The notes under the pieces were generated by a model that was not told the origin of the DNA, searched no databases, and saw nothing but the letters and a program-made list of their open reading frames with translations. This document shows positions 1-52,722 of a DNA stretch of 52,722 nt, one piece after another; position 1 is the first letter of the stretch, and each line of letters starts with the position of its first letter. The stretch comes from an uncultured Rhodobiaceae bacterium (GTDB lineage: Bacteria > Pseudomonadota > Alphaproteobacteria > Parvibaculales > Parvibaculaceae). The stretch is from positions 1 to 52,722 of the forward strand of contig CAJXOU010000015.1 of assembly GCA_913057645.1 (NCBI GenBank), read 5' to 3'. Position numbers and translations under genes: made by a program.

Positions 1-120
1 GGGGGGGGGGGGGGGGGGTGAGCGGGGGGGGTGGGAGGGAAGGGGGGGGGGTGAGCGTGAGTCTGGACGGGAGGCGTGGATTTCGGGGGGGAGCAGTGCG
101 ACGTCGGTGGCGAAAGCGGG
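1..120. repeat. Guanine-rich low-complexity edge, probable artefact
   Basis: The first 18 bases are an unbroken run of G. They are followed by further G runs of 8 to 10 separated by short GTGAGC or GGGAGG-like pieces, up to about position 120. Nothing in the rest of the window has this composition. Two-colour sequencing chemistry is known to produce false poly-G tails, and assemblies can keep them at contig ends. The short reading frames across it are glycine/arginine translations of the G runs and are not credible proteins. Confidence 0.75.
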
Positions 121-261
121 GGGGTGGAGGCGGTGGGGCGGGTGGGCGTTCTGGGGAGCGATGCCACGGACTACTGGCGCGAAGTCAGGCGGGCCGACGG
201 CACCTCCGGTTGGGTCTTCCGGAACTATGTCGCCGGGGATAAGCCGGCGGCCTGCTCCTGA
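121..261 (+). CDS. C-terminal fragment of an SH3-like (SH3b) domain protein
   Basis: The reading frame ending at the TGA of 259-261 encodes the stretch DYWREVRRADGTSGWVFRNY about 13 residues before the end. This matches the typical last strands of bacterial SH3 domains, where a W-x-x-V strand, a DG turn and a GWV strand end in an N-Y motif. Such domains sit in secreted or envelope proteins and often bind cell-wall peptides. The 5' part is lost in the G-rich artefact, so start, length and signal peptide cannot be seen. It converges on the carbonic anhydrase gene. The assignment rests on one short motif. Confidence 0.5.
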   Translation, partial: GVEAVGRVGVLGSDATDYWREVRRADGTSGWVFRNYVAGDKPAACS

Positions 262-368
262 GCGGGGCGGGGATAAGTCGTCGCGCAGGCAGGGCTAGCG
301 CCCTCGGGATATGCCCGGCGGGGATATCGCCGTCATTTGTGACGTTTTGATTGCATTCAGGTGACAGT

Positions 369-399
369 GAATTCCGGCTCCGGAAAGAGGGCCGGATTC
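369..399. terminator. Possible bidirectional terminator hairpin
   Basis: GAATTCCGGC at 369-378 can pair with GCCGGATTC at 391-399, with one bulged T and a 12-base loop. It lies between the convergent SH3-like fragment and the carbonic anhydrase gene, where a shared terminator would be expected. No clear T-tract follows on either side, so this is only a weak candidate. Confidence 0.25.
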
Positions 400-433
400 C
401 GCGCTTTCGAATTGTGACGGTGGCGCGCCGTTT

Positions 434-1075
434 CTATTCCACGACGTCGTCGAACCGGCCCTTTGCGGGGTCGTAGATCGACAGGATTCCGCTGCCGATG
501 CCGTAGAACCAGCCATGCAGCCGCAGCTTTCCGGCCTTTTCCGGCTCCGCGATGAAGGGAAACGTTCTCAGACGCTCGAGCGAGGCGACGACGGCCTCCT
601 GTTCGAGCAGGCGCAGCGCCCTGGAACGCTCCAGATTCTCATTCTTTTCAAGGACTTGGCGCGCAATGGGCTCCGCCAGCGAGATCCAGCTCGGAATGAA
701 GTCGCCCGACGCGGGCTTGCCGCAGCAGCCGTCGTAGAGCGCCTCGATGCCGCCGCAGGCGGCATGCCCCATCACGATAATGTCCTTTATTTCCAATGCC
801 TTGACGCCGAATTCCAGCGCCGCGCTGGTGCCGTGATAATGGCTGTCCGGCTCGTAGGGCGGCACCAGGTTCGCCACGTTCCGCACCACGAACAGCTCCC
901 CCGGATCGGACTGGAACACCATTGCCGGGTCGGTGCGGCTGTCGCAGCACGCGATGATGAGCGCCTTGGGCTGCTGCCGCCGCGCCGCAAGTGCCTGATA
1001 TCGTTCCTCATTCTGGCGATAGGTTCCGGCGCGGAAGGCGCGGTATCCGTCGATCAGGCTCTCGGTCGTGGTCAT
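434..1075 (-). CDS. can: Beta-class carbonic anhydrase
   Basis: This 213-residue protein interconverts CO2 and bicarbonate in the cytoplasm using one zinc per subunit. The beta-class signature is complete. C43 begins the CxDSR motif (CCDSR, C43 to R47), giving the first zinc Cys and the Asp-Arg dyad. H104 and C107 form the HxxC motif (HAAC) for the other two ligands, followed by GGIEAL. Length and order of motifs fit the bacterial Can/CynT group. The ATG at 1075 has a CGGAG ribosome site five bases upstream. It is divergent from the small membrane protein gene across about 240 bases that must hold both promoters. It is monocistronic here, and no cyanase neighbour is present, so a general bicarbonate-supply role is the better inference. 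Confidence 0.93.
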   Translation of the reverse strand: MTTTESLIDGYRAFRAGTYRQNEERYQALAARRQQPKALIIACCDSRTDPAMVFQSDPGELFVVRNVANLVPPYEPDSHYHGTSAALEFGVKALEIKDIIVMGHAACGGIEALYDGCCGKPASGDFIPSWISLAEPIARQVLEKNENLERSRALRLLEQEAVVASLERLRTFPFIAEPEKAGKLRLHGWFYGIGSGILSIYDPAKGRFDDVVE

Positions 1076-1326
1076 GGCGGCTCCGTGGAAATGCTGGTTT
1101 CTGGAAGCCTACATACACAAGCGCCGCCCATCGCGAAAGCCGCCGCGATCCGCACTTTCCTGCCTGTTTTGCAATCACTTGCACAATACTTGATCGTCGG
1201 TAACCATTCTGCGGTTTCCGGACGCCTTGATGCGCCGTTGCACTGGCAAAGGCCCGAAATCTGCATAGAGTCCGGGCTTAAAGGGCGCGCGAAGGGGCCG
1301 CGCTGAACCAATTGATGGGGAACGAC

Positions 1327-1659
1327 ATGTCGCTTGCTGAACTCCTCGGGAATCTGTCCTTGGAGACACAGATAATCATCGCCGGGCTGGTGGTTCTGTT
1401 CGTGATCCTGGCGCTGCTGCACGCCTCCAACTTGCGTGACACGCGCGAGCGCGAAGCGGCTTATGCCGATCGCGAGATGAGGGCGCGTCTCGATCGGCTG
1501 ATGCAGAAACTCGAAGGCAGGAACGTCGGTGCGAATGGGCGCATCGTCCCGGCGGTCAGCCGTCCGCGGCCGCTCAGCCGCACCGCCGACAAGCGGGTCC
1601 CCGCGGCGCGCTGTCCCGCGCCCGTCAGATCTCAGGGGGGCACGGCGGCAAGGCGCTGA
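1327..1659 (+). CDS. Small single-pass membrane protein of unknown function
   Basis: A 110-residue protein with one strong hydrophobic segment at about residues 13-36 (IIIAGLVVLFVILALLHA). A charged, Arg/Glu-rich helical stretch that could be a short coiled coil follows to about residue 70. The tail is basic, Pro/Arg-rich and probably disordered. Three possible starts are in frame: TTG 1312, ATG 1315 and ATG 1327. The last is chosen because GGGGA lies seven bases upstream. I do not recognise a family. The layout (short N-terminus, one helix, cytoplasmic coil) is common in small envelope-associated proteins. It is followed by a 157-base gap holding the structured cysD leader. Confidence 0.6.
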   Translation: MSLAELLGNLSLETQIIIAGLVVLFVILALLHASNLRDTREREAAYADREMRARLDRLMQKLEGRNVGANGRIVPAVSRPRPLSRTADKRVPAARCPAPVRSQGGTAARR

Positions 1660-1700
1660 GAAAGCGTCGAGAAGTCCATACGCCTGCGCCGATTTGGCGC

Positions 1701-1728
1701 TTGCAAATGGCGGGCAGGCGCATTAAAT
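1701..1728 (+). promoter_or_regulatory. Candidate promoter of the cysD-cysNC operon
   Basis: TTGCAA at 1701-1706 and TTAAAT at 1723-1728 have a 16-base spacer and resemble sigma-70-type -35 and -10 boxes. Transcription would start near 1735, just before the leader hairpins. This is a visual match only. Confidence 0.4.
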
Positions 1729-1803
1729 CACAATCGCAAACGGGGTTAGAAATCTAATCCCTTTGTTTTTATGTGATTTATCCCGAAGCGCCAAACGCTT
1801 CGG
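1724..1803 (+). promoter_or_regulatory. Structured leader of cysD: nested inverted repeats and hairpins
   Basis: Three inverted repeats fill this 80-base stretch. TAAATCACA (1724-1732) and TGTGATTTA (1772-1780) are perfect 9-base arms. Inside them GGGGTTAG (1742-1749) pairs with CTAATCCC (1754-1761) around AAAT, with one G-T wobble, and is followed by TTTGTTTTT like an intrinsic terminator. A third hairpin pairs CCGAAGCG (1783-1790) with CGCTTCGG (1796-1803) and ends one base before the ribosome site AGGAAG (1805-1810). The arrangement suggests control of sulfate activation by attenuation, an RNA switch, or an operator dyad. I do not recognise it as a known riboswitch class. Confidence 0.5.
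1742..1770 (+). terminator. Hairpin plus T-tract in the cysD leader
   Basis: An 8-bp stem (one G-T wobble) with a 4-base AAAT loop spans 1742-1761 and is followed directly by TTTGTTTTT. It has the form of an intrinsic terminator. It may end transcripts of the upstream membrane-protein gene or act as an attenuator for cysD, since the candidate cysD promoter lies upstream of it. Confidence 0.5.
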
Positions 1804-1816
1804 CAGGAAGGCAGCC

Positions 1817-2611
1817 ATGGATCGTCTGGATCAGCTAGAAAGCCAGAGCATCTTCATCTTCCGCGAAGCATTCAACCGGATCGAGAATATCGCCATGCTG
1901 TGGTCGTTGGGCAAGGACTCCAACGTCATGATCTGGCTCGCCCGCAAGGCCTTTTTCGGCCATGTCCCGTTCCCGGTCATGCATGTCGACACGGAAAAGA
2001 AGTTCCCCGAAATGTACGAATTCCGGGACCGCTACGCCGCGGAGTGGAATCTGAACTTCATCCGCGAACTGTGCCCGCCGATCGAGGATATCGACGACAC
2101 GCTGCCGCCGGCCGCGCGTTCCGCAGCCCGCAAGACGGCAGGCCTCAAGAAGGCCATCGAGAAGCACAAGTTCAATGCGCTCTTCGCCGGCATCCGCCGC
2201 GACGAAGAGGCGACCCGCGCCAAGGAGCGCGTCTTCAGTCCGCGCGGCGCCACCGGCCAGTGGGACTTCCGCGACCAGCCGCCCGAATTCTGGGACCAGT
2301 TCAAGACGGATTTCCCGCCCGGCACGCATATCCGCGTCCATCCGCTGCTGCACTGGACCGAGGTCGACATCTGGCTCTACACGCTGCGCGAGAGGATTCC
2401 GACCATCCCGCTCTATTTCGCCAAGGATGGAAAGCGCTATCGCTCGCTCGGCGACAAGGACATCACCAACCCGGTGGCAAGCACGGCGACGACCATCGAG
2501 GAAATCATCGAGGAACTCCGGACGACGAGAATCTCCGAACGTTCCGGCCGCGCCATGGACCACGAAGCGGAGGATGCCTTCGAGCGTCTCCGCGCCGACG
2601 GCTACCTCTAA
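1817..2611 (+). CDS. cysD: Sulfate adenylyltransferase subunit 2 (CysD)
   Basis: CysD is the catalytic subunit of ATP sulfurylase. With the GTPase CysN it makes adenosine 5'-phosphosulfate from sulfate and ATP in the cytoplasm. This 264-residue protein has the N-type PP-loop in its CysD form, SLGKDS at residues 30-35, then MIWLARKAF. An RRDEEATRAKERVFSPR block near residues 125-140 is also characteristic. The longest frame starts at 1763, but ATG 1817 is chosen because it has the AGGAAG ribosome site and gives the usual MDRLDQLE N-terminus. It is followed 12 bases later by cysNC and is clearly one operon. It is probably controlled by sulfur supply through the structured leader. Confidence 0.95.
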   Translation: MDRLDQLESQSIFIFREAFNRIENIAMLWSLGKDSNVMIWLARKAFFGHVPFPVMHVDTEKKFPEMYEFRDRYAAEWNLNFIRELCPPIEDIDDTLPPAARSAARKTAGLKKAIEKHKFNALFAGIRRDEEATRAKERVFSPRGATGQWDFRDQPPEFWDQFKTDFPPGTHIRVHPLLHWTEVDIWLYTLRERIPTIPLYFAKDGKRYRSLGDKDITNPVASTATTIEEIIEELRTTRISERSGRAMDHEAEDAFERLRADGYL

Positions 2612-2623
2612 GGAATTCCGATC

Positions 2624-4546
2624 ATGCCCGAAGCCTCCGAAGCCAAGGTGAAGCTCGCCACCGTCAACGAGTCGCCCGCCTCCGCGCGCGACCTCCTGCG
2701 CATTGTCATCGTCGGTCACGTCGACCACGGTAAGTCGACCCTTGTTGGCCGCATGTTCCATGACACGGGCTCGCTCCCCGACGGCAAATATGAATCCATC
2801 AAGGCGATGTGCGAACGCCGCGGCGTGCCCTTCGAATGGGCGTTCCTCATGGACGCGCTGCAGGCCGAGCGCGATCAGGGCATCACCATCGACACGAGCC
2901 AGATCTGGTTCAAGACCGATGCGCGCGACTACACGATCATCGACGCGCCGGGCCACAAGGAATTCCTGAAGAACATGATCACCGGCGCCGCGCAGTCCGA
3001 TGCGGCGCTTCTCATCATCGACGCGGCAGAAGGTGTACGCGAGCAGTCCCGCCGGCACGGCTACCTGCTGCATCTTCTCGGCATTCGCCAGGTCGCGGTT
3101 GCCGTCAACAAGATGGACCTGATCGGCTACGAACAGGATCAGTTCGATCTCATCGAGCAGGAATATCGTGACTATCTGACGTCCATCGGCGTCACACCGA
3201 CCTTCGTCATCCCGGTCTCCGCGCGCGCAGGCGACAACATCGTCACGGAGTCGACGACGATGGCCTGGTACAAGGGGCCGACGGTCGTCAAGGCGCTGGA
3301 CAGCTTCCTGCCGAAGGCGACGGCAAGCGATCGTCCGCTGCGTTTCCCGGTGCAGGATGTCTACAAGTTCGACCAGCGCCGTATTATCGCGGGGCGGATC
3401 GAGGAAGGCAGCTTTGCGGTCGGCGACGAACTCGTCTTCTCGCCATCGAACAAGAAGGCGCGCGTGAAGTCCATCGAGGCCTGGTCCACGATCCCCGGCA
3501 AGGAGCAGCCGACGGAGGCCTTTGCGGGCGAGTCTGTCGGTATCACGCTCGACGAACAGATCTTCGTCGAACGCGGTGAACTCGCAAGCCATGTCGAACA
3601 TGCGCCCATCGAGACCGATGTTTTCCGCGCCCGCATCTTCTGGCTCGGTCACGAGTCGATGGTCAAGGGCAAGACCTACCGCATCAAGCTCGGCACCATG
3701 GAAGCGCCGGTGACGGTCCAGTCCATCGAGAGCATCATCGATACGAGCGACCTCTCGAACACCTCGTCTCATCAGGTGGAGCGAAACCAGGTCGCCGAGG
3801 TCGTGCTGCGCTCGCGCCGCATGCTCGCGCTCGATGAATTCGAAAAAGCACCGAAGAGCGGGCGCTTCGTTCTCATCGACAAATACGACATCGCCGGCGG
3901 TGGCATCATCTCGATGGAGGGCTACGCCAACCAGCGCGATCTCATCACGTCCCGCTCCACGAACATCACGCGCGTTGAACACGGCGTGACGACGGAAGCG
4001 CGTGCTTTCAAGAATGGCCATAAGGGTGGCGTCCTCTGGTTCACCGGGCTCTCGGGCGCCGGCAAGTCCACCGTCGCCGTCGCCCTCGAGAAGAAGCTCT
4101 TCGAGAAGGGATATAATGTCTTCGTGCTGGACGGGGATAACGTCCGGCACGGCCTCAACGCCAATCTGAGCTTTTCCCCGGAAGACCGTGCCGAAAACAT
4201 CCGCCGCGTCGGCGAAGTGTCGGCTCTGTTTGCCCGCGCGGGCATGATCGCCATCACCTCCTTCATCTCGCCCTATCGCTCGGATCGCGATCGTGCGCGG
4301 GAGGCATCGAATGGCGGCGATTTCCACGAAATTTTCGTGAAGGCGGATGTAGCGACCTGCGAGGCGCGCGACCCGAAAGGCCTCTACAAGAAGGCAAGAT
4401 CCGGCGAAATCAAGGATTTCACGGGCATTTCTGCCCCTTACGAGGAGCCGGACAACGCCGAGCTCACCATCGACACATCGGTGCTGTCCGTGGACGAGTC
4501 GGTCGAACAGCTCGTCAACTATGTGGAGATGAAGTTCAAGGTATAA
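2624..4546 (+). CDS. cysNC: Bifunctional sulfate adenylyltransferase subunit 1 / APS kinase (CysNC)
   Basis: A 640-residue fusion. The N-terminal CysN GTPase (to about residue 460) drives APS formation by CysD. Its motifs are GHVDHGKST (31-39), DAPGH (107-111) and NKMD (162-165), followed by EF-Tu-like beta-barrel domains. The C-terminal CysC part (from about 468) has the P-loop GLSGAGKST (476-484), [10 protein letters not shown] (from 504) and [10 protein letters not shown] (from 548). It phosphorylates APS to PAPS. The same architecture is known for rhizobial NodQ and for CysNC of many alphaproteobacteria. No sulfotransferase or PAPS reductase is in the window, so the fate of the PAPS (assimilation or sulfation) cannot be decided here. 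The ATG at 2624 lies 12 bases after cysD. Confidence 0.96.
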
Positions 4547-4580
4547 CCCTTCTGGTGAGTGATTCCGGATAGGGTGAGCC

Positions 4581-5567
4581 ATGAGCGTTCTGGTCACGGG
4601 TGGTGCGGGATATATCGGCAGCCATGCCGTGATCGACCTCTTGCGCGCCGGCGAGAAGGTGGTCGTTGTCGACGACCTCTCGACGGGCTTCGACTGGGCG
4701 ATTCAGGACGCGGCGGCGCTTCATACCGGCGATGTCGGCGATCCCGCCTTGATCGACCGCGTTATTGCCGAACACGACGTGGACGCAGTGATCCATTTCG
4801 CGGGCTCCATCGTCGTTCCCGAGTCCGTCGAAAATCCGCTCAAATACTATTCGAACAACACCGCCAAATCGCGCTCGCTCATCGAGCGGTGCGTTGCCAG
4901 CCGCGTGAAGCATTTCATCTTTTCCTCGACCGCTGCCGTCTACGGTATGCCGGAGGCGTCGCCCGTCAGCGAAGAAGCAGCGCTGCGTCCCATGTCGCCC
5001 TATGGCCGCTCCAAACTCATGACCGAATGGATGCTGCGCGATGTCGCGGAGGCACATCCGATGACCTTTGCGGCGCTTCGCTATTTCAACGTCGCGGGCG
5101 GCGATCCCGAAGGCCGCGTCGGCCAGTCCACCGCAAATGCCACCCATCTCATCAAGGCCGCTTGCCAGACGGCGCTCGGCCAGCGTCCCTTCATCGAGGT
5201 TTTCGGCGACGATTATCCGACGCCTGACGGCACGTGTATCCGCGATTACATCCATGTAAGCGATCTTGCTGCGGCGCATACCTCCGCGCTCGGCTATCTT
5301 CGCGGAGGAGGAGAAAGCCTTGTCGCGAACTGCGGTTACGGCCGTGGCTTTTCCGTTCGCGAGGTGCTTGGTGCCGTGGAGCGTGTCGCGGGTCGCGATT
5401 TCGAGGTGCGTCAGGCGCCGCGCCGTCCGGGTGACCCTGCTTCCGTCGTTGCGAACCCGGCCAGGATCAAGCAGACGCTGGGATGGGTGCCCGCCTATGA
5501 CGATCTCGATACGATCGTCTCTCATGCGTTTGCCTGGGAGAAGCGCCTTGCCGAACGCAATCGGTGA
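4581..5567 (+). CDS. galE: UDP-glucose 4-epimerase
   Basis: An extended short-chain dehydrogenase of 328 residues that interconverts UDP-glucose and UDP-galactose using bound NAD. Visible features are GGAGYIGS at residues 7-14 for NAD binding, SSTAAVYG with the catalytic Ser/Thr, and YGRSK with the Tyr and Lys of the active site. RYFNVAGGDPEG follows in the substrate region. The ATG follows a GGGTGA-like weak ribosome site, 34 bases after cysNC, so it could be cotranscribed with the sulfur genes. Its position between sulfate activation and UDP-GlcNAc synthesis hints at surface polysaccharide supply. The exact sugar specificity cannot be read from the sequence. Confidence 0.93.
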   Translation: MSVLVTGGAGYIGSHAVIDLLRAGEKVVVVDDLSTGFDWAIQDAAALHTGDVGDPALIDRVIAEHDVDAVIHFAGSIVVPESVENPLKYYSNNTAKSRSLIERCVASRVKHFIFSSTAAVYGMPEASPVSEEAALRPMSPYGRSKLMTEWMLRDVAEAHPMTFAALRYFNVAGGDPEGRVGQSTANATHLIKAACQTALGQRPFIEVFGDDYPTPDGTCIRDYIHVSDLAAAHTSALGYLRGGGESLVANCGYGRGFSVREVLGAVERVAGRDFEVRQAPRRPGDPASVVANPARIKQTLGWVPAYDDLDTIVSHAFAWEKRLAERNR

Positions 5568-5694
5568 GCCGATGTTCTCCCCAGGTCTCCGGGAATCGGG
5601 GCAACATAGCGAAATATAAAGTTATTTCCGCGTTAACCGGGGGCATTGCAGATTTGCGTCCTCAACCGCGTTGCATGGGAGACGAAGCGAGGCC

Positions 5695-7056
5695 ATGACG
5701 TCGAAAGCCCTGACCACGATCATTCTGGCAGCGGGAAAAGGCACACGCATGAAGTCGCGTCTGCCGAAGGTCCTTCACCCGATCGCAGGTCGGCCGATGC
5801 TGGGTCATGTGCTGGCTGCCGCGGGCGCTCTTGAGGGCGGAGAAACCGTTCTCGTCGTCGGCCCGGGTATGGAAGCTGTATCGGACTATGCGCATACACT
5901 CCTGCCGGCCGCGAAAATCGCAATCCAGGAGCAGCAGCTCGGAACGGGTGACGCAGTGCGTTCGGCGTCGGCTCACGTTATCCATGATGACGGCGTCGTG
6001 CTTGTGACCTTCGGCGACGCACCGCTTGTCCGCCGCGAGACGCTCGTGGGAATGGTGGAACGGTGCCGCGACGAGAGCGACATCGTGATCCTTGGATTCG
6101 AAGCTGCGGATCCAACGGGCTATGGCCGTATTGTGACCGACGGCGACAAGGTCCTCCGCATCGTCGAGCACAAGGACGCGAGCGAACAGGAACGAGCGAT
6201 CCGGCTTTGCTTCGGCGGACCGATGGCGGTGCGTGCCGGGCACCTGTCTTCGCTTCTCGCGAAGCTGACCAGCAACAACGCGCAGGGTGAATTCTATCTC
6301 ACCGATTTTGTCGCGCACGGCCGTGCAGCCGGACTCGATTGCAGCGCCCTCATCTGCCCGGAAAGCGACATTCAGGGCGTAAACAGCCGTGCCGATCTTG
6401 CTGCCGCCGAGGCCTCCATGCAGAGCCGCCTTCGGGCCGATGCCATGACAGGTGGCGTCACCTTCCTCGATCCCGACACCGTTTATCTCAGTTTCGATAC
6501 AAGTTTCGGTGAGGATGTGACGGTCGGTCAGAATGTCGTCTTCGCACCGGGATGCCGTATCGCGTCGGGCGCGACGATCAAGGCTTTTTCGCATCTCGAA
6601 GGAGCCGAGGTCGGCGAGGGTGCCGAGATCGGTCCTTTCGCTCGCATCCGCCCCGGGTCGTCCATCGGACGCAAGGCGAAGGTCGGAAATTTTGTCGAGA
6701 CGAAGAAAGCGAAGATCGAGGATGGCGCGAAGATCAGCCACCTCTCCTATATCGGAGATGCGCGTGTCGGCGCCGGCGCGAATATCGGCGCTGGCACGAT
6801 CACCTGCAACTATGACGGCTACAACAAGTTCTTCACCGATATCGGGGCTGGGGCCTTTGTCGGCTCGAACTCTTCTCTCGTCGCACCTGTGAAAATCGGC
6901 GATGGCGCCTATCTCGGTTCCGGCAGCGTCGTGACGAAGGATGTCGGCGCCGACGCGCTGGCCGTCGCGCGCGGCAAACAGATTGAGAAGCCCGGTTGGG
7001 CCGCGGCCTTCCGCGCGAAGAACGAAGGCATCAAGAAAGCATCATCGGGCGACTGA
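5695..7056 (+). CDS. glmU: Bifunctional GlcNAc-1-P uridyltransferase / glucosamine-1-P acetyltransferase
   Basis: GlmU carries out the last two steps of UDP-GlcNAc synthesis for peptidoglycan and LPS. The 453-residue protein matches the usual length of about 456. The N-terminal pyrophosphorylase has LAAGKGTRMKS near residues 11-21 and the FGDAPL metal-site motif. The C-terminal left-handed beta-helix contains repeated hexapeptides, NFVETKKA, NYDGYNKF and FVGSNSSLVAPV, which carry the acetyltransferase site. ATG 5695 is preferred over TTG 5671, which would add eight residues. Its stop is two bases from the glmS start, so the two genes are translated from one message. Confidence 0.96.
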   Translation: MTSKALTTIILAAGKGTRMKSRLPKVLHPIAGRPMLGHVLAAAGALEGGETVLVVGPGMEAVSDYAHTLLPAAKIAIQEQQLGTGDAVRSASAHVIHDDGVVLVTFGDAPLVRRETLVGMVERCRDESDIVILGFEAADPTGYGRIVTDGDKVLRIVEHKDASEQERAIRLCFGGPMAVRAGHLSSLLAKLTSNNAQGEFYLTDFVAHGRAAGLDCSALICPESDIQGVNSRADLAAAEASMQSRLRADAMTGGVTFLDPDTVYLSFDTSFGEDVTVGQNVVFAPGCRIASGATIKAFSHLEGAEVGEGAEIGPFARIRPGSSIGRKAKVGNFVETKKAKIEDGAKISHLSYIGDARVGAGANIGAGTITCNYDGYNKFFTDIGAGAFVGSNSSLVAPVKIGDGAYLGSGSVVTKDVGADALAVARGKQIEKPGWAAAFRAKNEGIKKASSGD

Positions 7057-7058
7057 AC

Positions 7059-8882
7059 ATGTGCGGTATTGTCGGCATCATCGGAACGGAACCGGTCGCT
7101 CCCACGATCCTCGAAGCCCTGAAGCGGCTTGAATATCGAGGCTATGACAGCGCTGGCATCGCGACGTTATCAGGCGGTGAAATCGACCGGCGGCGAGCGG
7201 AAGGCAAGCTTGCCAATCTGGAGCGTCTGCTTGGGGACACGCCGCTCGAGGGGACCATCGGCATAGGCCATACGCGCTGGGCGACACATGGCGCGCCGAC
7301 GGAACGCAATGCTCATCCGCACGCAACGGATCGCGTCGCGATCGTGCACAACGGCATCATCGAGAATTTTCGTGAACTTCGCGAAAGACTTGCGGCCGAA
7401 GGCGCAACCTTTGTCACCGAAACGGATAGTGAGGTGATCGCGCATCTCGTCACGCATCATCTCGACCGTGGAATGACGCCGCGCGAAGCGGCAGCGGCAG
7501 CGATAGCGGAACTCGAGGGCGCCTTTGCCCTGGGCATCATTTTCCGTGGCGATGAAGACCTCATGATCGGGGCGCGGCAAGGCAGCCCCCTCGCTGTCGG
7601 CTATGGCGACGAAGCGATGTATCTTGGGTCGGACGCCTTCGCGCTCGCTCCCATGACAAACCGCGTTACCTTTCTGGAGGAAGGCGACCGGGTTGAAATA
7701 ACGCGAAAGACCGCCGTCATTCACGATGCCGAAGGCCGCATTGCGAAGCGTCCCATCAAGATCACGGATGTCTCAGCAGCGCTGGTCGACAAGGGCAATC
7801 ACCGCCACTTCATGGCGAAGGAAATCTTCGAGCAGCCCGAGGTGATTGGCCACACGCTCTCCGAATATCTGGACCCTCTCGGCGACAAGCTGCGGGCGAG
7901 CGAGCTACCTTTCGACCTCGCAACCGTTCCGCGCATCACCATTGTCGCTTGCGGCACCGCCTATTACGCGGGGCTGGTCGCGAAATACTGGTTCGAAAAA
8001 TATGCCCGTGTCTCGGTAGAGGTGGATATTGCCTCCGAATTCCGTTACCGCGAGGCAGCGCTGCTCGAGGGTGGGCTGGCGATCTTCGTTTCACAGTCCG
8101 GCGAAACCGCAGACACGCTTGCCGCACTCCATTATTGCCGGGCGCACGGGCAGAAAATCCTTTCTGTCGTCAACGTGACGGAATCCTCTATCGCGCGTGC
8201 CTCCGACGCGATCATGCCGACCTTTGCGGGCCCCGAGATCGGGGTTGCCTCGACCAAGGCGTTTACCTGCCAGCTTGCGACGCTGGCGGTTCTGGCTGTT
8301 CGCACAGGTCTCGCGCGCGGCACTGTTTCACCGGACGACGAGCGGCGCATCGTTCGCACGCTTATGGAAGTGCCGAGACACGTCGCGGAGGCACTCACCT
8401 TCGACCAGGAAATTCAGGCGCTGAGTGCGGAAATCGCAAAAGCGCGGGACGTGCTCTATCTTGGCCGCGGCCACAATTATCCGATTGCGCTCGAAGGCGC
8501 GCTGAAGCTCAAGGAAATCTCCTACATCCATGCCGAGGGCTACGCGGCTGGAGAACTGAAGCACGGCCCGATCGCACTTATCGACGAGGAGGTTCCGGTT
8601 GTCGTCATCGCGCCTGTCGATGCACTGTTTGAAAAGACAATCTCCAACATGCAGGAAGTGATCGCTCGCGGCGGTCATGTTGTGCTGATCGCAGACAGGG
8701 AAGGTATTGCACGGGCAGGCGAGGGGCTTTGGGCATCCATCGAGGTGCCGGCGGTCGATCCGCTGATTGCACCCATCATCAACGCAATTCCCGTTCAGCT
8801 TCTCGCCTATCATACCGCTGTATCGAAGGGCACGGATGTCGATCAGCCTCGCAACCTCGCGAAGTCGGTAACCGTGGAGTGA
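7059..8882 (+). CDS. glmS: Glutamine:fructose-6-phosphate aminotransferase (isomerizing)
   Basis: GlmS makes glucosamine-6-phosphate from fructose-6-phosphate and glutamine, the entry step of amino-sugar synthesis. The correct start is ATG 7059, giving MCGIVGIIG. Cys2 becomes the N-terminal nucleophile of the glutaminase domain after Met removal. The longer frame from 6996 would bury it. Two SIS isomerase domains follow (VACGTAYYAG and SQSGETADT in the first, ARDVLYLGRGHNYPIALEGALKLKE in part in the second). The C-terminal LAKSVTVE tail is typical of the family. Its 607 residues compare with 609 in E. coli. It is coupled to glmU by a two-base gap. I see no self-cleaving ribozyme, which is a Gram-positive feature. 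Confidence 0.97.
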   Translation: MCGIVGIIGTEPVAPTILEALKRLEYRGYDSAGIATLSGGEIDRRRAEGKLANLERLLGDTPLEGTIGIGHTRWATHGAPTERNAHPHATDRVAIVHNGIIENFRELRERLAAEGATFVTETDSEVIAHLVTHHLDRGMTPREAAAAAIAELEGAFALGIIFRGDEDLMIGARQGSPLAVGYGDEAMYLGSDAFALAPMTNRVTFLEEGDRVEITRKTAVIHDAEGRIAKRPIKITDVSAALVDKGNHRHFMAKEIFEQPEVIGHTLSEYLDPLGDKLRASELPFDLATVPRITIVACGTAYYAGLVAKYWFEKYARVSVEVDIASEFRYREAALLEGGLAIFVSQSGETADTLAALHYCRAHGQKILSVVNVTESSIARASDAIMPTFAGPEIGVASTKAFTCQLATLAVLAVRTGLARGTVSPDDERRIVRTLMEVPRHVAEALTFDQEIQALSAEIAKARDVLYLGRGHNYPIALEGALKLKEISYIHAEGYAAGELKHGPIALIDEEVPVVVIAPVDALFEKTISNMQEVIARGGHVVLIADREGIARAGEGLWASIEVPAVDPLIAPIINAIPVQLLAYHTAVSKGTDVDQPRNLAKSVTVE

Positions 8883-9049
8883 TGCGATTCGTCGATTCTT
8901 GAAGACGCATCGATTCGCAGTTTCCTCCTAAGTATCTGTTTTTATTTTCCTTTCCCCGTGCGACCGAACGGCTCCTCTCTGCGTGGTAGATTGTCGGAAG
9001 ATTTACCGCAGTCGCGTTTCGAGGAGGGCCGGTCGATGCGGCGTGCAAT

Positions 9050-10342
9050 ATGCGGGGCCTGATATCCGTATTCCAGCAAGCTGCTGCCGTTCTGATTATG
9101 GCGGTGCTCGTCGCGGGCACGTCGCCCCGCCTGCTGCACGCCGAGATGGCTGGAACGGAAGCCGAGGCCGCGGCCCTGATGAGAGCGGGTGCCGATGCCA
9201 TCGAACGGGGGCATTACGACAAGGCCGCCGTCGATTTTTCGAATGCCCTGGATAGCGGCGGACTGACCCTGGAGGGCAGGGCGCTCGCCTGGCACCATCG
9301 CGGCATCGCTTTTCAGAAGATCGGCCAGCAGGATGCTGCCATCGCTGACTACACGCGCGCCATAGACAGCCGGGAATTGCCCGGCGCGGTGCTTTCGCGA
9401 GCCTATTACAATCGCGGTATCGCCTACGGCGATGTCGGAGACAACACGGCCGCAGAGCGGGATTATGCAAAGGTCGTAGATCTCGCGCCGGACTATGCTC
9501 CCGCCTATCACAACCTCGCGAATCTGGAGCGCCGCCGGGGGGGCCACGCCGAGGCGATCGATCACTATTCGTCGGCAATAAGCAACATGAACGGCCGTGA
9601 GCGGCGACTTCCTCTCTTCGGCCGGGCGCTTTCGAGCGAGCATATCGGCGACATTGAACAGGCGGTTGCCGATCTGAAGTTGGCGCTCTCCATCGATCCC
9701 GAGTTCGATCTGGCCGCGACGAAATTATCCGCGCTTGAACCGCGTCTCGCTGAGCAGAAGGCCGCATCCTTGCCGCCGGCAGAGAACGAACCGATCGAGA
9801 CAGCCAAGGTGGTACCCGCAACTGTAGCCCCCTTTCAGACCGCGTCATCCGGCCACGAAGGCGGTCAACTCATCCGGATTTCGAGCATTGGCGGCTGGCG
9901 GACGACGGCCACGCGCTTTCCGCGTGAAGAGGAGGCGCCTGCGACCGTGGCGGATACCTCGACCGGACATGGCGACCTGATCACGGGTTCGCTGAGACCG
10001 ACGGACGATATCCCCGCTTCGGACAAAAAACCGTTGAGGCTGACGAAGGCAGAGCCCGCTCCCGCGGCAAAAGCGGCGGCTGCCATCCCGGAAGCACGAT
10101 ACCGGGTGCAGCTTGGGGCCTTCCGGGAAGAACAGCTGGCTCAGCGGGCTTGGGAAGAGATATCTCGCGACGCCGTGCCTCTGGTCGGGCAATCCAGTCC
10201 TGCTATTCAAAAAGCCGATCTCGGCGAGCGTGGCATTTTCTATCGGCTGCAGGCAGGCGCTTTCGGGCAGATCGCCGAGGCGAAATCGGCTTGCCGGGCG
10301 CTTGAAAAACGCAAGATCGCCTGCTTCGTTGTCGAGGGCTGA
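9050..10342 (+). CDS. Secreted TPR protein with C-terminal SPOR domain
   Basis: A 430-residue exported protein. Residues 1-32 form a signal peptide (hydrophobic AAAVLIMAVLVAGT, cleavage near LHA-EM). Residues about 40-215 contain four to five tetratricopeptide repeats, for example AWHHRGIAFQKIGQQDAAIA and RAYYNRGIAYGDVGDNTAAE. A Pro/Ala/Thr-rich linker runs to about 345. The end is a SPOR domain with two YRVQLGAF/YRLQAGAF-type strands. SPOR domains are known to bind denuded peptidoglycan glycan strands, often at the division site. TPR parts bind proteins. The likely role is an envelope scaffold, perhaps in division or wall turnover. It follows glmS by 167 bases and may have its own promoter. 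The exact family is not recognised. Confidence 0.8.
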   Translation: MRGLISVFQQAAAVLIMAVLVAGTSPRLLHAEMAGTEAEAAALMRAGADAIERGHYDKAAVDFSNALDSGGLTLEGRALAWHHRGIAFQKIGQQDAAIADYTRAIDSRELPGAVLSRAYYNRGIAYGDVGDNTAAERDYAKVVDLAPDYAPAYHNLANLERRRGGHAEAIDHYSSAISNMNGRERRLPLFGRALSSEHIGDIEQAVADLKLALSIDPEFDLAATKLSALEPRLAEQKAASLPPAENEPIETAKVVPATVAPFQTASSGHEGGQLIRISSIGGWRTTATRFPREEEAPATVADTSTGHGDLITGSLRPTDDIPASDKKPLRLTKAEPAPAAKAAAAIPEARYRVQLGAFREEQLAQRAWEEISRDAVPLVGQSSPAIQKADLGERGIFYRLQAGAFGQIAEAKSACRALEKRKIACFVVEG

Positions 10343-10351
10343 ATCCCGACG

Positions 10352-12130
10352 TCAGGCTGCGCCGCCGGCGGCTACCGACTTTGAAAGGGATGCTGCCTTC
10401 GGCAAGTGAATTTTCACGACGGTACCGAGCCCAACCTTGCTTGCGATGTGCAGCGTTCCGCCATGCGCTTCCGTGAGGCGCTTCACAATGGCAAGCCCGA
10501 GGCCCGCGCCCGCATTGTCGGTCGAGTAGGGGCTGAAACGGGTCCGGTAACTTCCTGCCTGCCGGAAGGGCTCGGTAACGGTCGCCAGCGCGTGTTTAGG
10601 AATACCGCATCCCGTATCGATGACCCGGAAGGCGATCCCGTCTCGTCCTTCCGGGGATATCTTGATACGAACGGCCGTGCCTTCTGCAGAACTCTTGATG
10701 GCGTTGTTCACAAGGTTCGTCAGAACCTGCAGCAGCCGGACCTCGTCGACCATTATCGTTGTGTCCTGCAGGTCATGCACGGCATCGAGCCTGACGAAAC
10801 AGCGCGCTGCCTGGGGCCGCGTCAGCGTCAGGCAACGGTCGAGAATATCGGAGACGCTGACCGGCGCGCAGTTCAGTTCGAATGTGCCTTCATTTGTCCT
10901 CGAGATGTCGAGAATGTCCGAGATCAGTGCAAGCAAATGCTGACCGCTCGAGTGAATGTCATTGCCGTATTCGAGATATTTCGGGCTGCCGACGGGACCG
11001 AAGGCCTGAGTGCGAATGAGGTCTGAAAAGCCGATCACGGCATTGAGCGGTGTGCGGAGTTCATGGCTCATGACGGCGAGAAAGTCTGCCTTGGCCTTGT
11101 TAGCTGCCGTCGCTTCCTCGAGTGCGCGGACGACATGTTGCTGACTCTCTTCGAGATCGTGCGACCGCTGCAGCAATTCCGCGTTGAGCGTCTGCACGAC
11201 TTCTGCCTGCGCATAAGCGCGCCGCAGCGACATCAGGATGAGAATCGTCACCACGAAAAGAATGACAAGAACCCAGGAGGAAGTACTTTGCAGGAAAGCG
11301 CGTCCAGGCGCAGGTGCGGACCAGAGGAGGTACCCGACAGGGGTGCCTGCGGCATTGTCGAGCGGCAGGTAGTCTGCGTTGCCGTTCGCCGGACCGGCTC
11401 CGATCCGGAGCTGGGCGAGGAGATAGGAGTCGCTTGTCTCGGTGAGCCATTCGTCGTCGAGCTGTCGCAGGAAGATCAGGATGCTGCGCCTGTAGCTGCC
11501 GATCTCGCCGGGTGGCGGCTCTTCCGGTGTCAGAACGGCTGCAGAAGCGATGAAATGGCGTCCATCAAGGACAATGAAGGCCGAACTCGCCTCGGGATGG
11601 TCCCATGAGGTCGCTCGCGCCTGTTCGGCGAGTGCCGCGAGTTCGGCAGGGACCGGGAAGAAGGTTGGGTCCGTCGAAGTCTCGCCGTCTATCATCGCAT
11701 AGACAGGTTCGTTATTTGCGCCTAGCACCAGGGTACGGGACATGCCAAGGTTTTCTGCGGCATATTCGCCGACATTGTTGTCGGCCCAGCGCATATCGAA
11801 CTTCTTCGTAAGTGCTTCGACAGCGGCGTCCCAGAAACCGTAGTCTCCAGCAACGAAAGCGACATCCTCCACACTTTTCCGCAGCGCAGTTTCCGCGAGC
11901 TGATGAGTCTGGTCGCGCGCAAAGCGATCGAGTTCGCGTGCTCCAGCAGCGAGGAGAAGAAGGAGTCCGAGACCGAAAATGCTCAGCACCGCGGCAAGCG
12001 GCCAGACCGACTTGGGTCCGCTCGAAGGAACCGGTCCCGAGGTCGCACTCTCCCTGTTCGCCGTCGTCGGAGACGGGACAACCTCTGAAACGGACGGTTC
12101 GGAGCGGAGCGAATTAGGCACGATACTCAC
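10352..12130 (-). CDS. CHASE4-type membrane sensor histidine kinase
   Basis: A membrane histidine kinase of about 592 residues. A Ser/Pro-rich cytoplasmic start leads into TM1 (LAAVLSIFGLGLLLLLAAGA). The periplasmic CHASE4-like sensor contains the FVAGDYGFWDAAVEAL and WADNNVGEY motifs. TM2 is VLVILFVVTILILMSL, followed by a coiled-coil linker. The kinase core has HisKA FLAVMSHELRTPLNAVIGFS with the phospho-His. The ATPase domain shows NLVNNAIK, DTGCGIP and GAGLGLAIVKRL. No receiver domain and no neighbouring response regulator are seen, so it is an orphan. The start is uncertain: GTG 12130 has GGAG about 12 bases upstream, and ATG 12160 is an alternative. It is divergent from the HMG-CoA-synthase-like gene. 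Confidence 0.88.
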   Translation of the reverse strand: MSIVPNSLRSEPSVSEVVPSPTTANRESATSGPVPSSGPKSVWPLAAVLSIFGLGLLLLLAAGARELDRFARDQTHQLAETALRKSVEDVAFVAGDYGFWDAAVEALTKKFDMRWADNNVGEYAAENLGMSRTLVLGANNEPVYAMIDGETSTDPTFFPVPAELAALAEQARATSWDHPEASSAFIVLDGRHFIASAAVLTPEEPPPGEIGSYRRSILIFLRQLDDEWLTETSDSYLLAQLRIGAGPANGNADYLPLDNAAGTPVGYLLWSAPAPGRAFLQSTSSWVLVILFVVTILILMSLRRAYAQAEVVQTLNAELLQRSHDLEESQQHVVRALEEATAANKAKADFLAVMSHELRTPLNAVIGFSDLIRTQAFGPVGSPKYLEYGNDIHSSGQHLLALISDILDISRTNEGTFELNCAPVSVSDILDRCLTLTRPQAARCFVRLDAVHDLQDTTIMVDEVRLLQVLTNLVNNAIKSSAEGTAVRIKISPEGRDGIAFRVIDTGCGIPKHALATVTEPFRQAGSYRTRFSPYSTDNAGAGLGLAIVKRLTEAHGGTLHIASKVGLGTVVKIHLPKAASLSKSVAAGGAA

Positions 12131-12353
12131 CGGACTACACCACTCTCCAAATAGCACCATGAGTCGTAATGATGCTGTTAACGGCGACATAGTCGGATCC
12201 GCACAAATCATTAAAGTAAAACGATGTTTTTACCTAAACTGACGCAGCGGGTGGGCCGCCTCCTCCGACCTCGAAAAGCGGCGGTTGTAGGCCGCCGCGC
12301 AAGGCCGATACACTCCCGCCAACAACAATGGACGGTTTGGGAAAGGAACACGT

Positions 12354-13862
12354 ATGGCCCAGCAACCGGTGGGACTTACTGCCTATGGCGGATACATTCC
12401 GCGCCTGAGGCTTCAGCGGAAATCCGTGGTTCAGGCGAATGCCTGGGTGGCGCCCAACTTCCTCGGCAAGGGGAAGGGCGAGCGCTCCATGGCGAACTGG
12501 GACGAGGACGCGGTGACGATGGCCGTCGAGGCCGCCCGTGACCTGCTCGGGCCGGAAGACGACCGCAGTCATGTGGACGCACTTTTCTTCGGCTCCACGA
12601 CCATGCCGTTCAAGGATCGCCTCAACAGCGGCATCGTCTCGGCAGCCTTGACGCTCGACGAGAATGTCCGCGCCGTGGACGTCGCCTCGACACAGCGCGC
12701 GGGCACGAGCGCGCTCCTGCAGGCGCTGTCGGCCGTGAAGGCCGGCGAGGCGAAACATGCCCTCGTCCTCGCCTCCGATCACCGCAAGACGAAGGCGGTG
12801 ACCGCGCAGGAACTCGACTTTGGCGATGGCGCGGCGGCCCTTTCCGTGGGTACGGAGAATGTGATCGCGACCTATCTCGGCGGCGCGAGCCTCACGGTCG
12901 ATTTCGTGGACCATTTCCGTGGCGATACGGAAGAGTTCGACTACAACTGGGAAGAGCGCTGGATCCGCGATGAAGGCTTCGCGAAAATCATTCCTCGTGC
13001 GGTCAAGGCAGCACTTGAGAATTCCGGTGTAAGTGCCGAAGAAATCAGACACTTCGTCCTTCCGTGCAGTTTCGGCATGAAGTTCGTGCAGCAACTTGCG
13101 AAACGCTCGGGCATCGACCCGGATGCGGCGCGGGATACACTTGCCGCCAATTGCGGTGAGACCGGCGCAGCCCATTCGCTCGTCATGCTCATTCACACGC
13201 TCCAGACGGAAGCGAAGCCCGGCGACAAGGTGCTCGCCCTTCAGTTCGGCGGTGGCTGCGACGCGCTCGTCTTCGAGGTAACGGACAAACTCGCAAGCCA
13301 GGCGGGCAAGCGCGGCATCGTGGGTTCGCTCAAGGATCGGATGGAGGAGACGAACTACATGAAGTTCCTCACCTTCAACGGTCTGATCGAGTGGGAAAAG
13401 GGCATGCGGGCCGAACAGGACAAGAAGACCGCGCTCACCACGCTCTACCGCAACGAGGACATGCTGATGGGTCTTGTGGGCGGCCGCTGCAGGGAAACGG
13501 GCGTCGTCCAGTTCCCGCGCTCGCGGATTTCGGTCAACCCGAACAACCACACGGTCGACACGCAGGAGCCCTACAAGTTCGCCGAGAAGAAGGCGAAGAT
13601 CCTCTCATGGTCGGCCGATTTCCTTTCCTTCAGCATGAACCCGCCGAACCATTACGGCATGGTGGTGTTCGACGAAGGCGGCCGGATCATGATGGACTTC
13701 ACGGATGTGGAGACGGGTACGGTCGACTCCGGCATGGAAGTGAAGCTCGTCTTCCGCATAAAGGAATTCGACGACAAGCGCGGTTTCCGCCGCTATTTCT
13801 GGAAGGCGGTTCCGATCGCTTCCAGCGCAGCAAAAACACAACCGGGCCAGGCGGCCGAATAG
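12354..13862 (+). CDS. HMG-CoA synthase-like condensing enzyme fused to a DUF35 OB-fold
   Basis: A 502-residue protein with a thiolase-superfamily domain related to archaeal HMG-CoA synthase (about 1-330). A DUF35-type OB-fold follows (about 375-495: VVQFPRSRIS, FSMNPPNHYGMVVF, DFTDVETG). By eye, TQRAGTSALL aligns with the archaeal C-K-A-G-T-A-A active-site motif. Gln114 then occupies the catalytic Cys position. The usual HQPNGKF segment reads PCSFGMKF (237-244), so the general-base His is also absent. NCGETGAA (266-273) and GDGAAAL (157-163) are kept. The zinc-ribbon cysteines normally in front of DUF35 are mostly missing (GGRCRETG). It is therefore probably not a standard synthase. It may decarboxylate, bind or hand over acyl-CoA to the adjacent thiolase-like protein 12 bases downstream. 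Confidence 0.8.
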   Translation: MAQQPVGLTAYGGYIPRLRLQRKSVVQANAWVAPNFLGKGKGERSMANWDEDAVTMAVEAARDLLGPEDDRSHVDALFFGSTTMPFKDRLNSGIVSAALTLDENVRAVDVASTQRAGTSALLQALSAVKAGEAKHALVLASDHRKTKAVTAQELDFGDGAAALSVGTENVIATYLGGASLTVDFVDHFRGDTEEFDYNWEERWIRDEGFAKIIPRAVKAALENSGVSAEEIRHFVLPCSFGMKFVQQLAKRSGIDPDAARDTLAANCGETGAAHSLVMLIHTLQTEAKPGDKVLALQFGGGCDALVFEVTDKLASQAGKRGIVGSLKDRMEETNYMKFLTFNGLIEWEKGMRAEQDKKTALTTLYRNEDMLMGLVGGRCRETGVVQFPRSRISVNPNNHTVDTQEPYKFAEKKAKILSWSADFLSFSMNPPNHYGMVVFDEGGRIMMDFTDVETGTVDSGMEVKLVFRIKEFDDKRGFRRYFWKAVPIASSAAKTQPGQAAE

Positions 13863-13874
13863 GGAGAAACGGAC

Positions 13875-15077
13875 ATGGCGGCAGGTATCAAGGACAAGGT
13901 CGCGATCCTCGGCATGGGGTGTTCCAAGTTCGGCGAACGCTGGGACGCCGGCCCCGAGGAGCTCATGGTCGAGGCCTATCTCGAGGCGATGCAGGACGCG
14001 GGCATCGAGCCCACACAGCTCGATGCAGCGTGGTTCTCCACACATATCGACGAAATCGGCACGGGCAAGGGCGGCACTCCGTTGTCGCTGGCGCTTCGCC
14101 TGCCGAACATCGCGGTGACGCGCGTGGAGAACTTCTGCGCCTCGGGCTCGGAAGCGCTACGCGGTGCGGTCTATGCGGTGGCCTCCGGCGCGGCCGACAT
14201 CGCGCTTGCGGTCGGTGTCGAGAAGCTCAAGGACACGGGGTATGGCGGTCTCCCCGTCGGCAACATGGGCACGCTCAACCCGCAATGGTCACCCTCGGGC
14301 TCCGCTCCCGGCAACTTCGCACAGCTCGCCTCCGCATACCGGGCAAAGCACGGCGTGAACAAGGAAGACCTGAAGCGCGCCATTGCCCATGTCTCTGTGA
14401 AGAGCCATGCGAACGGCGCCAAGAACCCCAAGGCGCATCTGCGTAACGAAGTGACCGAGGAACAGGTCATGGCCGCGCCGATGATCGCGGAACCGCTCGG
14501 CCTGTTCGATTGCTGCGGCGTGTCGGACGGTGCGGCGGCGGCCATCGTTACGACGCCGGAAATCGCGAAGGCAATGGGCAAAAAGGACATCGTGACCGTC
14601 AAGGCGATGCAGCTTTCGGTCTCGAACGGTCTCGAAAGCCAGCACAACAGCTGGGACGGCAGCTACTTCCACACGGCCCGCATCGCCGCGAAGAAGGCCT
14701 ACAAGGAAGCGGGCATCGACAATCCACGCGAGCAGGTCAGCATGATCGAGGTGCATGACTGCTTCTCGATCACCGAGCTCGTGACCATGGAAGACATCTT
14801 CATATCGCCCGAAGGGGGCGCAGTGAAGGACGTCATGGACGGCTTCTACGATGCCGACGGCAAGGTTCCCTGCCAGATCGACGGCGGACTCAAATGCTTC
14901 GGCCATCCGATCGGCGCGTCCGGCTTGCGCATGGCCTACGAGATGTATCTCCAGCTTCAGGGCCGCGCAGGCGAGCGCCAGCTTGCCAATCCAAAGATAG
15001 GCATGACCCACAATCTGGGGGGCGCGCCGTCCCAGAATGTCTGTTCCGTGACCATCGTCGGCGCCCACGGCGTCTGA
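13875..15077 (+). CDS. Thiolase-family protein (SCP2-thiolase type)
   Basis: A 400-residue member of the SCP2/acetyl-CoA acetyltransferase branch of thiolases, which cleave or form beta-ketoacyl-CoA. The nucleophilic Cys is C88 in NFCASGSEAL. The conserved HDCFSITEL and CFGHPIGASGLRM motifs carry the catalytic His and second Cys, so the active site looks complete. The ATG follows AGGGAGAAACGGAC, with the start 12 bases after the HMG-CoA-synthase-like gene. The two are surely coexpressed. In steroid and lipid degradation, SCP2-like aldolases or thiolases are known to work with DUF35 proteins (for example Ltp2 with ChsH2). A complex of this protein with its upstream DUF35 partner is a reasonable inference. 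A strong terminator follows. Confidence 0.9.
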   Translation: MAAGIKDKVAILGMGCSKFGERWDAGPEELMVEAYLEAMQDAGIEPTQLDAAWFSTHIDEIGTGKGGTPLSLALRLPNIAVTRVENFCASGSEALRGAVYAVASGAADIALAVGVEKLKDTGYGGLPVGNMGTLNPQWSPSGSAPGNFAQLASAYRAKHGVNKEDLKRAIAHVSVKSHANGAKNPKAHLRNEVTEEQVMAAPMIAEPLGLFDCCGVSDGAAAAIVTTPEIAKAMGKKDIVTVKAMQLSVSNGLESQHNSWDGSYFHTARIAAKKAYKEAGIDNPREQVSMIEVHDCFSITELVTMEDIFISPEGGAVKDVMDGFYDADGKVPCQIDGGLKCFGHPIGASGLRMAYEMYLQLQGRAGERQLANPKIGMTHNLGGAPSQNVCSVTIVGAHGV

Positions 15078-15098
15078 CGATGCGGGAAATAATGAAAG

Positions 15099-15124
15099 AG
15101 GCCGGGTTCGTCCCGGCCTTTTTT
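15099..15124 (+). terminator. Intrinsic terminator after the thiolase-like gene
   Basis: AGGCCGGG (15099-15106) pairs perfectly with CCCGGCCT (15112-15119) around a TTCGT loop, followed by a run of T to 15124. It lies 22 bases after the thiolase-like stop and closes that operon. Confidence 0.9.
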
Positions 15125-15221
15125 ATGCCTTTGTTCTCCCTAACATCGCTCTTCCGAAGGCGGGCAACCGCCCGATTCCTGTCCTTTCCACCCCCTTCGG
15201 GGCCGGGGCCCGTCTCGCCAA

Positions 15222-16730
15222 TTGCTCTTTAATTCGCCCGTATTCCTCTTTGGCTTCCTGCCGCTGACGGCGCTGCTGTGCTTTGTCATCCGGGCGAAGC
15301 TTGGCCGCGAGGCAAGCCTCGGTTTCCTCGTTCTGGCCTCGCTCTTCTTCTATGGCTGGTGGAACCCTGTTTACCTGCCACTGCTGATCGGCCTTGCCGT
15401 CTTCAATTTCGTGATGGCGCGCGCGATCATGACGGAGCGGCTGAAACCGCGGGGCGGTTGGGCGACCTACCTGACGGCTTTCGGCGTGACGGTCGACCTC
15501 GCCTCGCTCGCCTTCTTCAAATACACAGACTTCCTGATCGGAACGTCGAACGCCGTCCTGGATACCGGGTTCGAGTTGCAGCACATCGTACTGCCGCTTG
15601 CGATCTCCTTCTTCACCTTCCAGAAGATCGCCTATCTGGTGGACGCCCGGCGAGGGGAGGTCGAGCCGCACTCTTTCCTCGAATACTGCTTTTTCGTGAT
15701 GTTCTTTCCGCAGCTCATCGCGGGGCCCATCGTCCATCACAAGGAAATCTTCTCGCAGACGAAGAAGGTCCGCGGTTTCGCCTTCGACCGGATGAACGTC
15801 GCCATCGGCCTCACGATCTTCTTTGCCGGTCTCTTCAAGAAGGTGGTGCTGGCCGACAACGTCGCGCTGGTCGCGACGCCCGTTTTCGCCGAAGCGGCGA
15901 ACGGGGGCAGCATCGGCTTCTTCGAGGCATGGGAGGGGATGCTCGCCTATACCTTCCAGCTCTATTTCGACTTCTCCGGCTATTCCGACATGGCGATCGG
16001 TGCGGCGCGCATCTTCGGGATCAAGCTGCCGCTCAACTTCCATTCGCCCTATCAGGCGCTCAACATCACCGATTTCTGGCGCCGCTGGCACATGACGCTG
16101 TCGCGGTTCCTGCGCGACTATCTCTACATTTCGCTCGGCGGCAACCGGCGCGGCAAGGCACGTCGCTATCTCAATCTCTTCATCACCATGGCGTTGGGCG
16201 GGCTCTGGCACGGACCGGCCTGGACCTTCATGCTCTGGGGCGCGGCGCATGGCCTGATGCTGATCGTGAACCATGGCTGGAGCGCGCTGCCCATCCGCAG
16301 GATCAACACCTGGTGGTCGCGCGGCTTTGCCCGCGCACTCACTTTTCTCTGCGCGGCTCTTGCATGGGTGCTTTTCCGGGCCGCCGATCTCGATGCCGCT
16401 TCCGCCATCTATAGCGGCCTCGTCGCCGTGCCGGATATCGGCGATGGCGGCCGCCTAGTGGAAGACCTCGCCTGGCTCGCCTTCTGGATGGGCATCGTCT
16501 GGTTCTGGCCGAACACACAGCAATGGCTTGCGATGGTACGCCCTGCCTTCAACTACAAATGGGCGGACCGCAAAGCCGATCCGCTACTTTTGCCGGTCGA
16601 CGGCACGAAGTTTCAACGTCTGGCACTCTGGCGTCCGAGCGGCAGGGTTGCGATTGCCGTTGGCTTGATGGCTGCTGCATCCTTCCTGAGTCTGCAGCGC
16701 GTCAGCGAATTCCTCTATTTCCAGTTCTGA
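15222..16730 (+). CDS. MBOAT-family O-acyltransferase (AlgI-like)
   Basis: A 502-residue polytopic inner-membrane protein with about ten or more hydrophobic segments. MBOAT proteins of the AlgI/PatA type move acetyl groups across or at the membrane for polysaccharide O-acetylation. The family landmarks are present: FSGYSDMAIGAARIFGI, LNFHSPYQALNITDFWRRWH, and the invariant His in GGLWHGPAWTFMLWGAAHG. The start is TTG 15222, giving MLFNSPVFLFGF, which matches the conserved MLFNS start of the family. The ribosome site is weak. The SGNH-like partner starts 14 bases downstream. No polysaccharide synthesis genes are adjacent, so the acetylated glycan is unknown. Confidence 0.92.
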   Translation: MLFNSPVFLFGFLPLTALLCFVIRAKLGREASLGFLVLASLFFYGWWNPVYLPLLIGLAVFNFVMARAIMTERLKPRGGWATYLTAFGVTVDLASLAFFKYTDFLIGTSNAVLDTGFELQHIVLPLAISFFTFQKIAYLVDARRGEVEPHSFLEYCFFVMFFPQLIAGPIVHHKEIFSQTKKVRGFAFDRMNVAIGLTIFFAGLFKKVVLADNVALVATPVFAEAANGGSIGFFEAWEGMLAYTFQLYFDFSGYSDMAIGAARIFGIKLPLNFHSPYQALNITDFWRRWHMTLSRFLRDYLYISLGGNRRGKARRYLNLFITMALGGLWHGPAWTFMLWGAAHGLMLIVNHGWSALPIRRINTWWSRGFARALTFLCAALAWVLFRAADLDAASAIYSGLVAVPDIGDGGRLVEDLAWLAFWMGIVWFWPNTQQWLAMVRPAFNYKWADRKADPLLLPVDGTKFQRLALWRPSGRVAIAVGLMAAASFLSLQRVSEFLYFQF

Positions 16731-16744
16731 ATGCGCATCTACAG

Positions 16745-17767
16745 ATGACCATGAACAGGCACATACCCGGCTACCTCGCGGCGATCGCGGCGACGATCAT
16801 CGCTTGTATCGTTGCGGTCTTCGCGGCGAATGCCCTGGTCGATCCGATGTGGTATTTCGGCGGCAACAAGCTCGGCACGGTCAACTACGCCTTTAACGAG
16901 CGGCTCAGCAAGGTGAACCTCTTCGAGGCGAACGTAGACGAGTATGACTGCGTGATTTTCGGCGACAGCCGCGTGACGCTGCTGCCGCAGGACGAGATCA
17001 AGGGGTACCGCTGCTTCAACTTCGCCTTTTCGGCGGGAAAGGCGGAGGAGGCGGTCGCCTATGCGCGATATCTGCGCGCCAACGGGTTTAGCCCCGACCT
17101 CGTCATCATGGGTGTTCCCGGCGCCGCCTTCCGCGAGCGGATCGGTGGTACCAACATCCCCTCCTTCATCCGCGAAGAGACGGCGCCGAAATCCGCCTAT
17201 CTCACCTATCTGTCCTTCGACACGCTGTCGATGTCCCACCAGACGCTTTTCGGGGAATCGCCACTCGACCGGGTTTACACCCTGAACTTCAAGTGTCGTG
17301 TCGCGCCGGGTGCGCCCGACTACGACCCTTCCGTTCCGATCCGGGACCTGATGGCAGGCCGCTTCACGGGCTCGTTCCGCGTGAAGTTCTATGACGAGCT
17401 GAGAGAGATATTTCCCGAAGCGGAACTCGTCGGTTACGTACCGCCGATCTCGGCCTGGGCCGTCGACGCTTATGCGAAATCCGGCTGGCTGGAGGATTAT
17501 GTGAAAGCCCTTCATCTCGCATCGGAGAAGTTCGACCGTTTCATCGATTTTGGTGTGCCGTCATCGCTCACCATCGATACCGCGAACACTTATGACGGCA
17601 CGCATTATTCCGAGCCGGCAAACAGCATCATCGCGGCGTCCCTGCTTGAGGAGATGCATCGCGACGCGCTTGATGTGAAGCGCGTGAGTGCGGAAGAGAT
17701 GCTGGAGGTCTACCGGGAGAGGCTTGAGCGCTACAGGTCGGAGCTTGAAGCCGGGCTCGGGAATTAG
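16745..17767 (+). CDS. Membrane-anchored SGNH/AlgJ-like protein paired with the MBOAT
   Basis: A 340-residue protein with one N-terminal membrane segment (GYLAAIAATIIACIVAVFAA) and a periplasmic body. VIFGDSRVTLL near residue 69 gives a GDS-type Ser. YDGTHYSEPAN near the C-terminus gives the Asp-x-x-His pair, as in SGNH hydrolase/AlgJ/AlgX proteins. Such proteins receive acetyl groups from an MBOAT and place them on a polysaccharide. The longer frame from 16523 overlaps the MBOAT gene and is not credible. ATG 16745 (or 16751) fits the signal-anchor. It follows the MBOAT stop by 14 bases. The acceptor is unknown. Confidence 0.75.
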   Translation: MTMNRHIPGYLAAIAATIIACIVAVFAANALVDPMWYFGGNKLGTVNYAFNERLSKVNLFEANVDEYDCVIFGDSRVTLLPQDEIKGYRCFNFAFSAGKAEEAVAYARYLRANGFSPDLVIMGVPGAAFRERIGGTNIPSFIREETAPKSAYLTYLSFDTLSMSHQTLFGESPLDRVYTLNFKCRVAPGAPDYDPSVPIRDLMAGRFTGSFRVKFYDELREIFPEAELVGYVPPISAWAVDAYAKSGWLEDYVKALHLASEKFDRFIDFGVPSSLTIDTANTYDGTHYSEPANSIIAASLLEEMHRDALDVKRVSAEEMLEVYRERLERYRSELEAGLGN

Positions 17768-18372
17768 GCGCAGGCGGGCAGACGCACCGCGCATTCGGTT
17801 GCGAGCGGGGCGATGACCACGAAAATCTGGTCCGTGCCGCTGCCCGATGCGGTAACCGGGAAGACCCCACGATAGACCTTGATGAAATCCTTGGCCTGGA
17901 TCGGCAGGTTCGTAGCCGAGATGATGGGCCGGCCTTCTTCAAGCACCCGCGCGAATTCCTGACGGCGAATGGTTGCGCCTTCGGGGGTCAGATTATCGCC
18001 AAGCATTTTCCCCGTGTAGTCGATACCGAAAAGATCGGTACAGCCCGTTCCCGCGAGACGGTAGCGGAATTCTGTCGTCGAATGAAAACGCAGGACTTCC
18101 AGAACCATGAGCCATGGCAACACGCCCGCGATTTCGGCCGGATTGATACGGCTGCGAGGCGGAATGACGGTATCATGGGCATGCAGCATCCAATAGGCCC
18201 CGAAGGCCCGGACGGGATGCCGCTCGGAAATGGCATCGATTTCGATTTCGCTGTAACCCACGGCGCGGTCCGGTAGGGCTGTTGATACTCCTGACCGGAA
18301 GTTTTGCTCGAAATCACTTACCAAAGCGTGACCGAACGGAGGCGAAAAATGCCGTTCCCTGGTGTGAGACAC
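17764..18372 (-). CDS. PAS-domain (PAS_5-type) protein
   Basis: A 202-residue soluble protein built around one PAS-like domain of the alphaproteobacterial PAS_5 type. It has the AYWMLHAHDTVIPPRSRINPAEIAGVLPW region (in part), then FRYRLAGTGCTDLFG, GKMLGDNL and a final FPVTASGSGTDQIFVVIAPL strand. Its role is unknown. These proteins are thought to sense or bind a small ligand but carry no output domain. The frame opens with GTG 18372, which lacks a convincing ribosome site, so the real start may be later. It lies 33 bases after the enoyl-CoA hydratase gene on the same strand and may be the last gene of that operon. Its stop overlaps the stop of the SGNH-like gene by four bases. Confidence 0.75.
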   Translation of the reverse strand: MSHTRERHFSPPFGHALVSDFEQNFRSGVSTALPDRAVGYSEIEIDAISERHPVRAFGAYWMLHAHDTVIPPRSRINPAEIAGVLPWLMVLEVLRFHSTTEFRYRLAGTGCTDLFGIDYTGKMLGDNLTPEGATIRRQEFARVLEEGRPIISATNLPIQAKDFIKVYRGVFPVTASGSGTDQIFVVIAPLATECAVRLPACA

Positions 18373-18405
18373 GTTGAAAAACGGTCTGGAAACGGGATGA
18401 AGTCT

Positions 18406-19218
18406 TCAGCGCTTGTTGATGTCCTCGCCGCCATCGAGGAATGCCTGCATTGCATCGACAGCATCGTCATCGCAAGAGATCAATACACTGAAACGTCCGC
18501 GCGCATGCCCACACGCGTCGTCGAGCGACTTGTCCACGCTCCGTTTGACGAGAGCTTTCGCCTCGGCGATCCCGGCCGCGGGCATCGCTGCAAGCTCTGC
18601 GGCGATCTCCCTGGCGCGCTCGAGTGCCGGACCTGTCGTCACCTCGTGAACCATGCCGAGTTCCTTTGCCTCATTTGGCCCCACGGTTCGTCCGCGCAGG
18701 ATCAGCTCAAGCGCTCTTGCTTCACCGATCAGACGGGGCAGGCGTTCCGTTCCGCCCGCGCCCGGGAAGATCCCGATATTCGTTTCGGGCAGGCCTAATC
18801 GGTAGTCACTCTTTTCTGCAATCCGGATGTCGCAACAGAGCGCAAATTCGAACCCGCCGCCTTGAGCAAAACCGTTGATGGCCGCGATGGTCGGCTTCGA
18901 CATACGGTCAACCTTGTCGAACACCGCTGAAATCGCGTTCCCGCGCTCGCCTGCCGCCATCATCTGCTCTTCCGTGCTACCGCTCTCCTTGATCTGAGCG
19001 GCAACAGCGACAATCTCGGCGACATCGTAGTGACGGATAAAGACACCTGGTACGCCGCCGGTAAATATCACCGCACGCACCGCTTCATCGTCTGCCAGGC
19101 GGTCGACGATCACACGAAGTTCCGCTACCTGCGCTGCGTTCATGTAGCCGCGCGGCGGGTTGTTGAAAGTCACGATGGCGATTGCGTCGGCGGTTTCGAC
19201 GCTGACGAGATCGTTCAT
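18406..19218 (-). CDS. Enoyl-CoA hydratase/isomerase family protein
   Basis: A 270-residue crotonase-fold enzyme that normally adds water to 2-enoyl-CoA in beta-oxidation. The oxyanion-hole and active-site regions are visible: AAINGFAQGGGFEFALCCD with the first Glu, and GLPETNIGIFPGAGGTERLPRLIG with the second. Both catalytic Glu positions of true hydratases are kept. The start is ATG 19218 (MNDLVSVE). It overlaps the stop of the upstream DUF6285-like gene as ATGA, showing translational coupling. The longer frame to 19365 is an artefact. It is the fourth gene of a tight operon and probably processes the enoyl-CoA formed by the pathway that uses the APH-type kinase. Confidence 0.9.
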   Translation of the reverse strand: MNDLVSVETADAIAIVTFNNPPRGYMNAAQVAELRVIVDRLADDEAVRAVIFTGGVPGVFIRHYDVAEIVAVAAQIKESGSTEEQMMAAGERGNAISAVFDKVDRMSKPTIAAINGFAQGGGFEFALCCDIRIAEKSDYRLGLPETNIGIFPGAGGTERLPRLIGEARALELILRGRTVGPNEAKELGMVHEVTTGPALERAREIAAELAAMPAAGIAEAKALVKRSVDKSLDDACGHARGRFSVLISCDDDAVDAMQAFLDGGEDINKR

Positions 19219-19601
19219 TTGCCTTGCCCGCTTTCTTCGAGCGCGCGCCGGTAGCCTGAATATTTGGGCTGGTCGATGGCGACCTTGGTAAGTGTCGTCT
19301 CCCAGAGGTGGTCCTTGAGGCCGGGCGTGTCGAGCGTCAGTTCGCCTTTTTCGATCCTGACGCAAAGCTCCCGGTTCAATTCCTCCATCGTCCCGTCCCT
19401 GGCGAGGAGAGCCCTGAGCCGCGCCAGCTCTCCAGCGGCGGCCTCCGGGCCGATCTCCATTTCGCGCTTTACGATGTCCAGCGCATTCGCCGCCACCCGG
19501 GCATGAAACGCGGCATGGCCCTGCAACTGCGGCATGGCGTGATTGCGAATGAACTCGGTTACGGCTTCCACGAGTTCGATGGCGGAAGGCTGATCCTGCA
19601 T
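19215..19601 (-). CDS. Small DUF6285-like protein, partner of the APH-type kinase
   Basis: A 128-residue helical, charged protein without signal or membrane segment (LVEAVTEFIRNHAMPQL, FHARVAANALDIVKREM, a C-terminal PKYSGYRRALE). From memory it fits DUF6285, a family found beside APH-type phosphotransferases of acyl-CoA pathways. In the levulinate operon of Pseudomonas putida the kinase LvaA needs the small protein LvaB, and this pair has the same size ratio and order. The family link is my inference and needs a profile search. It starts four bases after the kinase stop and ends overlapping the hydratase start. Confidence 0.7.
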   Translation of the reverse strand: MQDQPSAIELVEAVTEFIRNHAMPQLQGHAAFHARVAANALDIVKREMEIGPEAAAGELARLRALLARDGTMEELNRELCVRIEKGELTLDTPGLKDHLWETTLTKVAIDQPKYSGYRRALEESGQGK

Positions 19602-19605
19602 GGTG

Positions 19606-20622
19606 TCACTCCGTCCCTTTGAGCGGTGCGAGAAGGCGCATCAAATCGACCTCAGTCTCTGAAGAGCGTCGTCCGATCGTTGCCCGTTCGACCGATCGAT
19701 CGCCCTGCAGGAAGGCCGATGCCATTCCCATGCACATGACGCCCCATTTGAGCGTACCGAGAACTTCCCAGAACTTGACGCGGGCCGGATCGACCTTGTC
19801 GCCACCTCCCGCTTCATAGCCCTCAAAGAGGTCTTCCCGGGTACCGAAACCACCGACCGGCATGTCGATATTGCCAAATCGCCAGGGGTTGATGCAGATC
19901 CAGGAGAGATCGGCCATTGGATCGCCGACATGTGCGATCTCCCAGTCCAGAACAGCGCGCAAACCGTCTGGGCCGATCATGAGATTACCGTTGCGGAAAT
20001 CCCCATGCACCAGGGTCAGCTCCGCCGTGTCGGGCGGCGCATTGTCCCTCAGCCAGCGGAACGCCAGTTCGAACACGGGATGAGGGTAGTCGAGCTGCTT
20101 GTAGGTCTGGAAATACTGCTCGACCTCATCTTTGCCGGTGGCAACGCGCAGCTGCGGCAGCGTCGCCTTGTCGATCTTGTGGAGCCGCGCGATGACTTCC
20201 CCGCATTGCCGGGCAAGCTTCGGGCGTGCTTCCGCAAACTCCTCGTCGCGAAGAATCTTCCTGGCGAGCGTTTCACCGGGGATACGATCCATGACGAAAC
20301 CTTGCCCGATGCCATCTTCCTCGGTCAGCACGTGCCGTACGGGCGGAACGGGTACGCCGGCCGCCCCGGCGAGCCTGATCAGTTCGGCCTCGGTTTCGAG
20401 GGCCACCGCCGTTCCCGACCGCCCGGTATCGCGTACACCGCCTGGTGCGCGCCTGAGAATGAGCGGCACGGCGCCGTCACTGGTCGTCGCATCGAAGGAC
20501 CATATCTCCTGGCTCGCGCCGCCAGAAAGCCGTTTCAGCCCGGCGATTCCCGTCGCGCCGTCGATATGTTTGCGCGCCACCTCGGCGAGCGGCGCTGCGA
20601 TCGGATTTGCCTCCGCACCCAT
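19606..20622 (-). CDS. APH-family phosphotransferase (LvaA/ACAD10-type kinase)
   Basis: A 338-residue kinase-fold protein. LVHGDFRNGNLMIG gives the catalytic HxDxxxxN and VLDWEIAHVGDPMADLSW the metal-binding D-W-E motif of the ACAD10/11-like subgroup, not of antibiotic-resistance enzymes. Members of this subgroup are known to phosphorylate the hydroxyl of 4-hydroxyacyl-CoA, for example LvaA in levulinate catabolism and the kinase domains of ACAD10/11. Start ATG 20622 lies one base after the stop of the upstream AttH-like gene. The longer frame would overlap it. The gene order (kinase, small protein, hydratase) supports acyl-CoA metabolism. The acyl-CoA dehydrogenase partner of that pathway is not in the window. 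Confidence 0.85.
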   Translation of the reverse strand: MGAEANPIAAPLAEVARKHIDGATGIAGLKRLSGGASQEIWSFDATTSDGAVPLILRRAPGGVRDTGRSGTAVALETEAELIRLAGAAGVPVPPVRHVLTEEDGIGQGFVMDRIPGETLARKILRDEEFAEARPKLARQCGEVIARLHKIDKATLPQLRVATGKDEVEQYFQTYKQLDYPHPVFELAFRWLRDNAPPDTAELTLVHGDFRNGNLMIGPDGLRAVLDWEIAHVGDPMADLSWICINPWRFGNIDMPVGGFGTREDLFEGYEAGGGDKVDPARVKFWEVLGTLKWGVMCMGMASAFLQGDRSVERATIGRRSSETEVDLMRLLAPLKGTE

Positions 20623-20623
20623 T

Positions 20624-21658
20624 TCAGTGCCCCGCGCCGACCGGCCTGCCATCGACGATCTGGTCGAGATATTCCGAAAGGCCGTATCCCGTCATACCGT
20701 TGCAGCGATACTCGGTCATGCCTTCGGTAATGCGGGTGTTGAGCTCCTGACCATCTGCATCCTTGCGCCGGTTGCGAAGTGGGATCAGCGACATCACGCG
20801 ACCCTCGACATCGTAAGCCTCGCCTGATTCCGTTTCGACATGCGCGCGCAGCGCGGTCTGGTACCAGTTCTCGTCCCAGTCGCTGTCGATCCGGCAGCTC
20901 TTGATGAGGTCATACTTGCCGTCCTTCAGCACCATGCCGCCCTGGCGCTGCTGGCCTTCGGCATTCGTCACAATGGAAATCATCATGCCGAAGTCGCGGC
21001 CGAAGTTCATCGGCAGCCACCGGTACCAGTGGATCGCCTGCCAATAGCGCGGGCCCCAGCTCTTGTCGCGAAGGCCGAAACCCTCGACCTCGAATGTCTC
21101 GTCGCCGATCTTGAAACGGCCCTTCGCGGCCATGTGCTGTTCGTAGTGCGCCTTGGCGAACGATTTCTCTGGATCGATGTCAAGCGCCGAGCCGTCTTCC
21201 TTCACCGTCTCTCCGCCAAACATCGGCGACACACCCTCATAGTCGAGTTCGACCTCGCAGGGTACGACCGGGTTCTCCTTGAAGGCGCGCGCCGGGTCCG
21301 ACATGTCAAACGGTTGTGCGAGCACGACCACCTTGCCGGAATAGGTCAGCCGAAGTCGCTTGAAGGGTTCGATCACCTCGATCTTCATGCCGCCGGCATT
21401 CATCTCGTCGTTGTTTTCGATCTTGGGACGGCCATACATGAAAGCGACACGCCCATCGGGCAGATAGAGGCAGACCGACATTTCCGCCTGGCCCTCGTTC
21501 GGCCGGTTGCCGAGCCGGAACCAGCCGCCGGTCTTGCGCTCCGGGTCGAACATGTTGAAATACATGCTCTCGTTATAATTCGACGCCTTGTCAGGCGAGT
21601 GGGTGTATTCGTCTTCCGGCAGTAACCGGACCTTGAAGCCGGACGGAGCGTTCGCCAT
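20624..21658 (-). CDS. AttH/CrtC-like lipocalin-fold protein of unknown substrate
   Basis: A 344-residue soluble, beta-rich protein without signal peptide. WFRLGNRPNEGQAEM near the start, a central GFGLRDKSWGPRYW motif and RWLPMNFGRDFGMM resemble the duplicated lipocalin-like barrels of the AttH/CrtC (hydroxyneurosporene synthase-like) superfamily. These are found in CoA and steroid catabolic operons as DUF7064/7065-like proteins (family name from memory). No enzymatic residues can be assigned safely. The ATG at 21658 is preceded by AGGGAGAATCGGC. It is the first gene of a four-gene operon, one base from the kinase gene. It is probably a hydrophobic-ligand binding protein or hydratase acting on the same substrate. 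Confidence 0.7.
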   Translation of the reverse strand: MANAPSGFKVRLLPEDEYTHSPDKASNYNESMYFNMFDPERKTGGWFRLGNRPNEGQAEMSVCLYLPDGRVAFMYGRPKIENNDEMNAGGMKIEVIEPFKRLRLTYSGKVVVLAQPFDMSDPARAFKENPVVPCEVELDYEGVSPMFGGETVKEDGSALDIDPEKSFAKAHYEQHMAAKGRFKIGDETFEVEGFGLRDKSWGPRYWQAIHWYRWLPMNFGRDFGMMISIVTNAEGQQRQGGMVLKDGKYDLIKSCRIDSDWDENWYQTALRAHVETESGEAYDVEGRVMSLIPLRNRRKDADGQELNTRITEGMTEYRCNGMTGYGLSEYLDQIVDGRPVGAGH

Positions 21659-21845
21659 GCCGATTCTCCCTGGATCGATCGGGGTTCTGCGACCCCATTT
21701 TAATGTCTGATGGCCTCATGATGGAGCCGTCGAGCCTGACAGGGAAGCCCCGCAGTGCTATGAAGAAGCGGCACGCCCGAAGGCCAAGCGTGCCCCGGCG
21801 TCAATAGGACGCCACAATTGCGAGATGAGGCCTACGGCGGGCTGA

Positions 21846-22589
21846 ATGAGCGATCCAGGCAGTGAAAATCCCGAAAAGGGCGGTTCCGAACCGCATTTGA
21901 TTCTGCCGGCCAAACCGTCAGGGTTCATGACGAGAATTCGGAACTATTTCCTGACCGGCCTCGTCGTCGCGGCTCCGATCGGGCTGACCATATGGATCAC
22001 GCGCTGGTTCATCGACCTGGTCGACACCTGGTTCACGCCCCTCATTCCGGAGCGTTACCAGCCGGACGTCTACCTGCCTTTCGACATTCCCGGTCTTGGC
22101 CTCATCATCGCTTTCGTGCTGCTCACGCTGCTCGGTGCGCTGACGGCTAATTTCTTCGGCCGCACGGTGCTGAATTTCGGCGAGCGGCTCGTCGCACGGA
22201 TGCCGGTGGTACGCAGCATCTACGGCGCTCTGAAGCAGATTTTCGAGACGGTCATTTCGCAGTCGAACGCCTCTTTCCGCGAGGTTGGCCTGATCGAATA
22301 TCCCCGCAAGGGCATCTACTGCATCGTTTTCATCACGACGCAGACCAAAGGAGAATTGGTGGACAAGACCGGGCATGAGCTCGTCAGCGTCTTCTTGCCG
22401 ACGACGCCGAATCCGACCTCCGGTTTCCTGCTCTTCGTGCCCAAACAGGATGTTCAGGTACTCGACATGACGATCGAAGAGGGCGCGAAGCTCATCATTT
22501 CGGCGGGGCTTGTCGAGCCGTCTCGCAAGACGCTCGAAGAAATCCCCGACGCCGTTCCTCTCGGAAATCCTCCAACCGGATCATCCTGA
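21846..22589 (+). CDS. DUF502 family membrane protein
   Basis: A 247-residue inner-membrane protein of the DUF502 family. There are two N-terminal transmembrane helices (YFLTGLVVAAPIGLTIWITR, and GLGLIIAFVLLTLLGALTAN). A conserved FGERLVARMPVVRSIYGALKQIF segment in part and FLPTTPNPTSGFLLFVPKQD in the soluble C-terminal part follow. The function is unknown. Family members are widely conserved in proteobacteria, and the plant COV proteins are related. The start is ATG 21846 with a weak ribosome site. Its 3' end overlaps the 3' end of recG by nine bases on the opposite strand. Confidence 0.9.
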   Translation: MSDPGSENPEKGGSEPHLILPAKPSGFMTRIRNYFLTGLVVAAPIGLTIWITRWFIDLVDTWFTPLIPERYQPDVYLPFDIPGLGLIIAFVLLTLLGALTANFFGRTVLNFGERLVARMPVVRSIYGALKQIFETVISQSNASFREVGLIEYPRKGIYCIVFITTQTKGELVDKTGHELVSVFLPTTPNPTSGFLLFVPKQDVQVLDMTIEEGAKLIISAGLVEPSRKTLEEIPDAVPLGNPPTGSS

Positions 22590-24665
22590 GCGGAGATACC
22601 TTATCGCTTCGTCACGTTCGAAGAGATAGAGCAGAATTCGCAAAGCTTTTCCTCTTTCGCTTTCCAGTTCAGGATCGCGTTCGAGGATCATTCGCGCATC
22701 GTCATGAGCGGCGGCAAGAAGGTCTTTCTGTGTTTCGATGTCGGCGATACGAAACGTGGGTAGCCCGCTTTGCCTCGTCCCGAGCAACTCACCCGCGCCG
22801 CGCAGACGGAGATCTTCTTCCGCGATACGAAATCCGTCTTCCGTCTCGCGCATGATCTTGATCCTTGCCTCTGCAGTCTCTCCGAGCGGCGTCTGGTAGA
22901 GCAGGAGGCAACTCGACTTCCCGCTGCCCCGGCCTACGCGGCCACGTAGCTGGTGAAGCTGCGCGAGACCGAAGCGCTCTGCATGCTCGATGACCATGAC
23001 GGTCGCGGATGGAACGTTGACCCCGACCTCGATTACCGTGGTCGCTACAAGTATCTTGATGTCCCCCGCTTCAAATTGTGCCATGACCGCGTCCTTCTCG
23101 GAGGCTTTCATGCGACCGTGAACCAGCCCAACGATCTCGCCGAACATGGATTGCAGGTGCTTGTGGCGCTCCTCGGCCGCCGCCGCATCCACCTCGTCGG
23201 ATTCCTCGACCAGAGGGCAAACCCAGTAGATCTGGGCGCCGCGCGCCAATGCGCGTGGCAGACCGGTGAGGACTTCCTCCAGCCTGTCGAGAGGCAGTGC
23301 CCGTGTGTCGACAGGCAGGCGCCCCGGTGGCTTCTCGTCGAGTTTCGAGACTTCCATGTCACCGTAAGCTGTGAGAGTGAGCGTCCGGGGTATCGGTGTT
23401 GCTGTCATGACCAGAACGTCTGTTCCGGTGCCGCCTTTCGACGCCAGCATCAGGCGTTGGTGTACGCCGAAACGATGCTGTTCATCGACCACGGCGAGTG
23501 CAAGCGCGCGGAATGAAACCTCTTCCTGAAACAGCGCATGGGTACCGACGAGAATATCGACTTCGCCCGCTGCAGTGGCAGCGAGAGTTTCCTCTCGCTG
23601 TTTTCCCTTGTCGCGGCCGGTAAGCAAGGCGAGACGGACGCCAGCCGCATCGCACAACGGTTTCAGCCCCGCATGATGCTGGCGTGCGAGGATTTCGGTC
23701 GGCGCCATCATGGCAGCCTGAAACCCGGCTTCGACGGCCGAAAGCATCGCAAGCAGTGCGACCACTGTCTTTCCGCTACCGACATCTCCCTGCAGAAGAC
23801 GCAACATCCGGTGCGTGCTCTTCATGTCCGCGTCGATTTCCGCAAGCGCACGCTTCTGTGCGCCCGTCAGCGCAAAGGGCAGGGCACCTTCAACCTTGCG
23901 CCGCAGGTGTCCGTCTCCGGAAACGGTTCGGCCCGGCAGGCGGCGCATGCGCAAACGCACGAGCCCGAGAGCAAGCTGGTTTGCCAGCAGCTCGTCGTAA
24001 GCCAATCGCGCGCGGGCGGGAGCGTCGGGGTCGAGATCGGCGGTGGATTGCGGTTCATGCGCGGAAATGAGTGACGGACGCCACCGCACCCATCCCCTGG
24101 CCTTCAACCAGGGAGCATCCTGCCATTCAGGCAATTCCGGCAAACCGGGCAGGGCGGAGCGTAGCGCCTTTTGAACGGCCTTGAGCGGCAGTCCTGCGGT
24201 CAGGGGATAGAGCGGCTCCAGAAGCGGCATCTGGTCGATCTCGGAAGCGTCCAGCATGTGATCGGGATGGGTCATCTGGGGGGCGCCTTGATAGAACTCG
24301 ACCCGGCCCGATACGATCCGGCGGCCACCCTCTGGCAGCACCTTGTTCAGATAGTCCGCCCGGGCATTGAAGAAGATGATCTGCATTTCCCCGGTCTCGT
24401 CCGACACATGGACCCGGTAGGGCAGGCGCTTCGTGCGCGGCGGCACGTGCAGCCCGACGGTCACCTCCATCGTCGCGATCTCTCCGTCGCGGACCTCGGC
24501 GATTTTCGGGCGGCTGCGGCGGTCGACGAGCCCTGAAGGCAGGTGCCAGAGCAAGTCCACCACCTTGGGGCCGGCCAGCTTCTCCACCAGCCTCTCGAGA
24601 CGCGGCCCGATGCCCGGCAGCGAGTGCACCGGTGCGAAGAGGGGGAAAAGGATTTCAGGCCGCAT
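22581..24665 (-). CDS. recG: ATP-dependent DNA helicase RecG
   Basis: RecG is a superfamily-2 helicase that regresses stalled replication forks and moves branched DNA junctions. The 694-residue protein has the N-terminal wedge/OB domain (PYRVHVSDETGEMQIIFFNA). The helicase motifs follow: LLQGDVGSGKTVVALLA (Walker A), VVDEQHRFGVHQR (DEQH box), MTATPIPRTL, TTVIEVGVNVPSATVMVIEHAERFGLAQLHQLRGRVGRG in pieces, and the C-terminal RLRGAGELLGTRQSG. ATG 24665 (MRPEILF) is preferred to TTG 24683. It is divergent from sdhE and mfd, which also act in housekeeping. Confidence 0.97.
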   Translation of the reverse strand: MRPEILFPLFAPVHSLPGIGPRLERLVEKLAGPKVVDLLWHLPSGLVDRRSRPKIAEVRDGEIATMEVTVGLHVPPRTKRLPYRVHVSDETGEMQIIFFNARADYLNKVLPEGGRRIVSGRVEFYQGAPQMTHPDHMLDASEIDQMPLLEPLYPLTAGLPLKAVQKALRSALPGLPELPEWQDAPWLKARGWVRWRPSLISAHEPQSTADLDPDAPARARLAYDELLANQLALGLVRLRMRRLPGRTVSGDGHLRRKVEGALPFALTGAQKRALAEIDADMKSTHRMLRLLQGDVGSGKTVVALLAMLSAVEAGFQAAMMAPTEILARQHHAGLKPLCDAAGVRLALLTGRDKGKQREETLAATAAGEVDILVGTHALFQEEVSFRALALAVVDEQHRFGVHQRLMLASKGGTGTDVLVMTATPIPRTLTLTAYGDMEVSKLDEKPPGRLPVDTRALPLDRLEEVLTGLPRALARGAQIYWVCPLVEESDEVDAAAAEERHKHLQSMFGEIVGLVHGRMKASEKDAVMAQFEAGDIKILVATTVIEVGVNVPSATVMVIEHAERFGLAQLHQLRGRVGRGSGKSSCLLLYQTPLGETAEARIKIMRETEDGFRIAEEDLRLRGAGELLGTRQSGLPTFRIADIETQKDLLAAAHDDARMILERDPELESERGKALRILLYLFERDEAIRYLRSG

Positions 24666-24762
24666 GGCCCGTGCTCCTGGCAAGGACGGGAATCATGCAG
24701 GCATTCTAATGACATGTAGGCGCTCACGGTCTATATCCCGCCATATGGCACGGGAGAAGAAC

Positions 24763-25056
24763 ATGGACGGCGAGGGTGGCTTGGAGCGCGATATTCGCCT
24801 TCGGAAACTCAAATTCCGGTCCTGGCACCGGGGGATCAAGGAAATGGACCTGATCCTCGGTCATTTTGCCGATAGTTCATTGGAATCCTTGAGCGATTCG
24901 GAACTCGACATGTATGAGGAGCTGATCGGCGTCGAGGATACCGCGCTTTACAACTGGCTCACCGGACGCGAAAACGTGCCCCCAGAGCATAATACGGCGA
25001 TTTTCTCGCGGATCCGGACATTCAACCACATGAAGGGACCGCTCTGGCAGCAATAA
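24763..25056 (+). CDS. sdhE: Succinate dehydrogenase assembly factor 2 (SdhE)
   Basis: A 97-residue helical protein that helps attach FAD covalently to the flavoprotein subunit of succinate dehydrogenase. The signature RGxxE motif is in WHRGIKEMDLILGHFAD near residue 20. YEELIGVEDTALYNWLTGR follows, as in all SdhE/Sdh5 proteins. ATG 24763 is chosen because GGGAGAAG lies just upstream. ATG 24745 has no ribosome site. It is divergent from recG and 18 bases before mfd, a neighbourhood common in alphaproteobacteria. No sdh genes are in the window. Confidence 0.95.
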   Translation: MDGEGGLERDIRLRKLKFRSWHRGIKEMDLILGHFADSSLESLSDSELDMYEELIGVEDTALYNWLTGRENVPPEHNTAIFSRIRTFNHMKGPLWQQ

Positions 25057-25074
25057 GCCGGGGCCGCCATATCC

Positions 25075-28000
25075 TTGAAGAGTTTTTCGGAAGTTGTTTC
25101 GGCGCCGGGCCGCCTGACGCTGGGCGAGACACCAGAGGGTTTTGACGCTCTGGTCTTGGCGGATATGGCGCGCGGCGTTCGGGCAGACGGCGTTATTGCA
25201 GTTCACGTGGCGCGAGACGATGCGCGGATGGCATCGGTTTCCGAAGCACTTTCGTTTTTCTCGCCCGACTTGGAAATCGTCGTTCTTCCGGCATGGGATT
25301 GCCTACCCTATGACCGCGTTTCTCCCAATACGGATATCAGCGCGCGGCGCATGGCGGCACTCTCCCGTCTTGCTGCGCTCGGGGACACCTCGCCCGGCAA
25401 ACCCTTTCTTCTGCTGACAACCGTCAATGCTGTTCTGCAGCGAGTGCCGCCGCGCGAGACCGTGGGGTCGTTGGCATGGTCGGCACGCGTCGGAAACCGG
25501 ATCGACCTGGACAAGTTGACGGCCTATCTCGCATCGAATGGCTACAACAGGACCGGCACGGTTCGGGAGCCTGGCGAATTCGCGGTGCGTGGCGGCATCG
25601 TGGACATCTATCCGTCGGGTTTCGAGCTTCCCGTTCGCCTCGACATGTTTGGCGACACGCTCGACGCAATTCGCAGCTTCGATGCAGCGACGCAGAGAAC
25701 CGTTGGTCAATTGAAAGGGCTCGACCTGGTTCCCGCCAGCGAGGTTCATCTGGACGATGAGGCGATCCGGCGCTTTCGCGCAGCCTACGTTGCGACGCTC
25801 GGGGCGGTGACCGGTGACGATCCGCTCTATGAGGCAGTGAGTGAAGGGCGCAAGCACGCCGGTATGGAACACTGGTTGCCGCTGTTCCACGAGAAGATGG
25901 AAACGATCTTCGACTATGCACCAGGAGCACTAGTCTCGCTGGATCCGCAAGCGGAAGAAGCCAGGGATGCTCGGCTCGAGCTTGTCGACGACTACTACGA
26001 AGCGCGTACAGAAGCACGAAAACAGGCTCACGACGCGAAACTTGCTGCCGATGTGCCGAGCTATAAGCCTCTGAAGCCGGACGCACTCTATCTGACAGCT
26101 TGGGAGTGGAGCGATCTGCTCTCCGGGCGGCGGGTAAGAGACCTGACACCGTTCAGTGTACCTGCGGGAACGGGCACCAACCTTGGAGGTCGGCAGGGGC
26201 GAAATTTTGCGCCCGAGCGAGCGCAGGAGAACCTCAATGTCTTCGAGGTCCTGGGGGGGCACATCGCGGGTCTGAGACGTGCCGGAAAGCGCATCGCCAT
26301 CGCGAGCTGGAGTGAGGGCGCGCGGGATCGGCTGCAGCACGTTCTGGCGGATCACGGTATCGGAAATGTTCTCATCGCCGACAGCTGGGCCGATGTTAAC
26401 AGCGTTAACAAGACTGCTGTTTCACTGATTGTTCTCGGTCTGGAGTCCGGCTTCGAGACGGATGAACTGGCTGTGATCGGCGAGCAGGATGTTCTGGGTG
26501 ACCGGCTCATTCGCCAGCGGCGCAAGAAGCGCGCAGAGAACTTCCTGACGGAGGCTTCGAGCCTTGCGCCGGGCGATCTCGTCGTTCACGTCGATCATGG
26601 TATTGGCCGTTTCGAACGTTTGCAGACGATCGAAGTCATGGGGGCCCCCCATGATTGCTTGCTCCTCATCTATCAGGGTGGCGACAAGCTCTACCTGCCG
26701 GTCGAGAACATCGAACTTCTGTCGCGCTACGGCGCAGACGGTAGCGATGCGCAACTGGACAGACTTGGGGGAACGGGCTGGCAGGCGAGAAAGGCACGCC
26801 TCAAGGAACGCATACGGGAGATGGCGGCCGAACTTATCCGTATTGCCGCTGCGCGGGAGTTGAAGTCAGCTCCTGCGATGGAACCGACGCCGGGCGCCTA
26901 TGATGAGTTCTGCGCACGCTTTCCCTTCACCGAAACGGAAGACCAGGAGCAGGCGATTGAGTCCGTCCTGGAAGATCTCGCACGCGGCCGCCCGATGGAT
27001 CGTCTTGTCTGCGGCGATGTTGGTTTCGGCAAGACGGAAGTCGCGCTTCGCACGGCCTTCGTTGCTGCAATGGCAGGCTATCAGGTCGCCGTCGTGGTGC
27101 CGACGACGCTCCTTGCTCGCCAGCACTACAGGACTTTCACCGAGCGTTTCCATGGTCTGCCTGTAAAATTGCGCCAGATGTCGCGTCTCGTAGGCACGAA
27201 GGATATGACGGAAGCGAGAGAAGGCTTGGCAAGCGGCGATATCGATATCGTTATTGGCACACACGCACTTCTCAGCAAGCAGGTGAAGTTTCGAAATCTT
27301 GGTCTCGTCATCGTAGATGAGGAACAGCACTTCGGTGTCGCCCACAAGGAGCAGTTGAAGAAGCTCCGTGCGGAAGTCCACGTATTGACGCTTACCGCGA
27401 CGCCCATTCCGCGAACGTTGCAACTGGCACTTTCAGGCGTGCGCGAACTGTCTCTTATCGCAACACCACCTGTCGACCGCCTCGCGGTTCGTACATATGT
27501 GTCGCCGTTCGACCCGGTGGTGGTCCGCGAAGCTCTGTTGCGCGAACACTATCGCGGCGGACAGAGTTTCTACGTCGTCCCGCGCATTGCCGATCTCGGC
27601 GAGGCGGAGGAGTTCCTTCGTCAGTATGTGCCGGAAGTAAAGTTCGTTTCGGCGCATGGACAAATGGCGCCTGGCGAGATCGAAGACAAGATGACCGCCT
27701 TCTACGACGGAAAGTACGACATCCTGGTATCGACGACGATCGTCGAATCCGGCCTCGATATCCCGACCGCGAACACGCTCGTCGTACATCGGGCGGATAT
27801 GTTCGGACTCTCCCAGTTGTACCAGTTGCGCGGTCGTGTCGGCCGGTCCAAGGCTCGTGCCTACGCGTATCTTACCGTACCTGCCCACCGCGCCTTGACT
27901 CCTGGAGCGGAGAAACGACTTCGCGTTCTCCAGTCGCTGGATTCACTCGGTGCGGGTTTCTCTCTGGCAAGTCATGACCTCGATATCCGCGGCGCCGGCA

Positions 28001-28578
28001 ACCTGCTTGGTGACGAACAGTCGGGTCACATTCGCGAAGTCGGGTACGAACTCTATCAGGAGATGCTGGAGGAAGCGGTTGCATCCATGCGCGGCAGCGG
28101 CGAGGAAGATGGACAATGGTCACCCCAGATCAATGTCGGAACACCAGTCCTCATTCCCGACAGCTATGTACCCGATCTCGATGCGCGCATGGCGCTCTAC
28201 CGCCGCCTCTCCGACGTGGAGACTCGAGCCGAAATCGATAGCTTTGCTGCAGAGCTCATCGACCGTTTCGGCAAGCTGCCACAGGAAGTCGAGTTCCTGC
28301 TCAAGATTGTGGAGATCAAGGGACTCTGTCGTGCGGCCAACGTCGAGAAGATCGAAGCGGGTCCGAAGGGTGTCGTTCTCTCGCTGCGGGAGAATACCTT
28401 TCCGAACCCGGCGGCTCTCGTCGAACTCATCAACGACGAACGTGGCAACGCTAAGCTCCGCCCGGACCACAAACTCGTCTTCAAGCGCGACTGGGATACG
28501 CCGGAAGAACGCCTTGCAGGCACCCACCGTTTGATGTCGACGCTTGCGAAGCTTGCTGCTCCTGCAAAGGCGGCATGA
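25075..28578 (+). CDS. mfd: Transcription-repair coupling factor Mfd
   Basis: Mfd removes RNA polymerase stalled at lesions and recruits UvrA for nucleotide excision repair. The 1167-residue protein has the UvrB-like N-terminal region (EIVVLPAWDCLPYDRVSPN). The RNA-polymerase interaction domain follows (LAPGDLVVHVDHGIGRFERL, in part). The RecG-like translocase has GDVGFGKTEVALR, VIVDEEQHFGV, TLTATPIPRTLQLA and LRGRVGRSKARAY. The C-terminal TRCF domain is near RMALYRRL. The frame opens with TTG 25075 with a weak ribosome site, 18 bases after sdhE. An upstream start would overlap sdhE, so TTG is accepted. It is probably cotranscribed with sdhE. Confidence 0.97.
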   Translation: MKSFSEVVSAPGRLTLGETPEGFDALVLADMARGVRADGVIAVHVARDDARMASVSEALSFFSPDLEIVVLPAWDCLPYDRVSPNTDISARRMAALSRLAALGDTSPGKPFLLLTTVNAVLQRVPPRETVGSLAWSARVGNRIDLDKLTAYLASNGYNRTGTVREPGEFAVRGGIVDIYPSGFELPVRLDMFGDTLDAIRSFDAATQRTVGQLKGLDLVPASEVHLDDEAIRRFRAAYVATLGAVTGDDPLYEAVSEGRKHAGMEHWLPLFHEKMETIFDYAPGALVSLDPQAEEARDARLELVDDYYEARTEARKQAHDAKLAADVPSYKPLKPDALYLTAWEWSDLLSGRRVRDLTPFSVPAGTGTNLGGRQGRNFAPERAQENLNVFEVLGGHIAGLRRAGKRIAIASWSEGARDRLQHVLADHGIGNVLIADSWADVNSVNKTAVSLIVLGLESGFETDELAVIGEQDVLGDRLIRQRRKKRAENFLTEASSLAPGDLVVHVDHGIGRFERLQTIEVMGAPHDCLLLIYQGGDKLYLPVENIELLSRYGADGSDAQLDRLGGTGWQARKARLKERIREMAAELIRIAAARELKSAPAMEPTPGAYDEFCARFPFTETEDQEQAIESVLEDLARGRPMDRLVCGDVGFGKTEVALRTAFVAAMAGYQVAVVVPTTLLARQHYRTFTERFHGLPVKLRQMSRLVGTKDMTEAREGLASGDIDIVIGTHALLSKQVKFRNLGLVIVDEEQHFGVAHKEQLKKLRAEVHVLTLTATPIPRTLQLALSGVRELSLIATPPVDRLAVRTYVSPFDPVVVREALLREHYRGGQSFYVVPRIADLGEAEEFLRQYVPEVKFVSAHGQMAPGEIEDKMTAFYDGKYDILVSTTIVESGLDIPTANTLVVHRADMFGLSQLYQLRGRVGRSKARAYAYLTVPAHRALTPGAEKRLRVLQSLDSLGAGFSLASHDLDIRGAGNLLGDEQSGHIREVGYELYQEMLEEAVASMRGSGEEDGQWSPQINVGTPVLIPDSYVPDLDARMALYRRLSDVETRAEIDSFAAELIDRFGKLPQEVEFLLKIVEIKGLCRAANVEKIEAGPKGVVLSLRENTFPNPAALVELINDERGNAKLRPDHKLVFKRDWDTPEERLAGTHRLMSTLAKLAAPAKAA

Positions 28579-28580
28579 GT

Positions 28581-29228
28581 CTACTGTGCAGCCGCACTTT
28601 CCGCCTCGCGGGCGAGCAGCTTGTTGAACATCTTTACGAGCGTTTCCGGCTCCTGCGCGCCGACCATGACCCACTGCGAGTTGACGACGAAGCTTGGGAT
28701 ACCCTGGATACCCATCTGCCGCGCCAGTTCGTCCTCGCGGTGGATAAGTTCCTTGTCGGCATCCTTGGTAAGAAGATCGCGCACGATGTCTGCGTCCATT
28801 TGCGCTTCGGTCGCGGCATCGATCAGTACGTCATGCAAGCCGATATCTTCGCCATCTTCGAAGTAGCGGCGGAAGAGAATGTCGACCATCTCGTTCTGGC
28901 AGCCGGCAGTTCCTGCCCAGCGGATCAGGCGGTGGCTGTCGAGCGTGTTGGGTGAGCGTTCGATCCGGTCGAAGCGAAAATCGATACCGACCTGCTCACC
29001 GAATTCGCGGATCGTGTTGCCCACCGTTTTCGCGCGCTCCGCACCGAACTTCTTTTCCATGTAGGTCTTGCGGTCGACACCGCCTTCCGGGATCGAGGCA
29101 TCCAGCTGGAACGGCCGCCACGCGAGCGTGATCCCTTCGCCACCATGCATTTCAAGCGCCTGGTCGAGGCGCTTCTTGCCGATGTAGCACCAGGGACAGA
29201 CGGTGTCCGAAACGACGTCAAGCTGCAT
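28581..29228 (-). CDS. DsbA-family oxidoreductase (FrnE-like)
   Basis: A 215-residue cytoplasmic thioredoxin-fold protein of the FrnE/2-hydroxychromene-2-carboxylate isomerase branch of the DsbA family. The redox motif CPWC is at residues 11-14 (DTVCPWCYIGKKRL), there is no signal peptide, and GIQGIPSFVVNSQWVMVGAQ holds the cis-Pro. FrnE-type proteins are known as cytosolic disulfide isomerases in stress response. GGAGGA lies six bases before ATG 29228. Its stop is three bases from the mfd stop on the other strand. It is divergent from the SDR gene. Confidence 0.9.
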   Translation of the reverse strand: MQLDVVSDTVCPWCYIGKKRLDQALEMHGGEGITLAWRPFQLDASIPEGGVDRKTYMEKKFGAERAKTVGNTIREFGEQVGIDFRFDRIERSPNTLDSHRLIRWAGTAGCQNEMVDILFRRYFEDGEDIGLHDVLIDAATEAQMDADIVRDLLTKDADKELIHREDELARQMGIQGIPSFVVNSQWVMVGAQEPETLVKMFNKLLAREAESAAAQ

Positions 29229-29386
29229 GGCGATCCTCCTTCCCGGATGTCCGTTCCGCCAATCTTGCGGGTGCTGGCGCCGCTGAGCAAGTCCGCGAGC
29301 CGCTTGACGACACGGGTCCGCCTTCTAGGATGCCGCTGCTGTAAAAACCTGCGCAAAATCAAACGGATAAGGGGAGCGGATTTCAT

Positions 29387-30166
29387 ATGGCCGACGCGAC
29401 GGAAATCAGCCTGCCGAACTATGATCTGACCGGAAAGGTTGCGCTTGTAACGGGCGCGACGAGCGGACTGGGGCGCCGTTTTTCCCTGATTCTGGCAAAG
29501 GCAGGCGCGAAGGTTGCGATCACCGGGCGCCGCCTCGACCGGCTCGAAACGCTGATGAAGGAAATCGAGGCCCTGGGTGCGAGCGCCGCCGCCATTGCTC
29601 TCGACGTGACGGACACGGCGAGTATTGCGGCCTGCCTCGCCGAGACCGAAGAGAAGCTCGGACCTCTCGACATTCTCGTGAACAACGCCGGCATGAACGT
29701 GCAGGCTCTACCGGCCGACGTCACACCGGATGGTTTTGACACCATGTTCGACACCAATGTCCGCGGCGCCTTCTTCATGGCACAGGCTGCGGGCCGCTCG
29801 ATGATCGGGCGCGGGGAAGGTGGACGGATCGTCAATATCGCCTCCATCGGCGCGCATACCGTGCTGCCGGGCCTCACCATCTACTGCATGACCAAGGCTG
29901 CGGTCGGCATGATGACGCAATCGCTCGCGAAGGAATGGGCTCGTCATCAGATCAACGTGAACGCCATGTGCCCAGGTTTCATCGAAACCGAACTCAATTC
30001 CGAGTGGTTTCAGTCCGAAGGGGGTCGGAAGCAGATCAAAACCTGGCCGCGACGGCGCCTCGGCTTCGAGGAAGATCTGGACGGTACGCTGCTGCTTCTT
30101 GCATCGGATCACGGCCGTTTCATCACCGGCTCGCTCTTCACCGTCGACGATGGGCAATCTCTCTAG
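29387..30166 (+). CDS. Short-chain dehydrogenase/reductase
   Basis: A 259-residue classical SDR with NAD(P) motif TGATSGLGR, NNAG, the catalytic Ser in NIASIGAH, and the YCMTK (YxxxK) motif. The sequence resembles 3-oxoacyl-reductase or 3-hydroxyacyl-CoA-dehydrogenase type SDRs, so it probably interconverts hydroxy and keto groups of acyl chains. The exact substrate cannot be read. ATG 29387 follows GGGGAGCGG by about nine bases. It is monocistronic as far as can be seen, 61 bases before the next ORF's first possible start. Confidence 0.9.
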   Translation: MADATEISLPNYDLTGKVALVTGATSGLGRRFSLILAKAGAKVAITGRRLDRLETLMKEIEALGASAAAIALDVTDTASIAACLAETEEKLGPLDILVNNAGMNVQALPADVTPDGFDTMFDTNVRGAFFMAQAAGRSMIGRGEGGRIVNIASIGAHTVLPGLTIYCMTKAAVGMMTQSLAKEWARHQINVNAMCPGFIETELNSEWFQSEGGRKQIKTWPRRRLGFEEDLDGTLLLLASDHGRFITGSLFTVDDGQSL

Positions 30167-30260
30167 GCGCGCTTTGCCGCAGATGCCGCTAACCTTTTGT
30201 TAAGCACGATCACACATAATTTTCCATATGTTGCATCGTCGCAGCAGAAGGAAAACCGTC

Positions 30261-30548
30261 GTGGGAAAACTGTTAGGCGGATTTATTCTCGGCTTTCTCG
30301 CTTGCGTCTGGACCTACGGTCTGGATCCGACGCAGGCCGTCTTCGGCTTTAGTCACAAGCTCGCCGCCACCCATGACCAGTTGCAGGAAGAATACCGGGT
30401 CGATCCGCGATATGGCCACAAAGGTCAGTACAAAAACCACAACCGGAAGACAGGCGCGGAAGCGATGCCGATGGCGCGACCATCTGCGAGTCTTGCATCT
30501 CCCGCCGCTTCTTGGCTAAGTCAGATGGGCGGGCCGCCGGTGATGTAG
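30261..30548 (+). CDS. Small membrane protein with CVW motif, symporter neighbour
   Basis: A 95-residue protein with one N-terminal transmembrane helix (GKLLGGFILGFLACVWTYGL). A polar, basic tail rich in His, Lys, Gln, Ala and Pro follows. GTG 30261 is preferred over ATG 30228 because AGAAGGA lies eight bases upstream. I know no family. Its helix resembles the helix of the 62-residue protein at 32248 (G-F-x-x-C-V-W shared). Both flank the SSS symporter. It lies 19 bases before the tiny accessory ORF, so it is probably in the same message and membrane complex. Confidence 0.6.
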   Translation: MGKLLGGFILGFLACVWTYGLDPTQAVFGFSHKLAATHDQLQEEYRVDPRYGHKGQYKNHNRKTGAEAMPMARPSASLASPAASWLSQMGGPPVM

Positions 30549-30567
30549 CGTCCCGTAAGGGGGATGC

Positions 30568-30666
30568 ATGATCGGTGGACTGACCGTTGAGAGCTGGGTC
30601 GTGCTTGCGCTGCCTGCGCTTGCCGTTCTCATGTCGCTTGCGGGGTGGCTCGGGGCCAAGCGATGA
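30568..30666 (+). CDS. 32-residue symporter small accessory-type membrane protein
   Basis: A very short gene encoding 32 residues (MIGGLTVESWVVLALPALAV then LMSLAGWLGAKR). It is one transmembrane helix with a positively charged end. AAGGGGG lies four bases before the ATG. Its stop overlaps the symporter start as ATGA (30663-30666), which is strong evidence that it is translated and coupled. Small one-helix partners are known in front of other sodium symporters, for example the small subunits of NSS-family importers. Annotation pipelines also recognise small accessory proteins of SSS symporters. It probably stabilises or regulates the transporter. Confidence 0.75.
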   Translation: MIGGLTVESWVVLALPALAVLMSLAGWLGAKR

Positions 30667-32120
30667 GCGGCGTGTTCGCAGTCACGATCATCATCTATCT
30701 CATCGCCATGCTTGGCCTTGGCGCTCTGGCCTATCGCTATACCTCCAATCTCAAGGACTACATTCTGGGCGGCCGCCAACTCGGCGGCGGTGTTGCCGCA
30801 TTGTCTGCTGGCGCGTCCGACATGAGTGGCTGGCTGATGCTGGGCCTGCCGGGCGCGGTATACGTCTCCGGCCTCAATCAGGTCTGGATCGCTGTCGGCC
30901 TCGTTGCGGGTGCGCTCCTCAACTGGCGTTTCGTTGCGCGCCGCCTCCGCCGCTATACGGAGCGCGCGGGAGATGCGCTCACCTTGCCGGACTATTTTGA
31001 AAGCCGCTTCGCTGATCGCAGCCGCGTGCTCCGCGTCGCGAGCGCTTTCGTCATCCTGATCTTCTTCACCATCTACACGTCCGCAGGCCTCGTTTCGGGT
31101 GCCATCCTATTCGAGCAGGTTTTTGGTCTCGACTACGCCACGGCGCTCATCATCGGCACGCTGAGCATCCTGTCGTACACGGTGATCGGCGGCTTTCTCG
31201 GCGTCTGCTGGACCGATACCGTGCAGGGCATCATGATGTTCCTGGCGCTCCTCATTGTGCCAGCGGTCGCGATTTCCGGCATGGGTGGTTGGGACACAAC
31301 AGTCGAAACCACCGTTACCGCCGGTCCTTCCGGCGTACTCGACGTCTTTCACGACACGACGCTTCTCGGCGCGGTTTCGTTCATGGCCTGGGGCCTCGGT
31401 TATTTCGGCCAGCCGCACATTCTTGCCCGTTTCATGGCGCTGCGCGACGAACGCGAGATGCCGAAGGCACAGATGATCGGCATGACATGGATGGTGGTCG
31501 CGCTCTACGGCGCCCTGGCCACAGGCTTCGCCGGTGTCGGTTATTTCGCCGCCGCGCCGCTCGAGAATCCGGAGACGGTTTTCCTCGCTCTCTCACAGGC
31601 GCTTTTCAATCCCTGGATAGCGGGCATCCTTCTCGCCGCCGTCCTTGCCGCAATCATGAGCACGGTCTCTTCCCAGCTCCTCGTTTCGTCGAGCGCTATC
31701 GCCGAAGATTTCTGGATGCGCCTCTTCCGTCCCGGGGCAGAGGAACGGGAGCTCCTCCTCGTCGGCCGCGCTTCGGTCTTCATCATTTCAGTCGTAGCGA
31801 TCATTCTCGCCTTCGACCGGGACAGCAGCGTGCTCTCGCTCGTTGCCTATGCGTGGGCAGGCTTCGGCGCGGCGTTCGGGCCGGTTGTTCTCCTGTCGCT
31901 CTTCTGGCGACGCATGACGCGGAATGGTGCTCTGGCCGGAATGGTCGTCGGCGCCGTCACGGTTATCGTCTGGAAGCAGTTGTCGGGCGGTCTCTTTGAC
32001 GTCTACGAGATCCTGCCGGGATTCATTTTGGCGAGCCTCACGATTGCCGGTGTGAGCCTCGCTGGCCGCGCGCCGGAAGCAGGGATCGTCGCGTTGCATG
32101 ACGCTGTGGCTACCGACTGA
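30663..32120 (+). CDS. putP: SSS-family sodium/solute symporter (PutP-like)
   Basis: A 485-residue inner-membrane transporter with about 13 hydrophobic helices. It resembles sodium/proline symporter PutP: LKDYILGGRQLGGGVAALSAGASDMSGWLMLG, in part, in the first helices; LTLPDYFESRF; and SFMAWGLGYFGQPHILARFMA. SSDAS-type Ser residues of the sodium site are visible in TVSSQLLVSSSAIAEDF. The start is ATG 30663, overlapping the tiny ORF. The longer frame from 30645 would overlap it further. Proline is the best guess for the substrate. No putA gene is present, so another solute is possible. Confidence 0.88.
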   Translation: MSGVFAVTIIIYLIAMLGLGALAYRYTSNLKDYILGGRQLGGGVAALSAGASDMSGWLMLGLPGAVYVSGLNQVWIAVGLVAGALLNWRFVARRLRRYTERAGDALTLPDYFESRFADRSRVLRVASAFVILIFFTIYTSAGLVSGAILFEQVFGLDYATALIIGTLSILSYTVIGGFLGVCWTDTVQGIMMFLALLIVPAVAISGMGGWDTTVETTVTAGPSGVLDVFHDTTLLGAVSFMAWGLGYFGQPHILARFMALRDEREMPKAQMIGMTWMVVALYGALATGFAGVGYFAAAPLENPETVFLALSQALFNPWIAGILLAAVLAAIMSTVSSQLLVSSSAIAEDFWMRLFRPGAEERELLLVGRASVFIISVVAIILAFDRDSSVLSLVAYAWAGFGAAFGPVVLLSLFWRRMTRNGALAGMVVGAVTVIVWKQLSGGLFDVYEILPGFILASLTIAGVSLAGRAPEAGIVALHDAVATD

Positions 32121-32247
32121 TCGCTCCGAGACTCCGTCTCATTTTGACACAAGTCATTGATTTTACTTGTTTTTCTGTCGTTCCGCGCACACCCTTAACA
32201 CGCTGATTCGGCTGCGGATTCAGGGGTGCAGGAGGTCCCGGGCGGTC

Positions 32248-32436
32248 ATGTCCAACTTTCTGGTCGGTTTGGTGGCCGGCTTTTTTCTCTGCGTCTGGGC
32301 GTTGGATGCAAACCCCGTCACGGCGGCGATAACGCTGGTCGATCGCGTCAGTCAGGTCGAGGTGAGAATCGCCGCCGAGGCGCCGCAGAACGGGGAAGCC
32401 GCACCAGCGGAGGAACCGCCGCCTGCGAGGCCCTGA
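32248..32436 (+). CDS. Small membrane protein, CVW-motif paralogue
   Basis: A 62-residue protein with one helix (FLVGLVAGFFLCVWALDANP) and an acidic, Pro/Glu-rich tail. GGAGG is about 12 bases before ATG 32248. The helix shares G-F-x-x-C-V-W and a following Pro with the small protein at 30261, so the two are probably diverged copies. They sit on either side of the symporter. The function is unknown. Confidence 0.6.
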   Translation: MSNFLVGLVAGFFLCVWALDANPVTAAITLVDRVSQVEVRIAAEAPQNGEAAPAEEPPPARP

Positions 32437-32438
32437 TC

Positions 32439-33998
32439 TCAGGGGCGTGCGAGTTCGCGCCGCGTCACTTTGCCATTCGCCGTGCGCGGCAGGCTATCCA
32501 CGAAGACGATTTCTCTCGGGCACTTGTAGGCGGCGAGCCGTTCCGCTGCCCAAGCAAGCATCTCCGCCGCATCTGGTGTGCTTCCTTCCCTTGGCACGAC
32601 AAAGGCGGCAACCACGCTCACATCGTCCCGGACACGGAGTTCCGTCACGGCCACTTCCTGTACAAGCGGGTGGGCGGCCAGCACCATCTCGACTTCCTGC
32701 GGCGACACTCGATAGCCCATCGCGTTCATCAGGTCGTCGGCGCGGCCCTCGTACCACATGTATCCATCGTCATCGAAGCTGGCGAGGTCGCCCCCGACGA
32801 ACCATTCCCCGCGATAGACCTCTGCTTCCTCCTCCGGCCGCCGCCAGTATCCGAGCATCAGCCCGGGATCGGAGCGGTGCACGGCGAGGAGTCCGGTTTC
32901 TCCGGCCGCCAGCGGCTCTGTGCCGCCATCGGCGGGCAGCGCCGCCACGCAGCGTCCCGGCTGGGGCTTGCCCGGGCTGCCGGGCCGTATCTCCATGCCG
33001 GGGCCGGTGGAGACATAGGTCGAGCATTCGCTCATGCCGAGCGCCTCGTAGAGCTCCTTGCCTGTCGTCTCGCGCCATTGGGAGAGCAGTGACGGCGAAA
33101 GCGCCTCGCCGGCGGTGAGCCCGTGGCGCAGCGAGGAAAGGTCGTAGCCGGAGAGATCGCAATATTTCAGGATCTGCCGGTAGAGCGTCGGCACCGCCGC
33201 GAAGAGTGTGGCGCCCGTCCGCTCCATCAACTTCGGCCAGACTCCGACGTCCTTCTCGCCATTGTAGAGAACGGTTGTCGCGCCGTTGGCCCAGGGGTCG
33301 GTGAGCCCGACGCCGAGCGTGTAGGTCCAGTTGAAGGCGCCCGCGTGGAGCACCGTGTCACCGCGCTCGATGCCGTACCAGCCTTTGTACATCGGCCGCC
33401 GTCCCCAGGCGCTCCGATGGGCATGGAGAACGCCCTTCGGTCGTCCGCTCGTGCCGGACGTATAGACGAGAAACGCCGGATCGTTCGCACCGGTGTCGGC
33501 GTAGTCCGCTAGCGGCTCGTGGGTCTTCAGCCGGTCGATCGTCTCCGCGTCGAGAATGCGCACATGGTCGGGCGAGACGATCTCCATTCCCGGTGCGATG
33601 GCGACGGCCGCCGACGCCGAGTCTTCGAGCAGGAAATCGGCTTCCGATGACGTGAGTTGCGAGGAGGAGGGGAGGGGTACGAGCCCCGCCGCGAGGGCGC
33701 CGAAAAACATCAGCGCATAATCGGAAGTATTCGGCATACGGATCATCAGCCGCTCGCCAGGCCTGAACCCTTCCGCGAGCAATCCCGCGGCGACGCTTCT
33801 CACCGCCCGGTCGAGTTCGCCGTAGCGTCGCTGCTCTGCCGCGTCGAGCGGCGCATCCGCATCGCTCACCACGATGAGCGCCACCTTGTCCGGCGTCGCG
33901 CGGGCCGCCTCGGCGAGGCAATAGCGGGCGATGTTGAAACGGCCGGGACACGGTTCCCCGGCATAGCCGCGCGTAATGGAAGGTGAGGGCAGGACCAT
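32439..33998 (-). CDS. AMP-dependent acyl/aryl-CoA ligase
   Basis: A 519-residue ANL-superfamily enzyme that activates a carboxylic acid to its CoA thioester with ATP. Motifs are FLVYTSGTSGRPKGVLHAHR (A3 P-loop), YEALGMSECSTYVS, GGDLASFDDDGYMWYEGRADD with the ribose-binding Asp, and the catalytic Lys in PRTANGKVTRREL at the end. The sequence is closest in style to benzoate/4-hydroxybenzoate-type ligases, but the substrate is not known. ATG 33998 is used. The frame stays open to 34142. A GGGAGGAG about 29 bases upstream leaves the start slightly uncertain. It is divergent from the CoA-transferase gene and probably shares a promoter region. Confidence 0.9.
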   Translation of the reverse strand: MVLPSPSITRGYAGEPCPGRFNIARYCLAEAARATPDKVALIVVSDADAPLDAAEQRRYGELDRAVRSVAAGLLAEGFRPGERLMIRMPNTSDYALMFFGALAAGLVPLPSSSQLTSSEADFLLEDSASAAVAIAPGMEIVSPDHVRILDAETIDRLKTHEPLADYADTGANDPAFLVYTSGTSGRPKGVLHAHRSAWGRRPMYKGWYGIERGDTVLHAGAFNWTYTLGVGLTDPWANGATTVLYNGEKDVGVWPKLMERTGATLFAAVPTLYRQILKYCDLSGYDLSSLRHGLTAGEALSPSLLSQWRETTGKELYEALGMSECSTYVSTGPGMEIRPGSPGKPQPGRCVAALPADGGTEPLAAGETGLLAVHRSDPGLMLGYWRRPEEEAEVYRGEWFVGGDLASFDDDGYMWYEGRADDLMNAMGYRVSPQEVEMVLAAHPLVQEVAVTELRVRDDVSVVAAFVVPREGSTPDAAEMLAWAAERLAAYKCPREIVFVDSLPRTANGKVTRRELARP

Positions 33999-34153
33999 GA
34001 TCCCGGTTTGTACGGGGGCTCCTCCCGTCACGCAAGCGAGACGCTGCGTCAGATCGCTGGCCACTTTGGGAGCGTTTACGCGCCGCGCGCCAGCCTGTAC
34101 AAATCGGGCCAACAAATCCAATGCCGGACACCGGCAGAACACGGGAGAGACGG

Positions 34154-35284
34154 ATGGGTAGCGGACCGCTGAGTGGCATCAAGATCGTCGAATTCGCCGG
34201 CATTGGCCCGGGTCCCTTCTGCGCCATGCTGCTCTCCGACATGGGCGCGGATATCGTCCGCATCGACCGCAAGGGCGCGAAGGGCGGGTCGAAATACGAC
34301 ATCGGCTCACGCGGCCGCCGCTCGGTCGCACTGGACCTCAAGAAGCCGGAATCGGTCGAGGCCTGCCTCAAGCTGATCGAGAAGGCGGATATCCTTCAGG
34401 AGGGCTTCCGCCCGGGCGTCATGGAGCGTCTCGGCCTCGGCCCCGATGTCTGCCTGAAGCGCAATCCGAAGCTCGTTTACGGCCGCATGACGGGCTGGGG
34501 CCAGACCGGCCCGCTCGCGAATGCCGCCGGCCACGACATCAACTACATCTCGCTCACCGGTGCGCTTCACGCGATCGGCCGTCCGGGCAAAAAGCCGGTT
34601 CCGCCCTTGAACCTTGTGGGCGATTTCGGCGGCGGCGCCCTCTACCTCGCCATGGGCATGCTCGCTGCCCTCGTCGAGGCTCAGCGCAGCGGCAAGGGCC
34701 AGGTGGTCGATGCCGCGATGACCGACGGCGCGACCTCGCTCATGGCCATGTTCTACGGCTTCACGGCCTCCGGCATGTGGCAGGAACCGCACGGCACCAA
34801 CATGCTCGACGGCGGTGCGCATTTCTATGACACCTACGAGACGAAAGATGGCAAGTGGATATCCATCGGTTCCATCGAACCGCAGTTCTACGCCATCCTC
34901 CGCGAGAAGGCTGGCCTCTCCGACAGTCTCTGGGATGCGCAGATGGACCGCGCCAAGTGGCCGGAGATGAAGAAGGAAATCGAAAAGGTCTTCAGGCAGA
35001 AGACGCGCGACGAATGGTGCGAGATCATGGAAGGCACCGACATCTGCTTTGCACCGGTTCTCTCTATCAAGGAAGCCAAGGATCACCCGCACAACAAGGC
35101 GCGTGACACCATCGTCGAGATTGACGGCGTCGCGCAGCCGAACATCGCGCCGCGCTTCTCGCGCACGGAATCGAAGATCCAGGGTCCCGCGCCCTCCATC
35201 GGCGAGCACACCGAAAGCGCGCTCAAGGACTGGGGCTTCTCGGCCGGCGACATCGACGGACTGAAGAAGGCCGAAGCGATTTGA
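34154..35284 (+). CDS. Class III CoA-transferase (CaiB/BaiF; alpha-methylacyl-CoA racemase-like)
   Basis: A 376-residue family III CoA-transferase. [30 protein letters not shown] (in part) is the CoA-binding N-terminal signature. [21 protein letters not shown] carries the conserved Asp, and [15 protein letters not shown] follows. It resembles alpha-methylacyl-CoA racemase, which epimerises 2-methyl-branched acyl-CoA so beta-oxidation can proceed. CoA transfer between acids is the alternative. ATG 34154 follows CGGGAGAG. The stop overlaps the TTG start of the phosphatase gene, so the two are coupled. Confidence 0.92.
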
Positions 35285-36039
35285 GCGCACTTCCCGGCAC
35301 GACCGGCCGGCGGCGCATCTATCTGATGCGTCACGGCCATGTCGATTACTTCGGCCCTGAAATTCGGGCGGCGGGAGGCGATCCGAAGGTCGTCCCTCTG
35401 ACGCCTCTCGGACAGGAACAGGCGAAAGCGGCAGGGCAGGCGCTGGCGCACGTCGCCCTCGACAGGGCCATTTGTTCGGGCGTTCCACGCACCCGCCAGA
35501 CGGCGGAGTTTGTTCTGGCGGCGCAGGAAGGCAACGTGCCGCCGCTCGAAGTCGAGCCGGATCTCGTCGAGATTCACGGCGGCTCCTTCGGTCATGTCAT
35601 GAGCCGGACGGAGCTGGCGGCGAGGATGGCCTACTACTTCGACATGGCGGGAGAGCCAGGCGCCACCATGCTCGATGGCGGCGAGGTTTTCGCCGAAGCC
35701 TTGCGCCGCTCGGTAGCCTCCATCGAACGTCTTCTGGCGGAACCGGGCTGGCACACCATGCTGATCACGGCGCATGAAGGCATCAACCGCCTGCTTCTTG
35801 GCTGGGCGGCCACGGGGTGTTCATTGGAGCGGGCGCTCGATGCCGTTCGTGCATTCGAGCAGGACCCCGCCTGCATCAATGTGATCGATTTCGACATGGT
35901 GCCCGCGGCAGACGGCAGCGTCGGCACGGAAATCCAGCGCAGCCTGATAAAGTCCGTCAACGTCACGCCCTACAATTATGTGAAGCATGGCATGAACATG
36001 ACGAGCCTCGAGGCTATCTTCGCCCTTGAACCGCGCTAG
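35281..36039 (+). CDS. Histidine phosphatase superfamily protein
   Basis: A 252-residue phosphoglycerate-mutase-like protein. The RHG motif [12 protein letters not shown] near residue 15 carries the phospho-His, and [14 protein letters not shown] has the second His. Members act on sugar phosphates, phosphoproteins or other phosphoesters. The substrate here is unknown. The TTG start at 35281 overlaps the TGA of the CoA-transferase gene (TTGA), so it is translated by coupling. That link to CoA metabolism is unusual for this family and suggests a phosphorylated intermediate or only a shared operon. Confidence 0.88.
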
Positions 36040-36110
36040 ATCGCTCTGGCCTTCGGGCGTCGCCCGGCGTAGCGTGAAGGTCAGGCCGTTCGTCTTTCTG
36101 GGAGGAGAGG

Positions 36111-36707
36111 ATGAGCAACGAGCTTCTGGGCACCGTCGATCATATCGCCGAGGTGAAAACGCCCGCGCCGAAGATTACCGGCTTCCATCACATTGCCTAT
36201 CGCTGTCGCGATGCGGAAGAGACGCGGAAATTCTATGTTGACCTGCTCGGATTGAAGCCTGCCGCTGCGCTCGCCTTCGACCGGGACTCCCGCGGCAAGC
36301 AGAACCCGTTCATGCACCTCTTCTTCGAGATGGGCGACGGCAAGTTCGTTGCCTTCTTCGACGAGCCGAACACGGCGAACGACGACGTCTTCCGCATGAA
36401 GGACGGCATTGAGGATTACCACTTCGCTTTCGAAGTCGGTACGCGCGAGGAACTCGATGCCTTTATCGCCCGCCTCAAGGAGGCGAAGGTTCCTGTCTTC
36501 GGTCCTATCGACCATCACTTCTGCCATTCGATCTATTTCTTCGACCCGAACGGACTCGCCTGCGAGATTACCGTCCGCGATGCGAAGCATGACGAGATCA
36601 TGGAAGCCGAAGGGGGAAGGGCGGCGCAGGCGATACGCGAATGGAGCGAAAAGACCCGCGCCCTGAAAAAGGCGCGGCTGAAGCTTCTCAATCAGGCGGC
36701 GGATTGA
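36111..36707 (+). CDS. VOC-family (glyoxalase/dioxygenase fold) protein
   Basis: A 198-residue vicinal-oxygen-chelate protein. GFHHIAYRCRDAEETRKFYVDLLGL at the start of the first module carries a metal His. HSIYFFDPNGLACEITV at the end of the second carries the metal Glu. Such proteins can be glyoxalases, extradiol dioxygenases, epimerases or resistance proteins, and this one cannot be placed. GGGAGGAGAGG is directly before ATG 36111. It ends three bases from the end of the convergent ligase gene. Confidence 0.85.
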   Translation: MSNELLGTVDHIAEVKTPAPKITGFHHIAYRCRDAEETRKFYVDLLGLKPAAALAFDRDSRGKQNPFMHLFFEMGDGKFVAFFDEPNTANDDVFRMKDGIEDYHFAFEVGTREELDAFIARLKEAKVPVFGPIDHHFCHSIYFFDPNGLACEITVRDAKHDEIMEAEGGRAAQAIREWSEKTRALKKARLKLLNQAAD

Positions 36708-36710
36708 GCG

Positions 36711-38372
36711 TCAGCCGCCGATCAGCATTCGCAATTCCCGCCGCAGCACCTTGCCGAGCGGATTGCGCGGCAGCGCTTCTGCGAATTCGAGCCTTTCCGG
36801 AAGCTTGTAGGCCGCGATATCGCTTTTCATGAGATGCGCGCGGATGTCGTCCAGCGTCGGCTTCGCACCCTCTGCGGAGACGGCGACGACGCAGATGCGC
36901 TCACCCATCACCGGATCGGGATAACCGACCACGGCGGCCTCCTTGATCGCGGGCAGCCCGGCCAGCAACCCGTCGATCTCGCCCGGCGAGATGTTCATGC
37001 CGCCGCGGATGATGATGTCTTTTGCGCGTTCGACGAAGCGATAGTAGCGGTTCTCCGGCCCCGCGATCTCGAAGACATCGCCGGTATGAAAGAAGCCGTC
37101 ATCGTCGATGGCATCCACCGGCCCGCCGCCGTCGCCCGCGCGAAAATATCCGGAAAAGAGCGTCGCACCCTTGATGAAGAGTTCGCCTGGCCGTCCGGCC
37201 TCGGTGATTTCCGCGCCCGTCTGAATGTCCACAAGCTTCGTCTCGATGGCGTCAGCGACCCTTGCAGGCCATTTGAAGCCTGCAACGCCGAAGCGCGGAA
37301 AGAACTGTGCCCGTTCTTCCGGATCGGGCACATCGTCGGGCCCCGAGATGAGGCAGGTGCCCTCGTTCGATCCGAAGATGTTGACGATCGGAAGTCCGTA
37401 TTGCTCCTGCCACATTTTCACCATCCAGGGCGAGAGCGGCGCGGAGCCGGAGCCGATGCTGCGCACGGCCGAGAAATCGAGGCTCGCCATCAGCTTCTCT
37501 TCCTTGAGCAGCAGGGTGAGCACAGCGGGCGGCGCGACAGTATAGGCGATCTTCTCGCCGACGAGCTGCTTCAGGAAGACGGGCAGGTCGAACGGGTGGT
37601 GCTGCACCAGTGTGCCGCCGGTCAGCAGCCAGGGCATGAAGCACCCGCCGATCGCTGCCATGTTGACGAGCGGGAAAGGGTTCAGCACTGCATCGCCCGG
37701 CTGAAGCTTCGCCGCATCTGCGCAGGCGATGCCCGCAATCGTCCAGTGATTGTGGCTGCGCGGCACACCTTTGGGCCGCGCCTCCGTGCCCGAGGTCCAG
37801 CAGATTGTCGCCGCCTCGTTCGCATTCCCTTTCGGAAGCGCATCGAGGCGCGACCCGTCGGCGGCAGGCCAGTCCGTCTCCTCCACGACGAAGACGTGAA
37901 GAAGACCCGGTACCTTGTCATTCAGCGCGGCGAACATGGCGCCGTGGTCGTGGCCACGTATCGTCCGCGCCGTGACAACGGCTTTCGCGTTCACGAAGGC
38001 GAGCACGTCACCGAGTTCATGTGCGCGCCACTGCACGGGGAAAGGCGTGACGATGAGCCCGATCCGCCATGCTGCGAGGTATACGGCGACGAGATCCGCC
38101 GTGTTCGGCAGCTGCACTGCGACGACGTCGTTTTTCCTCAGCCCGGCCTCGATGAAGCCCGTTGCGATCCGGTCGGCGAGATCGCTGAGTTCGCGATAGG
38201 CAAGACGCTTCGGCGCGCTGCCATCGATCTCCTCCCGGTTCGGCGGATCGGCGACCGCAAGCCTCTCCGGCGTCGCTTCGGCATTGGCGAGAAAGCGCTC
38301 GCTCGCCGTTTCCATGCCCCACCATCCCGCCTCGGTATGGGCGGCAATCTCTTCCTTCGTCGCCAGGATCAT
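36711..38372 (-). CDS. AMP-dependent acyl-CoA ligase (second copy)
   Basis: A 553-residue ANL-superfamily ligase distinct from the one at 32439. Motifs are ATICWTSGTEARPKGVPRSHNH (A3, with Glu-Ala in place of the usual Ser-Gly), FGSNEGTCLISG, GDVFEIAGPENRYYRFVERAKDIIIRGG in pieces, and the C-terminal LPRNPLGKVLRREL Lys. The substrate is probably a fatty or cyclic acid. GGGAGGAG lies seven bases before ATG 38372, so the longer frame is not used. It is 38 bases downstream of the nitronate monooxygenase gene and in the same operon as the FadL gene. Confidence 0.9.
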   Translation of the reverse strand: MILATKEEIAAHTEAGWWGMETASERFLANAEATPERLAVADPPNREEIDGSAPKRLAYRELSDLADRIATGFIEAGLRKNDVVAVQLPNTADLVAVYLAAWRIGLIVTPFPVQWRAHELGDVLAFVNAKAVVTARTIRGHDHGAMFAALNDKVPGLLHVFVVEETDWPAADGSRLDALPKGNANEAATICWTSGTEARPKGVPRSHNHWTIAGIACADAAKLQPGDAVLNPFPLVNMAAIGGCFMPWLLTGGTLVQHHPFDLPVFLKQLVGEKIAYTVAPPAVLTLLLKEEKLMASLDFSAVRSIGSGSAPLSPWMVKMWQEQYGLPIVNIFGSNEGTCLISGPDDVPDPEERAQFFPRFGVAGFKWPARVADAIETKLVDIQTGAEITEAGRPGELFIKGATLFSGYFRAGDGGGPVDAIDDDGFFHTGDVFEIAGPENRYYRFVERAKDIIIRGGMNISPGEIDGLLAGLPAIKEAAVVGYPDPVMGERICVVAVSAEGAKPTLDDIRAHLMKSDIAAYKLPERLEFAEALPRNPLGKVLRRELRMLIGG

Positions 38373-38410
38373 GCACGCTCCTCCCAAAGCTACATGCGGG
38401 ACGTGTGTCC

Positions 38411-39334
38411 CTATCTTTTCTTTGCCGCCTCGTATTCCTCTTCGAGCCGTGCGATGAGGCTTGCCACCTTCTCCACCCGGTCGATCGTCCCGACGCCGTG
38501 TCCGGCCGACCAGACATGCGCCCAGCGTTTCGCGCCAGATTGCGGATCGGTGAAATCGATATCCGGGTTCTTCTCCATCGCATCGAGATCGTATCCTGCT
38601 TTTTCGATGCTGGGTTTCAGCCAGCTCGCGGCGACACCGGTGATCGCGCGGGTGAGGATGAGGTCGTCCACCGTCGACCCAATCAGCATGTCGCGATAGG
38701 CCGGTGCGGCGAGGCTTTCCTCGCAGGCGATGAAGCGCGTCCCCATATAGGCGAGATCGGCGCCGAGCACCTCGGCCGCGCGAATCCCCGCTCCGTCGGT
38801 AATGCCGCCACCCAGGATGACCGGCCCGTCGAAAAACTCGCGAACCGCCGGTACGAAGGAGAAGCCCGTCATGTTCCCGGTGTGCCCGCCTGCGCCCGCA
38901 GCGACGAGCACCAGTCCGTCGACGCCCGCTTCCACAGCCTTCCTCGCAAAGGCGACGGAGTTCACGTCCGCGAAGACGAGCCCGCCATAGGAATGCACGC
39001 GCTCAACGATCGCGCGCGGGCTCCCCAGGGCGGTGATGACGATCGGTGCCTTGTAGCGGATCAGGAGGTCGATATCCTCGTCGAGCCGGGCATTCGAACG
39101 GTGCACCACGACATTCGCCGCCCAAGGCGCATCGTCCGGCCCAAGCCCGCTCACGATCCGGTTGAGCCATTCGTCGAGCTCCGCGACGGTGCGTGCATTC
39201 GGCGTCGGAAATGTGCCGATCACACCTTCCCGGCAGGCGGCGAGAACAAGATCGGGTCCGGAGATCAGGAACATCGGCGCGGCGACCAGAGGCAGCTTCA
39301 GCCGCGCACGCCATTCTCCGATCCGCCTCGCCAT
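38411..39334 (-). CDS. Nitronate monooxygenase (2-nitropropane dioxygenase family)
   Basis: A 307-residue FMN-dependent TIM-barrel protein. LPLVAAPMFLISGPDLVLAACREG at the start, GAGGHTGNM with the catalytic His, and GGGITDGAGIRAAEVLGADLAYMGTRFI in pieces for FMN phosphate binding are typical. It oxidises nitronates, or is an enoyl-reductase-like relative, since the family is broad. GGAGG is six bases before ATG 39334. It lies between fadL-like and ligase genes, which suggests a role in fatty or nitro acid metabolism. Confidence 0.9.
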   Translation of the reverse strand: MARRIGEWRARLKLPLVAAPMFLISGPDLVLAACREGVIGTFPTPNARTVAELDEWLNRIVSGLGPDDAPWAANVVVHRSNARLDEDIDLLIRYKAPIVITALGSPRAIVERVHSYGGLVFADVNSVAFARKAVEAGVDGLVLVAAGAGGHTGNMTGFSFVPAVREFFDGPVILGGGITDGAGIRAAEVLGADLAYMGTRFIACEESLAAPAYRDMLIGSTVDDLILTRAITGVAASWLKPSIEKAGYDLDAMEKNPDIDFTDPQSGAKRWAHVWSAGHGVGTIDRVEKVASLIARLEEEYEAAKKR

Positions 39335-39389
39335 CCGGTCCTCCCTGTTTTCCGGCAGGTTACCAGCACCTGCCATGCGGAGGCGAGAG

Positions 39390-40748
39390 CTAGAATTTCA
39401 TCGTCAGGCTCGTGTTCAGTATGTCGGCCGACGAGGTGAAGGTACCGCTCAGATTGCCTCGGGCCTCGTTGCCCGGATCGCTCGCCTGCAGGTTCATCCG
39501 GGCGTCGGGTGAGAAGATATGCGTATAGGCTGCGTCGAACGTCATGCTCTCGTTGATGTCGTAGCCCGCGCCGAAGGAAAGCCAGTACCGGTCCGAGTCC
39601 GGAATGCGAGGCGTCCGCCGCTCCGGGCTCGGCACGACCCCCTGATCGTAAGCCACGCCGGTTCTGAGACGAAGCCGGTCGCTCGCCCTGTAGGTCACGC
39701 CCAGTGCGACGAAAACCCCGTCATCCCATTCCTCGAGGGTGAGTTCGTCCGGTTGCGAGGGGTTGTCGAATTCGACGACCAACCGGTCGAAACGGCTCCA
39801 GCGTGTCCACGCCACTTCGGCGCCGAACGTCCAGTCCGGCGCGACATCATGCTTGATGCCGAGTGTAACCATTTCCGGCAGTGTTATGGACGCGCTCCCG
39901 CCGGTTGGTTGGAGAGCGCCGGAAAGAAGCGATAGAATTTCCCCATAGGCGCTGAGCCCGAATTCGGCTTCGCCCTCCAGGTCCACATCCATCGCAGAGC
40001 GATAGCCAATCCCGATGCGTGTGTCGTTTCTCGGCGTCAGCAGTACGCCGAGAGAGAAGCCATAGGACCAGTCATCCCCCTCGACGGCCGCAAACCCGTC
40101 CTGCGATGGGTCTCCCGGCATACCGCCGGGAACTGGCGGCACGTTGGACGTACCGACGGTGCCGAGGTCGATGGCGCTGGTCAGCCTTGCATCGCTGTAT
40201 TGAACTTGAACGCCGCCACCGAGCGAAAGCCAGGGCGTCGCTTTCCACGCGATCATCGGTTCAAGGTTGTAGGTGCGCAGGCGCGAACCAAGTCCGTGAT
40301 AGCGGCCGATCCATCCGCTGTCGGCGGAGGTGGTCAAGCCGAATGGTGCGTTGAAGGAAAGCCCGACAAACCAGTCCGGCAATACCTGCCACGACGCATA
40401 GAAGGCGGGCACCAATGCCTGCGGACCGATATTGCCGGATGTACTGCCCGTTATCGGGTTCCCGAAGGTGGTGGAGGCGGACGCATCCTTGAGTTCAATG
40501 TCCGGAACGATCCAGGCAAGCTGACCCGATATGTTGATGCCCTCGTAAAGGGTCATCGTTGCCGGATTGAAGAAGATGGAGCTGATATCGTCGCCGCCTG
40601 CCGAGACGCCGGCATAGGCGCTGCCTTGTGCCGACGCGGATTGCTCGCGTATGGCAAATCCTGCGGACCATCCCGTAGAGGGTAACAGAAAAAGAACGCC
40701 CGCCAGCACTGCTGAAACGAGCATGAATACGCCGGTCTGCTTCTTCAT
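39390..40748 (-). CDS. FadL/OmpP1-type outer-membrane hydrophobic-substrate channel
   Basis: A 452-residue outer-membrane beta-barrel with a signal peptide (MLVSAVLAGVLFLLPSTGWSA). The FadL hatch motif follows: FAIREQSASAQGSAYAG, then DDISSIFFNPATMTL with the NPA signature. Many alternating strands and a C-terminal TSLTMKF with terminal Phe complete it. FadL channels take up long-chain fatty acids or aromatic hydrocarbons. GGGAGGA is five bases before ATG 40748. It is followed at 55 bases by the nitronate monooxygenase and ligase genes, forming an uptake-and-activation operon. Confidence 0.93.
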   Translation of the reverse strand: MKKQTGVFMLVSAVLAGVLFLLPSTGWSAGFAIREQSASAQGSAYAGVSAGGDDISSIFFNPATMTLYEGINISGQLAWIVPDIELKDASASTTFGNPITGSTSGNIGPQALVPAFYASWQVLPDWFVGLSFNAPFGLTTSADSGWIGRYHGLGSRLRTYNLEPMIAWKATPWLSLGGGVQVQYSDARLTSAIDLGTVGTSNVPPVPGGMPGDPSQDGFAAVEGDDWSYGFSLGVLLTPRNDTRIGIGYRSAMDVDLEGEAEFGLSAYGEILSLLSGALQPTGGSASITLPEMVTLGIKHDVAPDWTFGAEVAWTRWSRFDRLVVEFDNPSQPDELTLEEWDDGVFVALGVTYRASDRLRLRTGVAYDQGVVPSPERRTPRIPDSDRYWLSFGAGYDINESMTFDAAYTHIFSPDARMNLQASDPGNEARGNLSGTFTSSADILNTSLTMKF

Positions 40749-40912
40749 TCGGGTCCTCCCTGAACTCAAGGTCGGCCCGGCGCCTGTACTTCGCCCTTTT
40801 GAAAAACCCCCAGCTTCAGACGACGAGCTGGTAGCGGCAACGATAACAAACGCGGAAAATTTGTCGAAGATTTAAAGTCCTGTCCGTCGGCTTGAAGTCA
40901 GAGCCGGCTGGA

Positions 40913-42739
40913 CTAGTTTTCTTCGATCCACCATGTGCCGCTGCGGTAGCCGTAAAGCGACGTCTCCTCGGGAACCTTCACCTGCTGCCACAGCGCCAGC
41001 CATTGTTCCGGCTGATGAAACAGCGGAATCATGTAGGCGCCCGAGAGGAGAACGCGGTCCATCGCGCGCACTGCCGCCACGAACTCCTCCCGTGTCTCGG
41101 CCGCCAGCATCGCGTCGATCATGGCGTCGATGGCGGGTTCTTTCGCGCCCATATAGTTCCGCGTACCAGGCATGTCCGCGGCCGCAGAGCCCCAATAGAA
41201 ACTCTGCTCGTTGCCGGGCGAGAGGGATGAAAACCAGCTGTTGAATATTGTGTCGAAGTCGTAGTTGCTTCTCCGTTCCTGATACTGGCTTGGATCGACG
41301 TTGCGGACGTCTGCGATCACGCCGATCCGTTTCACCATCCGCGAATAGGTGAGAGCGAGGCGTTCTTCTCCCGGCGTGGCCACCAGTATCTCGAAGGAAA
41401 GCGGGTGCCCCGTCTCGACATGCGTCATGACACCGTTGAGGATCTCATATCCAGCGTCCCTGAGTTGTGCGATCGCTCGCGCCCTGTTCTTCCTGTCCTG
41501 CCCTCCGGCATCGCCTTGGGGCGCCTGCCATCCCCGGTTCATGATCTCCGGAGTGACAGCATCCGGAAACGGAGCGAGTAATTCGCGTTCCCTTTCTTCG
41601 GCCGGACGGTCATGAGATCCAAGTTCGGATCCGTCGAAGAAACTTTCGGTTCGGACATAGGACCCGTAGTAGAGATTCTTGTTCACCCATTCGAAATTGA
41701 AAAGTTGCGTAAGCGCCTGTCTGACGCGCCTGTCGGCGAATACGGGCCGGCGTGTGTTGAAGACCAGAGCGTACATGCCCGACGGCATGCCGCTGTCGAA
41801 TGCTTCCTTTCGCACTTTGCCTGCCCGCAGCGCGGGAAAGTCGTAACTCTGCGTCCAGCGTCCGGGGTCGTCTTCCGGTCTGGCGTGATAGATGCCGCTC
41901 TTGAAAGCCTCGAAGGAGGCGTTCGAGTCCCGGAAATACTCGTAGGTCACGAGATCGATGTTGTTCTGCCCCGCATTGACGGCGAGATCGACGCCCCAGT
42001 AATCCGGATTCCGGCGATAGGTGATGCTGTTCCCGGGTTTTACCTGGTCCACGATATAGGGACCGCTGCCGATCGGCGCCTCGAAGCCAGCGGCGTTGAA
42101 GTCCCGCTTCTCGTAGACATGTTTCGGGATGATCGGCATCAGGCCGATGATGAGCGGGATTTCCCGGTCGCCGTCGGGGAAGAATATGAACTTGATGGTG
42201 CGTTCTCCGATGCGCTCCATTCGTTCGACCTTGGCGTAATAGGTCTTGTAGTTCGGGCGTCCCTTGTCGCGGAGCGTCTCGAGCGAATAGACAACGTCGT
42301 CCACGGTGACAGGCTCGCCGTCCGAAAAACGGGCCTGTGGATTGAGCGTGAAGGCCGCCCAGCTTCGATCTCCCGCGACGTCGATGCTCTCGGCCAGCAA
42401 GCCGTACAACGTGAACGGTTCGTCATAGCCTCGCGCAAGGAGGCTCTCGAAAACATGTTCCCGGAGCCCGAGGGCCGAAGTCCCCCGCACGATGAACGGG
42501 TTCAGACTGTCGAAAGACCCCGTCGCGCCATAGACGATGGCACCTCCCTTCGGAGCGGCAGGATTGACATAGCGAAAGTGTTTGAAGCCCTCCGGATACA
42601 GTGGCTCACCATGCATCGCTATCGCATGACTGGGGCCGGTGCTAGCCGCTCTCTCTATCTGGTCTGCACTGGCGCTCCCGGTAAGGAGCACCAGTACGGC
42701 GAAGGCCGCCCAGCGGCTGATATGCAGTCCGGTTCGCAA
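40913..42739 (-). CDS. ABC transporter peptide-binding protein (YejA-like, SBP family 5)
   Basis: A 608-residue periplasmic substrate-binding protein with a signal peptide (WAAFAVLVLLTGSASA). It has the YejA-type start GEPLYPEGFKHFRYVNPAAPKGG, then SLNPFIVRGTSA, IGSGPYIVDQVKPG and AYMIPLFHQPEQWLALW. Family 5 proteins bind oligopeptides, and YejA relatives are known for microcin C and peptides. No permease or ATPase genes follow, so it is an orphan binding protein here. The frame starts with TTG 42739 (GAAGAGA upstream). It is divergent from the IalB gene across 221 bases and lies 164 bases upstream of the FadL gene. Confidence 0.9.
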   Translation of the reverse strand: MRTGLHISRWAAFAVLVLLTGSASADQIERAASTGPSHAIAMHGEPLYPEGFKHFRYVNPAAPKGGAIVYGATGSFDSLNPFIVRGTSALGLREHVFESLLARGYDEPFTLYGLLAESIDVAGDRSWAAFTLNPQARFSDGEPVTVDDVVYSLETLRDKGRPNYKTYYAKVERMERIGERTIKFIFFPDGDREIPLIIGLMPIIPKHVYEKRDFNAAGFEAPIGSGPYIVDQVKPGNSITYRRNPDYWGVDLAVNAGQNNIDLVTYEYFRDSNASFEAFKSGIYHARPEDDPGRWTQSYDFPALRAGKVRKEAFDSGMPSGMYALVFNTRRPVFADRRVRQALTQLFNFEWVNKNLYYGSYVRTESFFDGSELGSHDRPAEERERELLAPFPDAVTPEIMNRGWQAPQGDAGGQDRKNRARAIAQLRDAGYEILNGVMTHVETGHPLSFEILVATPGEERLALTYSRMVKRIGVIADVRNVDPSQYQERRSNYDFDTIFNSWFSSLSPGNEQSFYWGSAAADMPGTRNYMGAKEPAIDAMIDAMLAAETREEFVAAVRAMDRVLLSGAYMIPLFHQPEQWLALWQQVKVPEETSLYGYRSGTWWIEEN

Positions 42740-42960
42740 ACGTTTGTCTCTTCAATTCTGCATCGCACGGGCGCGGATTGGTTAAGACGCCAAGCGTTAA
42801 GCAATTCCCGGGATTTTTCAAAGATTCCCGGTGCCTTGTTTATGCCGAAATGCGAGGGTACGGCTCTTGGCCAGCTGGATGATCGGCGTGTTTCGTGTGG
42901 AATATGGCGGTCAACGGTATCTGAAATATGTTTGCCCTATCTCCCGAAAGGATTTCGATC

Positions 42961-43512
42961 ATGTCATTTCGACGCTTGTTTTCCGGCGTCGCGGCTGCGG
43001 CGTTCGTTGCGATTTCCGGGCTTGTTCCGGTTCAGGCGCAGGAGGCGGCCGGCTCAGACGCCAAGGTCCAGAACTTCGGTAGCTGGAGCACACGCTGTGA
43101 GACAGCCGATTCGGGCAAGGAACAGTGTCATGCCTTCGTGGACGTTCGCATCGGAGACGAAAAGCAGCGTGTCGCCTATCTGGGAATCGGCTACAGCCAG
43201 AAGGATGTGAACAAGGACGGCGATCAGGATCTCTTCATGTTCGCGATCACGCCTCTGGGAACTTTCCTGCCCGCCGGGATAAGCTGGTCTGTCGACGGCG
43301 CCGAGCCCTTCGGCCAGCAGTACATGTATTGTTTGCCGGGCGGCTGCCAGACCGAAATTCTACTGACCGAAGAACGGCTCAAGGCGATCAAGTCGGGCAA
43401 GGAAATGGAAGTGCTCTTCCGTATCGTCGGCAAGGGCGAAGTGAAGGTTCCGGTCAAGCTGGACGGTGTGACGAACGCCATCGCGGCGGTCCCGGCGCCG
43501 CCGAAATCCTGA
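42961..43512 (+). CDS. Invasion-associated locus B (IalB) family protein
   Basis: A 183-residue exported protein with a signal peptide ending near VQAQEA. The IalB-type body shows FGSWSTRCE near residue 41, a GxxxxPAGISWSVDG strand, and YMYCLPGGCQTEI with paired cysteines. IalB was named in Bartonella for erythrocyte invasion, but homologues are common in free-living alphaproteobacteria, where the role is unknown. AAGGA lies about nine bases before ATG 42961. The longer frame from 42928 is not needed. It converges on the acyltransferase gene with an eight-base gap. Confidence 0.88.
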   Translation: MSFRRLFSGVAAAAFVAISGLVPVQAQEAAGSDAKVQNFGSWSTRCETADSGKEQCHAFVDVRIGDEKQRVAYLGIGYSQKDVNKDGDQDLFMFAITPLGTFLPAGISWSVDGAEPFGQQYMYCLPGGCQTEILLTEERLKAIKSGKEMEVLFRIVGKGEVKVPVKLDGVTNAIAAVPAPPKS

Positions 43513-43520
43513 TTGCCGGT

Positions 43521-44243
43521 TTAATCCGTATCCTTGGGTGAGAACACGCTTCGGAGCCATCCGACAGTCGTGTTCTCCCTGAGGATATATCGCATCAGGT
43601 TGTCCATATCCTTTTCGAGCCTGTCCGGGTCGGCGAACAGCGCCGCCCTGGTGCGGAAGCCTCTTGCCGGGTCGAGTTCGCGCACCACGCGCGCTGGATT
43701 GCCGGCGGCAATGCAGTTTGCGGGGATGTCGGTCATCACGACGGCTCCCGCACCGATGATGCTGTTCTCGCCGATGCTCACGCCCTTGCCGATGATGACC
43801 CTCACGCCGAGCCAGACATTCTCGCCGATATGGATAGGACGGTGCTTTTCGAGTTCGGCGGTCCGGTCATAGGTGTCGTGCCAGTCCGAATCCGAGATGT
43901 AGCAACCACTGGCCATCATCGTGTTGCTGCCGATGGTGATCTGTTCGGAAGAAACGATATGCGTCCCCGGGCTTATCAGCACGTGATCGCCGATATCGAT
44001 GCGGCCTTCACGCTCGCCCGTGCGCCATGTCGCGAGCCGGACAAGGTTTCCCCGAGACGCGTGCAGGTGAAGATGCGCCCCCGCGGTGATGCCTCCCCCC
44101 CAGATCTCGATATTGCGGGGAGACGATACGTCGATGCCTGGCCCCACAGCGTCGAAGGCGGGAAGGATGAACCGGTTTACATAAAATCGGTTCCAGCCAT
44201 CGATGATCCGGCGGATGAAATATGTCCGTCTGTCCCGCCGCAT
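43521..44243 (-). CDS. Hexapeptide-repeat acyltransferase (LacA/NodL-like)
   Basis: A 240-residue acyltransferase of the left-handed beta-helix type. Hexapeptide-like turns run from about residue 40. GENVWLGVRVIIGKGVSIGENSIIGAGAVV (in part) and CIAAGNPARVVREL near the end are typical of O-acetyltransferases such as LacA, NodL or WbbJ. It probably acetylates a sugar of a surface polysaccharide. About 30 basic residues precede the helix and may touch the membrane. ATG 44243 has AAGGGG nine bases upstream. It is 70 bases downstream of hspQ on the same strand. Confidence 0.9.
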   Translation of the reverse strand: MRRDRRTYFIRRIIDGWNRFYVNRFILPAFDAVGPGIDVSSPRNIEIWGGGITAGAHLHLHASRGNLVRLATWRTGEREGRIDIGDHVLISPGTHIVSSEQITIGSNTMMASGCYISDSDWHDTYDRTAELEKHRPIHIGENVWLGVRVIIGKGVSIGENSIIGAGAVVMTDIPANCIAAGNPARVVRELDPARGFRTRAALFADPDRLEKDMDNLMRYILRENTTVGWLRSVFSPKDTD

Positions 44244-44313
44244 TTGGAAAAGCCCCTTGTCGTCATGCCCGGCCCATTGGCCGCTGGCAACTGACTAGCA
44301 CACGGGTAGGGGA

Positions 44314-44646
44314 TCAGTGTGCGGATTTCGTGCGAACGGCATAGTAGCCGTCCTTCAGGGGACCGAAGAGTTCGGGCACCTGGGGGTGGCGCACAGGCTC
44401 GCCCGATTCATCCGGAAGCAGGTTCTGCTCCGAGACATAGGCGACATACTCTGTCTCCGAGTTCTCGGCGAGAAGGTGGTAGTAGGGCTGGTCCTTGCGC
44501 GGACGAACCTCCTCAGGGATGGAAAGCCACCATTCTTCGGTATTGTTGAATGTCGGATCGACGTCGAAGATCACACCCCGGAAGGGATAAAACCTGTGAC
44601 GGACGACCTGACCGATCCTGAATTTGGCCTCGCGATTAACTTCCAT
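44314..44646 (-). CDS. hspQ: Heat shock protein HspQ (YccV-like)
   Basis: A 110-residue protein of the HspQ/hemimethylated-DNA-binding family. AKFRIGQVVRHRFYPFRGVIFDVDP, in part, and QPYYHLLAENSETEYVAYVSEQNL are diagnostic. In enterobacteria HspQ is a Lon protease specificity factor and DnaA-related stress protein. ATG 44646 is used, and TTG 44652 would add two residues. It is divergent from the Old Yellow Enzyme gene. Confidence 0.93.
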   Translation of the reverse strand: MEVNREAKFRIGQVVRHRFYPFRGVIFDVDPTFNNTEEWWLSIPEEVRPRKDQPYYHLLAENSETEYVAYVSEQNLLPDESGEPVRHPQVPELFGPLKDGYYAVRTKSAH

Positions 44647-44803
44647 GGCCAATTTTCGCTTCGCAATGCATGTCTTACTCTAACAGCTTGATGGAACAGC
44701 CGAAAACCCCTCCGCGCGAGGGGGCGGCGTTTCGGGATTGCCATTCCCGCCCGAACACCCAATATGGCGCAAATCGCCATTTTGCAACCTCGGGAGAGTC
44801 CAT

Positions 44804-45910
44804 ATGAGCAGGCCAGTCGAGCCCTTGTTCGAACCTTTCACCTTCAACGGGCTGACACTGCCGAATCGGATCGTCATGGCGCCCATGACGCGTTCGAAAT
44901 CGCCGAACGGCATTCCGGGTGCCGATGTCGCCGCCTATTACCGGCGCCGCGCCGAAGCCGAAACGGGTCTCATCATCACCGAGGGAACCACGGTCAACAC
45001 ACCCGTCGCGTCGGGCGATCCGAATGTGCCGAAGTTCTGGGGCGAGGATTCGCTCAAGGGCTGGAAGCGCGTCGTCGAGGAGGTCCATGGCGCGGGTGGA
45101 AAGATCATGCCGCAGATCTGGCACATGGGCATGATGCGCAACCCGTCGAAATCGACCCATCCCGATATTATGAGCCACGGTCCTTCGGGTCTGATGATGC
45201 CGGGCAAGAAGCTTTCCGAGCCGATGACGAAGGAAGAAATCCGCCAGACGGTCGAGGCCTTTGGCCGCGCCGCCGCCGATGCGCGCGAGGCCGGCTTCGA
45301 TGGCGTCGAGGTTCATGGTGCGCATGGCTACATCATCGACCAGTTCTTCTGGGACGGCACCAATCTGCGTGAGGACGAATATGGCGGCGCCGAACTCGTC
45401 GCCCGTTCCCGTTTCGCCGTCGAGATCGTCGAGGCGATCCGCCGCGAGGTCGGTGACGACTATCCGCTCATCTTCCGTTTCTCGCAGTGGAAGCAGCAGG
45501 ATTTCTCGGTGAAGATGGCGCCGACACCTGAATTGCTCGCGGCTTTCCTGAAGCCGCTCTCCGATGCGGGCGTCGACATGTTCCACTGCTCGCAGCGCCG
45601 CTTCTGGGAACCGGAGTTTGAAGGTTCCGATCTCAATCTCGCCGGCTGGGCGAAGAAGCTCACCGGCAAGCCGTCGATGACGGTCGGCAGCGTCAGCCTC
45701 TCGGGTGAGTTCATTGCTTCCTTCGCTGGCGAAGCGTCCGAGGCGACGGGCATCGACGATCTCATCGAGCGTCTGGAGGCGGGTGAGTTCGACCTCGTCG
45801 CCGTCGGGCGCGCGCTGCTCGTCGATCCGGAATGGGCCCGCAAGGTCCACACCGGCGCTTTCGATCAGCTCATGCCGTTCAGGCCCGAAGCGCTCGCGAC
45901 GCTTTCCTGA
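44804..45910 (+). CDS. NADH:flavin oxidoreductase, Old Yellow Enzyme family
   Basis: A 368-residue FMN TIM-barrel ene-reductase. LTLPNRIVMAPMTRS at the start, the QIWHMGMM strand, and FDGVEVHGAHGYIIDQFFWDGTNLR (in part) with the substrate-binding His pair are typical. VAVGRALLVDPEWARKV binds FMN phosphate. It reduces alpha,beta-unsaturated carbonyl compounds. The exact substrate is unknown. GGGAGAG lies before ATG 44804, and the longer frame from 44738 is not needed. It ends six bases from the end of the convergent lyase gene. Confidence 0.93.
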   Translation: MSRPVEPLFEPFTFNGLTLPNRIVMAPMTRSKSPNGIPGADVAAYYRRRAEAETGLIITEGTTVNTPVASGDPNVPKFWGEDSLKGWKRVVEEVHGAGGKIMPQIWHMGMMRNPSKSTHPDIMSHGPSGLMMPGKKLSEPMTKEEIRQTVEAFGRAAADAREAGFDGVEVHGAHGYIIDQFFWDGTNLREDEYGGAELVARSRFAVEIVEAIRREVGDDYPLIFRFSQWKQQDFSVKMAPTPELLAAFLKPLSDAGVDMFHCSQRRFWEPEFEGSDLNLAGWAKKLTGKPSMTVGSVSLSGEFIASFAGEASEATGIDDLIERLEAGEFDLVAVGRALLVDPEWARKVHTGAFDQLMPFRPEALATLS

Positions 45911-45916
45911 TCGGGG

Positions 45917-46960
45917 TCAGAAACCGTAGGCCTTGGCGAGGTCGGGATCTTTCTCGGCTACCCGCTTCGCCAGGTCTACGATGACCTTCGCCTGTGTCCA
46001 GTTGCCGTCGTCCTGCATCTTGCCGCCGCTCATGGCCACGCCCGTTCCGTCGGGCATCGCATTCAGAATCTTCTTCGCGAAGAGCACTTCGTCGGGGTCC
46101 GGACTGAAGACGCGCTTTGCGATCGCGACCTGGTTCGGATGCAGCGACCATGCGCCGACACAGCCCATCAGGAACGCATTGCGGAACTGCTGCTCGCACG
46201 CCTCCTGATCTTGGATGTCGCCGAAGGGGCCGTAGAAGGGGCGGATGTCGTTCGCAACGCAGGCGTCGACCATCTTCGCGAAAGTGTAGTGCCAGAGATC
46301 CTGTTGTGCCGCGATCCGCGGACTTCCGTCATCCTTGGGATCCTCAAGCACCCGGTAGAAGGGGTGCCCGCCGCCGACGCGGGTCGTTTTCATCTTGCGT
46401 GAGGCGGCAAGGTCTGCCGGCCCGAGACTCATGCCGTGCATGCGCGGCGAAGCGCAGGCGATCTCCTCCACATTCTTCACACCCTGCGCCGTCTCCAGGA
46501 TGGCATGAATGAGAAGCGGCTTCTTGAGCCCGTGCTTCGCTTCGAGTTGTGCCAGCAACTGATCGAGATAATGAATGTCCCATGGGCCCTCGACCTTGGG
46601 TAGCATGATGACGTCGAGCTTGTCGCCGATTTCGGCCACGAGCTGCGTTATGTCATCCAGCACCCACGGGCTGTTCAGCGGATTGATGCGAACCCAGAAG
46701 CCCGTCTTGCCGAAATCATGCGCCTTGCCGACCTCGATCACGCCCTGCCGCGCGGCGTCCTTCGCATCGGCCGGTATCGCGTCTTCCAGATTGCCCAGCA
46801 GGACATCGACCTGCGGAATCATTTCGCCGAGACGCGAACGAACCTTCTCGTTGTGGCCGGGGAAAAAATGAATCATCCGCTCGAGCGAAACGGGGAGTTC
46901 CCGGTAAGGTGCGGGAGCGCCGATCGCGAGCGGTTTGTAAAAGTTCGATGGCAGTTTCAT
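45917..46960 (-). CDS. HpcH/HpaI-CitE family lyase (malyl-CoA/beta-methylmalyl-CoA lyase-like)
   Basis: A 347-residue TIM-barrel of the CitE family that cleaves or forms malyl-type CoA esters. [34 protein letters not shown] with the metal-binding Glu-Asp, [27 protein letters not shown] with the second Glu, and [13 protein letters not shown] are visible. Length and motifs fit L-malyl-CoA/beta-methylmalyl-CoA lyase of the ethylmalonyl-CoA or 3-hydroxypropionate pathways. No other gene of those pathways is here. AAGGA is seven bases before ATG 46960. It lies 72 bases from an MFS gene on the same strand. Confidence 0.88.
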
Positions 46961-47032
46961 GACAGTCCTTGGGGGAATAAGTGCGAACAGCCGCAGTCTA
47001 GCTGTGGGTTTGCCGCAAATCCATGAACGATT

Positions 47033-48325
47033 TCAGTCCTGTACGGGCTTGTCTTGAGCGTCGAGGAGAGTGCGCACCGGGCCTGCCGCATAAAGGCTCG
47101 CAAATCCGAAAATCGAGGACAAGGTGATCGCGAGGTAGGCCGTCTGGTAGCCGCCCGCGGTGACATAGAGGAAGCCGAGAAGGGCAGGCCCTGCCGCATT
47201 CGCGCAGGTCGTGATCATCTGCGACACGGAGAGGATACGTGCATAGGCCTTGAGTCCGAAAGCCTCCGCCATGATGAGCGGTTGCATCATCTGCATGTTG
47301 CCCACTGTCGTTCCGAACAGTGCGGAAACGACAAAAAGCGCAACGGTTCCTTCGGCAAAGGCAAAGAGCGCGAACGCCAGTCCCTGCAGCACATAGATTC
47401 CGAACAGATACGTTTTCGAAGCAACCCGCGTCAGAAGCGATCCGCCGACAAGCCGTCCCGCGATGCTCGAGGCTGCCATGACCGAAACCGCAAGCGCTGC
47501 GATGTGATCGTCGCCCGTGCGTGTCGCCACAAGACGGAACTGATGCGCCAGTGCTCCAACCTGCGCCATCATGGAAAAGACGAACGCTGTCGTGCAGAGA
47601 ATGAAGAAACGACTGCGGAGTGCGTCCTCGAAGGAAACCCCGTCCGGCGGCATCCGGCTGCCGTCCGCTGCAAGACGGGGCGGGTCGCCGTCGGGCGAAA
47701 GACCTATCGCTTCGGGGCTGTGACGAAGCATGATCAGTGCAATCGGAACCACGCCGATAACCAGGATCAACGCAAGCCAGTACGCCGCCTCTCCGAGCCC
47801 GTAGCGTTCGACGAGTGTCGCCGACAGGGGCGTAAAGACGATGCCGCCGAGCGAAAGGCCGGTCGAGGCGTAGGCAATCGCCTTCGAGCGCTGACGAGTG
47901 AACCAGCGCGCGACGATCGTCATACCGGGAATTACGGCGACGGCCGCATTTCCGATACCGAACAGAACGTAGAAGCCATACAGCTGCCAGAGTTCGCCGA
48001 CGTGACCGGCGCTGGCGAGAACGGCCGCAGAGAGAAAGGCGCCGAACGTCACGACCCAGCGAGGATCGTAGCGGTCGAGCAGCCAGCCGACCCCCAGTCC
48101 CGCAACGCCTGACGATATGAAGAACAGGGCGGTTGCGTTCGATGTCGCGGAAACCGAGAACCCGCCTTCGGCGACGAAGGCTTTGAGGAAGATCGAGAGA
48201 TTGTAGAAGATCAGACCGCAGGAAACGGTATGGATGACGAAAACCGTCCCGACGACATACCAGCCGTAAAAGATCGTGCCTCGCGCTGGTGCACGCGGGC
48301 TTTCTGGCGCATGGCCAGCATCCAT
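47033..48325 (-). CDS. MFS transporter, monocarboxylate/oxalate-type (copy 1)
   Basis: A 430-residue 12-helix major facilitator. FYGWYVVGTVFVIHTVSCGL at helix 1, FISSGVAGLGVGWLLDRYDPRWVV with the MFS loop motif, and FGIGNAAVAVIPGMTIVARWF are visible. The style fits the MCT/OxlT group, which carries carboxylates. GGAG lies eight bases before ATG 48325. It is a close paralogue of the next gene upstream and lies directly upstream of the CitE-like lyase, suggesting uptake of an organic acid used by that enzyme. Confidence 0.9.
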   Translation of the reverse strand: MDAGHAPESPRAPARGTIFYGWYVVGTVFVIHTVSCGLIFYNLSIFLKAFVAEGGFSVSATSNATALFFISSGVAGLGVGWLLDRYDPRWVVTFGAFLSAAVLASAGHVGELWQLYGFYVLFGIGNAAVAVIPGMTIVARWFTRQRSKAIAYASTGLSLGGIVFTPLSATLVERYGLGEAAYWLALILVIGVVPIALIMLRHSPEAIGLSPDGDPPRLAADGSRMPPDGVSFEDALRSRFFILCTTAFVFSMMAQVGALAHQFRLVATRTGDDHIAALAVSVMAASSIAGRLVGGSLLTRVASKTYLFGIYVLQGLAFALFAFAEGTVALFVVSALFGTTVGNMQMMQPLIMAEAFGLKAYARILSVSQMITTCANAAGPALLGFLYVTAGGYQTAYLAITLSSIFGFASLYAAGPVRTLLDAQDKPVQD

Positions 48326-48428
48326 TGTTTGGCTCCGGTTCGTCGGATTGAGTGAATAGCTCGATATGACCTAAATAGCGTTTTCGGTCAGCGTACCCAA
48401 GTGGAATCTGTATCGGGTCAGGGTAGCG

Positions 48429-49715
48429 CTAGCTTCGGCCTGTTCCGTCAATCAACGCCCGAACCGGTCCCGCCGCCATCATCAAGACGAAGGCGAACCC
48501 CGACGCTGCAGCCATTACGAGGAACGCAACGCCATATCCGCCAAGCCACTCGTAGAGAAGTCCAACCGCCGCGGGGCCGACGGCGACGCCGGCAGTCATG
48601 AACAACTGGTTGAATGAATAAATCCGGCCGTAGGCTTTCAATCCGAAGGCTTCCGCAAGCATCAGCGGTTGCATCATGAGGAGGTTGCCGACGGTCACGC
48701 CGAATATCACTGTCGCGGCGATCAGCATTGGCGTGCTGTCTGCTGCCGCGTAGAAGGTGAGCGCAAACCCCTGAACGATGACGAGCCCCAGAACGAAACC
48801 GCGCGAGGGCAGCCATGTAAGCGCCCAGCCGCCGGCAAGTCGCCCGGCAATGCTTGCCATCGCCATGGTGGCAACGGCAAGTGCGGCGGTGTCGTCGCTG
48901 CCGCTGCGCGTTGCAACAAGGCGGAACTGGTGAGCGATGACGCCAACCTGCGCCATCATTGCGAATATGTAAGCTACAGTGGAAAGCACAAAAAAGCGGC
49001 TGCGGATCGCTGCATCGAAGTTGATGCCGTCGGCGGGAAGAGGGGAGCCGCTTGCGTCGCGAAGAATGGGATCCCCGTCGGGCCCAAGTCCAATCGCTTG
49101 TGGCGACGGCCGCACGAGCAGCCACGCGACGGGGACGATGCCGATCACAAAACCGGCCGCGAGCCAGGGCGTTGCATCCTGAAGCCCCAACCCGTCGATC
49201 AGTTTGGCAGCCACGGGTGTCAGCAAGATTCCGCCCAGGGAAAGCCCCGTCGAGGCGATCGAAAGGGCAACAGAGCGGCGGCGGGCAAACCATCGGGCCA
49301 CAAGTGTTGTCCCGGGGATGAGCGCGGCGCCGGCATAACCGATGCCGAACAGAATGTAGAAGGCATAGAGCTGCCATAGCTCCGAGACATATCCGGCTCC
49401 GAGCGTCGCGACGGCGCTCATGAATGCTCCCGCCGTTATAACCCAGCGCGGATCGTATCGGTCGATCAGCGAGGCGACGCCCAATCCGGCAATACCCGAC
49501 GATATGAAGAAGCAGGCGGTCGCGCCGGAGGTGGCGGATACCGAAAACCCACGCTCGACGACAAAGGCCTTGAGGTACACCGACAGATTGTAGAAGCCGA
49601 GACCGGCTGTCACAGTCATGATGACAAGCACGGCGGCGACAACGTACCAACCGTAAAACAGACCGGTGCCTGGCGGCTGCCCGTCGCTCCTGCCGATGGC
49701 GCTTTCCGCGCTCAT
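48429..49715 (-). CDS. MFS transporter, monocarboxylate/oxalate-type (copy 2)
   Basis: A 428-residue 12-helix transporter very similar along its whole length to the gene at 47033. Shared motifs include FYGWYVV, FISSGIAGLGV, RYDPRWV and NLLMMQPLMLAEAFGLKAYGRI (in part), so it is a tandem duplication. GGGAGG lies five bases before ATG 49715. A second frame on the same strand (48448-49728) is a shadow of it. The two copies are 103 bases apart, so they may be cotranscribed. The substrate is probably a carboxylate but is unproven. Confidence 0.9.
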   Translation of the reverse strand: MSAESAIGRSDGQPPGTGLFYGWYVVAAVLVIMTVTAGLGFYNLSVYLKAFVVERGFSVSATSGATACFFISSGIAGLGVASLIDRYDPRWVITAGAFMSAVATLGAGYVSELWQLYAFYILFGIGYAGAALIPGTTLVARWFARRRSVALSIASTGLSLGGILLTPVAAKLIDGLGLQDATPWLAAGFVIGIVPVAWLLVRPSPQAIGLGPDGDPILRDASGSPLPADGINFDAAIRSRFFVLSTVAYIFAMMAQVGVIAHQFRLVATRSGSDDTAALAVATMAMASIAGRLAGGWALTWLPSRGFVLGLVIVQGFALTFYAAADSTPMLIAATVIFGVTVGNLLMMQPLMLAEAFGLKAYGRIYSFNQLFMTAGVAVGPAAVGLLYEWLGGYGVAFLVMAAASGFAFVLMMAAGPVRALIDGTGRS

Positions 49716-49877
49716 GCGTACCTCCCATACCGGTCTTCGCCGGGTTGAGCCTAGATAAACATCGGACGCAGGCGCGCCAAGGACAAAAGGCCTGGCGGTA
49801 GCGCGGTCTGGCGCATTCCGCTAATCATGGAGCCATACCGGCATTCGGAAAGACCGGAGATACAGGGAGAAACACTG

Positions 49878-50495
49878 ATGAAATTGTACAATTCGATCGG
49901 GCCGAACCCCCGCGTCGTGAAGATGTTCATGCAGGAGAAGGGCATCGAACTGCCGATGGTCGAGGTCGACCTGATGCAGGGCGAGAACCGCAAGGAACCC
50001 TACCTTGCCAGGAATCCGGCCGGGCAGCTCCCCGCGCTCGAACTGGACGATGGCAGCTATCTCGCGGAGATCACCGCCATCTGCGAATATCTGGACGAAA
50101 AGTATCCCGGCGGTTCGCTGATTGGCACGACACCCGAGGAACGGGCGGAAACGCGCATGTGGACCCGGCGCGTCGACCTGAACGTGTGTGAGCCGCTGGC
50201 GAATGGATTCCGGTTCTCCGAAGGTCTTCCGCTCTTCAAGGACCGCATGCGTTGCCTTCCGGAGGCGGCGGACGGCCTAAAGGCGATCGCACAGGACAAG
50301 CTCGCCTGGTTCGACAAGCTGATGGCAGGCAAGGACTACCTTGCGGGCAAGCGGATGACCCTGGCGGACATCCTGCTCTTCGGTTTTCTCGATTTCGGCG
50401 CCGCTGTCGGTCAACCGCTCAATCCCGAATTCAAGAATCTCGGCGCCTGGTTCGAGCGGATGAAGGGCCGGGCTTCGGCTGCCGCAACCGCATAA
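49878..50495 (+). CDS. Glutathione S-transferase family protein
   Basis: A 205-residue cytosolic GST. The thioredoxin-like domain (MKLYNSIGPNPRVVKMFMQE, then NPAGQLPALELDDGSYLAEITAICEYLDE, in part, with the glutathione-binding Pro and Ser/Glu region) is followed by an all-helical domain with LAGKRMTLADILLFGFLDF. The usual Tyr/Ser/Cys catalytic position is occupied by Ser6. It conjugates or isomerises electrophiles. AGGGAGAAA lies before ATG 49878. A strong terminator follows. Confidence 0.92.
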   Translation: MKLYNSIGPNPRVVKMFMQEKGIELPMVEVDLMQGENRKEPYLARNPAGQLPALELDDGSYLAEITAICEYLDEKYPGGSLIGTTPEERAETRMWTRRVDLNVCEPLANGFRFSEGLPLFKDRMRCLPEAADGLKAIAQDKLAWFDKLMAGKDYLAGKRMTLADILLFGFLDFGAAVGQPLNPEFKNLGAWFERMKGRASAAATA

Positions 50496-50499
50496 GGGC

Positions 50500-50535
50500 A
50501 AAGCCGGGTTCCTGCATGGGGAACCCGGCTTTTTC
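50500..50535 (+). terminator. Intrinsic terminator after the GST gene
   Basis: A perfect 13-bp stem pairs AAAGCCGGGTTCC (50500-50512) with GGAACCCGGCTTT (50520-50532) around a seven-base loop, and the T run continues to about 50534. It follows the GST stop by four bases. Confidence 0.93.
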
Positions 50536-50573
50536 TCTCGGCAGGGCTTGCCTCCCGCCATAATTTCGCCAAG

Positions 50574-50594
50574 CTAGTAAAAAAATCTTACTAG
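50574..50594. promoter_or_regulatory. AT-rich perfect dyad upstream of the secreted six-Cys pair
   Basis: CTAGTAA (50574-50580) and TTACTAG (50588-50594) are perfect 7-base inverted arms around AAAAATC, an AT-rich island in a GC-rich genome. The site lies 30 bases before the first small secreted protein gene and could be an operator or promoter element. It is found only by eye. Confidence 0.4.
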
Positions 50595-50623
50595 TTAGAG
50601 GGGGAAGCCATGGGAGGAAAACC

Positions 50624-51016
50624 TTGAAGTATCTTGTACAGATTTGCCTTGCGCTCGGACTCGGGCTCGTTGGAACAGCCATGTTGCCCTCGGGCGCTCA
50701 TGCGCAGGATGTCCCTGAGTGCATCGACACGGATGACCAGACGCGCAACAATCCGGCCGCAACGGCCCAGTGGTGGTCGCGCCGGTCTGCGGAAGAAAAG
50801 AAGTACATAAGCGAACTCCCTTGCGAAGAGCGCTTCATACCGATGATCTGCATCTTTCTGTTCGATCCGGACCTCAGGGATTGCACGAACCGCCGGGTTG
50901 CCGAATACCGCGCTGACAGAGCTTGTTCGAAGAAAGGTCATGCGCTTCTTTCGGAAGAACATGCGGCCTGCAAGGAAGACTTCAAGAAATCCTTCTCGCC
51001 ACCGTTTCCCGGCTGA
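50624..51016 (+). CDS. Small secreted six-cysteine protein, copy 1
   Basis: A 130-residue exported protein with signal peptide MKYLVQICLALGLGLVGTAM and cleavage near AHA-QD. The mature part of about 101 residues has six cysteines, likely three disulfides, with motifs AEEKKYISELPC, RFIPMICIFLFDPDLRDC and VAEYRADRAC. It ends KKSFSPPFPG. No known family is recognised. The start is TTG 50624 with GGGAGGA directly upstream. A five-codon mini-ORF (ATG 50610) ends overlapping it as TTGA. The next gene is a close copy 18 bases downstream, so they form one operon. Confidence 0.75.
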   Translation: MKYLVQICLALGLGLVGTAMLPSGAHAQDVPECIDTDDQTRNNPAATAQWWSRRSAEEKKYISELPCEERFIPMICIFLFDPDLRDCTNRRVAEYRADRACSKKGHALLSEEHAACKEDFKKSFSPPFPG

Positions 51017-51034
51017 CGATAGCGGAGATAGCGG

Positions 51035-51445
51035 ATGAAGATCTTGGTTCGGGGTTGCCTCGTGCTCGGCCTGGCGCTGGTGGGTATTTCCTTCTTCGCG
51101 AACGGGTCCGAGGCTCAGGACGCTTCGGACCCCATTCCCGATTGCATCAACAGCGAGACGAACGGAACGCGTCCTGCTGACGGCATTGCATGGTGGGGGA
51201 GGCGCTCAACAGAGCAGAAGAAATATATTCGCGAGTTGCCCTGCAACGAGCGCTATATTCCCATGGTATGCATCTTCCTGTGGGATCCGGATCTCCGTGG
51301 TTGCACCAACAAGGGTGTCGCCGAGTACCGGGCCGACAAGGAATGCACAAAACAGGGTTACGAGCTCCTGAGCGCCGAACACGTCGCCTGCAAGGAGCGT
51401 TTCAAGAAGACCTTCGTCCCGCCTTTCCCGAATACGACTTCGTAG
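51035..51445 (+). CDS. Small secreted six-cysteine protein, copy 2
   Basis: A 136-residue exported paralogue of the preceding gene, with signal peptide MKILVRGCLVLGLALVGISF. All six mature cysteines are conserved, along with KKYIRELPC, RYIPMVCIFLWDPDLRGC, GVAEYRADKEC and FKKTFVPPFP. By eye roughly 60 percent of the mature residues match. No known fold or function is recognised. The ATG at 51035 has AGCGGA just upstream. It is followed 47 bases later by the thioesterase gene. Confidence 0.75.
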   Translation: MKILVRGCLVLGLALVGISFFANGSEAQDASDPIPDCINSETNGTRPADGIAWWGRRSTEQKKYIRELPCNERYIPMVCIFLWDPDLRGCTNKGVAEYRADKECTKQGYELLSAEHVACKERFKKTFVPPFPNTTS

Positions 51446-51492
51446 GAGGGACCGGCGTCGTCGAACGGCCGGTTCGGGAGAGAGGCTGGGGA

Positions 51493-51912
51493 ATGAGCGC
51501 GACGGACGACAGGCTGGCGGCCCTCGATCCCGATTGGGAGTCGCCCGCGGCTGTGACGCTCGGCAAGACGGTGCTCGAGAAGGATGCCGAGCGCGGGTAT
51601 ATCCGGGCATCCTTCATGGCAGGCGATAATTTCGTGAATCGCGGCGGGCGCGTCTTTGGCGGTTTCCTCTCCGCCATGCTCGACGGCCTCTGCGGCCACG
51701 CTGTCCGCCTCACGCATGAAAAGCCCGGCACGCCCCAGGTAACGCTCGAGCTCAAGACCAGCTTTGTTGGGCGCGCCGACAAGGGCACGCTCATGGGTGA
51801 AGGGTGGGTCCGGCACCGCGGCAAGTCGATCGCTTTCGCTGAAGCCGAGCTCCGCAACGAAGGCGGCGACCTCGTGGCCAGGGCGAGCGCCACCTTCAAG
51901 ATCGGCGCCTGA
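51493..51912 (+). CDS. PaaI-family hotdog thioesterase
   Basis: A 139-residue hotdog-fold protein that probably hydrolyses acyl- or aryl-CoA thioesters. The PaaI-type core NFVNRGGRVFGGFLSAMLDGLCGHA carries the N-x-x-x-G-G region and the catalytic Asp. QVTLELKTSFVGRAD follows in the beta sheet. ATG 51493 is chosen. The longer frame from 51190 runs through the preceding gene. It is the last protein gene before tRNA-Ser. Confidence 0.88.
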   Translation: MSATDDRLAALDPDWESPAAVTLGKTVLEKDAERGYIRASFMAGDNFVNRGGRVFGGFLSAMLDGLCGHAVRLTHEKPGTPQVTLELKTSFVGRADKGTLMGEGWVRHRGKSIAFAEAELRNEGGDLVARASATFKIGA

Positions 51913-51973
51913 CGGCTTTCCAGCCTCCGTTTTCGGTTGAGAATGACGCCTCCAGCCGATAACCAGTGCAGAG

Positions 51974-52063
51974 GGAAGGGTGGCCGAGTGGTTTAAGGCA
52001 CCGGTCTTGAAAACCGGCGTGGGTTCACGCCCACCGTGGGTTCGAATCCCACCCCTTCCGCCA
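51974..52063 (+). tRNA. tRNA-Ser (anticodon UGA)
   Basis: A complete class II tRNA. The 5' acceptor GGAAGGG (51974-51980) pairs with CCCTTCC (52053-52059), followed by discriminator G and an encoded CCA (52061-52063). The anticodon loop CTTGAAA gives anticodon TGA. A long variable arm (GTGGG..CCCAC) and the T-loop TTCGAAT are visible. It reads UCA-type serine codons. It is the last credible GC-rich feature before the AT-rich edge. Confidence 0.97.
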
Positions 52064-52069
52064 GCTTCC

Positions 52070-52722
52070 TCACGATGATCGGACTTTGGTATCGGCCCGG
52101 AACACGGCTCCGGCCGTGCCCTGTTGCAGGCCTTTCGAAACCCGTCTTGATATTTTGACACATGAAATGTCATTATATTTAAAAATTTTAACATATCCAG
52201 GCTTATTATAACGACTATTTTCAAGTAGTTCAGAAATTGCTATAACATCTCCAACTGCATTTAGGGATATGGAAGATCCTAAAAGCCCGTATGTTAATTC
52301 TCCCTCAAATTTATCCCCTAATAAATTCCATTGATTATTATTCTGGTCAAATTGATATACTTCCGCAACACCCTGACCATAATCGGTGAATCCTATTCTA
52401 GGGTTACCAATCGCTAATATAGAACCATCGGCATTCAAATCCAATTTTAAATCAACGAGTGAGCCACCACCTTCAAAGGTCAAAGTTTGGCCTATTTGCT
52501 CCCAAGTATTTAATATTTCTTTGTACTGGTAAGTTCTAAGATAATCAATATTACCCTGACTATGTCCATCTACTTTATTAGTTGCTACCGCAAGTATTTT
52601 ACCATCATCACTAAGCGCAATGGCACCCCCAAATTGATCCAGGGCATTATCACCAAATATTTGATTACCTAATTGCTTGTAAACACCAGTTTGTGAGTCA
52701 CGCTTATAGACTAGAACATGCC
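52070..52722 (-). CDS. Partial AT-rich FG-GAP/beta-propeller repeat protein, edge fragment
   Basis: The minus strand stays open from the window end to a stop at 52070. From 52722 to about 52146 it encodes three repeats of about 60 residues. Their cores are IALSDDGKILAVAT, LDLNADGSILAIGNP and SISLNAVGDVIAIS, each followed by a G-x-V/Y-Y-Q-type strand and W-x-x-x-G. This resembles surface or secreted beta-propeller (FG-GAP-like) proteins of marine Bacteroidetes or protists. Near 52145 the composition turns GC-rich, and the last 24 or so residues (VSKGLQQGTAG onward) read through alphaproteobacterial-looking DNA. The protein is therefore truncated at the junction. Its start lies outside the window. 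Confidence 0.6.
   Translation of the reverse strand, partial: HVLVYKRDSQTGVYKQLGNQIFGDNALDQFGGAIALSDDGKILAVATNKVDGHSQGNIDYLRTYQYKEILNTWEQIGQTLTFEGGGSLVDLKLDLNADGSILAIGNPRIGFTDYGQGVAEVYQFDQNNNQWNLLGDKFEGELTYGLLGSSISLNAVGDVIAISELLENSRYNKPGYVKIFKYNDISCVKISRRVSKGLQQGTAGAVFRADTKVRSS

Follow-up and report, generated by a model that had tools for sequence, protein, structure and literature searches.

An HMG-CoA synthase-like/DUF35 fusion protein as a probable non-catalytic partner of the SCP2-type thiolase encoded beside it

Results

The fusion gene, its domains and its predicted fold

We analysed a stretch of 52,722 nucleotides (the window) from an uncultured Rhodobiaceae bacterium. On its forward strand an open reading frame at positions 12354 to 13862 encodes a protein of 502 amino acids (P0001), and 12 bases after its stop codon begins the gene of a 400-residue thiolase (P0002; 13875 to 15077, same strand). 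In P0001 the Pfam families ACP_syn_III_C and OB_ChsH2_C score above their cut-offs and ACP_syn_III slightly under. A domain of the HMG-CoA synthase (HMGS) fold is placed at about residues 5 to 329 (12366 to 13340) by phmmer alignments, the predicted model and fold comparison, and the OB-fold part of a DUF35 domain at about residues 403 to 488 (13560 to 13817) by Pfam and the predicted model. Between them lie a linker and a degenerate zinc ribbon. The NCBIfam equivalog models for archaeal HMGS match the first 335 to 345 residues of P0001 and none of them reaches its cut-off (NF003274 182.5 of 244 bits; TIGR00748 125.5 of 353 bits). Genes of this family carry annotations as HMG-CoA synthase, ketoacyl synthase III C-terminal domain protein or OB-fold protein.

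The AlphaFold2 model of P0001, calculated with 66 aligned sequences, has a mean pLDDT of 92.1 and a pTM of 0.92. When compared with known structures by VIA-align, the predicted model shows the HMGS fold: its top match is the HMGS of Methanothermococcus (6esq_I; Z 45.5, 2.1 A over 336 residues), followed by CsATase A (Z 44.8), PhlA (44.0-44.1) and MucA (42.8-42.9), while canonical HMGS and FabH rank below at Z 39 and less. The leading families of a Foldseek search with the same model agree with this order. PhlA, CsATase A and MucA, at Z 43-45 to the predicted model, are like P0001 in having an HMGS fold without the Cys.

The Parvibaculum-type genome to which the window belongs (3.75 Mb, 99.99% complete) holds a single copy of the fusion gene, the other match listed being a distant one with 28% identity over residues 40-302. 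The closest named records are a Rhodobiaceae MAG (L098) and a Parvibaculum (L099), both 91% identical, and P. sedimenti (L101) with 87%.

The former catalytic positions of the HMGS-like domain

The codon at 12693-12695 (CAG), within DVASTQRAGTSALL, encodes Gln114. In the phmmer alignment of P0001 with 6esq_I this residue lies opposite the catalytic Cys, which is Cys114 by our own residue count. The same alignment sets Thr82 (12597-12599) opposite the catalytic Glu82 of the GSES motif and Pro237 (13062-13064) opposite the catalytic His of the HQPNGK motif. The residue pairing is taken from the sequence alignments, as the structure superposition came without a per-residue map. None of the three residues looked for as marks of an archaeal-type HMGS, the catalytic Cys at column 114, Glu82 and the HQPNGK His, is thus present in P0001, and judged from these alignments the HMGS-like domain is without the known catalytic residues. 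The first-pass annotation had read both a Gln at the nucleophile site and a lost catalytic His from the letters, and both readings are borne out here. Cys114 and Glu82 are described as key residues of archaeal HMGS in the cited passages of PMC6392133, which report both to be missing in PhlA, so that PhlA and P0001 agree in lacking the two. The residue found at column 114 in the phmmer alignments differs between these proteins: it is Gly in PhlA and CsATase, Glu in MucA and Gln in P0001.

We compared these positions in 138 relatives, obtained by thinning 175 sequences at 95% identity. The set was built from matches of at least 90 bits and leaves aside the window's own copy (L001) and a wrongly extended frame (L097). 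Thr82 is found in 128 of the 138 rows and Pro237 in 131. Column 114 is more varied, with Q in 98 rows, L in 23, M and R in 5 each, P in 3, T in 2, and N and S in one each; Cys is never found. At 71%, Gln remains the most frequent residue; 40 of the relatives have another one. The 96 rows of the first collection gave Q 71, L 13, M 4, R 4, P 3 and S 1. Plasmid records supplied 16 mostly more distant members, in which we found Q and T four times each, L and A twice each, P, R and G once each, one gap and no Cys.

A tree built without column 114 places 23 changes at this column, at least 20 of them between Q and another residue; the total is close to the median of all columns (24) and of columns 1-340 (27). 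The trees used here are quick LG+G4 trees which came with long-branch warnings.

These observations bear on the first-pass proposal that the Gln makes P0001 an acyl-CoA decarboxylase comparable to KSQ domains. Such an enzyme would decarboxylate malonyl-type or beta-keto-acyl-CoA and so feed or drain the thiolase. The proposal has in its favour that a Gln sits at the nucleophile column, where it is the majority residue, and that structures of E. coli FabH C112Q are on record (9ka5, 9ka6). Free variation of this position among relatives had been named beforehand as the finding that would tell against it, and free variation is what the survey of 138 relatives found, with a column rate near the median and L, M, R, P, T, N or S in place of Q. 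In addition, a decarboxylase of this superfamily would be expected to keep the His and Asn residues of the active site, and KSQ domains keep their His. In contrast, the HMGS His column of the P0001 family is almost always Pro, and at position 269, where HMGS has its Asn, 127 of the 138 relatives carry Glu or Asp. We have rejected the decarboxylase on the free variation of column 114 together with the lost catalytic His, and regard it as highly improbable. More generally, a single Gln is poor ground for inferring a decarboxylase of the KSQ type. Gln114 is present in each extracted member of the window's genus and family (L003-L023), and it could have a lineage-specific role there.

A different Cys acting as substitute nucleophile was also considered. 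Of the Cys residues checked in the HMGS-like domain, none is conserved enough in the 138 rows to stand in for Cys114 (C238 in 48, C267 in 54 and C302 in 75), and we dropped this candidate.

Conserved polar residues, linker and zinc ribbon

Several polar residues of the HMGS-like domain are better conserved. D109 is kept in 136 of the 138 rows, and the tree shows no more than two changes at R144 or at D183. His274 (13173-13175) is found in 128 rows and is not common to PhlA or archaeal HMGS in the pairwise phmmer alignments. It may be asked whether the domain carries out some other chemistry through such residues (for example D109, R144, D183 and H274), for which their conservation and the restriction of H274 to the P0001 family would speak. 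D109, D183, D186 and R189 are identical residues in the active archaeal HMGS and in the dead PhlA in the phmmer alignments, however, which argues for a role in the fold or an interface, and no conserved new nucleophile is seen in the domain. We therefore consider other chemistry by this subunit very unlikely.

The linker (residues 330-372; 13341-13469) has Y335, G350, R352, E354 and R366 conserved. By analogy with PhlACB it is probably the interface with the thiolase: the cited passages of PMC6392133 describe the cavities of PhlA and PhlC as contiguous and the N-terminal tail of PhlB as buried between A and C.

The degenerate zinc ribbon of the DUF35 part (13470-13559) keeps Cys379 and, according to the alignment, has T382, S393 and N398 at the other Cys positions. 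This agrees with the first-pass observation of a fused DUF35 domain without a full zinc ribbon, yet 86 of the 138 relatives have a complete set of four Cys. Loss of three of them defines one clade of 46 rows; 4 more rows are also without C379, and 2 rows are unfused. The clade of 46 and the group of four correspond to 2 changes on the tree. Loss of the zinc ribbon as a hallmark of the family is ruled out by the 86 rows with four Cys. Cys379 itself (13488-13490) shows no change in any row having the position, including those of the zinc-less clade.

The adjacent thiolase

P0002 passes the cut-off of the NCBIfam model PRK06157 with 717.9 bits (cut-off 403), and sequence comparison likewise points to an SCP2-type thiolase. 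We aligned 111 thiolases, thinned at 97% identity from 152 sequences of more than 300 bits and more than 370 residues. The nucleophile Cys88 (14136-14138), His294 and Cys296 of the HDCF motif (14754-14762) and His344 of the GHP motif (14904-14906) are each present in all 111 rows, with no change. As in SCP2 thiolases, we take Cys88 to form the acyl-enzyme, and Cys296, His294 and His344 to be the acid/base and oxyanion residues. The coupling of the fusion gene to an intact SCP2-type thiolase, which had been claimed from the first reading, is confirmed by the short gap and by the presence of these four residues.

The thiolase is better conserved than its HMGS-like partner. In relatives whose HMGS-like protein is 34-54% identical to that of the window, the thiolase is 64-77% identical. 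Because the thiolase residues show no change while column 114 varies, we conclude that selection fixes the thiolase site and lets the old HMGS nucleophile site drift.

Among solved structures the archaeal acetoacetyl-CoA thiolase of 6esq is the second-closest relative of P0002 (6esq_A, E 1e-54). The sequence matches to PhlC (5m3k_C, 4e-17; 9skh_I, 7e-19) are far weaker. A further possibility is a retro-aldolase of the Sal or Ltp2 type working with a DUF35 partner, since DUF35-bound aldolases of the thiolase fold act on steroid CoA esters according to the cited part of PMC12329534. The same source gives CtSal a Gly for the nucleophilic thiolase Cys and a YDCY motif, while Cys88 and HDCF are invariant here, and we hold out scarcely any prospect for an aldolase.

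Pairing of the two genes across genomes

In a survey of 385 genomes from the class, the 64 that carry the strong HMGS-like protein are also the 64 that carry the thiolase. The HMGS-like search (E up to 1e-15) gave 68 genomes and the thiolase search (E up to 1e-120) gave 64, with the best candidates, at most four, scored per genome in both. In the four additional genomes (G139, G244, G333 and G410) the HMGS-like matches are weak, at 28-32% identity, and the thiolase search at E up to 1e-120 found nothing, so the agreement of 64 with 64 applies to the strong HMGS-like family. Four of the 64 (G117, G231, G323 and G390) have an extra thiolase without a listed HMGS-like match beside it, and in one genome (G388) the two genes are found on separate contigs.

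We also examined the 173 loci with matches of more than 200 bits (L095-L097 left out), a set drawn from two collections, with near-duplicate records for some species. The thiolase lies downstream on the same strand in 162 of them and within 300 bases in 140, at a median distance of 47. Ten of the 11 loci without a downstream thiolase had less than 2 kb left to read; the last one (L126) had 8 kb without a thiolase. The pairing is not absolute, because of this locus and the four genomes with an extra lone thiolase.

Outside the strong family, two loci (L095 and L096) encode short unfused HMGS-like proteins of about 28-30% identity with Pro at the site, and a 33%-identical thiolase upstream. One record is titled Candidatus Kuenenia stuttgartiensis (L150); its protein groups with those of L044 and L070, and the title may be wrong.

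Genomic neighbourhood

For 27 of 37 fusion-protein loci we compared the neighbouring genes with control stretches of the same contigs at a distance of 70-80 kb; the other 10 loci were given no control. Seven families were counted as core beta-oxidation families: acyl-CoA dehydrogenase, enoyl-CoA hydratase, CoA ligase, MaoC, CaiB, 3-hydroxyacyl-CoA dehydrogenase and HpcH. At least one of them is found at 20 of 27 loci and in 5 of 27 controls (Fisher p 9e-5), a comparison biased in favour of the loci by seed families that were chosen from recurrent neighbours of the tested and named loci. An SDR neighbour is present at 20 of 27 loci and in one of 27 controls. When all 37 loci of the tested kind are taken, 26 have a core family.

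Among the named loci with full flanks the proportion is lower, with a core family in only 16 of 40, and within range of the five named Parvibaculum-group loci it is one in five. In the window, the sole beta-oxidation-type gene in the 5-6.5 kb around the fusion gene is an enoyl-CoA hydratase on the opposite strand, 3.3 kb past the thiolase. In Parvibaculum the gene pair therefore stands largely alone. The hydratase of the window stands in a row with an APH-type phosphotransferase and a DUF7064/DUF7065 protein (18409-21658, reverse strand), some 3.3 kb beyond the thiolase gene. The APH neighbour is recurrent across the five Parvibaculum-group loci.

Plasmid records show several catabolic contexts. 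The pair is found with ring-hydroxylating dioxygenases and beta-oxidation genes in Variovorax SRS16, Rhodococcus qingshengii and Rhodococcus opacus, and with MaoC, CoA ester lyase and acyl-CoA dehydrogenase in Sphingopyxis, Sphingobium and Diaphorobacter. The Novosphingobium US6-1 locus has SDRs and none of the core beta-oxidation families. In Novosphingobium ES2-1 (L180) the pair is flanked by an SDR on one side and enoyl-CoA hydratases on the other, with a P450, VOC proteins and an indolepyruvate ferredoxin oxidoreductase nearby.

Discussion

We suggest that P0001 is a fused, non-catalytic scaffold of the degradative thiolase encoded beside it, comparable to PhlA, and we consider this explanation likely. 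A catalytically dead subunit of the HMGS fold, fused to a DUF35/OB domain, would hold the neighbouring thiolase and would probably line part of its cavity for CoA and substrate. The two proteins would then form one complex with the layout of the archaeal HMGS/DUF35/thiolase complex and of PhlACB, in which the counterparts of PhlA and PhlB are fused. The covalent chemistry would be left to the thiolase alone, with Cys88 carrying the acyl group and Cys296, His294 and His344 assisting. The reaction would be the CoA-dependent cleavage of a beta-ketoacyl-CoA in a catabolism resembling beta-oxidation. Gln114 would be a common filler of a dead nucleophile elbow, with no catalytic duty. Besides the decarboxylase, the first-pass annotation had offered a non-catalytic acyl carrier for the thiolase. 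The non-catalytic partner in this proposal comes close to the explanation that we favour, whereas nothing indicates an acyl carrier.

If such genes are read as dead scaffolds, a false reaction can be removed from pathway models. The scaffold also predicts that thiolase activity needs co-expression of the two genes. A comparable dependence has been described for PhlACB, where activity depends on expression of the complete operon and the substrate is contacted by PhlC residues only, according to the cited passages of PMC6392133. In CsATase the change of Cys88 to Ser (C88S) in the C subunit abolishes formylation, as given in the cited part of PMC12955522.

The A subunits of the PhlA type and P0001 are both partnered with DUF35 and a catalytic subunit of the thiolase fold, here a fused DUF35 and an adjacent thiolase gene. 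In PhlACB the DUF35 protein is separate, whereas in P0001 the A and B parts form one chain, so that there are not three subunits. This likeness raises the question whether the pair could instead be an acyltransferase or deacylase like PhlACB, which would not be a thiolase at all and would transfer acyl groups onto or off carbon independently of CoA. The PhlA-type subunits are indeed among the nearest structures and the three domains are held in common. But the partner of P0001 is a thiolase by sequence: it clears the PRK06157 cut-off by a wide margin and is far nearer to the archaeal acetoacetyl-CoA thiolase and other thiolases than to PhlC. Furthermore, the neighbours in relatives are often enzymes of CoA-ester catabolism. 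An acyltransferase or deacylase seems unlikely to us for these reasons.

The complex of archaeal HMGS, DUF35 protein and acetoacetyl-CoA thiolase (6esq, 6et9) likewise has the three domains and the fold in common with the P0001 pair. The archaeal HMGS keeps Cys114, Glu82 and the His, in contrast to P0001 with its Gln, Thr and Pro and its scores under the NCBIfam cut-offs. Compared with the known complexes of this kind, the P0001 pair is marked by its fused chain, by a thiolase as partner and by a clade that has lost the zinc ribbon. A thiolase-fold catalyst held by a DUF35 domain, as proposed here, is also known from the benzoylsuccinyl-CoA thiolase BbsAB, from Sal/Shy and from Ltp2/ChsH2. The cited part of PMC12329534 describes no HMGS-like subunit for these systems, and Sal and Ltp2 are given there as aldolases. 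Among the papers listed in our literature searches, read as titles and the openings of abstracts, we found none that describes the fused protein and the thiolase as a complex.

The nearest mention in those searches is a remark on the edc cluster in the cited part of PMC7793797. Its authors list an 'HMG-CoA synthase' (EGO55_13555), give it no pathway step, find that a condensing enzyme would be senseless there and guess at a thiolase activity. We liken this gene to the family by its description and gene order. The ES2-1 locus resembles the edc estrogen operons of that paper in gene order and, like the window, has an HMGS-like/OB fusion beside a PRK06157 thiolase (415 bits, cut-off 403). The ES2-1 protein differs from that of the window in being about 32% identical and in having Leu at position 114.

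This leads to a more speculative idea, which we regard as possible but rather doubtful. The cavity of the dead HMGS domain might serve as a second chamber, which would accommodate the arm of CoA or the bulky acyl portion of a ring-derived beta-ketoacyl-CoA (of estrogen, aromatic or terpenoid-like origin) during cleavage by the thiolase. If this were true, the pair would represent a widespread class of two-chamber degradative thiolases, the 'HMG-CoA synthase' of estrogen degradation would be explained, and the zinc-free clade, which includes Parvibaculum, would be a later simplification.

Other arrangements of these domains were also seen. The fused HMGS-like proteins of two haloarchaeal loci (L186 and L187) have Thr at the site, a thiolase upstream and two UbiD-type decarboxylase genes close by. 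On a Priestia plasmid (L191, 3992-6770) an unfused HMGS-like protein with Gly at the site, a thiolase and a zinc-ribbon gene lie beside a condensation-domain/NRPS cluster, an arrangement reminiscent of the three-gene acyltransferases.
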